DNA from: a filamentous cyanobacterium Phorm 6
GTDB taxonomy: Bacteria > Cyanobacteriota > Cyanobacteriia > Cyanobacteriales > Microcoleaceae
Assembly: GCA_003003725.1 (NCBI GenBank)
Contig: PVWI01000025.1
Coordinates: forward strand, 1 to 35,947
Direction: 5' to 3'
Length of the DNA stretch: 35,947 nucleotides
Each line of letters starts with the position of its first letter. Positions within the stretch are counted from its first letter, which is position 1. The notes beneath the pieces are model-generated. The model ran no database searches. It saw only the letters and a list, made by a program, of their open reading frames with translations, and had not been told where the DNA came from. Position numbers and translations under genes: made by a program. Shown here one piece after another: positions 1 through 35,947 of the stretch.

Positions 1-114
1 AATATATAGTCCAAATAAAAGTCCATGACAGTAAATGTATTGTTTGTTACATTATACACCATAAAGTGAGGAGAGCCATTGCCCGTTACTGAACTTCTTT
101 TAAAGCCGAGATAA

Positions 115-1470
115 TCATGTTTTGCAGACTATTGGCAGGAGAATTTCAAATTCGGTTTTTTGACCGGGCTGCGATCGCAATTTCAGTTTGCCACCGTGCT
201 TTTCGGTGACGATTTGATCGCAGATAGCCAGCCCCATACCACTGCCTTTGCCTACTGGTTTAGTGGTAAAAAACGTGTCAAATATGTGCTCCTGGTTTTC
301 GAGGGGAATGCCCGGCCCGTTATCGCAAATCCAAATTGCTGCCCACTTGCCGTCTTCGGTTTCTATGACTTTAGTGGTGATTTCGATTTGGGGCTGCCAC
401 TCGTCGAGGCACTGGGGCTCTATTTCTCGATCGGCTACTTGCTCTGTTAGGGCGTCTAGAGCGTTAACTAACAAATTCAAAAATACTTGACTCAACTGAC
501 CGGAGTAGCCTTTAATTAGCGGCAGTTCGCCGTAATTTTTTACCACTTCTATGCCATTTTTAAAGCGGTTTTTCAGAATTAACAGCGTAATATCCACACA
601 TTCGTGAATGTCTGTCTGCACTGGCTTTCTCTCGTCCATATGAGAGAAGTGGTGCAGCCCATTAACTATTTTTAGCAGTTGTAAAGCTCCCAACTTCATC
701 CCTTCTAAGGTGACTGGCAAATCTTCTTTCAAAAAATCAAATTCAATTTCTTCTTTGAGCGCATCAATTCGGGGACAGGGTTCCGAATATTCTTCTTGAT
801 AAGCCGACATTAGCTGAAGCAAGTTTTCAAAATAGGATAGCAAAAAAGTTAAATTTCCCCAAATACAGTTCAGCGGATTTCTAATTTCGTGGGCTACTCC
901 TGCTACAATTCTTCCCAAACTCGCCATCTTTTCTGTTTGGATGAGTTTGGATTGGGTTTGTTTTTTGAGTAACTTATTTGTTAATTGGTGAATTCTGGAT
1001 TGAGCTACCATTAATTGGTGTACGTCCAACAGTCTGTAAATCTGGGGTGCTATTTCGACTACGACGGGTTCGTAAACTAATTCTGCTGATCTGTAAAGCG
1101 ATTCTTGGGCAGCTTCTACGATTAATTTACTGCCTGGAAGCAGCAGCAATTCTTGCTTGGAAAACCTATATAATACCTCTATGGGTCGCTTAAAAAACAT
1201 TTCTAATCCGTAGCGGCGGTTAACTCTTTCAAAAAATACACGCCTGGATATTAGGCCGACAAAATTACCCCGATCGGTCAAAATGACGCCTGGGAGCATA
1301 GAATTTCCTTCAAAAGCCTGGGCTACTTCTTTTGCCTGTTGAGTTAATTCAATTTGGCAGTTGTAGAGCGGTAGGTCTAGAAGAGTTGATTCTAAGGATA
1401 TATTCCAAGTACAAATCTCAGGTATATGCAACACTGATAACTCCGAGCTAATATCATGCACAGCAAACAT
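115..1470 (-). CDS. Sensor histidine kinase with CBS-like N-terminal region
   Basis: A 451-residue soluble histidine kinase with no membrane segment. Residues about 30-155 resemble a degenerate CBS-pair-like input region (LPGVILTDRGNFVGLISRR at about 59-77). A short helical linker (QTQSKLIQTEKMASLGR) leads into the dimerisation domain, with the H-box GVAHEIRNPL and phospho-accepting His194. The ATP-binding domain has the N box around Asn336, the G1 box DNGPGI at 383-388 and the G2 box GSGMGLAI at 409-416, so it should be catalytically competent. It has no receiver domain and no adjacent response regulator, so the partner is unknown. It is a clear paralogue of the kinase at 9364-10803, sharing the N-terminal region, linker and kinase core, but it lacks that protein's insertion before the G1 box. 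The ATG start gives a good alignment with the paralogue. The input signal cannot be read from the sequence. Confidence 0.93.
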   Translation of the reverse strand: MFAVHDISSELSVLHIPEICTWNISLESTLLDLPLYNCQIELTQQAKEVAQAFEGNSMLPGVILTDRGNFVGLISRRVFFERVNRRYGLEMFFKRPIEVLYRFSKQELLLLPGSKLIVEAAQESLYRSAELVYEPVVVEIAPQIYRLLDVHQLMVAQSRIHQLTNKLLKKQTQSKLIQTEKMASLGRIVAGVAHEIRNPLNCIWGNLTFLLSYFENLLQLMSAYQEEYSEPCPRIDALKEEIEFDFLKEDLPVTLEGMKLGALQLLKIVNGLHHFSHMDERKPVQTDIHECVDITLLILKNRFKNGIEVVKNYGELPLIKGYSGQLSQVFLNLLVNALDALTEQVADREIEPQCLDEWQPQIEITTKVIETEDGKWAAIWICDNGPGIPLENQEHIFDTFFTTKPVGKGSGMGLAICDQIVTEKHGGKLKLRSQPGQKTEFEILLPIVCKT

Positions 1471-1903
1471 AGATGAAACCCCCTGTTAAATGGTTCTTGA
1501 CGAGCACTTAAGTTGCTATTAATTGGTAGGTGGTAATTGGTAGAGATAATTGCTAATTTGTCAGATGACAATAGTATCTGACGGGAAAACCCGATCGCAG
1601 TAACATTGTCTACTCAAGATTTTGTTTCCAAATTAGTGTTAAACGATCGAAGCTTTTGCGGAACTTACGGATACTTTATGCAAACTTTTTACCATGATAT
1701 ACCCTGCGATTGCGTGTTTTGCGGAAATATTAAAAATTTATCAGGGATTTTTGCGATCTTTCATACAAGTTTTTCGTTGCTGCTAGGGAATTTGAGAACA
1801 GATCGCGGGTTATCAGTAAATATACGGGTATCCTTTGAGGGATCGAAGGCCCGGATTGGCGATCGTAATCAGGGACTTGAGGCCCCAACGATCAAGACTG
1901 GGA
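1471..1903. other. Intergenic region upstream of the CBS-like kinase
   Basis: This spacer holds the 5' region of the minus-strand kinase and the 3' flank of the next minus-strand gene. I see AT-rich sequence with a few TTGGTA-type heptamer remnants around 1520-1545 and a small hairpin (GTCAGAT at 1560-1566, ATCTGAC at 1576-1582). An open frame on the plus strand runs through it, but it needs a TTG start, has no family resemblance and enters the neighbouring gene antisense, so I do not call it. Confidence 0.4.
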
Positions 1904-2470
1904 CTAGGGTTCGACAAGGGGCCAGAGGCGTTCTAGCTGATTCCGCCAAGCGGTGAGAGTCTGTTCGCGAGACTCTCGCCCGAGTTCCATTTCGCCCATC
2001 AATCCCTCTGCGTAGAAACGGTCTAAAGTCTGAAGGGTAGTTTCTATAGACTGGCCCTGCATCTTGGCAGCTTTGATGATTTGACGGATGCGGCTTTCGA
2101 TCAAACCGCCAAAAAAGTCGGACAAACCTCGCTCTTGCAAAGCCAGTAGTCTAGCGATGGCGGCCGAGAAATCTGGGGCGGCGAGTGTGGCACAGTTGTG
2201 CTGAAATACTCCCCACAAAACGTTTTGATGTATGGCGTAGCGAGTTTCGAGGGTTGTGTCAAAGTTAGCTTCTAGCAGTTTATCGAAAAATGGTTGAGCT
2301 TCTTGGGCATCGGCGATCGGCAGTAAAATCCGCAGCCAACTCCCATCGTCTGAAAGCAGGACTAAGAGGCGAAATTTGGAGGTTTGTACTTGCCAAGAAG
2401 TAGGGGCTGGCATCTCAACACTTTCGCCGAATAAGTCTCTAAGGATCTTGCTAATTTCTTCGGGATTCAT
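1904..2470 (-). CDS. YbjN / type III secretion chaperone-like protein
   Basis: A 188-residue soluble protein without signal peptide or membrane segment. The pattern of a tryptophan-containing first strand (TSWQVQTSKFRLLVLL), a second strand with DDGSWLRILLPI at about 41-52, and a conserved NFDTTLETRYAI segment near 69-80 fits the YbjN/CesT-like fold found in many conserved cyanobacterial proteins of unknown function. The C-terminal third is helical and charged. In this superfamily the fold is used for protein binding, but no substrate is known for the cyanobacterial members. The gene stands alone between two repeat-rich spacers. The start ATG sits directly beside the TTGGTAA heptamer repeats, which lie in its 5' leader. 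Family assignment is from memory of the pattern; function is not assigned. Confidence 0.7.
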   Translation of the reverse strand: MNPEEISKILRDLFGESVEMPAPTSWQVQTSKFRLLVLLSDDGSWLRILLPIADAQEAQPFFDKLLEANFDTTLETRYAIHQNVLWGVFQHNCATLAAPDFSAAIARLLALQERGLSDFFGGLIESRIRQIIKAAKMQGQSIETTLQTLDRFYAEGLMGEMELGRESREQTLTAWRNQLERLWPLVEP

Positions 2471-2473
2471 GGT

Positions 2474-2505
2474 AGTTGGTAATTGGTAATTGGTAATTGA
2501 TAAAC
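2474..2505. repeat. Heptanucleotide tandem repeat (TTGGTAA unit)
   Basis: About four copies of a 7-base unit (TTGGTAA) lie immediately upstream of the gene ending at 1904. They belong to the short tandem heptamer class (STRR) known from filamentous cyanobacteria. Confidence 0.85.
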
Positions 2506-2581
2506 AGACGATCGGTAAATGAACACCAATTCACCGACGGGGCAGGGGTTTGAAGCCCTTACTCATGAAGGCAGATTGTGA

Positions 2582-2610
2582 TAAGAACGGAGTTTAAATC
2601 TCCGTTCTTA
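2582..2610. repeat. Short perfect hairpin
   Basis: The arms TAAGAACGGAG (2582-2592) and CTCCGTTCTTA (2600-2610) are perfectly complementary with a 7-base loop. It could be a terminator-like structure 3' of the minus-strand gene ending at 2777, or a dispersed repeat. There is no clear T tract. Confidence 0.6.
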
Positions 2611-2647
2611 GGAATGAGAATTAAATAACTTACAATCTTTATTGTTC

Positions 2648-2704
2648 TTGTGGGATGGGCGTCTCGCCCGTTCAGAAAGGACGGGCGGGACGCCCATCCC
2701 ACAA
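2648..2704. repeat. Long inverted repeat, GGGATGGGCG family
   Basis: Two 24-base arms (2648-2671 and 2681-2704) are complementary except for one position, around a 9-base loop. The core GGGATGGGCG...CGCCCATCCC recurs at 6361-6401, so this is a dispersed palindromic family. It lies downstream of the minus-strand gene ending at 2777 and may also stabilise or terminate that transcript. Confidence 0.85.
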
Positions 2705-2745
2705 ACTTGTGTAAATTATTTAATTTACGATCCTTATCACTTCGC

Positions 2746-2776
2746 TGTCAACTGTCAACTGTCAACTGTCAACTGT
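2746..2776. repeat. Heptanucleotide tandem repeat (GTCAACT unit)
   Basis: About 4.5 exact copies of GTCAACT end one base before the stop codon (2777-2779) of the adjacent minus-strand gene. This is a different unit from the TTGGTAA, TTGGCAG, TCATTAG and GGAAGAA arrays elsewhere in the window. Confidence 0.85.
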
Positions 2777-4345
2777 TTAAGGAAGCCAGCGAGGGTGATA
2801 GCCGGCAAAGGGAAGTTCTTCTGGCTGTACTTTTGCGGGAGATCCGTCTGCCGGTATTTCTAGTAAGGGTAGCACCCAGAGGCGACTGGTGGCGATCGAC
2901 TGTCCGCTGTCATTGCGGGGACTGTCTACTGTTGACGGATTTTTTGTGGTGACTGATTGGTCAAAAATTAATGCCAGTCCGTCGGGAGATAAACTGATTT
3001 GGGTATCTAATTGATTGGGCAAAATTAACAGCGGTTTGATGCTTCCTACCAAACGATTACCATCTTTTTTGAGGTCGATGGTGGCGATGAAAGGCTGTTC
3101 TTTGTAGCTTTCTGTTTTGAGGCGTTGGGCTAACAAGCAGTAGAGACGCTGAAATTGATTGTCTTTGTTTTTGCGCGGATCGAAATAGACGGCGAGAATG
3201 CTACCGGGAATTCGCAGTATTTCTTGTTCTGCGCCTTGGTTGTCTAAGATGAAGAGCGATCGAGTAAAATCAGCGTTGTATTTAACATAGGCGGCGGCGG
3301 AGTTGTCGCGGGCGATACCTAACACTTGTTCGTATTTTGGCAAAAATTCTACTGGATCTGCTTCTGGTGTGAGGGGAACGATCGCTAATCCTTGTTTTTG
3401 AGACATTATCATCGATTTGCTGTCGGCCCGAATCATAAAATCTCCGCCTTGTTGATTTTCCAAGGGGCGGGGCGCCATTTTTTCTTCTAAAATCCAAGGG
3501 CTGAAATCGGCGGGCTTGCGGCGGTTGATGCGCTGGATAACGATGATTTTTCCGTCGGGTGAGAGGTCAAATTTGAGGTTTTGGTAATCTTTGGAGTCTA
3601 GAAGTTTGGTGATTGTACCTGCTGGCTGCGTTCGCCCTGGCTCTTCTCCGGGGGATTGGGGATTGATGCCGGTGGTGACTGTAAATAGTTCTTGATTTAG
3701 GGTGCCGCGAGTACGGGGGATCGATCGATCTGTGGCTGAAAATAAAATGCGATCGCCCTGGGGATATGGTTTAAAATCGGTGACAACTAAATCTTTGGGA
3801 GTCAGCGATATCGGTTTCGATTCGCTGCTGGAGAGGTTGACTAACATTAATCTGCTTTCTGTTTCGCCTTGAACGCCGATATAAGCAAAAGCTCGATCGC
3901 GAGTGCGAAAGGAACTGCTAAACGGCTGCATTGGCGTGCCTTTATTTTGGTTGTTTTCTCCGAAATACTTGTCGGTTGCTCCGGCGAGTTTTAATGTGTA
4001 GGTAACGCCGTAGGGTGCTGGATCTTTTAGGGTGTAAGCCATGCGGCGCCCGGCCCAACTAAATTTACCCGGGAGTGAGGGTTCTAGCTTGAGGTTTTCC
4101 TCAACGGTGGCGTGGTTCATCGGCCGAAAGAAGGTGAGGATAAAGCCGGTATCTGTGGCGCCGATTTGTTTGTTTTCCCAGGTAAATTCTCGCACTTTGG
4201 GTGCTGTACGATCGCCCGACAGCAGCAGCAGTCCCATTAAGACGCTCAAGACTAGCATGAGGGCGATCGCCACGCGGTCGATCGGCTGTTTGAATAGCCC
4301 AATAGCGAAGGGTGAAGGATTAATTTTTTTCTTAAAAATATTCAC
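2777..4345 (-). CDS. Membrane-anchored Ig-like plus beta-propeller protein, function unknown
   Basis: From the GTG at 4343-4345 this encodes about 522 residues. An open frame continues upstream to a TTG at 4388-4390, which would add 15 residues; I prefer the GTG because a purine-rich stretch (AAGAGAGAA) precedes it and the protein then begins MNIFKKK. A single hydrophobic helix near residues 25-45 (VAIALMLVLSVLMGLLLLSG) gives an N-terminal anchor or uncleaved signal. An Ig-like domain of the Big_5/SbsA type follows (FTWENKQIGATDTGFILTFFRPMN onward), then repeated short blades with SPDGK/SPDGL motifs typical of TolB/WD40-like propellers. It is likely extracytoplasmic. Such architectures occur in conserved cyanobacterial envelope proteins, but no ligand or pathway can be named. 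Confidence 0.8.
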   Translation of the reverse strand: MNIFKKKINPSPFAIGLFKQPIDRVAIALMLVLSVLMGLLLLSGDRTAPKVREFTWENKQIGATDTGFILTFFRPMNHATVEENLKLEPSLPGKFSWAGRRMAYTLKDPAPYGVTYTLKLAGATDKYFGENNQNKGTPMQPFSSSFRTRDRAFAYIGVQGETESRLMLVNLSSSESKPISLTPKDLVVTDFKPYPQGDRILFSATDRSIPRTRGTLNQELFTVTTGINPQSPGEEPGRTQPAGTITKLLDSKDYQNLKFDLSPDGKIIVIQRINRRKPADFSPWILEEKMAPRPLENQQGGDFMIRADSKSMIMSQKQGLAIVPLTPEADPVEFLPKYEQVLGIARDNSAAAYVKYNADFTRSLFILDNQGAEQEILRIPGSILAVYFDPRKNKDNQFQRLYCLLAQRLKTESYKEQPFIATIDLKKDGNRLVGSIKPLLILPNQLDTQISLSPDGLALIFDQSVTTKNPSTVDSPRNDSGQSIATSRLWVLPLLEIPADGSPAKVQPEELPFAGYHPRWLP

Positions 4346-4469
4346 AAATTTTTCTCTCTTATTTCTGCTAAAAGTTATAGCAGTCGCCAAGACGCTGTGG
4401 TCATTGAACCCTGCGACCCTTCGGCTGAGGGAACGATCGCATCAATGCCTTAACCACCATGTTGGAAAG

Positions 4470-4577
4470 CTAAGCTGTCGCGCCTTTAAATTGTATATTC
4501 AGGGCGATGCTCAGAGCAACGTCCCACAAGACTTTGATTGTTTTTTGATATACAATTTAAATGCAGAACAGCTTATG
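4470..4577. repeat. MITE-like hairpin element, copy A
   Basis: The left arm starts CTAAGCTGTCGCGCCTTTAA and continues into TTGTATATTCAGGGCG. The right arm ends TACAATTTAAATGCAGAACA followed by GCTTA. The arms are imperfectly complementary (AAGCTGT/ACAGCTT ends, AAATTGTAT/ATACAATTT core). Total size is about 108 bases, with an unrelated centre. A second copy lies about 50 bases downstream. Confidence 0.8.
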
Positions 4578-4625
4578 ACTGCCAAATTTTCTTTCTTATT
4601 AAATTTTACAGCCCTGGACGCACTC

Positions 4626-4727
4626 CTAAGCTATCGCGCATTTAAGTTGTATATTCAGGGCGGGCGGGACACCCACTCATTGTTTGATTCTTTGATTAAC
4701 ATACAATTTAAATGCAGAACAACTTAA
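4626..4727. repeat. MITE-like hairpin element, copy B
   Basis: This is a direct second copy of the element at 4470-4577. The left arm CTAAGCTATCGCGCATTTAA and the right arm ATACAATTTAAATGCAGAAC are nearly identical to copy A, while the centre has diverged (it contains GGGCGGGACACCCACTC instead). Preserved arms with variable centres suggest selection on, or recent spread of, the hairpin. Confidence 0.8.
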
Positions 4728-4876
4728 CACTCAGAAATCCGTTTTTTTACACGGTAAAGCTACAATTAGTTACTTTATTTCCCGGATTTATTAGTTTTTG
4801 TAAGTTGTGGTGCATTCAGGACTGAATTAAACTGACGAGCTTAAGTAGGCGATCTCTGTGAAACTTCCAAGAGTTT

Positions 4877-6256
4877 TTACTGAAACAGTTTAGCGATCGG
4901 TACTAAATCTATCGGTGCTATTTTATCGATAGGTAGCCCCCAACCCAGCAGATACATTCTAATGCAAAGTATGCCTGCTAGTACCCCTAAGAACAGTAAT
5001 GTCAATTTGATATCCTCCAAAAAACAATTTAGCCCTTCTTTCCAAAGACCGTAGCTGGTTACTAAATAAGTAGGAATATCACCGACAGCTACAGCAATCA
5101 CAGCACCTAAATTACCCAGGAAATGATATCCGATCGGGATGCCAATAGTGATACTCAAGAAAGTTACCAGATTGCCCATAGCTGCATACTGAGATTTGCC
5201 AACCGCTAACAAACAACAACCCATCAAACTTTGGAGAGTCGTGTGCCAGATACCTAAAGCCAAGATTGGCAGCATCCAAGATGCTGCCATATACTCTTTC
5301 CTGTATAGTGTTAAAATTAGCTGATCTCCAAAGCTCACAAAAATTGCTAAGCCTATGGCTAAAGGTATCAGAATTAAGTTGCGGTTTTTAATGATTTTGG
5401 CGCGCAATTCTGCCCGAGGCAACTCTGCTAGCATGGAAATAGAGGGGAAAATTACCCTACCTGCGAGGGCGATGATCACTTGGCGCGGCATATCGCCGAG
5501 GGTAAAAGCGATGCCGTAAATGCCCAACATTGTTAAAGTAAAGATTTTCCCTAGAACTAGGCGATCGGCTTGAGAGCACAGAAAAAATAAGAGCGTAGAC
5601 AAAAATATCCATTTTCCATAAGAAAATATTTCTTTAGCTGCTTCTTTATCCCAAGCGAAGCGGTTTGACTGGCCGCGAATCAAAAAATGGCTCCATACTA
5701 ACTCTATTATAGAGCTAGTAAAACCGCCGACGAGGATGGCCCAGATTGTGGGATGGAAAAAAGCCCATACAATCATCACTGTAGTAGAAATTGCCTGTAT
5801 GCTAAACTCGAAAAGCACTACTTGCTTGACGCTCATTTTGCGTTCGAGGGTGGATACGGAAGTGGATTTGAACCCTCCTATTAGGGTGTTTATACTTATG
5901 CAGGGAAGCAACCACAGGAGACGCGGTTCTTCATAAAAGTTAGCAACTGGCCAGGTGATTGCAATTAAACACAACCAAACAAATAAGCTGCGAATAACTT
6001 GCATTGTCCAAGCGGTGTTGAAAAATTCAGGCTCGTTCCCGCGCTTGTTTTGAATGATGCTTGGGCCCAGACCTATGTCTGTGAATAGGTGGACACCTGT
6101 GATGAAAACGTAGGCTAGACCCATCAGGCCAAATAGTTCGGGCAAAAGCAGGCGGGTCAAAATTAGGTTGCTGGCAAATCGGATAATTTGACTGCTTCCA
6201 TAGCTGGCGATCGTCCAAAATGCGCCTTTGATGGCTAATTTTTTTTCTGATGACAT
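4877..6256 (-). CDS. Oligosaccharide flippase family (Wzx/MOP) membrane protein
   Basis: A 459-residue polytopic membrane protein with some twelve hydrophobic segments. The N-terminus (KGAFWTIASYGSSQIIRFASNLILTRLL at about 10-37, then FGLMGLAYVFITG) matches the first two helices of polysaccharide exporters in the MOP superfamily, and DIGLGPSIIQNK is a typical early loop motif. Family members move lipid-linked oligosaccharide units across the inner membrane for capsule, exopolysaccharide or O-antigen assembly. No glycosyltransferase or polymerase gene is adjacent, so this looks like an isolated flippase and its substrate is open. Length is usual for the family. The ATG at 6254-6256 is preceded by AT-rich sequence without a clear ribosome binding site. 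Confidence 0.88.
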   Translation of the reverse strand: MSSEKKLAIKGAFWTIASYGSSQIIRFASNLILTRLLLPELFGLMGLAYVFITGVHLFTDIGLGPSIIQNKRGNEPEFFNTAWTMQVIRSLFVWLCLIAITWPVANFYEEPRLLWLLPCISINTLIGGFKSTSVSTLERKMSVKQVVLFEFSIQAISTTVMIVWAFFHPTIWAILVGGFTSSIIELVWSHFLIRGQSNRFAWDKEAAKEIFSYGKWIFLSTLLFFLCSQADRLVLGKIFTLTMLGIYGIAFTLGDMPRQVIIALAGRVIFPSISMLAELPRAELRAKIIKNRNLILIPLAIGLAIFVSFGDQLILTLYRKEYMAASWMLPILALGIWHTTLQSLMGCCLLAVGKSQYAAMGNLVTFLSITIGIPIGYHFLGNLGAVIAVAVGDIPTYLVTSYGLWKEGLNCFLEDIKLTLLFLGVLAGILCIRMYLLGWGLPIDKIAPIDLVPIAKLFQ

Positions 6257-6360
6257 ATAGTGAAAACTTATTTTCTAATTACGAGTCTAGTTCCTGAATT
6301 TGTTGTTGGCAACTTCTACCGGATGCTGCTGCCACTTTTATAGCTGACTTTACCGTATCT

Positions 6361-6401
6361 TAATTGTGCTAGGGACGGGCGAGACGCCCATCCCACAATT
6401 A
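6361..6401. repeat. Palindrome of the GGGATGGGCG family; possible terminator
   Basis: A nested hairpin has outer arms TAATTGTG/CACAATTA and an inner stem GGGACGGGCG/CGCCCATCCC around a 3-base loop. It is a shortened relative of the repeat at 2648-2704. Its position 3' of the minus-strand gene ending at 6438 would suit a transcript end, but there is no T tract. Confidence 0.75.
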
Positions 6402-6437
6402 GAAAGGTAAAATTTAATCTCATAGCTTACTTCACAT

Positions 6438-7226
6438 TTAGTAATCATAAGGGTTTTTGGGTTCGGGAATTGGTTTGAGGGAGGATGCTTGAATGATTAA
6501 TTTGCGCTTGCCTTGCAGTTCTTCTACGATCATTTCTCCTTCTATTTCTAGCCAACTGTCTGGGGGAAAGGAGGCGCGGGTTTGACCGATCGCTAATTTG
6601 ACCGGCAACCCGATCGGATAGGCATCGGCCGCGCAGCAGGTAATGATAAAACGCCCGATCCACATATATTGTTCTACTATGTTGGGCGGGTGAATCACAA
6701 ATCCTTTAACCTTGACTTTTTGACCTCTGTATGTATCTGGCTCGGGATTGAAATTTAACAGCCGCACCCATTCGACGAGCGATCGGTTTTCGGGTTTTGT
6801 AGTATTGCGAAATTCTTGTGGTTCCAGTCTGGTGATGGGCAGGGATTCGGTGATGCCTCGTTCCAGTGCTGTCTGACTGGTAAATGTGCGTGGCGTTACG
6901 ATTAAACCGATTAATGCGACGCTTAACATTAAGGTGCTGCCGACACTGGGGGGAAATAAGGTAACGTGTTCGACTTCTGTAATTCTGGGAGACTTATTGG
7001 CTGGCGATGTCCGCAATTGCTTGGCGGCGCGATCGAGCTTTAAGAGTTCCCAAACTTTAAACCCGCCAATCACCATTAAGCCAATTCCTCCCACTACAGT
7101 CAAGCCAAAGTAATTGGGATGAATTAGAATGCTTAATTTGCCCGTAATCCAATATTTGAGGAGCAATATTCCCCATCCTAAGATAGCTAGGGCATCTAGC
7201 CAAGGGCTAAATTTTTTAAGGTTCAT
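6438..7226 (-). CDS. TIGR03943-family protein (permease partner, DUF1980-like)
   Basis: A 262-residue membrane protein. Two N-terminal hydrophobic helices (about 10-27 and 38-60) and a third near 97-111 precede a soluble C-terminal domain. That domain carries the family signature RFIITCCAADAYPIGLPV (Cys197, Cys198, Asp201) within an OB-like beta-rich region (YRGQKVKVKGFVIHP... WLEIEGEMIVEELQGK). TIGR03943 proteins are usually encoded next to a predicted permease of the PF03773 group, as here: the permease gene starts upstream on the same strand with a 242-base gap. In other bacteria these pairs have been linked to metal homeostasis. I infer a membrane complex with the permease, with the CC motif as a possible metal site. 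The substrate is not known. Confidence 0.88.
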   Translation of the reverse strand: MNLKKFSPWLDALAILGWGILLLKYWITGKLSILIHPNYFGLTVVGGIGLMVIGGFKVWELLKLDRAAKQLRTSPANKSPRITEVEHVTLFPPSVGSTLMLSVALIGLIVTPRTFTSQTALERGITESLPITRLEPQEFRNTTKPENRSLVEWVRLLNFNPEPDTYRGQKVKVKGFVIHPPNIVEQYMWIGRFIITCCAADAYPIGLPVKLAIGQTRASFPPDSWLEIEGEMIVEELQGKRKLIIQASSLKPIPEPKNPYDY

Positions 7227-7266
7227 TTTTTAATAGTTATTGGGAATTGGTCATTGGTCATTAGTC

Positions 7267-7372
7267 ATATCATGCCCGGTCAATTGACCGCCGCAAGGTT
7301 CGTAGTGCGGACTTCAGTCCGCTTTCATGGAGCGGACTGAAGTCCGCACTACGAAATGTTTTTGTTATGTTG
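7267..7372. repeat. Nested palindromic element (GTTCGTAGTG family), copy 1
   Basis: Perfect 25-base arms (7299-7323 and 7331-7355) surround a 7-base loop. The flanks keep degenerate outer segments (left ATCATGCCCGGTCAATTGAC; right TTTTTGTTATG) that match the outer arms of the copies at 17745-17885 and 28859-28989. The element sits between the permease gene and the TIGR03943 gene and would fold strongly within a shared transcript. Confidence 0.85.
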
Positions 7373-7468
7373 CTTTTTACCAGGCTCTGTTTCCCGATCT
7401 CGCAACTTACAGAAGAGAGGACCGTAGGAGGTGCTTAAGTTATTAAATTTCGCTCCTTAGCTCGTTTT

Positions 7469-8548
7469 TTAACCTAAATACAAGTTGACCACGAGAGTCA
7501 TTAAAAAGGTTAACTGAGCTGCCAAAATTATTAAGTAAATTACGGCTCTACCTTTGAAAATCGACAACATTAAACCGATACCTTTGAGGTCAATCATCGG
7601 GCCGAAGACGAGAAATGCTAACAGCGAACCGCTGGTAAATGTGGAAGCAAAAGATAGGGCAAAAAAAGCATCTACAGTAGAACAAATCGATACGACTGCC
7701 GCTAATAGCAGCATGGCGAGAATCGAGGAAACGGGGCCTTGGCCGAGGTTGAGAATTAGTTCGCGAGGTGCGCCAACTTGAATGATAGCTGCGATCGCGC
7801 TTCCGATCACCAAAACTCCTCCCAATTCCCGCAACTCCTGTACCATACTATCTAAAAGCAACCGCAGACGCTCTCTAGAAACAGGGTGGAACATGGAGGA
7901 ACGTTTCGATGTTTTGTCTGTTTTGCCTGTTTGTAAAGGCTTCCAGTCATCTTTTAGCAAAGATTCGATCGGCACTGCACCTCCCGGCTGACCGAGCATA
8001 AATGTCCCCGACTGCAATAGTAGCGGAGTGTTGGCTTGGACGAGTTCTTTTTCGGACAACTCTGGTTTTGGGAGGGGAATCGCGCGGGCTACAGAAGGGT
8101 GTAACAGAGGCCGCAAGTCTGCTTGGGCGCTGAACACCCAGCCGATGATAGTTGCTGTGATTAGGGAAAATACCACCCGTAAAACTACAATTTCTGGCTG
8201 ATCGCGAAATGCCGTCCAAGTTGCCCAAATTACTACGGGGTTGATGGTGGGGGCCGCGAGCAAAAAGCCGATCGCCACTGGTGCGGGGACTCCCTGCATC
8301 AGCAACCTGCGCGCTACGGGTACGTTACCGCACTCGCACACAGGAAACAAAAAGCCGATCAAACTACCCACAAAAGCCCCCAGTAGTGGATTTCGCGGGA
8401 TGCGGGAGACGAGTTTGCGTTCGTCTACAAACCCCAGCAGCAAACCAGAGAGTAAAACTCCCAGCAGCAAAAAAGGTATTGCTTCTACTAACAAGCTGAG
8501 AAAAAGCGTAAAAGCATTGTTTAACTGATTCGTTAGGGCTGGTTGCAT
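7469..8548 (-). CDS. Predicted permease, ArsP_1 (PF03773) family
   Basis: A 359-residue polytopic membrane protein with roughly eight hydrophobic helices in two halves, separated by a long hydrophilic loop (about residues 150-235). The first half contains the diagnostic FPVCECGNVPVARRLL motif (Cys71, Cys73) followed by GVPAPVAIGFLLAAPTINPVV. The second half carries the matching SICSTVDAFFALSF and FVFGPMIDLKG motifs. Characterised relatives export methylated arsenicals, while others are of unknown substrate. The vicinal cysteines fit binding of a soft metal or metalloid. The TIGR03943 gene lies downstream in the same direction, a pairing conserved in many bacteria, so the two probably act together. 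I see no arsR or metal-regulator gene nearby. Confidence 0.88.
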   Translation of the reverse strand: MQPALTNQLNNAFTLFLSLLVEAIPFLLLGVLLSGLLLGFVDERKLVSRIPRNPLLGAFVGSLIGFLFPVCECGNVPVARRLLMQGVPAPVAIGFLLAAPTINPVVIWATWTAFRDQPEIVVLRVVFSLITATIIGWVFSAQADLRPLLHPSVARAIPLPKPELSEKELVQANTPLLLQSGTFMLGQPGGAVPIESLLKDDWKPLQTGKTDKTSKRSSMFHPVSRERLRLLLDSMVQELRELGGVLVIGSAIAAIIQVGAPRELILNLGQGPVSSILAMLLLAAVVSICSTVDAFFALSFASTFTSGSLLAFLVFGPMIDLKGIGLMLSIFKGRAVIYLIILAAQLTFLMTLVVNLYLG

Positions 8549-9363
8549 CGATCGCCTACTGGTAAATTGCTATCTAGTTTCACGTTTTTGGTAGAATCCT
8601 TGTCGATCATACCTTCTTGACAGCGCTAAGTTAAGATTTAGTTGAAACTTTTTGGCGATCGTCCTCAATGTTATAGAAACCATTAAAAGTCGCAGATTCC
8701 AGCGCCGGACACCGCAATGTCAGTTCCATAGCAATCCTCGCCCACAATCTCTATATTTCAACATTAGAATAAGAGTCGTTAAAATTCATTTGATATTTTT
8801 TCCAAAAATCGGATAATCGTTAATTTGATTGGCGCGAATTATAGCATAGATTAATGAAAATTTGATTTGTTAAAACCTCGCTAAATTGCGCCCTATTGGC
8901 TTGTTGCAACGAAAAAATAATGAAAGTTGCAAGCTTGTTTAGACGGCGAGACTCTATGGGCAAACCTAGCGGGGGTATTTGAGCATCGCGCAATTATGAT
9001 TTTCCTGTATCATCAATTAATGATAATTTTCCGTACATTCGGGTTATTGTTAACAACAGGTTAAGGTTTTGGTCTAAGGTTAACTAATAGTTAAATACTC
9101 CAAATAATAGTTAATACGCATCAAGCCGATATAAAATAAAGTCAGGCATAATCGCCAGAGCGCATCTATCTCGGTCATGCTCGAACTTGCCTAATACTTG
9201 GAGTGGTAAAATCCCATTTACCACAGACAGTTTTTTGTGTAATTTAAAATGTAGTTTGCCAGGGAGATGCTGGCCAAAGCACTCAGCTACTTATTTGCTG
9301 ACCTTTGGTAACTGAATGTCTGCTGGCAAATAAAAACCACCCAAAAAGCGTGCTGATGAATTT
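8549..9363. promoter_or_regulatory. 815-base divergent control region with clustered palindromes
   Basis: The spacer separates the minus-strand permease from the plus-strand CBS-like kinase. It has no convincing open frame and no tRNA. A cluster of symmetric sites lies at 9008-9114: TATCAT...ATGATA (9008-9025), TTGTTAACAA (9047-9056), TTAACTAATAGTTAA (9080-9094, a perfect 15-base palindrome) and a further TAATAGTTAA (9105-9114), exactly 20 bases after the same string at 9085. This looks like a cooperative regulator site, about 250-350 bases upstream of the kinase. The regulator is not identifiable. A half-site resembling TGATAAT (9021-9027) recalls Zur/Fur boxes but is incomplete. Confidence 0.45.
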
Positions 9364-10803
9364 ATGTTAAATACTTCCTGCGTAGAAAGACCAGTCCAAC
9401 CCGCGTCCGAAGCTGACTCTGGAGAACTTCGTTTAGACTCTACTCTCCAAGAATTATCGCTTTACGATTTTCAAGTAGAAGCTACGGATTTCGGGATAAA
9501 AATTTCCCAGATGTTAGAAACTAATCCGCTGTTACCGGGAGTCATTTTGACAAATCAAGGTAAATTTGTGGGCATGATTTCCCGGCGGAGATTTTTAGAA
9601 TTTCTCAGCCGTCCTTTTGGAAGAGAATTATTTTTAAAACGACCTGTGAAGGCTTTATACCGCTTTGCTGAAATTGAGACTTTGATTTTTCCCAGCAATA
9701 CTTTAATCGTGGATGCAGCCCGGAAGTCCCTACAGCGATCGAAAGAACTGCTTTACGAGCCGATTGTGGTTCAAGTATCGCCCCAAACTTATACTTTGGT
9801 AGATGTACGCGAACTGTTAGTTGCCCAGTCAAACATTCACGAATTAGCGACAAAATTGCTGAGGCAGCGAACTCAATCTCAACTAATTCAAACCGAAAAA
9901 TTAGCCAGTTTGGGGCAGATGGTAGCTGGAGTCGCCCACGAAATTAGAAACCCTGTCACCTGCATCAGCGGAAATCTCGGCTTTTTGTCTAACTACTCGA
10001 AAGATATCATGGAGTTGCTGTCTGCTTACGAGCAAATTGTCGGGCCTAGCGAAAAAATTGACGCACTCAAAGCAAACATAGAATTTGATTTTTTGCAAGA
10101 AGATTGGGTGGAAATTATCAAAAGTATGAAGGCTTCATCAGAGAGGCTGAGGGAACTTGTCACCAGCCTGCACACCTTTTCTCACATGGACGAAACTCAC
10201 TTGAAAGAAGCTAACCTCCATGAATGTATTGACAGTACGCTGCTAATCATGAAAAACCGTCTTAAGTACGGGTTTAAAGTAGTTAAAAAGTATGGGGATT
10301 TGCCTTTGGTCAAGTGTTACTCTGGTCAGTTGAGTCAGGTATTTATGAATATCATCAGCAATGCGATCGATGCTTTGGAAGAGGTAAAAGGAGAAAAAGG
10401 TTTTGTACCTGCGATTACGATTGAAACTGAGGTAATAGACACTTCTGACGGAGACTGCGTGAATTCGGAATTACTTCAAAATTATGTTTTGGGCGATCGA
10501 CAAAACTCAAAAATGCTATCATCCGCCAGCCAAAACGGCGACTTCAGCCCAGAAATAGCGGAAAAAAATCAAAATAATGCTTGGATAGCCATCAGAATCG
10601 CCGATAACGGCCCGGGAATTCCGCCAGAAATTCAGCGGCGGATTTTTGAGACATTTTTCACGACTAAACCGGCGGGGAAAGGTACTGGTTTGGGCTTGGC
10701 AATTACCCATCAAATTGTGACGGAAAAGCATAAGGGCAAGTTGAATTTGCATTCAACGCCCGGTACGGGTACGGAATTTGAGATTTTGTTGCCGTTGATT
10801 TAA
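9364..10803 (+). CDS. Sensor histidine kinase with CBS-like N-terminal region (paralogue)
   Basis: A 479-residue soluble histidine kinase, paralogous along its whole length to the gene at 115-1470. The N-terminal region has the matching LPGVILTNQGKFVGMISRR segment and FLKRPVKALYRF. A linker QLIQTEKLASLGQ precedes the H-box GVAHEIRNPV with His192. The ATP-binding domain has the N box NIISNAIDAL, the G1 box DNGPGIP and the G2 box GTGLGLAI. It differs from its paralogue by about 35-40 extra residues, rich in Asn, Ser and Gln, just before the G1 box (VNSELLQNYVLGDRQNSKML and following), probably a surface loop. No receiver domain or adjacent regulator is present. It is convergent with dnaN and has a long upstream control region. 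Confidence 0.93.
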   Translation: MLNTSCVERPVQPASEADSGELRLDSTLQELSLYDFQVEATDFGIKISQMLETNPLLPGVILTNQGKFVGMISRRRFLEFLSRPFGRELFLKRPVKALYRFAEIETLIFPSNTLIVDAARKSLQRSKELLYEPIVVQVSPQTYTLVDVRELLVAQSNIHELATKLLRQRTQSQLIQTEKLASLGQMVAGVAHEIRNPVTCISGNLGFLSNYSKDIMELLSAYEQIVGPSEKIDALKANIEFDFLQEDWVEIIKSMKASSERLRELVTSLHTFSHMDETHLKEANLHECIDSTLLIMKNRLKYGFKVVKKYGDLPLVKCYSGQLSQVFMNIISNAIDALEEVKGEKGFVPAITIETEVIDTSDGDCVNSELLQNYVLGDRQNSKMLSSASQNGDFSPEIAEKNQNNAWIAIRIADNGPGIPPEIQRRIFETFFTTKPAGKGTGLGLAITHQIVTEKHKGKLNLHSTPGTGTEFEILLPLI

Positions 10804-10827
10804 AGGAAGTTCGTTCGGCAATGGATT

Positions 10828-10862
10828 TTGTAACGGATGTAACGGATAGTAACGGATGGATG
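10828..10862. repeat. Short direct repeat AACGGAT
   Basis: The unit AACGGAT occurs three times with variable 2-4 base spacers (GTAACGGATGTAACGGATAG then TAACGGATGG), followed by ATGGATGG. It is a small, imperfect array between the convergent kinase and dnaN genes. Confidence 0.6.
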
Positions 10863-10894
10863 GATGGAGTCAGATTAATCACCAACTTAGGTAA

Positions 10895-10911
10895 GGTGCG
10901 CAATGCGCACC
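10895..10911. terminator. Palindrome between convergent kinase and dnaN genes
   Basis: GGTGCGCA-A-TGCGCACC is a perfect 17-base palindrome 8 bases beyond the dnaN stop and about 90 bases beyond the kinase stop. It could end transcription from either side, but lacks a T tract. A related GTGCATTGCGCAC motif appears near 17935-17952. Confidence 0.45.
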
Positions 10912-10918
10912 CTACGAT

Positions 10919-12058
10919 TTAAGCTCGAAGCTGAACTGGCATCACTAAGAATGTGGCATTGACTCCGCCCAAAGGTTGGAAAATTACGGGGGCTAAAGCA
11001 CCGTTTAATTGCAGTTGAATTTCGGGAGACTGAGCTGTTTTCAAAATGTCAATTAAGTATTTCACGTTGAAAGCAATATCGATGCTGTCTCCCGAAATCT
11101 GCGCCGGCATTGACTCTTTGCCGCTACCGACATCTTTGGCATCTACCGACAAGGTGATTTCCTGATTTTCCTCGTCGATGCTGCATTTGAGGATATTATT
11201 TTTTTGGTCGGCAAAAACTGCTATTCTTTCGACTGCTGCTAAGAGCGATCGCCTTTCTAAGGTAATTTGCCGCTCAAAGGAGGGCGGAATCAACTGCCGG
11301 TATGCGGGATATTGCCCTTCCAAGGTGCGGGTTGTCAGCCGCTGATCTGCCCATTCAAACACCACTTGACCCTGCTCAAAATGCAGGGTAACAGGTTCAG
11401 TCCACTGCCGCATTACCAGCATTCTTTCTACTTCCCGCAATGCTTTAGCGGGAACTGTCACCTCAAATTCTGCTTCGGTTTCTTCGCCTTCGGCTTTTTC
11501 ATTGGGAGTTTGAACTACTGCCAATCTGTGGCCGTCTGTAGCTGCAAATTCCAAGCAATCTGGCAATACCTTTAAATGCACGCCTGCGAGTACCTGTTTT
11601 GCTTCGTCGGGGCTTGTCGCAAATAAAGTTCCTTTGAGTCCTTCTATCAAGGCTTCGGGCGGCAATTTGAGGATTGTTCCGGCTTCGATTGCTGGCAATT
11701 CGGGGAATTCTTCCGGGCCCATGCCTCTGACTTGGTAGCTGCCTGAACTGCAACTGAGATATGCTACGGTGTCCCCCGCTTCATCTTCTAAAGTAATCTC
11801 TCCATCTGGGAGTCTGGAAACAATATCGTTGAGCAATTTCGCGGGTATGGTAAAACTGCCGCCGCCAGTCACTTCTGCTGCAAAGCTGGTGCGAATACCT
11901 AAACTGAGATCGAAAGCTGTCAAGCTAACCCGCTGATTTTCCTCATCCGCTACTAAGAGCACGTTGGCTAGTACGGGATGTGTCGGGCGGGAGGGAACGG
12001 CTCGACTTACCAACGAGAGGTTGGCGTTGAGGTCACTTTGGGTGCAAACCAATTTCAT
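10919..12058 (-). CDS. dnaN: DNA polymerase III beta sliding clamp
   Basis: A 379-residue protein from the ATG at 12056-12058 (MKLVCTQSDLNANLSLVSRAV). The open frame extends 13 residues further upstream, but the chosen start matches the conserved N-terminus of the family. The three-fold clamp architecture is evident: domain 1 with RPTHPVLANVLL; domain 2 beginning near ELPAIEAGTILKLPPEALIE with ATDGHRLAVV; domain 3 from about FERQITLERRSLLAAVERIA, ending NATFLVMPVQLRA. Family members form the dimeric ring that tethers replicative polymerase to DNA. It lies downstream of dnaA on the same strand, with the origin between them, an order known from several cyanobacteria and from Bacillus. The short distance to oriC places it among early-replicated genes. 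Confidence 0.98.
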   Translation of the reverse strand: MKLVCTQSDLNANLSLVSRAVPSRPTHPVLANVLLVADEENQRVSLTAFDLSLGIRTSFAAEVTGGGSFTIPAKLLNDIVSRLPDGEITLEDEAGDTVAYLSCSSGSYQVRGMGPEEFPELPAIEAGTILKLPPEALIEGLKGTLFATSPDEAKQVLAGVHLKVLPDCLEFAATDGHRLAVVQTPNEKAEGEETEAEFEVTVPAKALREVERMLVMRQWTEPVTLHFEQGQVVFEWADQRLTTRTLEGQYPAYRQLIPPSFERQITLERRSLLAAVERIAVFADQKNNILKCSIDEENQEITLSVDAKDVGSGKESMPAQISGDSIDIAFNVKYLIDILKTAQSPEIQLQLNGALAPVIFQPLGGVNATFLVMPVQLRA

Positions 12059-12120
12059 GGGAGGAAGGTTAATTAACCGGATTTGAAACAGAAACAAATG
12101 GTATCACAGAAAGCTGATGA

Positions 12121-12168
12121 CAGTTGGTAGTTGGCAGTTGGCAGTTGGCAGTTGGCAGTTGAGAGTTG
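12121..12168. repeat. Heptanucleotide tandem repeat (TTGGCAG unit)
   Basis: About six copies of a TTGGCAG-type heptamer, with variant units at both ends (TTGGTAG, TTGAGAG), lie upstream of dnaN and beside the origin. The STRR class here borders the replication origin without interrupting the DnaA boxes. Confidence 0.85.
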
Positions 12169-12206
12169 ACCAAAGGAATAAGGAAGAGTTCACAGTTGGC
12201 GAGACA

Positions 12207-12432
12207 CTATTTTTTTTATTGAATTATTTTTGTGCGATCGCTCTGTGGAAAATGTGGAAAAATAAAATAATTGCTTGCTGTGCTTGAGTTGTAGCTCATG
12301 AATGCCTGTGGAAAACTTGTGGAAAAGCTGGGAAAAGCCGATCGCCCTTCCATTTTCCCAAAAAAACTGTTTTGGGCGATCGGGTAACGTTTTCCACAAA
12401 ATAAGGGCAAATTTTCCACAGGTTTTTCCACA
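12207..12432. other. oriC: Chromosomal replication origin (oriC)
   Basis: Seven exact 9-base DnaA boxes of the cyanobacterial type lie within 190 bases. TGTGGAAAA is at 12244-12252, 12253-12261, 12307-12315 and 12318-12326; the inverse TTTTCCACA is at 12390-12398, 12412-12420 and 12424-12432. The two groups point toward each other, and two GGCGATCG/CGATCGCC-type sites lie between or beside them. An AT-rich run (12207-12231, with an eight-T tract) on the dnaN side is a candidate unwinding element. The setting between dnaA and dnaN is the classic origin position. This is a strong call from sequence; strand asymmetry over the whole chromosome would confirm it. Confidence 0.93.
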
Positions 12433-12455
12433 GTTATGGTAGTGATTGTAGATTG

Positions 12456-12522
12456 TAGGGTGCGTCAGCCGGCTGAATATCTTGACGTGAGACTGAGAAT
12501 TTTTCCCGGCTGACGCACCCTA
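12456..12522. repeat. Inverted repeat downstream of dnaA (AGGGTGCGTCAGCC family)
   Basis: Perfect 17-base arms TAGGGTGCGTCAGCCGG (12456-12472) and CCGGCTGACGCACCCTA (12506-12522) enclose 33 bases. The repeat begins 6 bases beyond the dnaA stop and separates it from the DnaA-box cluster, so it may end the dnaA transcript before oriC. It has the look of a dispersed palindromic element. Confidence 0.8.
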
Positions 12523-12527
12523 AGTAA

Positions 12528-13895
12528 TTAAGTTTTGCGGCTGACAACGTTTATTCGATCGCTCAACTGACGCAAAGTTTGAGCCAAATTCGGGTCAGTG
12601 TTCCGCAACTGAGCAATTTTGTCGCAACTGTAAAGCACCGTCGTGTGGTCTTTTCCGCCGAATACTTCGCCAACCTTCGGCAAACTCAAAGCAGTATGCT
12701 GCCGAATTAAATACATCCCGATTTGACGAGCAAAGCTAATTTCTCGCCTGCGAGAAATGCCTTTCAAATCTTCAACAGAAACATCAAACGCCTCGGCCAC
12801 AACTGCAATTACCGCATCGGGAGTCGCCTGTACGGTTTCAGTTTGCGGATTCAAAACTGGGGCGATATTCTCAACTGTCATCGGCAAACCGGTAATAGAA
12901 AGATATGCTACCGCCCGAATCAAAGCTCCTTCCAATTCGCGAACGTTGGAAGTGTAACTAGAAGCAATGTATTCAATTACATCTCGCGGCAGTCTCATGT
13001 TTTCATATTCGGCTTTTTTTTGCAAAATTGCCATCCGTGTTTCCAAGTCTGGCAATTGAATATCGGCAATTAATCCCATCGAAAATCTGGAACACAAACG
13101 CTCTTGCAGGCGGGGGATTTGCTGCGGCGGGCGATCGCTCGCTAAGACTACTTGATTTCCGGCTTCGTGCAAAGTATTAAAAGTGTGAAAAAATTCTTCT
13201 TGAGTGTATTCTTTGCCTTCTATAAATTGAATGTCATCTATTAATAAAACATCGGCTGCGCGATAATGATCGCGGAAAGCTTGCATACTATCTTTGCGAA
13301 TGGCTGCAATCAAATCGTTGGTAAATTTTTCAGTAGAAACGTAAAAAATTTTGGCGTTGGGGTCAATTTCTAAGCGGTAATGACCGATCGCCTGCATGAG
13401 ATGAGTTTTGCCCAAACCAACGCCGCCACACAAAAATAGGGGATTGAATTCTCGGCCCGGAGACTCGGCTACGGCGAGGGATGCTGCGTGAGCCATGCGG
13501 TTGTTGGAACCGACGACAAAGCGGGAAAATACGTATTTGGGGTTTAAATTTGCGGGTTTGGGGGGGTGAAGGGAGTGGCTTTCGACATCGGCGATGGGGG
13601 ACGACCAAATCATGGCGGAGTCGCTGCTGGCGCCTGTTTCGTTTCCTCCGGCAATTGTCAAGTAAATGTCTACGGGATAGCCTAGAATTTCTTCGACTGC
13701 ACCGGCAATGATTTCTCTGTAATATTTTTGCAGCCAATTGCGAGCAAAGGGGTTGGGGGCGCTGACGATCAAACAGTTATTTTCGAGCTGTTCGGCTGTA
13801 GCTGTTTTGATCCACGTCTCAAAGCTAGGTCTGCTCAGTTGTACCTGGAGACGTTCAAGTATCTGATTCCACAGACTTTCGAGGGTAATGTCCAC
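12528..13895 (-). CDS. dnaA: Chromosomal replication initiator DnaA
   Basis: A 455-residue initiator. It starts at a GTG (13893-13895) giving [16 protein letters not shown], the expected N-terminus. Domain I (about 1-80) is followed by a short variable linker (about 82-115). The AAA+ domain has Walker A GGVGLGKT at 157-164 and Walker B LLIDDIQF at 217-224. The duplex-DNA-binding domain IV carries the DnaA signature around [15 protein letters not shown] at 413-427. It binds the TTTTCCACA boxes located just downstream of its own gene and, as ATP-DnaA, opens the origin. The gene is divergent from the Deg protease gene, with a 291-base shared upstream region. Domain II is short compared with that of many cyanobacterial DnaA proteins. 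Confidence 0.98.
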
Positions 13896-14186
13896 TGCTT
13901 ACCTTTGCCGATCGGCATTTAAGAGATTTTCATGTCCAGACTGTTCAGTTTAGTCGAGTTAGTGGTTGGGAAGCTAGAGCGGCCAAGATTGGGCGGTTTC
14001 AACCGTATCTCTTAGCAAAATCAGCGAAAATCGGCAATCCAAAATCCAAAATGAGAAGCTGAATGTTAAAGTTTAAGGGAGTCTGCCGATCGCCCAAAAA
14101 TTTTGTGGCTCTGCGGCGATATAGCAGGTATCGAAGAGCTGCTAGGCAAGTATTTAAATTTGGCAGGAAAGCCTTAAAACGTAGCG
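13896..14186. promoter_or_regulatory. Divergent dnaA/deg promoter region
   Basis: This 291-base spacer must contain both promoters. I see one CCGATCGCCC-type site near 14087 and no TTTTCCACA DnaA box, so direct DnaA autoregulation through such a box is not supported. No clear -35/-10 pair stands out. Confidence 0.4.
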
Positions 14187-15428
14187 ATGAAGAGTTCTAC
14201 TGGCAAATTTTGGAAGCAACCAGCAATTTACATATTGCTGCTGGTAACGGGAGCAGCAGCGGCCATGTTGGGCGATCGTCTGTCGGTTTCTCAGTTACGC
14301 GGAAATTCGGGCGATTTGGGACAGAGGGCGCAGCAACCGAGACTGCAACTACCTCCCGATACTAAGCCTCAAGCTAGCAAAGTCTTGCCGCCTGCTGCCT
14401 TGTCCGGTGACGGGGCGAATGTGAATTTTATTGTGGCGGCGGTGGCAAAAGTTGGCCCGGCTGTGGTTCGGATCGATGCTTCGCGTCGGGTGAAACCGGT
14501 AAATAGAGGGCTGTCGCCGGAAGATTTTTTTGGTGCAGATCCGAATTCGGGCGGTAGGGGCGGAATCGAACGGGGCACTGGTTCGGGTTTTGTCATCGGC
14601 GCGGATGGTGTGATTCTCACTAACGCTCACGTTGTAGAGGGGGCAGATACAGTAAATGTAACTCTCAAGGACGGCCGCGGCTATCAGGGACGGGTGTTGG
14701 GCGCGGATAAGGTGACGGATGTTGCTGTGGTGAAGATTGAGGCGAAGAATCTGCCTGTGGTGCCGATCGGCAATTCGGATAAGCTGTTGTCTGGGGAATG
14801 GGCGATCGCGATCGGCAATCCTTTGGGTTTGGACAATTCCGTCACTGCGGGGATTATTAGCGCTACAGGGCGATCGAGCTCTGATGTGGGCGTACCCGAC
14901 AAGCGCATCGGTTTTATTCAAACAGACGCTGCAATCAATCCGGGGAATTCCGGCGGCCCGCTGCTGAATGCTTCGGGGGAAGTTATTGGGATGAATACGG
15001 CAATTATTCAAGGTGCTCAAGGATTGGGGTTTGCGATTCCGATTCAGGCGGCCCAACAGGTGGCGAAGGAACTGATTTCGACAGGGAAAGTCGAACACGC
15101 TTATTTAGGCATTGAAATGGCGACGCTGACTCCTGAAGTTAAGCAGCAAATTAACAGCAATGCTAACAGTAATCTGCGAGTTGCAGTCGATCGGGGTGTG
15201 GCGATTGTGAGTGTGGTTCCCAATTCTCCGGCTGCGGCGGCCGGTTTGCGGGCTGGAGATGTGATTCAAAAGATTAACAGTCAGCCGATTATTCAGTCGG
15301 AGGCTGTTCAGGATTTCGTGCAAAATGCGAAGGTTGGCGGCCTGTTGCAAATGGAGATTAATCGGAATGGGCAAATAGTTAATTTGACTGTTAAACCAGG
15401 GAGTTTGCCTGTTCAAAAAGTTCGATAG
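14187..15428 (+). CDS. Deg/HtrA-family serine protease
   Basis: A 413-residue serine protease of the DegP/HtrA family. An N-terminal hydrophobic helix (about 12-28, [17 protein letters not shown]) acts as membrane anchor or signal peptide. The trypsin-like domain has the catalytic triad His148 (TNAHVVEG), Asp178 (DVAVVKIE) and Ser255 (NPGNSGGPL). A single PDZ domain occupies about 305-405 ([13 protein letters not shown]... [16 protein letters not shown]). One PDZ domain is the HhoA/HhoB/HtrA pattern of cyanobacteria; which of the three it is cannot be decided here. Such proteases degrade damaged periplasmic or thylakoid-lumen proteins under light and heat stress. It is divergent from dnaA and is followed by heptamer repeats 1 base after its stop. 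Confidence 0.95.
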
Positions 15429-15500
15429 GAAGGAAGAAGGAAGAAGGAAGAAGGAAGAAGGAAGAAGGAAGAAGGAAGAAGGAAGAAGGAAGAAGGAATA
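15429..15500. repeat. Heptanucleotide tandem repeat (GGAAGAA unit)
   Basis: About ten near-perfect copies of GGAAGAA begin at the stop codon of the Deg protease gene. It is the longest heptamer array in the window. Purine-only on this strand, it could form unusual DNA structure, and is expected to vary in copy number between strains. Confidence 0.9.
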
Positions 15501-15576
15501 TTAATTACCAATTCCTCATTACCCATTCCTTTCAGTTTTACCTCAAACGTAGTTAGAGACTGCTGTTTGACGATTA

Positions 15577-15668
15577 GGCCCAGATCCCCCCTAACCCCCC
15601 TTAAGAAGGGGGGGACAAGATTCTGATCAAAGTCCCCCTTCTTAAGGGGGATTTAGGGGGATCTGGCC
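15577..15668. repeat. C/G-rich nested inverted repeat (GATCCCCCCTAA family), copy 1
   Basis: The outer arms AGGCCCAGATCCCCCCTAA and TTAGGGGGATCTGGCCT enclose a second palindrome, CCCCTTAAGAAGGGG, and the segment GACAAGATTCTGATCAAAGTC. The same layout recurs at 16929-17012 and 28720-28856. It fills most of the spacer between the Deg protease and deformylase genes. Confidence 0.88.
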
Positions 15669-15730
15669 TCGGATAAAAACGAGATTTTTTAATGCTTCCA
15701 GGCTTAACTTAACACCAATAACTAATTAAT

Positions 15731-16264
15731 ATGTCAGAAATATTGCAAATTTCACAATTAGGAAATCCCGTATTGCGCCAACCGTCGGAAGTTGTCGAGA
15801 ATGTTAAGGACGATCGCATTCAACAGCTAATCGACGACCTGATTTTTACCGTACAACAGGCGAACGGAGTAGGGATTGCGGCCCCCCAAGCGGCGAAGTG
15901 CGATCGGCTGTTCATCGTCGCATCCCGCCCCAACCTGCGCTATCCCCAAGCCCCTAAGATGGAACCGACGGCGATGATTAATCCCAGGATTATTGCGAGT
16001 TCAACAGAGACAGTCAAAGACTGGGAAGGCTGTTTGAGCATTCCGGGGATTCGGGGGTTGGTGCCGAGAAGTAGGGCGATCGAGATAGAATACACCAGTA
16101 GAGACGGCAAACTGCACCGACAAGAACTTACAGACTTTGTAGCCCGGATTTTTCAGCACGAATACGACCATTTAGATGGCATCGTGTTTTTAGACAGGGT
16201 GGAAAGCACCCAAGAACTGATGACAGAGGATGAGTACCAGCAGCAATTTGTCAAGCTCCTCTGA
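15731..16264 (+). CDS. def: Peptide deformylase
   Basis: A 177-residue enzyme that removes the formyl group from the initiator methionine of nascent proteins. All three family motifs are present: GVGIAAPQ at 46-53, EGCLS at 99-103 with metal ligand Cys101, and HEYDH at 143-147 supplying His143, His147 and catalytic Glu144. The spacing and the compact N-terminus (MSEILQISQLGNPVLRQPS) fit a type 1B-like enzyme of cyanobacteria and plastids. The metal is probably Fe or Zn. The gene is followed closely by a TerD gene, whose likely promoter overlaps the 3' end of def. Confidence 0.97.
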   Translation: MSEILQISQLGNPVLRQPSEVVENVKDDRIQQLIDDLIFTVQQANGVGIAAPQAAKCDRLFIVASRPNLRYPQAPKMEPTAMINPRIIASSTETVKDWEGCLSIPGIRGLVPRSRAIEIEYTSRDGKLHRQELTDFVARIFQHEYDHLDGIVFLDRVESTQELMTEDEYQQQFVKLL

Positions 16265-16277
16265 TAATTGATATAAT
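16248..16277 (+). promoter_or_regulatory. Candidate sigma-70-type promoter for the first TerD gene
   Basis: TTGTCA (16248-16253) and TATAAT (16272-16277) are separated by 18 bases. The TATAAT is a perfect -10 match. The -35 hexamer lies inside the last codons of def. It would start transcription about 35 bases before the TerD start codon. Confidence 0.6.
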
Positions 16278-16309
16278 TGCGATCGGTAACTAAGATTGAT
16301 GTTGTGAAT

Positions 16310-16315
16310 AGGAGG
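16310..16315 (+). promoter_or_regulatory. Strong ribosome binding site of the first TerD gene
   Basis: AGGAGG ends 4 bases before the ATG at 16320. Full Shine-Dalgarno matches are uncommon among the genes in this window, suggesting high translation of this TerD protein. Confidence 0.75.
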
Positions 16316-16319
16316 GCGA

Positions 16320-16889
16320 ATGTCTATCAACTTGGAAAAAGGCGGGAGAATCAATCTATCTAAAGAAGCACCAGGGCTGAAAAATGCCGGGATTGGTTTG
16401 GGATGGGATACCAATGCTACAGACACAGGCGGGGCCTTTGACTTAGATGCTTCCGTGTTTATGTTGGGGGCTACTGGGAAAATTTCCAGCGAAAAACACT
16501 TGGTTTTCTACAACAATAAACAGTCGCCGGATAATGCTGTAATACATCTGGGAGATAGCACAACCGGAGAAGGAGGTGGCGATGATGAAACCGTTACAGT
16601 CGATTTAACCAAAGTCGATCCTGCGGTAGAAGAAATTGTGTTTGTTGTCACCATCCACGAAGCGGAATCGAGAAGGCAAAACTTCGGTCAAGTGAAAAAT
16701 GCTTTTATCAGGATTTACGACACCACTACTAGCACAGAAGTAACCAAGTACGATTTGGACGAGGATTTTTCTCGGGAAACTGCGATCGAATTTGGCAAAC
16801 TTTACAAGAAAGACGGTGAGTGGAGATTCCAAGCAGTCGGACAAGGGTACAATTCAGGCTTGCAAAGCTTTGTGGACAAGTATTCCTGA
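16320..16889 (+). CDS. TerD-family calcium-binding stress protein (first of two)
   Basis: A 189-residue single-domain TerD/TerE-type protein without signal peptide. It starts with the family N-terminus MSINLEKGGRINLSK. The calcium-site segments are FDLDAS at 40-45 and GEGGGDDE at 83-90, and the domain continues through VVTIHEAESRRQNFGQVKNAFIRIYD. TerD proteins bind Ca2+ and occur in tellurite resistance and general stress systems; their molecular role is still debated. No terA/terB/terC or ABC genes are adjacent here, so this is a reduced ter context, with a second TerD gene 216 bases downstream. It has its own good promoter and AGGAGG ribosome site. Confidence 0.95.
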   Translation: MSINLEKGGRINLSKEAPGLKNAGIGLGWDTNATDTGGAFDLDASVFMLGATGKISSEKHLVFYNNKQSPDNAVIHLGDSTTGEGGGDDETVTVDLTKVDPAVEEIVFVVTIHEAESRRQNFGQVKNAFIRIYDTTTSTEVTKYDLDEDFSRETAIEFGKLYKKDGEWRFQAVGQGYNSGLQSFVDKYS

Positions 16890-16928
16890 TAAAAAGTTGA
16901 GATAAAACAATACGGTTCAGATCAAGTC

Positions 16929-17012
16929 GATCCCCCCTAACCCCCCTTCCCAAGGGGGGGACAAGAATCTTCTCAAAGTCCCCCTTGCTTTCGGGGGATG
17001 CGAGGGGGAGCT
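16929..17012. repeat. C/G-rich nested inverted repeat, copy 2
   Basis: This has the same order of segments as copy 1 (GATCCCCCCTAACCCCCCTT, GGGGGGGACAAGAATCTTCT, CAAAGTCCCCCTTG, then a GGGGGA-rich right end). The 16904-16913 flank CAATACGGTT matches the outer arm of copy 3. It separates the two TerD genes. Confidence 0.85.
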
Positions 17013-17105
17013 GCGGGGAATAAACAGATCAGAGATACTGTTGAAACCGCCCGGTCTTTTTATCAATCCCATATTGCGGTATAAACCTTACAAAATCAAA
17101 AAACA

Positions 17106-17705
17106 ATGGCTATTAACTTGACAAAAGGACAATCAATTGTTCTCAGCAAAAGTGAATACGACTTATCCAGAGTGACAATGGCTTTGGGCTGGGATGTTGC
17201 ACAAGTTAAAAAAGGTCTTTTCGGCAGAAGTAGCGGTGCAAATTTTGACTTAGATTCCTACGCAATGCTGCTGGGGGAAAATGGCAAATTAAAAGCTTAC
17301 AAAGAAGATGTAATTTATTACTCTCATTTAGAATCAAAGGACAAAACAGTTGTGCACTCAGGCGACAATCTCACCGGGGAGGGAGACGGCGACGACGAAC
17401 AAATATTGGTGAAACTCAGCTCGTTGCCAGCACAATATCATAAAATTATCTTGGGTGTAAATATCTACAATGGCAAAGAAAGAAAACAGCATTTTGGCAT
17501 GGTAGAAAATGCTTACGTGAGGGCTGTAGATGCAGGCGGGAAAGAAATCGCTCGCTATCGTTTGTCAAATGATCCTTCCTATGAAGGCAAATTAAATATG
17601 TTGATGGGAGAAGTTTATCGAGAAGGTAGCGATTGGAAGTTTAAGGCTTTGGGAAATCCTTTAGCTGAAGATTTTAACGGTGTTGTCGGTTCATTTATGC
17701 GCTAA
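17106..17705 (+). CDS. TerD-family calcium-binding stress protein (second of two)
   Basis: A 199-residue TerD-domain protein, diverged from the first copy. The start MAINLTKGQSIVLSK is the family N-terminus. Calcium-site segments are FDLDSY at 47-52 and GEGDGDDE at 91-98. An insertion relative to the first copy (QVKKGLFGRSSGAN, about 33-46) and a longer C-terminal tail ending VVGSFMR distinguish it. This form resembles the TerD-like proteins with KKGLFGR-type loops seen in many cyanobacteria. The spacer from the first TerD gene contains a strong palindrome, so the two may be only partly co-transcribed. No clear ribosome site precedes it. Convergent with lysS. Confidence 0.94.
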   Translation: MAINLTKGQSIVLSKSEYDLSRVTMALGWDVAQVKKGLFGRSSGANFDLDSYAMLLGENGKLKAYKEDVIYYSHLESKDKTVVHSGDNLTGEGDGDDEQILVKLSSLPAQYHKIILGVNIYNGKERKQHFGMVENAYVRAVDAGGKEIARYRLSNDPSYEGKLNMLMGEVYREGSDWKFKALGNPLAEDFNGVVGSFMR

Positions 17706-17744
17706 AAATGTAGGTGTACATTAGAAATTTTGGAAAAGTCATTT

Positions 17745-17885
17745 TAGATCGTGTTCGGTCGATTGACTGTAATAAGTAAGGTTCGTAGTGTGGACTTTAG
17801 TCCGCAACATAATGCGGACTAAAGTCCACACTACGAACGACACTACGAACGGTTTTTGTTATGCAATCAACCGGACGTGATATTA
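17745..17885. repeat. Nested palindromic element (GTTCGTAGTG family), copy 2
   Basis: Perfect 26-base inner arms (17781-17806 and 17813-17838) enclose a 6-base loop. Outer arms GATCGTGTTCGGTCGATTGA and TGCAATCAACCGGACGTGAT are complementary with mismatches. An extra CACTACGAAC follows the right inner arm. Full length is about 140 bases. It lies just beyond the second TerD gene. Confidence 0.9.
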
Positions 17886-17964
17886 ATCAAATTGTGGAAC
17901 GGGCCGGAGATCCGTCCTAGTTATTTTTGCAAAAGGTGTGCATTGCGCACCTCACTGCATATTA

Positions 17965-18031
17965 TTCGTAGTCAGGACTTTAGTCCTTATTTATTTAAGG
18001 AAACTATGAGGACTGAAGTCCTGACTACAAA
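17965..18031. terminator. Inverted repeat between convergent TerD and lysS genes
   Basis: The arms TTCGTAGTCAGGACTTTAGT (17965 onward) and GAGGACTGAAGTCCTGACTA (18008 onward) are nearly complementary, with a loop of about 18 bases. It sits 8 bases from the lysS stop. It is a related but distinct variant of the GTTCGTAGTG family and probably acts as a bidirectional transcript end. Confidence 0.65.
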
Positions 18032-18038
18032 CTTATTA

Positions 18039-19592
18039 CTAATCTTTGACCGGCCGCATTGTCGGGAACATCACGGCATCTCGGATGCTTTGAGTATTAG
18101 TTAAAAGCATCACCAATCTGTCTACACCGATGCCCATTCCCGCACAATTCGGCATTCCCAAAGATAGCGCTTGAATGAAATCTTCATCCATTGGATGCGC
18201 TTCATCATCGCCTGCGTTTTTCTGTGCTAACTGTTCCTCAAACCGCTTTCTTTGCTCTTTCGGATCGTTCAATTCTGAGAATCCGTTGGAGTATTCCGTA
18301 CCGTTGATAAATAGCTCGAAACGTTCGACAAATCCCGGCTTGTTGCGGTGTCCTTTGGCTAGGGGACTGACTTCGACTGGATAGTCGATGATGAATGTAG
18401 GTTGAATTAATTTTGGAACAACTAATTTGTCAAAAACTGCATACAGCACGTAGCCTAAACTCTGTTGTTCTAACTTAGATAGGTGCAGTTCTAGGTTGGT
18501 TGCAGAGGCGATCGCACTTTCCAAGTCCAAACTGTCAAAATCCAGCCCAAACTCATCTCTGACGGCTTCCACCATCGTTTTCACTTGCCAGTGTTTGCCA
18601 CTAAAACCGGGATATTTTTCGCTGTAGTCGAACTTGCGCTCTAAACTAATCGTTTCTCCCTGATTCTCAATTTCCAGGACATCGCCAAAGACAGCAGCCG
18701 CTGCGAAACACATTATATCTTCGACAACTCCTAAGATGTCGAACACATCTGCATAAGCTTGGTAAACTTCTAAAGACGTAAACTCTGGATTGTGTGTGCT
18801 ATCAATGCCCTCATTCCTAAAGGCTTTTCCTAGTTCAAATACTCGCTCAAAACCGCCGCAAATTGCTCTTTTTAAGAACAATTCCGGTGCAACTCGCAAA
18901 TACAAATCTATCTCCAAAGCATTGTGATGCGTGATAAATGGCTTAGCAGCAGCGCCGCCGTAAATAGCTTGCAGCGTCGGTGTTTCTATTTCATAAAAAC
19001 TCGCATTCCAAAGATAAGAACGGATGCTTTGGACGATGCGGCTACGCAGCATGAAACGGTTGAGCGCATCTTGGTTGCTAGCTAAATCCATTTCGCGGTG
19101 GCGACGGCAAACTTCGGGGTCATTAACTCCGTAATAAGCATCTGGAAATTGGATCGTAGCTTTTGATAAAAGCGTGAATTCCCGGACTAAAATAGAAAGT
19201 TCTCCCCGGGGCGTGCGGCAGCCGATGCCTTCTACGCCGACAAAATCGCCGACATCAAGCAATTTTTTAATTTGGTCAAAGCTCAAACCGACTTCACCTG
19301 TGACGATTGCTTTCTCGATTTTGAGTTGAATTTTGTCTGTAGCGTCTTTTAAATCGATGAAACCAATTTTGCCGCTGTCGCGCTTGGAAATAATCCGGCC
19401 GGCTAATCGCAGGGAAATTTCTTCGGAGTCGCTTTGTCCGTTTTCGAGTTCTTTTCCTGGTTGACTAAATATTTCGCGAACTTGTTGGGCTGTGTGCGAT
19501 CGCGCGTAGGATTGGCTAGGATACGGTTCTATGCCTTGCGATCGCAGTTCGTCTACTTTTTGACTGCGGACTTCGGCTTCACTCAGAGTCAT
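18039..19592 (-). CDS. lysS: Lysyl-tRNA synthetase (class II)
   Basis: A 517-residue class II aminoacyl-tRNA synthetase that charges tRNA-Lys. The N-terminal OB-fold anticodon-binding domain (about 60-165) contains LRLAGRIISKRDSGKIGFIDL. The catalytic domain shows HHNALEIDLYLRVAPELFLKR, motif 2 FRNEGIDSTHNPEFT near residue 253-267 and motif 3 GMGIGVDRLVML near 479-490. Length and motifs are normal for the bacterial enzyme. The NGTEYSNGFSELNDP segment is the LysS-specific lysine-binding region. It is divergent from transketolase and convergent with the second TerD gene. The start ATG at 19590-19592 gives a typical short N-terminal extension. Confidence 0.98.
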   Translation of the reverse strand: MTLSEAEVRSQKVDELRSQGIEPYPSQSYARSHTAQQVREIFSQPGKELENGQSDSEEISLRLAGRIISKRDSGKIGFIDLKDATDKIQLKIEKAIVTGEVGLSFDQIKKLLDVGDFVGVEGIGCRTPRGELSILVREFTLLSKATIQFPDAYYGVNDPEVCRRHREMDLASNQDALNRFMLRSRIVQSIRSYLWNASFYEIETPTLQAIYGGAAAKPFITHHNALEIDLYLRVAPELFLKRAICGGFERVFELGKAFRNEGIDSTHNPEFTSLEVYQAYADVFDILGVVEDIMCFAAAAVFGDVLEIENQGETISLERKFDYSEKYPGFSGKHWQVKTMVEAVRDEFGLDFDSLDLESAIASATNLELHLSKLEQQSLGYVLYAVFDKLVVPKLIQPTFIIDYPVEVSPLAKGHRNKPGFVERFELFINGTEYSNGFSELNDPKEQRKRFEEQLAQKNAGDDEAHPMDEDFIQALSLGMPNCAGMGIGVDRLVMLLTNTQSIRDAVMFPTMRPVKD

Positions 19593-20040
19593 TACTTATT
19601 GCCTTAGAGAATTACAAATATCTTATATCTTGCACCATTCTCCGGCGGGCTGGGGAATTCATTCCCTGGCTAATGTCGCATTGACTCGCACTGCGCCGAG
19701 AATATTCTAACTGGTGCAAGATTTCAGAAACACCAAACTCTATCATAACTGGGTGGCTTTGAGAGGCAATTTGCTAAATAATTCAGATACACGCGGAGAT
19801 CCGCCCTCGCCCCACAAATATCTCCGATCGCAAATTGTTATCGACAGCATAAAGCGGGCGAAACATTAAAAAATTAAGTTGTCTGTCGATCGCAAGTGGT
19901 GAGATGATATGTAGTGCAGCCTCACGGCAGTTCCACAGAAACTCAACAGCAGAGACGCGGGCGATCGAACTAACCTCATCGCACCTCTGCTGTACAGAAT
20001 CGACCACACACACTCTTTCTTAAATATAAAAACCAGAATT
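19593..20040. promoter_or_regulatory. Divergent lysS/tkt control region
   Basis: This 448-base spacer has no credible gene. It includes an inverted repeat, ATCTTGCACCA (19627-19637) and TGGTGCAAGAT (19712-19722), with a structured 74-base interior, placed 35-130 bases upstream of lysS. The arms lie in the lysS leader side and might form an RNA structure, but no known riboswitch or T-box pattern is evident. Several GCGATCG sites follow nearer to tkt. No clear promoter for tkt stands out. Confidence 0.4.
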
Positions 20041-22056
20041 ATGGCTGTTGCAACTCAATCAATCGAAGAACTCTGCATCAACTCTATCCGCTTTCTCGCC
20101 ATCGATGCGGTAGAAAAAGCAAAATCAGGACATCCAGGACTGCCGATGGGCGCTGCGCCTATGGCCTTCGTGCTGTGGGATCGCTTCATGCGGTTCAACC
20201 CCAAAAACCCCAAGTGGTTCAATCGCGATCGCTTCGTCCTGTCCGCCGGCCACGGCTGTATGCTACAGTACGCCCTCATGCACTTGACCGGCTACGATAG
20301 CGTCAGCCTCGACGACATCAAGCAATTTCGTCAGTGGGAATCCAAAACTCCCGGACACCCAGAAAACTTCGTCACCGAAGGCATAGAAGTTACCACCGGC
20401 CCGCTGGGACAAGGTATTGCTAACGCCGTCGGTTTGGCAATGGCAGAAGCTCATCTCGCTGCCAAATTCAACAAGCCCGGTAACACCATTGTTGACCACT
20501 ACACCTATGTCATCATGGGTGACGGCTGCCACATGGAAGGCATTTCAGGCGAAGCTTGTTCCTTGGCTGGACACCTCGGACTCGGCAAATTAATAGCCCT
20601 CTACGATGACAATCACATTTCCATTGAAGGCGACACTAACTTGGCCTTTACTGAAGATGTCGGCAAGCGTTTTGAAGCTTACAACTGGCACGTCATTACA
20701 GTAGACAATACCGCTCTAGACCACGATACTAATCTAGCAGCAGTTCACAAAGCTATTGAAGAAGCGAAAAAAGTCACGGACAAACCGTCCATGATTAAAG
20801 TCCGCACAATCATTGGTTTTGGTTCTCCTAACAAGCGGAATTCTTACAGCGCTCACGGTGCTGCTTTGGGTAGCGATGAAGTGAAAGCAACTCGCGATTT
20901 CTTGAAGTGGGAATACGCACCGTTTGAGATTCCTAATGATGCTTTGTCACACTTCCGTAAAGCAGTCGATCGCGGTGCTGCATCCGAGCAAGAATGGAAT
21001 AAAACTTTTGCTGATTATAAAGCAAAATATCCCGCCGAAGCAGCAGAATATGAGCGCACGGTTGCTGGCAAACTTCCCGAAGGTTGGGATAAAGTTCTGC
21101 CGACATACAAGCCGGAAGATAAGGCAGATTCCAGCCGTAATCATTCTGGAAAATGTTTGAATGCTTTGGCTGCTGTGCTACCTGAATTAATCGGTGGTTC
21201 CGCTGACTTGGCATCTTCTAACATGACTTTGCTCAAGGGTGAAAAAGATTTCCAAAAAGGTCAATACGAAGGACGCAACCTGCGCTTTGGCGTGCGGGAA
21301 CACGCTATGGGCGCGATCGCCAATGGTATGGTTCTACACGGTGGCTTAATACCTTACTGCGCAACTTTCTTGGTATTTGCCGACTATATGCGCGGTGCAA
21401 TTCGCCTCTCTGCACTCTCGGAAGCCGGAGTTATCTATGTCATGACTCACGACTCCGTAGCCTTGGGCGAAGACGGCCCCACTCACCAACCAGTCGAAAC
21501 CATCGCTTCTCTACGCGTAATTCCCAATTTATTGGTAATGCGCCCTGCGGATGGTAACGAAACATCCGGTTCTTACAAAGTGGCAATTGAAAGCCGCAAC
21601 CGCCCCACTTTGATGGCTCTTTCTCGTCAAAACTTGCCCAATTTGGCTGGAAGCTCGATCGAAGGAACAGCGAAAGGCGCTTACACTTTGTCCGACGACG
21701 GCGGCACTCCCGACATCATTTTAATCGGCACCGGCGGCGAAACATACCTCTGCGTTGATGCCGCTGAAAAATTGCGCGCCGCAGGCAAAAAAGTACGAGT
21801 AGTTTCGATGCCTTGCTGGGAATTGTTCGACTTGCAAGATGCAGCTTACCGCGAATCTGTACTGCCAAAAGCTGTTACTAAACGCTTGGCTGTGGAAGCT
21901 GGTTGTAGCTTCGGTTGGGGACGTTATTTGGGTTCCGAAGGCGACAGCATCAGCATCGATACATTCGGCGCTTCTGCACCGGGCCCAGTTGTTCTAGAAA
22001 AGTTTGGCTACACCGTTGATAATGTGTTAGCTAAGGCTAAGGCGCTGTTGGGTTAA
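20041..22056 (+). CDS. tkt: Transketolase
   Basis: A 671-residue thiamine-diphosphate enzyme of the Calvin cycle and pentose phosphate pathway that transfers two-carbon ketol units between sugar phosphates. The N-terminus contains [21 protein letters not shown]. The ThDP/metal motif [12 protein letters not shown] is at about 160-171, with the [10 protein letters not shown] substrate/cofactor loop after it. The pyrimidine-domain signature [17 protein letters not shown] lies near 470-486. Length is full. In a cyanobacterium this enzyme serves carbon fixation as well as sugar interconversion. The gene is followed by a well-formed intrinsic terminator, so it is probably monocistronic. Codon choice is C-rich compared with the downstream sensor genes, in keeping with high expression. 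Confidence 0.98.
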
Positions 22057-22543
22057 TCAATAGCAACAGCATAATTTGTGGTGGGGCGGGCTTTGGGCTC
22101 GCCCCATTTTTTATAGGAGAAGAAAGAAGGAAGAAGGAAGAAGTCATTAGTCATTAGTCATTAGTCATTAGTCATTAGTCATTAGTCATTAGTCATCAGT
22201 CAGTAGGGGCGGTGGATGGTGCGTGCCCGCCCTCTTAGTTGTCATTAGTCATTAGTCATGTTTTGCTGTCCCCCCGGAGCTTTCCGTCCAACGTCATCAG
22301 TCCGATGGAAGTCGGAAGACGGAAGACGGAAGACGGAAGAAAATCAAACCTTAACCCGCTGCGGTGGGTTTCGTTTGTTTGGCGTGCGAATTCCATTTGC
22401 CCGGTCTTATGTATATTTCAAAATTTTGAGATAAGTTATAAGTTATTGGGTTAAATTCCCCGTTACCCAATTACCAATTACCAATTACCAATTACCAATT
22501 ACCAATTACCCATTCCCGATTCCCCATTACCCATTCCTTTATC
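22057..22543. repeat. Repeat-dense spacer with several heptamer arrays
   Basis: After the tkt terminator the spacer consists mainly of STRR arrays: GGAAGAA (about 22115-22142), TCATTAG in eight copies (22144-22199) with a further pair near 22241-22257, GGAAGAC in about three to four copies (22315-22341), and CCAATTA in about six copies (22469-22512) passing into degenerate CCCATTA units up to 22535. The last array directly abuts the start codon of the ethylene-receptor-type kinase, so it lies in that gene's leader. No gene is seen. Confidence 0.88.
22082..22112 (+). terminator. Intrinsic terminator of tkt
   Basis: The stem TGGGGCGGGC (22082-22091) and GCTCGCCCCA (22097-22106), with one G-U pair, has a 5-base loop and is followed by six T residues (22107-22112). 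It begins 26 bases after the tkt stop. It is the clearest Rho-independent terminator in the window. Confidence 0.88.
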
Positions 22544-25357
22544 ATGTGGACTTTTTTAAATCACCTGTTATTCACCGCGAATTATATTCCTCACGGGCAC
22601 TGTTACCTTTGGCAGCGAGAGCTAGTCGCGCTCCATATAGTGTCAGACTCTATAATTGCCCTGGCCTACTATTCAATACCGCTATCGCTAATTTATTTTC
22701 TCTGTCACGGAAAAGACTTGCCCTTTCGCAACATCTTTTGGCTGTTCGCAGCTTTTATTATCTCCTGCGGCACTACTCATCTAATGGAAGTTTGGACGCT
22801 GTGGCATCCTGTTTATTGGGTTTCTGGCAGTCTGAAAATGATTACCGCCGCGATTTCTGCTTACACCGCTTTTGCATTAATTCCTTTAGTTCCCCAAGCA
22901 TTAAATCTCGTCAGTCCAACTCAATTAGGGATGATCGATCGCATCCTGCAACAAGAAATCATCGAACGCCAAAAAACAGAAGCTCGCTATCACACTTTAA
23001 CTGAAGCTTCGCCGGTGGGAATATTTTATACAGACGCTTTAGGAGACTGCTTGTATGTCAACGAGCGCTGGTGTCAAATTTCGGGAATGACCTGCGATGA
23101 AGCTTTGGGCAAAGGGTGGTTGCAAGGCATTCATCCAGACGACCGCCAGCGGGTTTGTGCCGAATGGTATAGCGCCGCGCAGCAGAAATTGCCGTTTAAA
23201 TCTGAGTACCGCTTTCAAGGCATCGATCGCATTCAAATCAGTTGGGTATTCGGTCAAGCTGTCGGTCAAATTGGAGAAAATGGGGAGGTTAAAAGTTATG
23301 TTGGTACTATTACTGATATTACAAAACGCAAGCAGGTAGAAGAGGAAAATAGACTGCTCAATGAAACTCTGGAGCATCGAGTTGCTGAGCGCATTGCTCA
23401 AATGGAAATTTCTCACCACAATTTGCCCGAAGAAATAGCCTACCGAGAAAGAATTGCGATAACTTTGTTGGAATTGACGCAACTGCAAAATGCAATTCTT
23501 AACAGCGCTCACTACACAATTATTTCTACAGAGCCCGACGGTACAATTAAAACATTTAATCGGGCCGCACAGCAACTTTTAGGCTATTCCCCCGAAGAAG
23601 TGGTGGGGAAAGTCACGCCAGCAATAATTCACGATCCTCTAGAGGTAGATAAAAGAGCTGAAGTTCTTTCTCAAGAATTGGGAGTAAAAATAGAGCCGGG
23701 ATTTGAGGTTTTTGCTGTATTACCTCGCCGGGGAATAGCTGACGAAAATGAATGGACTTACATTCGCAAAGATGGTTCGCGGTTTCCGGTACTGCTGTCG
23801 GTGACTGGCTTATTTGACAGCAACGGCAATATCACTGGCTTTTTGGGTATCGGTCAGGATATTAGCGATGCCGCGGCGGCAGCTACGCAACGCAAACAAG
23901 CTGAAATAGAACTGCGCGACCTCACCGCTGCCATGCAAAATGCGGTGGAAGGCATTGCGCGGCTGGACATTGAGGGACGCTACGTGAATGTTAACCGAGC
24001 TTACGCTCATAGATGCGGTTACGAACCGGAAGAAATGCTCGGCATGGAATGGCAGCTCACCGTACATCCGGGCGATGTTGAGATGCTGATCTCAGCTTAT
24101 CAGGAAATGCTAACTTCTGGCAAAGTAGAAGTTGAAGCTAGAGGCGTTCGGAAAAATGGCTCGTTTTTTTACAAGCAAGTAACAATGGTCAAAGCTTGCG
24201 ATGCCCAGGGGATATTTAACGGCAACCACTGTTTTATGAAAGATATCACCGAGCGCAAACTAACTGAAACAGCTTTGCAGGAAAGCGAATTCAAATACAG
24301 GCAAATAGTTGAATTAGCAGAAGAAGGTATTTGGGTAATTGATAGTAATACCCTCACGACTTACGTGAACAACGCAATGGCGCGAATGCTCGGCTATAGT
24401 GAATTAGAAATGTTCGGGCGGTCGCTTTTTGATTTCATGGATGAACCGGAAAAACAACAAGCTCTTGATAATGTCGAGCGGCGCAAGCAAGGTATTGGTG
24501 AACAACACGAATTTAAATTCAAAAGCAAGGACGGCCAAGATATTTGGACTTATCTTTCTACCAGTCCTGTATTGGACGAGCAGGGTAATATGCTGTCATG
24601 TTGCGCGCTAGTTTACAACATTACAGACCGCAAAGCAGCAGAGCAGCAAATGCTGCAACTTACAGAAGATTTGAAGCGTTCCAACGAGGAATTAGAACAA
24701 TTTGCTTATGTGGCTTCCCACGATTTGCAAGAACCGCTCCGAGCCGTTACCAGTTACGCTCAATTGCTCGCCCACCGCTATCAAGACAATTTGGATGCTA
24801 AAGCAGATAAATATATTCATTATATTGTTGACGGCGCTACCAGAATGCAACAATTGATTAATGATTTGTTGGCGTATTCGCGCCTGGGAACCCAAGGTAA
24901 AAAATTTGAGCCGGCGGACTGCCACGCTGCTGTGCAGCAAAGTTTGTGCAATTTGCAAATTGCGATCGCCGAAAAGAAAGCTGTCATCACCTGCGACGCG
25001 ATGCCAACCGTGATGGCGGATGAATTTCAACTGGTGCAATTATTCCAAAATTTGATCGCCAACGGCATCAAATTTTGCCGCGAAGATATCCCGTTGATTC
25101 ATATCGCTGCGGGCCGGCAAGATAGCGAATGGGTGTTCAGCGTGCGCGATCGGGGCATTGGCATCGATCCGCAGTATGCCGATCGCATTTTTATTATTTT
25201 TCAACGCCTGCACTCTCGCCGCGAATATTCCGGTACTGGCATAGGTTTGGCGATGTGCAAGCGCATTGTGGAACGCCACGGCGGGCGCATCTGGGTGGAA
25301 TCTCAGGAGGGAAAAGGAGCGACTTTTTACTTCACTATTCCTATAATTAGTATCTGA
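22544..25357 (+). CDS. Ethylene-receptor-type membrane histidine kinase with four PAS domains
   Basis: A 937-residue sensor kinase. The N-terminal 120 residues form the three-helix ethylene-binding domain of ETR1-type receptors: HGHCYLW at 17-23, HIVSDSIIALAYYSIP at 31-46 and FIISCGTTHLMEVWTLW at 71-87. Asp35, Tyr42, Ile45, Pro46, Ile72, Cys75 and His79 correspond one-for-one, offset by ten, to plant ETR1 residues that bind copper and ethylene. Four PAS domains follow (about 147-270, 310-440, 455-580, 585-700). The kinase core has the H-box VASHDLQEPLRAV with His726, N box NLIANGIKF, G1 DRGIGI and G2 GTGIGLAM. The SHDLQEPLR H-box type is typical of kinases paired with Rcp1-like regulators, and one lies 48 bases downstream. 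Unlike Synechocystis Slr1212 I see no GAF domain. The ATG sits directly after heptamer repeats, with no ribosome binding site visible. Confidence 0.95.
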   Translation: MWTFLNHLLFTANYIPHGHCYLWQRELVALHIVSDSIIALAYYSIPLSLIYFLCHGKDLPFRNIFWLFAAFIISCGTTHLMEVWTLWHPVYWVSGSLKMITAAISAYTAFALIPLVPQALNLVSPTQLGMIDRILQQEIIERQKTEARYHTLTEASPVGIFYTDALGDCLYVNERWCQISGMTCDEALGKGWLQGIHPDDRQRVCAEWYSAAQQKLPFKSEYRFQGIDRIQISWVFGQAVGQIGENGEVKSYVGTITDITKRKQVEEENRLLNETLEHRVAERIAQMEISHHNLPEEIAYRERIAITLLELTQLQNAILNSAHYTIISTEPDGTIKTFNRAAQQLLGYSPEEVVGKVTPAIIHDPLEVDKRAEVLSQELGVKIEPGFEVFAVLPRRGIADENEWTYIRKDGSRFPVLLSVTGLFDSNGNITGFLGIGQDISDAAAAATQRKQAEIELRDLTAAMQNAVEGIARLDIEGRYVNVNRAYAHRCGYEPEEMLGMEWQLTVHPGDVEMLISAYQEMLTSGKVEVEARGVRKNGSFFYKQVTMVKACDAQGIFNGNHCFMKDITERKLTETALQESEFKYRQIVELAEEGIWVIDSNTLTTYVNNAMARMLGYSELEMFGRSLFDFMDEPEKQQALDNVERRKQGIGEQHEFKFKSKDGQDIWTYLSTSPVLDEQGNMLSCCALVYNITDRKAAEQQMLQLTEDLKRSNEELEQFAYVASHDLQEPLRAVTSYAQLLAHRYQDNLDAKADKYIHYIVDGATRMQQLINDLLAYSRLGTQGKKFEPADCHAAVQQSLCNLQIAIAEKKAVITCDAMPTVMADEFQLVQLFQNLIANGIKFCREDIPLIHIAAGRQDSEWVFSVRDRGIGIDPQYADRIFIIFQRLHSRREYSGTGIGLAMCKRIVERHGGRIWVESQEGKGATFYFTIPIISI

Positions 25358-25405
25358 AGGCTTAAATTTTATTTTTTTTCCTATAATCAAAAGGATACGC
25401 CAGTT

Positions 25406-25855
25406 ATGAGCGATCGAAGCACTGTTAAACCCGTAGAGATTCTGCTGATTGAGGATTCTCCCAGCGATGCCGATTTGGCAAGAGAAGTCCTGGGTCAGGG
25501 TCAAATATTGAATAACTTGCATTTTGTGGAGGATGGAGTCGAAGCAATCAAGTTTTTGCGCAGAAAAGCACCCTATCTCAGCGTACCCCGTCCTGATTTG
25601 ATTTTGCTCGATTTGCATCTGCCGAAAAAAAGCGGTATGGAAGTTCTGGAAGAAATTAAAACTGACCCGAAGTTAAAATTAATTCCTGTCGTGATTCTCA
25701 GCACTTCTGCTGCTCCCGAAGATATTATCAAGTCCTACTCGCTCCATGCCAACTGTTACATAACCAAGCCTGTAGACTTCGTACAATTTACTAAAGTAGT
25801 CAGGTTAATTGAGGAATTCTGGATCGAAGTCGTCAAACTTCCTATAAATTATTGA
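25406..25855 (+). CDS. Rcp1-like single-domain response regulator
   Basis: A 149-residue stand-alone receiver protein. The acidic pocket is Glu16-Asp17, the phospho-acceptor is Asp69 (LILLDLHLPKKSG), the switch Ser/Thr lies in VVILSTSAAPED, and the conserved Lys is in CYITKPVDF. The C-terminal helix (FTKVVRLIEEFWIEVVKLP) and the DSPSDADLAREVL opening match the Rcp1/CheY-like regulators that receive phosphate from cyanobacterial phytochrome Cph1 and similar kinases. Its position 48 bases behind the ethylene-receptor-type kinase, whose H-box belongs to the same class, makes that kinase the probable donor. It has no DNA-binding or enzymatic output domain, so it must act by protein contact or as a relay element. 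A weak AAAGGA site precedes the ATG. Confidence 0.95.
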   Translation: MSDRSTVKPVEILLIEDSPSDADLAREVLGQGQILNNLHFVEDGVEAIKFLRRKAPYLSVPRPDLILLDLHLPKKSGMEVLEEIKTDPKLKLIPVVILSTSAAPEDIIKSYSLHANCYITKPVDFVQFTKVVRLIEEFWIEVVKLPINY

Positions 25856-25991
25856 TTGATAGAGGATTTGTGGTGGGCGGTGGTGACAGTTACAAAATAA
25901 TAAGTTTCTCATTAAAAATGGCAAAGAAAAACAAAAAAAATTAAGCTGAAATTGGTAGAGTGAAAATTTTACAGTCAAACAGGTATAAGCT

Positions 25992-27491
25992 ATGTGGATT
26001 AAAATTCTGTTAGTAGAAGACAATCCGGCTGATGCTGATTTGCTTGCAGAACTGTTGGAACTATCTGTGGGCGTCCAGTGGGAACTGGTGTCTGTTGAGT
26101 TTCTGCATCAGGCGATCGCCCAACTGTGCACAAAACCCTTTGATGTAGTTCTACTCGACTTTTCTTTACCGGACAGCCGTGGTTTGGAAACGCTAACTCG
26201 CCTGCAAGAAGTTGCGCCCGATACGCCAATGGTGGTAATGACCGGCTTCGACAATGAGGCTATAGCCCTGGAATCTGTTCGCTTGGGAGCCCAAGATTAC
26301 ATTGTTAAAGGTCAAATTACTACTCCATTATTAGTGCGGACAATTCGCTACGCGATCGAACGTTCCCAAACATTTCAAATGCTCAAGGAAAGCGAGCGGC
26401 GTTTTCGGGCGATTTTTGACTCTTCGTTTCAGCTAACCAAGCTGCTGACTCCCGAAGGGATCGTGCTGGAAGTGAACGAGACAGCACTAGAATTTACAGG
26501 AACGCGATCGGAAGATGTTGTGGGTAGCCCAATTTGGAAACAGCCGATTTGGGAACAGTCACCAAAGGCTAAAGCACAATTAAAAGAAGGGGTTATCAAA
26601 GCTGGTATGGGCGAGTTTTTTCGCACCGAAATGGACTTTTTAGGCAAAAACAACCAAATTATAACAGTTGATTTCTCACTGAAACCTGTTAAAAATGAGA
26701 CAGGACAAGTTTTGCTGCTGATTGCTGAAGCCCGCGACATTAGCGATCGCAAACGAGCAGAAGCGGAAATTCTCAAATCACTCGCACGAGAAAAAGAACT
26801 TTCAGAACTCCGAGCTAAATTTGTCACAATGGTTTCCCACGAGTTCCGAACACCCTTGACAACCATCCAATTTTCGACTGGATTGCTCCAAGATTACAGT
26901 GTTCAGTGGTCAGAAGATAAAAAAATTACTCATTTTGTACGGATTCAATTAGCCATCAAACGCATGACAGAATTATTAGAAGATATCCTCGTAATTGGTA
27001 AAATTGAAGCAAATACGTTACCTTTTCAACCAGTTTCCTTAAACCTCGAAAAATTTTGCCGTCAACTGGTAGAAGAACAGCAGCTCAACGACAGCAATCA
27101 ACATCCGATCGCCTTTCAACATGAAGGCTGCAACTGCGACGCTCAAATGGATGAAAAACTGCTGCGGCAAATGTTGGGAAACGTCCTCTCAAATGCCATC
27201 AAATATTCCCCCGCCGACAGTACAATTTCCTTGCAGCTAAACTGTCAAAATCAAGAAGCTATTTTTCAAGTTGAAGACCAAGGGATAGGGATTCCCCAAG
27301 CCGATCTAGAGCGGATTTTAGAAACTTTTTATCGAGCGACAAATGTCGGCAATATTTCGGGAACTGGTCTCGGTTTAGCAATTGTCAAAAGGGCTGTGGA
27401 ACTTCACGGGGGCAAACTTGCGATCGACAGTGAAGAAGGAAAAGGCACAACTTTCACTATTACCTTGCCTTTAATGGTCGATCGCCAATAA
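25992..27491 (+). CDS. REC-PAS histidine kinase
   Basis: A 499-residue soluble kinase with an N-terminal receiver domain (1-125; acidic pair Glu9-Asp10, phospho-acceptor Asp56 in VVLLDFSLPDS). One PAS domain follows (about 136-260, ESERRFRAIFDSSFQLTKLL onward), then HisKA with H-box MVSHEFRTPL and His283, and an ATPase domain with G1 DQGIGI and G2 GTGLGLAI. A receiver at the front of a kinase allows its activity to be set by another kinase, so it can work as the second stage of a relay. The usual REC lysine position reads DYIVKGQIT, so Lys is kept but followed by Gly instead of Pro. It is third in the plus-strand cluster after the ethylene-receptor-type kinase and the Rcp1-like protein, 136 bases behind the latter. 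Confidence 0.94.
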   Translation: MWIKILLVEDNPADADLLAELLELSVGVQWELVSVEFLHQAIAQLCTKPFDVVLLDFSLPDSRGLETLTRLQEVAPDTPMVVMTGFDNEAIALESVRLGAQDYIVKGQITTPLLVRTIRYAIERSQTFQMLKESERRFRAIFDSSFQLTKLLTPEGIVLEVNETALEFTGTRSEDVVGSPIWKQPIWEQSPKAKAQLKEGVIKAGMGEFFRTEMDFLGKNNQIITVDFSLKPVKNETGQVLLLIAEARDISDRKRAEAEILKSLAREKELSELRAKFVTMVSHEFRTPLTTIQFSTGLLQDYSVQWSEDKKITHFVRIQLAIKRMTELLEDILVIGKIEANTLPFQPVSLNLEKFCRQLVEEQQLNDSNQHPIAFQHEGCNCDAQMDEKLLRQMLGNVLSNAIKYSPADSTISLQLNCQNQEAIFQVEDQGIGIPQADLERILETFYRATNVGNISGTGLGLAIVKRAVELHGGKLAIDSEEGKGTTFTITLPLMVDRQ

Positions 27492-27600
27492 CAACTTAAT
27501 TATCAACTACAAGCATTCGCCGTTCACCCCTTTATTTTATCACCAATCAACAAATTTGTCAAGTATTTGAACGCAGATGTTTCTCACCAACTATTAATTA

Positions 27601-27607
27601 AAAGGAG
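27601..27607 (+). promoter_or_regulatory. Ribosome binding site fixing a GTG start
   Basis: AAAGGAG lies 8 bases upstream of the GTG at 27616 and supports that codon as the start of the REC-kinase gene. Confidence 0.7.
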
Positions 27608-27615
27608 TAATTACC

Positions 27616-28704
27616 GTGGTAAAAATTTTGGTAATTGAAGACGAAGAATCGATTAGAGAAAACATTTTAGAGTTGCTGGAAGCCGAGAATTTTCAAGGAA
27701 TTGGAGCGACTAACGGCAAAATTGGCATTAAAATGGCGATCGCACAAATCCCGGATTTAATTTTGTGCGACATGATGATGCCGGAAATTGACGGTCACGG
27801 CGTCCTCAAAGCTTTGCGATCCGAACCCCTAACTGCCACAATTCCGTTTATTTTCCTCACAGCCAAAGCCGACAAAAGTGACATTCGCACGGGCATGGAA
27901 CTGGGCGCAGACGATTACATTACTAAGCCTTGTACGCCACAAGAACTGCTCAAAGCAATTACTATTCGACTTGAAAAACACAAAACAATTAGCAAGCAAT
28001 CTCAAAAAACCCTAGACGAATTGCGTACTAATATTAGTATGTCGATCCCCCACGAATTGCGGACACCTTTGAACGCCATTTTGGGTTTTTCGGAACTAAT
28101 GATGTCAGAATATCAGGTTTTCAATGAATCAGACATCTTAGAAATGATCGGTCAGATCAACACTTCCGGTCATCGCTTGTACCGACTGATTCAGAACTTT
28201 TTGCTATATGCAGAACTAGAGATGGCAGCCACAAATCCCGAACTGCTTCTTGAGATGCGCAACAGCGAATTTAGCTGCGTAAAATCTTTGCTGACTCAAA
28301 AAGCGCGGCAGCAAGCGAAACTGGTGAATCGAACAGACGATTTACAATTAAACTTGCAGGATTCTTCGGTGGGTATTGATTCTATCAGACTCACAAAAAT
28401 TGTTGAGGAACTGCTGGACAATGCCTTCAAATTCTCTTTAGAAGGAACGCCAGTATTTTTAAGCACTTTGGTGGAAAATCAGACTTTTGTGCTATCTGTC
28501 AAAGACCAAGGCCGCGGCATGACTGCCGATCAGATTGCACATCTAGAAGCTTACAGACAGTTCGATCGCAAAATCTACCAACAACCAGGTTTGGGATTGG
28601 GATTGGCTATAGTTCAACGTCTTGCAGAATTGCACGGAGGAGAATTTAAAATAGAAAGTTTACCGCAGCAAGAAACAATAGTTTGCGTTTCCCTGCCCGT
28701 ATAA
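27616..28704 (+). CDS. REC-histidine kinase (short hybrid)
   Basis: A 362-residue protein starting at a GTG with a good ribosome site. Receiver domain 1-120: Glu8-Asp9, phospho-acceptor Asp52 (LILCDMMMPEIDG), FLTAKADKSD switch region and Lys in YITKPCTPQEL. A short coiled linker leads to HisKA, with H-box SIPHELRTPLNAI and His146. The ATPase domain has N box ELLDNAFKF, G1 DQGRGM and G2 GLGLGLAI. There is no PAS or other sensor, so its only visible input is the receiver, suggesting it is driven by another kinase of the cluster. The REC-HisKA-HATPase layout is common in cyanobacteria. Last gene of the plus-strand cluster; a large palindrome follows 15 bases after its stop. Confidence 0.94.
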   Translation: MVKILVIEDEESIRENILELLEAENFQGIGATNGKIGIKMAIAQIPDLILCDMMMPEIDGHGVLKALRSEPLTATIPFIFLTAKADKSDIRTGMELGADDYITKPCTPQELLKAITIRLEKHKTISKQSQKTLDELRTNISMSIPHELRTPLNAILGFSELMMSEYQVFNESDILEMIGQINTSGHRLYRLIQNFLLYAELEMAATNPELLLEMRNSEFSCVKSLLTQKARQQAKLVNRTDDLQLNLQDSSVGIDSIRLTKIVEELLDNAFKFSLEGTPVFLSTLVENQTFVLSVKDQGRGMTADQIAHLEAYRQFDRKIYQQPGLGLGLAIVQRLAELHGGEFKIESLPQQETIVCVSLPV

Positions 28705-28719
28705 ACAATAATTAGATCG

Positions 28720-28856
28720 CAATACGGTTTACTTAAGACGATCTCCCTGGCACACCCCTTAAAAAGGGGGGGACAAGAATGCCCTCAAAGTCCCCCTTGC
28801 TTTCGGGGGATTTAGGGGAATCTCCGGGGCATAAATATGTTAAGTGAACCGTATTG
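28720..28856. repeat. C/G-rich nested inverted repeat, copy 3, with outer arms
   Basis: Outer arms CAATACGGTTTACTTAA (28720-28736) and TTAAGTGAACCGTATTG (28840-28856) match at all but one position. Inside lie a shortened left C-rich arm and CCCCTTAAAAAGGGGGGGAC, AAGTCCCCCTTGC, GGGGGATTTAGGGGAATCTC. This copy shows the complete element most clearly, about 137 bases. It follows the last gene of the plus-strand sensor cluster. Confidence 0.88.
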
Positions 28857-28858
28857 AA

Positions 28859-28989
28859 TTATATTGTGTCCGTTCGATTCACCGCAATAAAATTGGTTCG
28901 TAGTGTGGACTTTAGTCCGCTCTTTGGTTGCGGACTAAAGTCCACACTACGAACCGTATTTGTTATGGTAATCAACCGGACATGATATA
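28859..28989. repeat. Nested palindromic element (GTTCGTAGTG family), copy 3
   Basis: Perfect 26-base inner arms (28895-28920 and 28930-28955) have a 9-base loop. The outer arms TATTGTGTCCGTTCGATTCA and TAATCAACCGGACATGATAT are complementary with a few mismatches. It starts 2 bases after the end of the C/G-rich element, so two unrelated repeat families stand back to back. Confidence 0.9.
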
Positions 28990-29227
28990 ACTCCAAACTC
29001 TTACGCAATCAGTAGACTTTTTGCAAAAGTCCTTTTTTTGTTATTGTTACAATTTTGTTTAGTCATTCTCAATTCTTCAATCTCAAATCCTTCGACGCTG
29101 GCGCTTACACCGAAGTCTAAAATTTCAAATAATATTATATAGCGGTTATCAAGCGTGGTGAGGTATGCCCTATGCCCGCAAGCCCTATGCCCTATGCCGT
29201 TCGCGTACCTGATCTTTCTGAGAAAGG
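28990..29227. other. 3' intergenic remainder between convergent sensor sets
   Basis: This AT-rich stretch contains a short array of CCCTATG units (about 29167-29200: CCCTATGCCC, GCAAGCCCTATG, CCCTATGCC). An 85-residue minus-strand frame through it starts inside the cyclase gene's end and has no family features, so it is not called. Confidence 0.5.
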
Positions 29228-31834
29228 CTATATAGAATATATCGCCCGTTTCACACATCGCTGCATATAAATTTGAACTACCTTATCCTCACGGTTGATT
29301 TGCTTGCACTCCGAAAACAATCTTCTCGCTTCGATAAACCTCTCCTTATTGTACAATACCAAAGCTTCCTCAAAGATTGTCTTTGTCTCTAACTTTTTTT
29401 GTCGCAACTCCGGCGGATCTGCCGTGAATATTTCATAAATTGTTACCAATTGCGATTTACCTTTTACTGTGACGCGATCGATCAATCTAAAATCATAAAT
29501 ATCGGTCAACTGTAGAAAAGTATTGTGAGTAATTAACATCGAAACTCCATACTCTTTTGTCAGATTTTCCACGCGGGAAGCTAAATTTACCGCATCGCTA
29601 ATCACCGTGCTGTCCATCCGACTTTGGCCGCCAACCGTGCCTAACATCAAAGAACCCGTATTGATTCCAATGCCAATTTGCAGCGGCGGGCGATCGGGTT
29701 GATGACGGCTGATATTATACTCTTTAAGCTGTTCTAACATCGCAATTCCAGCTTTCACAGCATCGTCCGCACTGCCATTAAACAGCGCCATAATCGCATC
29801 GCCAATGTATTTATCAATGAACCCAAAATTTTCAGTAATTACTGGTTCCATCCGCGACAAATAAGCATTAATAAATTGAAAATTTTCTTCAGGATTCATA
29901 GTTTCAGAAAGAGTAGTAAAATCGCGAATATCTGAAAACAGCACCGACATTTCTTTCTGTACTTGATCGCCTAATTTTACCTCCAGAATACTTTCATATC
30001 CCAGAAAGTGGAGAAATTGATGCGGCACAAACCGCCCGTAAGCATCTGTTAATTTTTCTTCCGCTGCTAAAGCTTTTTCGAGCTCGTTTGTGAATTTTTG
30101 CCGCTCGGTTTCTACCTCTTGGCGCTCTGTGATATCTTGAAAAACCGCGATCGCGTAAACTATGTTTTTCCGTTCGTCGTAGATTGGAGTCGCCCAAACC
30201 TCGATCGGCACAATCTTCTCCGGGCGGTGAATTTCCGCATCGTCAACGTGCACCACTTCCCCCCGCAGCGCCCGCACAATCGGCTGGATATCCTCCGAAT
30301 ACAGCTCATTGCTTCGGGCACAATAAATTTGATAAACTGCCGACAAATTGCTAGGAACAACATCAGAAACCAAGCCTTTGCCAAATATTTTCTCAGCCCA
30401 AGAATTCATATAGCAAGGTTTTCCGACACCATCTACCACAAATATACCCACCGGCACCGCTTCCAGCAATTGAGTCAGCCGACTTTCACTTTCTAACAGC
30501 GCTTCATTTAAATTTTCTTGAGCTACTAAAGCTTTTTCCAAATCATTTGTAAACCTGAGCCGTTCCACATCTACCAGTCTTCGCAAAGTAATATCCTCAG
30601 CAAAACCTTGATAGTAAAGCACCTCACCCCTAGCATCGAAAACAGTGCGCGCATCCTCAGAAATCCAAATAATACTACCATCTCGGCGGTAAACTTCCGA
30701 CTCAAACTCAGACACAGTACCGTACTGTTCCATCAGCGCAAAAAATTCTTGACGGCGGTGCGGTTGCACGTATAATTCCCGCTGAATATCATTAACACTT
30801 GCGATCAATTCTTCAGGAGAATCATAGCCGTAGATTTGAGCCAGAGCAGGATTAGCGCTGAGCAACTTTCCATCAGGTGCAGTCTGAAAAATACCCTCAA
30901 GAGCATTTTCAAATATCCGGCGATACTTCTCTTCAGCTTGCACCAGCGCCGTTTCAGCTTGCTTGCGTTCCGTAATATCAGTAAAAGCAATAATCCCGTA
31001 GCAAATATCGCCAATAGAATCATAAATAGGAGTCGCCCAACTCTCCACCGGAATAACCTTATTCCCAGTCCGAATTTCTACACCCTCAGTCCGCACTGTT
31101 TCGCCCCGGAGCGCCTGCATAATTGGCAACTCTTCCACAGGACATCTCTCATTAGTTCCGGCTTTATAAAATTGATAAATTGCCGCTTTCTGCTCCGAAT
31201 TAATATGCGGCACAGTACCTTTACCAAAAACCTCCCGCGCCTTCTGATTTGCATAAAAAGATTGACCGTTAGCATCCAGCACGCACACGCCCAGCGGCAT
31301 AGCTTCCAGATATTGCGTCAACCGACTTTCGTTTTCGTGGAGTTTGGAAATCAGCATCGCCTGCTTACGGTTTAATCTGGCCAACTCCTGATTCATCTCC
31401 TGAAGTTCTATTTGTTTTTCAGCTAATTGTTTATCTTGAAAATATCTGTATATTGCCTCAGTAACAGTTAATTTCAAGTCATCAGATTGCCAAGGTTTAG
31501 GTATGTATCGGTACAATTTAGCATAGTTTATAGCATTAGCTACCGCCTCCAAATCAGCCTGCCCCGTCAGCATAATCTTGAGAGTATTCGGCGAGATGGC
31601 ATGAACGCTCCTCAATAGCTCGTCTCCTTTCATATTCGGCATGATATGATCGGAAATAACCAAAGGAACTTCATACTGTTCTGCTAAAAGTTCAGACAGC
31701 AACTCCAAAGCTTCTTCGCCGCTTTGGGCAGTTTCAATTAAATATTTATCTTCAAAGGCTTTGAGCAAGTCTATTTCCAGACTATCGAGTATAGTCTGCT
31801 CATCATCGACACAAATAATGACTGGTTTTTTCAT
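29228..31834 (-). CDS. Receiver-PAS-PAS-PAS adenylate cyclase
   Basis: An 868-residue protein that should make cAMP in response to phosphorylation. Receiver domain 1-130: acidic Asp10-Asp11, phospho-acceptor Asp62 (VISDHIMPNMKG), lysine in YIPKPWQ. Three PAS domains follow (about 170-295, 300-420, 445-570), each ending in a D-I-T-(E/L)-R linker. The first and third are close relatives (ESRLTQYLEAMPLG / ESRLTQLLEAVPVG; both with VESWATPIYD/VEVWATPIYD). The class III cyclase domain (about 585-800) has metal ligands Asp635 (LFSDIRDFTTLSE) and Asp679 (DKYIGDAIM) and Lys675 at the adenine-selecting position; STVISDAVNLASRVE supplies Thr and the Asn/Arg pair. The ATG overlaps the stop of the upstream REC gene by 4 bases. 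A helical tail ends the protein. Confidence 0.95.
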   Translation of the reverse strand: MKKPVIICVDDEQTILDSLEIDLLKAFEDKYLIETAQSGEEALELLSELLAEQYEVPLVISDHIMPNMKGDELLRSVHAISPNTLKIMLTGQADLEAVANAINYAKLYRYIPKPWQSDDLKLTVTEAIYRYFQDKQLAEKQIELQEMNQELARLNRKQAMLISKLHENESRLTQYLEAMPLGVCVLDANGQSFYANQKAREVFGKGTVPHINSEQKAAIYQFYKAGTNERCPVEELPIMQALRGETVRTEGVEIRTGNKVIPVESWATPIYDSIGDICYGIIAFTDITERKQAETALVQAEEKYRRIFENALEGIFQTAPDGKLLSANPALAQIYGYDSPEELIASVNDIQRELYVQPHRRQEFFALMEQYGTVSEFESEVYRRDGSIIWISEDARTVFDARGEVLYYQGFAEDITLRRLVDVERLRFTNDLEKALVAQENLNEALLESESRLTQLLEAVPVGIFVVDGVGKPCYMNSWAEKIFGKGLVSDVVPSNLSAVYQIYCARSNELYSEDIQPIVRALRGEVVHVDDAEIHRPEKIVPIEVWATPIYDERKNIVYAIAVFQDITERQEVETERQKFTNELEKALAAEEKLTDAYGRFVPHQFLHFLGYESILEVKLGDQVQKEMSVLFSDIRDFTTLSETMNPEENFQFINAYLSRMEPVITENFGFIDKYIGDAIMALFNGSADDAVKAGIAMLEQLKEYNISRHQPDRPPLQIGIGINTGSLMLGTVGGQSRMDSTVISDAVNLASRVENLTKEYGVSMLITHNTFLQLTDIYDFRLIDRVTVKGKSQLVTIYEIFTADPPELRQKKLETKTIFEEALVLYNKERFIEARRLFSECKQINREDKVVQIYMQRCVKRAIYSI

Positions 31835-32226
31835 AAATTTGCTAGACCAGACTTAATCGCTTCAATTAATTCTTGATTTTGCCAAGGTTTTTGTATGAAA
31901 GCATGAAGATTGGCTTGAGTTTTTGTGCGTTCGATTGCTTCTTTGTCAGCTTGTCCGGTCAGCATCACCGTCACAATTTTTGGATATTTTTGATGGATTT
32001 TAATCAGCAACTCATCTCCTTTCATTCCGGGCATCAACCAATCAGAGACAATCACTAGAATGTTCACCTCATCTTCACAAAGCTCTTCAATAATCTCCAG
32101 TGCTTCGGCAGCACTTTCAGCAAATTCGCAAAGATATTTACCGTTAAATGCCTGTTGCAGTTCAATTTCCAGACTCTCCAACACCGCTACTTCATCGTCA
32201 ACACACAAAATTGCTGGTTTAGACAT
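31831..32226 (-). CDS. Single-domain response regulator paired with the cyclase
   Basis: A 131-residue stand-alone receiver with Asp10-Asp11, phospho-acceptor Asp62 (VIVSDWLMPGMKG), MLTGQAD switch region and FIQKPWQ lysine. It is strongly similar to the N-terminal receiver of the downstream cyclase (SKPAILCVDDE...LESLEIEL / KKPVIICVDDE...LDSLEIDL; shared GQAD and KPWQ), so the two receivers arose by duplication. The KPW form belongs to the RpfG/HupR-like group of receivers. Stop and start codons overlap (ATGA at 31831-31834), indicating translational coupling with the cyclase. It may compete for the same kinase, act as a phosphate sink, or dimerise with the cyclase's receiver. These roles are inference. 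Confidence 0.95.
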   Translation of the reverse strand: MSKPAILCVDDEVAVLESLEIELQQAFNGKYLCEFAESAAEALEIIEELCEDEVNILVIVSDWLMPGMKGDELLIKIHQKYPKIVTVMLTGQADKEAIERTKTQANLHAFIQKPWQNQELIEAIKSGLANL

Positions 32227-32235
32227 TGCTAGTTT

Positions 32236-32241
32236 CCTCCT
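32236..32241 (-). promoter_or_regulatory. Strong ribosome binding site of the single REC gene
   Basis: On the minus strand AGGAGG lies 9 bases before the ATG at 32224-32226. Since the cyclase start is coupled to this gene's stop, this site may set translation of both. Confidence 0.75.
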
Positions 32242-32322
32242 TTAGTCTGGCAGAGCAAACCCAATGGGTAAGCACACCGTTTTCCAAATTCTATATTCCG
32301 CGCCGATATACTGTAAATTTTT

Positions 32323-32346
32323 CGCCCCAGACTTCAGTCTGGGGCG
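32323..32346 (-). terminator. Hairpin after the REC-kinase gene
   Basis: Perfect 11-base arms CGCCCCAGACT (32323-32333) and AGTCTGGGGCG (32336-32346) lie 7 bases beyond the stop of the minus-strand REC-kinase gene. On that strand the hairpin is followed by AAAAATTT rather than a T run, so it is a weak terminator or an RNA-stability element between two halves of the operon. Confidence 0.55.
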
Positions 32347-32352
32347 CTTTAC

Positions 32353-33789
32353 CTACTCAGTTAAATTAATCGGCAAAGACACTATAAATGAAGTTTGACC
32401 GGGCACCGACTCTACATCAATTTTACCTTGATGTTTTTCAATTATTTTTCTGACAATATCCAATCCTAACCCGCTGCCTTCTCCCGCAGGTTTGGTAGTA
32501 AAAAATGGCACAAAAATTTTTGGCAAAATCTCCGGTGGAATCCCCTTACCGCTGTCAGTAATTGTTACGACAACGCTGGTATCTTGCTGCAGGGCATCAA
32601 TTGTCAAGGTTCCTTGATTGTTCATTGCTTGTAAAGCATTGTGAATTAAATTTGTCCACACTTGATTTAGTTCATCTGGATAACACAATACAGTTGGTAA
32701 CTGATTTTGATAATTTCTGACTATTTCCACTCCCTGCTTTAGCTGGTTCTGATAAAGAGTTAATACAGTTTCAATTCCGTCGGTAATATTCACCTGTAAT
32801 TTTTCCCCATTTACATCGTAACGCGCATAATTTTTCAAGGCAAAGACGACTTTTGCAGCCCGTTCTGTAGCGGTAGCGATGGTTCTGGCGCTTCTGTGAA
32901 TGCTAGCAAATTCGTAGGCGGTTTTGATAATATTTTGGCTGTCAGGGTCTTTCAGCAACGGCAAGAATTCTTGCAGGCTTCCCTGCAATCCGATATTTAC
33001 TAAAATGCTAGCAAGGCTGTCAGCATTGTCAATCTCTTCCGCATCTAATTGCTGCTTCAGCCCTTTTTTTAATTCCCGTTTTTCTCGCGTAGATAAAGAG
33101 TAAGTTTGTTGGCGGGAACTGTACATCAAACTCAAAAAATCTTGCTGGCGTTCGGCTGAGAGTTCTTTAAAAAAAACTGGCAAACTTTCGATATTGTTAT
33201 CCAAAAAGCCAGTTATATTACCAATAGACGATCGAATCGCCCCCAGTGGCGTATTGATTTCGTGAGCAATGCCCGCAATCAGTTGCCCCAAGGCGGCAAG
33301 TTTTTCTGATTGAACTAATTGATTTTGTGTTGCTTGCAGTTGGTCTAAAGTGACTGTCAGTTCCTCGTTTTTCTGTTGGAGTTTTTTTTGCAACTGGCAC
33401 ATTGCTAAATGCGTTTCTACCCTAACTAGAACCTCTTCTACTTGAAAGGGTTTGGTAATATAATCTACACCGCCCACTGCAAAGGCTTTGACTTTATCTA
33501 GTACGTCATTAATCGCGCTAATAAAAATCACTGGAATGTCGCGAGTGCGTTCATCAGCTTTGATTTTTTCGCAAACTTCATACCCGTTCATTTCGGGCAT
33601 CATAATATCCAGCAAAATCAAATCGGGCGGCATTCCTTTTGCGGCCGAAAGCGCTAACTCGCCGCTAGGTACGGGGCGGACTTTGTAGCCCTTGCCATTC
33701 AAAATTCCGGCTAGCAGGCGCAAATTAGCTGGGGTGTCGTCAACTACTAAAATATTACCGCGATCTGTGTTAGAAATGTCATTATTCAT
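32353..33789 (-). CDS. REC-histidine kinase with extended HisKA region
   Basis: A 478-residue soluble kinase. Receiver domain about 10-130: acidic Asp17-Asp18, phospho-acceptor Asp61 (LILLDIMMPEMNG), lysine in YITKPFQVEEV. A coiled linker (LQQKNEELTVTLDQLQATQN) leads to the H-box GIAHEINTPLGAI with His176. About 110 residues, with a helical insertion (LSAERQQDFLSLMYSSRQQT onward), separate the H-box from the second helix at ATERAAKVVFALKNYARYD. The ATPase domain has N box NLIHNALQAM, G1 DSGKGI and G2 GSGLGLDI. The start codon lies 8 bases inside the 3' end of the upstream membrane hybrid kinase gene, so the two are translationally coupled and probably act in one pathway: the upstream kinase could phosphorylate this receiver. 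Confidence 0.95.
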   Translation of the reverse strand: MNNDISNTDRGNILVVDDTPANLRLLAGILNGKGYKVRPVPSGELALSAAKGMPPDLILLDIMMPEMNGYEVCEKIKADERTRDIPVIFISAINDVLDKVKAFAVGGVDYITKPFQVEEVLVRVETHLAMCQLQKKLQQKNEELTVTLDQLQATQNQLVQSEKLAALGQLIAGIAHEINTPLGAIRSSIGNITGFLDNNIESLPVFFKELSAERQQDFLSLMYSSRQQTYSLSTREKRELKKGLKQQLDAEEIDNADSLASILVNIGLQGSLQEFLPLLKDPDSQNIIKTAYEFASIHRSARTIATATERAAKVVFALKNYARYDVNGEKLQVNITDGIETVLTLYQNQLKQGVEIVRNYQNQLPTVLCYPDELNQVWTNLIHNALQAMNNQGTLTIDALQQDTSVVVTITDSGKGIPPEILPKIFVPFFTTKPAGEGSGLGLDIVRKIIEKHQGKIDVESVPGQTSFIVSLPINLTE

Positions 33790-35947
33790 GTGAGCTTGCG
33801 TGAGAAATTAACTTTAAAACTTTGTCGTACTCGAAATTTTCTATACAATTTGCGATCGCACCAGCCGTTACTGTATCCTTTAATCTAATTTGGTCGATCG
33901 CACTTTCAATGAAATCCATATCTGCATTCAGTATCGCCAGCTTTAAGTCCGCTAGCAGCGACTCAGGCAATTTCACGAAATCAGCCGCAGTCATTTCGCG
34001 ATCGCGCTCTGGGATTGCCGATAAATTAGCTACACCCGGATCTTCATAAATATAGCGCACTCCGATCTGTTTGTGCATAGCATCGAAAATATCGGCTTCC
34101 CGGAAAGGTTTCCGCATAAAAGCATCGCAGCCCGCCGACAAAATAACGGCTCGTTCTTCCTCCAAAACGCTCGCTGTCAGTGCAATAATAGCAGTAGCTT
34201 GACCTTTAATAGTGCCTTTAATTTGTTTTGTTGCTTCGTAGCCGTCCATCACAGGCATTCTCATGTCCATCCAAATTAAATGCGGTTCCCAACTGTCCCA
34301 AACATCAATAGCTTCTTGACCGTTAGTAGCTTCTTTCAGGTCAAAACCTAGAGGATTGAGAAGTTTAATTAACAGTTGACGGTTCAGCGGTTTATCGTCT
34401 ACTATCAAAATTCGATAGGGATGTTGATTGGGTTCCAGGGCAATCACATTTCGAGTCGGCTTTTGGGTTTCAATATCACCCGCATCGACCGCAATAATTT
34501 GAATGTTAAAATTAAAATTAGTCCCCTTACCGACAGCAGAACTGACGCTCACTTCACCGCCCATTAATTCCACAAATTTGCGGCTAATTGGCAATCCCAA
34601 GCCTGTACCTTCTTGCGAATTTTTGCCTGTTTGGGTTTGCACAAAAGCTTCAAAAAGATTGTCTAATTCATTGGCAGCAATCCCCGGGCCTGTATCTTCG
34701 ACTTCAAAATGAAGAAAAAAGGAATAAGCAGAAGCTGAATAGTCATTTTTGGTTGCATAACTAGCGTTTTCTGAGTGACTTAATTGGGATTGCTTAAAAT
34801 TATTACTTGCTGAAATATCTGTATTTTTTGATTCTTCTGATAGATCATTTTTTTTGCCTTCGATCTGCTGATTTCCGCCTGAAAAATGCTTGCTTACTCT
34901 GACCGAAACACCGCCATCATCGGTAAATTTAAGAGAGTTATTGAGCAGGTTAATCAAGATTTGCCGCAACTTTAACTCGTCAGTTTCTATGTACTGTGGC
35001 ACGTCGGGACTGTGAGTAAAAACTAACTGCAAATGCTTGTCATCTGCTTTGAGTTGAAACATATCTTCCAAGTCGTTGAGCAGGCGATAGAGGTCAAACT
35101 TTTTGGGATTGAGAGTGGTACGCCCCGATTCAATTTTAGATAAATCGAGCACGTTATTAATCAGGGTGAGCAGGTGTTCTCCGCTGCTGTTAATTATGCT
35201 AATATTTTCTTGATGTTCTGGGGATAGAGTTTGGCTGCGAGTCATCAGTTGGGAAAAGCCAAGAATTGCATTGAGGGGCGATCGCAATTCGTGACTCATG
35301 TTAGCCAGAAAGGTACTTTTAGCTTGATTTGCTACTTCGGCTTTGTCCTTAGCTACAGCCAATTCAGCAGTCCGCTCTCGCACTCGCTGTTCTAATGTTT
35401 CAAAGGATTGTTGGAGCTGTTGAGCCATGCTGTTAAAGGATTTAGCTAATTCCCCCAATTCGTCAGAGCGTTGACTTTCTACTGTTTTGTCCCATTCACC
35501 TTTAGCAATATTTTTGGCTGCTGTATTTAATCGCAAAATAGGATTTGTCACCCATTGAGAAGTTTGAATGCCAATGGATACAGCTATTAGTAAAGCTGCG
35601 AAACACAGCCAAATAGTCGTGCGGGTATTGTTATTGATTTCTTCGGTGAAATCTGCTTCGGGAACGACTACTACAATCAGCCAGTCTAAACCTTTGCCGT
35701 CTTGGAATGGTAGAACTTTTACAAATTGTCGTTTGCCATCTATTTCAAAGTTTAATAATTCAGATTTTTGGATTTGGTTTAATTGGTGAAACTGTGCATT
35801 CAAATATTTAGCGGTCGCTTGAGTAATAGGGTTGCTGCTTTCTACCACTTTAAACAATTGTCTTTGATCACCTCTGGTGCGGAAAGGTTTTTCGGTGGTG
35901 GAAGTTGCTAACAAATTACCTTGGCGATCGATCTTAAATGTTTGACC
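33782..35947 (-). CDS. Membrane hybrid histidine kinase, 5' end outside the window
   Basis: The reading frame is open to the window edge: bases 35915-35947 encode GQTFKIDRQGN in frame ahead of a TTG that might be mistaken for the start, so the gene is partial. From that TTG 710 residues are visible. In order: the end of an extracytoplasmic dCache-like sensor (IDRQGNLLATSTTEKPF to LDWLIVVVVPEADF), a membrane helix at about 99-120, HAMP (about 120-175), coiled coil, HisKA with H-box ANMSHELRSPL (His208), ATPase domain with G1 DTGPGI and G2 GTGLGLPI interrupted by a Ser/Asn-rich loop, and a C-terminal receiver with phospho-acceptor Asp550 (WMDMRMPVMDG). The last 90 residues are helical, possibly an Hpt-like remnant, but I see no clear Hpt histidine motif. 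The 3' end overlaps the next kinase gene by 8 bases. Confidence 0.93.
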   Translation of the reverse strand, partial: GQTFKIDRQGNLLATSTTEKPFRTRGDQRQLFKVVESSNPITQATAKYLNAQFHQLNQIQKSELLNFEIDGKRQFVKVLPFQDGKGLDWLIVVVVPEADFTEEINNNTRTTIWLCFAALLIAVSIGIQTSQWVTNPILRLNTAAKNIAKGEWDKTVESQRSDELGELAKSFNSMAQQLQQSFETLEQRVRERTAELAVAKDKAEVANQAKSTFLANMSHELRSPLNAILGFSQLMTRSQTLSPEHQENISIINSSGEHLLTLINNVLDLSKIESGRTTLNPKKFDLYRLLNDLEDMFQLKADDKHLQLVFTHSPDVPQYIETDELKLRQILINLLNNSLKFTDDGGVSVRVSKHFSGGNQQIEGKKNDLSEESKNTDISASNNFKQSQLSHSENASYATKNDYSASAYSFFLHFEVEDTGPGIAANELDNLFEAFVQTQTGKNSQEGTGLGLPISRKFVELMGGEVSVSSAVGKGTNFNFNIQIIAVDAGDIETQKPTRNVIALEPNQHPYRILIVDDKPLNRQLLIKLLNPLGFDLKEATNGQEAIDVWDSWEPHLIWMDMRMPVMDGYEATKQIKGTIKGQATAIIALTASVLEEERAVILSAGCDAFMRKPFREADIFDAMHKQIGVRYIYEDPGVANLSAIPERDREMTAADFVKLPESLLADLKLAILNADMDFIESAIDQIRLKDTVTAGAIANCIENFEYDKVLKLISHASSHE

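What the first reader, a model, noticed from the sequence alone, without database searches (positions are those of the whole stretch)
22544..25357. Ethylene-receptor-type kinase with an intact copper/ethylene site but no GAF photosensor
The first 120 residues match the plant ETR1 ethylene-binding domain, and the seven residues known to matter in ETR1 (Asp25, Tyr32, Ile35, Pro36, Ile62, Cys65, His69) are all present with a constant +10 offset. The characterised cyanobacterial homologue, Synechocystis Slr1212 (SynEtr1/UirS), also has a bilin-binding GAF domain for UV-A sensing. Here four PAS domains take that place and I see no GAF. The protein may therefore be a dedicated chemical (ethylene) and PAS-cue sensor, which would separate ethylene sensing from UV sensing.
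Basis: partly seen in the sequence, partly recalled or inferred. Interest (0 to 1): 0.85.

Follow-up and report, generated by a model that had tools for sequence, protein, structure and literature searches.

The report
PAS-type ethylene-receptor kinase of Microcoleus cyanobacteria
A mat-forming cyanobacterium carries a membrane kinase with the same gas-sensing head as the plant ethylene receptor but without a light-sensing domain, an arrangement that looks common rather than rare, and several close relatives have lost the copper-holding cysteine while keeping the rest of the gene.

Summary
Window 22544-25357 encodes 937 aa: an ETR1_N ethylene-binding domain (EBD), four PAS domains and a HisKA/HATPase kinase, with no GAF and all seven ETR1-critical residues. 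The claimed surprise does not hold: among the EBD proteins nearest to this one, GAF (PF01590) matches 7 of 67, and AzoEtr1 of Azospirillum is already a published ethylene-binding EBD-PAS-kinase. Orthologs occur in 27 of 29 genomes of the genus, own genome included (Microcoleus by matched named contigs). Of 20 ortholog loci checked, 19 keep the same four-gene module; a convergent receiver-PAS-cyclase gene lies downstream in 15 of 15 loci. Unexpectedly, 4 of 27 orthologs have lost the copper ligand Cys75 (ETR1 Cys65) to Ser or Asn, by 3-4 changes on the tree, while the other six residues and the kinase motifs stay. These may be natural ethylene-blind receptors still under purifying selection. 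Ethylene binding by the window protein is likely but untested. Verdict: a new member of a known kind, with a useful natural experiment attached.

The parts
22544..25357 (+). EBD-PAS4-HisKA-HATPase sensor kinase, 937 aa
   Evidence: 27 orthologs aligned
22622..22909 (+). ETR1_N (ethylene-binding) domain, residues 27-122; three predicted long helices 25-55, 62-84, 91-121
   Evidence: PF25487 E 1e-40; AlphaFold2
22646..22648 (+). codon of Asp35 (ETR1 Asp25)
   Evidence: mapping in PMC11819568 passage
22766..22768 (+). codon of Cys75 (ETR1 Cys65), TGC here; Ser or Asn in 4 of 27 orthologs
22778..22780 (+). codon of His79 (ETR1 His69)
22976..23329 (+). PAS 1 (residues about 145-262); probably the one missing in the three short orthologs
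   Evidence: PAS_3 at 170-256; lengths 775-777 aa; L073 has three PAS stretches
23483..23878 (+). PAS 2 (residues about 314-445)
   Evidence: PAS_9 at 326-442
23921..24268 (+). PAS 3 (residues about 460-575)
   Evidence: PAS_4 at 468-572
24269..24649 (+). PAS 4 (residues about 576-702)
   Evidence: PAS at 585-686
24692..24892 (+). HisKA with likely phospho-acceptor His726 (YVASHDLQEPLR)
   Evidence: PF00512 717-783; H726 invariant in 27 orthologs
25019..25345 (+). HATPase_c
   Evidence: PF02518 826-934
25406..25855 (+). single-domain response regulator, 149 aa, 48 bp downstream: likely direct phosphate acceptor (inferred)
   Evidence: PF00072; present in 20 of 20 loci checked
25992..27491 (+). 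receiver-PAS-histidine kinase, 499 aa
   Evidence: 19 of 20 loci (the other contig ends)
27616..28704 (+). receiver-histidine kinase, 362 aa
   Evidence: 19 of 20 loci
29228..31834 (-). receiver-PAS-class III adenylate/guanylate cyclase, 868 aa, convergent with the module (candidate output, link inferred)
   Evidence: PF00211 E 3e-20; 15 of 15 loci
31831..35914 (-). rest of the convergent two-component group: receiver (31831-32226), receiver-HK (32353-33789), HAMP-HK-receiver (33782-35914)
   Evidence: receiver in 15, receiver-HK in 14, HAMP-HK-receiver in 13 of 15 loci, the shortfalls being stretches that end there

Best explanation
This is a membrane sensor kinase of the prokaryotic ethylene-receptor kind. 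Three N-terminal helices hold Cu(I) through Asp35/Cys75/His79 and bind ethylene (inferred from residues; binding is published for ETR1, SynEtr1 and AzoEtr1, not for this protein). Binding, together with unknown cues read by four cytoplasmic PAS domains, sets autophosphorylation on His726 (inferred). The phosphate passes to the single-domain response regulator encoded 48 bp downstream and then, directly or through cross-talk, to the receiver-PAS-kinase and receiver-kinase of the same gene group (inferred from conserved order). It is not a UV/ethylene dual receptor of the SynEtr1 type. In probably three or four lineages of the genus the copper cysteine has been lost while the rest is kept, so the ethylene input appears separable from the rest of the receptor.
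For: ETR1_N at E 1e-40 with all seven residues; three-helix model; the EBDs with these residues that I saw reported as tested, ETR1, SynEtr1 and AzoEtr1, bind ethylene (PMC6682694 and PMC11819568 passages). No GAF among the families listed for 27 orthologs, PAS in 27 of 27. No LOV motif and no Cys-His in the PAS region. Kinase motifs invariant in 27. Four-gene module in 19 of 20 loci, the other contig ending. Cys75 to S/S/S/N in 4 of 27, 4 changes by parsimony and 3-4 over bootstraps, with D35, Y42, I45, P46, I72, H79 and K98 invariant in 27 and EBD dN/dS 0.05-0.35 in the five pairs computed that include a Cys-less copy.
Against: No ethylene or copper binding was or could be measured. Loss of the cysteine in relatives shows that the domain can persist without the site, so presence of the residues is not proof of ethylene use. 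No PAS ligand, no output gene and no phosphotransfer were tested. Well-supported branches force only two changes of the cysteine trait, and one of the four Cys-less genomes (G008) is 86% complete with 7% contamination.
Confidence: 0.72

Rival explanations
1. The ETR1_N domain here is primarily a Cu(I) or membrane redox/metal sensor, and ethylene is at most incidental; metal occupancy of Asp35/Cys75/His79 sets the kinase.
For: The copper site is the conserved feature. A divergent ETR1_N kinase family in the same genus sits directly downstream of a multicopper oxidase, an HHH_3 protein and an FTR1 iron permease in 9 of 9 loci; in the four distinct sequences read it keeps Cys75 and His79, with no residue aligned at Asp35.
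Against: That family is not orthologous to the window gene, whose own neighbours are transketolase and two-component genes. Homologues with the same seven residues bind ethylene, and cells carrying them respond to ethylene.
Confidence: 0.15
2. The EBD is now mainly a membrane anchor and dimerisation device; signalling is by the four PAS domains, and the intact site in the window copy is inherited.
For: 4 of 27 orthologs lost Cys75 while retaining full-length kinase, four PAS and the gene group; three of these four have a faster EBD than intact copies (divergence ratio EBD/rest 1.11-1.25 against 0.83 for intact pairs; the fourth, G010, has 0.67).
Against: 23 of 27 orthologs keep Cys75 and all 27 keep the other six residues plus K98, more than an anchor needs. 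The EBD changes less per column (1.85) than PAS 1-4 (3.81, 2.03, 1.97, 2.95; gaps counted as a state), though more than HisKA and HATPase (0.82, 1.48).
Confidence: 0.2
3. The protein is a hidden photoreceptor: one PAS binds flavin or another chromophore, so light and ethylene are still joined.
For: PAS 4 is nearest by sequence to solved 'multi-sensor histidine kinase' domains (E 5e-7 and weaker) that I recall to be LOV domains; a phototropin also matches weakly.
Against: LOV cysteine motif absent, no bilin-type Cys-His in the PAS region; PAS 2 resembles FixL only weakly (E 4e-6) and in the printed alignment its conserved His363 is not opposite the histidines of the FixL stretch PYRHEHDG (which of them binds haem is recalled).
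Confidence: 0.07

Closest known systems
AzoEtr1 (Azospirillum brasilense ethylene receptor; PMC11819568, passages seen)
   Same: EBD with the seven residues, the four named in the passages at the same numbers (D35, C75, H79, K98), then PAS and histidine kinase, no GAF mentioned; ethylene binding shown; a predicted response regulator gene works with it (passage cut, adjacency not seen)
   Different: 525 aa with one PAS; here 937 aa with four PAS and a larger conserved gene group
SynEtr1/UirS/Slr1212 (Synechocystis 6803)
   Same: Cyanobacterial EBD-histidine kinase that binds ethylene
   Different: SynEtr1 has a cyanobacteriochrome domain and senses light as well (PMC6682694 passage); none here
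GeiEtr1 and GeiEtr2 (Geitlerinema sp. PCC 7105)
   Same: EBD histidine kinases of a filamentous cyanobacterium; two per genome
   Different: Both carry GAF, GeiEtr2 also PAS and a receiver (PMC6682694 passage); the window genome has six readable EBD genes and fragments
Plant ETR1/ERS1
   Same: Copper/ethylene domain with Asp25, Cys65, His69 (PMC12643061 passage)
   Different: GAF after the EBD, different kinase context, ER membrane

Membership tests
ETR1-type ethylene receptor (EBD histidine kinase) | ETR1_N domain over Pfam's cut-off | tested here: met
   138 bits against 27
ETR1-type ethylene receptor (EBD histidine kinase) | seven residues required for ethylene binding | tested here: met
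   D35 Y42 I45 P46 I72 C75 H79
ETR1-type ethylene receptor (EBD histidine kinase) | three N-terminal transmembrane helices | tested here: met
   predicted helices 25-55, 62-84, 91-121, mean pLDDT 78; membrane insertion itself not tested
ETR1-type ethylene receptor (EBD histidine kinase) | histidine-kinase transmitter | tested here: met
   HisKA and HATPase_c, motifs invariant in 27
ETR1-type ethylene receptor (EBD histidine kinase) | copper-dependent ethylene binding | not testable with these tools
   needs 14C-ethylene assay
SynEtr1/UirS-type dual light and ethylene receptor | bilin-binding GAF (cyanobacteriochrome) domain | tested here: not met
   no GAF model at E up to 1; no GAF family among the 15 listed for 27 orthologs at E up to 0.01
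AzoEtr1-like EBD-PAS-HK receptor | EBD, then PAS, then HK, without GAF | tested here: met
LOV photoreceptor kinase | PAS with NCRFLQ-type flavin cysteine (motif recalled) | tested here: not met
   motif absent

The most novel reading that the evidence does not exclude
Within one orthologous, syntenic receptor of the genus, the ethylene input has been switched off repeatedly by single-residue loss of the copper cysteine (Ser or Asn at the ETR1 Cys65 position, the position whose mutation abolishes binding in ETR1 and SynEtr1), while the receptor, its PAS inputs and its relay stay under selection. These would be natural, wild-type counterparts of ethylene-insensitive receptor mutants, showing that bacterial 'ethylene receptors' can be retained for PAS or membrane cues alone and that gas sensing is an optional, evolvable input.
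Probability: 0.45. Interest if true: 0.62.

Novelty: new member of a known kind. Interest (0 to 1): 0.45.

Why it matters
What most bacterial ethylene-binding domains are for is still open. This receptor offers matched pairs: intact and cysteine-less copies of the same gene in the same gene group and genus, so the ethylene contribution can be separated from the PAS contribution without engineering. It also corrects the idea, based on Synechocystis, that a cyanobacterial ethylene receptor is typically a UV photoreceptor.

Tried and rejected
Rejected: a hidden GAF; LOV or bilin motif; haem in PAS 2 by analogy with FixL. Rejected as misleading: nearness of a divergent ETR1_N kinase to genes that look like cydAB (named from sequence by eye) in the window genome; those two proteins had no match in the two relatives read. 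Rejected as an ortholog outgroup: G034 and G036 (another genus), whose proteins share the EBD (69 and 67%) but join the tree by branches of length about 5. Absence of the gene from G007 and G020 is not taken as real loss: in G007 the cyclase begins 172 bases from its contig end, and in G020 the receiver-PAS-kinase begins at base 1686 of its contig. In those searches the receiver-PAS-kinase was missed in 4 of 29 genomes (G004, G007, G025, G026) and the cyclase in 2 of 29 (G004, G026), fragmented assemblies all. PHROGs gave only kinase-part matches. Two papers wanted (Lacey and Binder 2016; Wang et al. 2006) are not held, so their content is known only through citing passages. The excess of Cys75 loss in this gene (4 of 27 against 0 of 42 sibling EBDs) gives Fisher p 0.02, computed on 41 of those 42, uncorrected for relatedness: suggestive only. 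Structure searches with the EBD model were not run. Whether Cys65-type losses in bacterial receptors are already in print was looked for only with the searches.

Full report
What is there. The ORF at 22544-25357 (937 codons from ATG) encodes ETR1_N (27-122, E 1e-40), four PAS domains, HisKA and HATPase_c; no GAF model appears even at E up to 1. NCBIfam's PAS model also finds four stretches. The domain borders fill the protein, leaving a linker of about 50 residues between PAS 1 and PAS 2, so no GAF-sized gap remains. PMC11819568 (passages) gives C65-C75, D25-D35, H69-H79 and K91-K98 as the ETR1-AzoEtr1 mapping, identical numbers to this protein. PMC12643061 (passage) places the copper site at Asp25, Cys65, His69. 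No solved structure matches the first 130 residues at E up to 1. AlphaFold2 with 57 EBDs gives three long helices (mean pLDDT 78).

Setting. The window is a whole contig of a 6.6 Mb genome. The gene follows a transketolase gene; a transketolase match lies upstream in 10 of 15 longer ortholog loci. Downstream on the same strand are a single-domain response regulator (48 bp away), a receiver-PAS-kinase and a receiver-kinase. Convergent with these lie a receiver-PAS-class III cyclase, a receiver, a receiver-kinase and a HAMP-kinase-receiver. The four-gene module is complete in 19 of 20 ortholog loci checked, the remaining contig ending after the regulator; six further orthologs were read for the kinase only, one of them (G001) also for the module. 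The cyclase lies downstream on the opposite strand in 15 of 15 loci read further, in one of them (L176) about 5 kb further away. A link from the kinase to cAMP is a conjecture from this order; PMC7076178 (passages) notes that both cAMP and the ethylene receptor bear on pilus motility in Synechocystis.

How common. PF25487 occurs in 74 of 292 genomes sampled across the phylum and 29 of 29 of the genus, with up to 8 matches per genome, fragments included. The window genome's other readable members include one with neither PAS nor GAF, one with PAS and a receiver, and one with two GAFs, PAS and a receiver. A scan of named genomes confirmed 570 relatives of this EBD, of which the 80 best were kept. 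Of 67 proteins from those loci outside this ortholog group (L077-L143; 13 ortholog loci and one 68-aa fragment left out; three proteins run off their contigs), PF01590 GAF matched 7, GAF_2 7, GAF_3 5, and PAS_4 33; the call gives totals per family, so proteins with any GAF model could be slightly more than 7. Lack of GAF is thus the rule in this neighbourhood of the family; remoter members were not counted. AzoEtr1, 525 aa, EBD-PAS-kinase, binds ethylene (PMC11819568 passages). GeiEtr1 and GeiEtr2 do carry GAF (PMC6682694 passage).

Orthologs. 27 of 29 genus genomes, own genome included, hold an ortholog (72% or more identity over the EBD; sequences read). 24 are 929-938 aa and three are 775-777 aa; a 775-aa copy scanned on its own has three PAS stretches (L073). 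No GAF family is listed for the 27, PAS for 27 of 27.

The unexpected part. Cys75 is Ser in G010 (TCC), G028 (TCC) and G021 (AGC), and Asn in G008 (AAT). G021 has a Cys at 74; the other three have none adjacent. On a tree built without the EBD the trait needs 4 changes (3-4 over bootstraps; well-supported branches force 2). G010 and G028 each sit among cysteine-bearing relatives; G021 and G008 branch at the base of the genus with weak support and may share one loss. Three of the four genomes are 99% complete, G028 in a single contig; G008 is 86% complete with 7% contamination. Of 29 columns invariant across 57 EBDs, C75 is the only one changed more than once in these orthologs. D35, Y42, I45, P46, I72, H79, K98 and the kinase motifs are invariant in all 27, and the four Cys-less proteins keep EBD, four PAS and kinase and the gene group. 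EBD dN/dS is 0.35 between G021 and G008, 0.15 and 0.25 for G028 against two relatives, and 0.05 and 0.09 for G010 against two relatives; the eight intact pairs computed give 0.09-0.44. The domain is therefore still constrained. Sibling EBD classes keep the cysteine in 42 of 42 sequences read (16 A, 21 B, 3 D, 2 in L163; one B copy has P46A), and each of the four genomes has at least one other EBD with the full set (L028 and L178; L020 and L163; L022; L033 and L181). Passages state that mutation of this cysteine abolishes ethylene binding in ETR1 and SynEtr1. The natural Ser/Asn forms are therefore predicted not to bind ethylene; this is inference.

Reading. The window protein most likely is an ethylene-responsive, PAS-modulated kinase feeding a local receiver. 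Shown: domains, residues, conservation, gene order, cysteine losses. Inferred: copper and ethylene binding, phosphotransfer route, PAS ligands, cAMP link. Results against the reading: the site's loss in relatives shows that residues alone do not guarantee use, and a divergent ETR1_N family tied to iron uptake shows that the domain may serve metal sensing elsewhere.

Noticed in passing
L013:2044-6571 (window genome, contig C457); L154, L155, L156, L204-L208; L209: A divergent ETR1_N kinase (open frames 363-500 aa, shortened N-terminus, no residue aligned at Asp35, Cys75/His79 kept in the four distinct sequences read) lies directly downstream of a multicopper oxidase, an HHH_3 protein and an FTR1 iron permease in 9 of 9 genus loci (8 genomes; in L207 the kinase is in two frames), and beside FTR1 in one locus of another family (L209). 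Three other loci outside the genus (L210-L212) did not match this kinase or the iron genes. A candidate copper or iron sensor made from the ethylene-receptor domain.
   Followed up: yes
L152, L153, L179, L180, L182: A large ETR1_N protein class (open frames 1147-1326 aa) lacks Cys75 in 5 of 5 copies read (Gly in four, Ile in one), with Asp35 also replaced in two: a second whole class without the copper site.
   Followed up: partly
L014:6276-8504 and L157, L158: A class of about 742-757 aa with ETR1_N, PAS and kinase has Pro46 to Ala and His79 to Gln or Lys in 3 of 3 copies read, and Trp at Cys75 in two of them (domains of the L014 copy): a degenerate site.
   Followed up: partly
window 29228-35914, minus strand: Convergent conserved group HAMP-HK-receiver, receiver-HK, receiver, receiver-PAS-class III cyclase next to the ethylene-receptor module; the cyclase is there in 15 of 15 loci, one with about 5 kb between. 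Possible ethylene-cAMP connection.
   Followed up: partly
window 22118-22535: Heptamer tandem repeats (AGTCATT about 9 copies, CCAATTA about 10, GGAAGAC about 5) lie between transketolase and the kinase gene.
   Followed up: no
L163 (G028) and L011 (window genome): Two EBD kinase frames stand in tandem on the same strand in G028 (517 and 1247 aa open frames); the likely counterpart of the second in the window genome has two GAFs and a receiver.
   Followed up: no
L198 (G027): One sibling class B copy has Pro46 changed to Ala.
   Followed up: no
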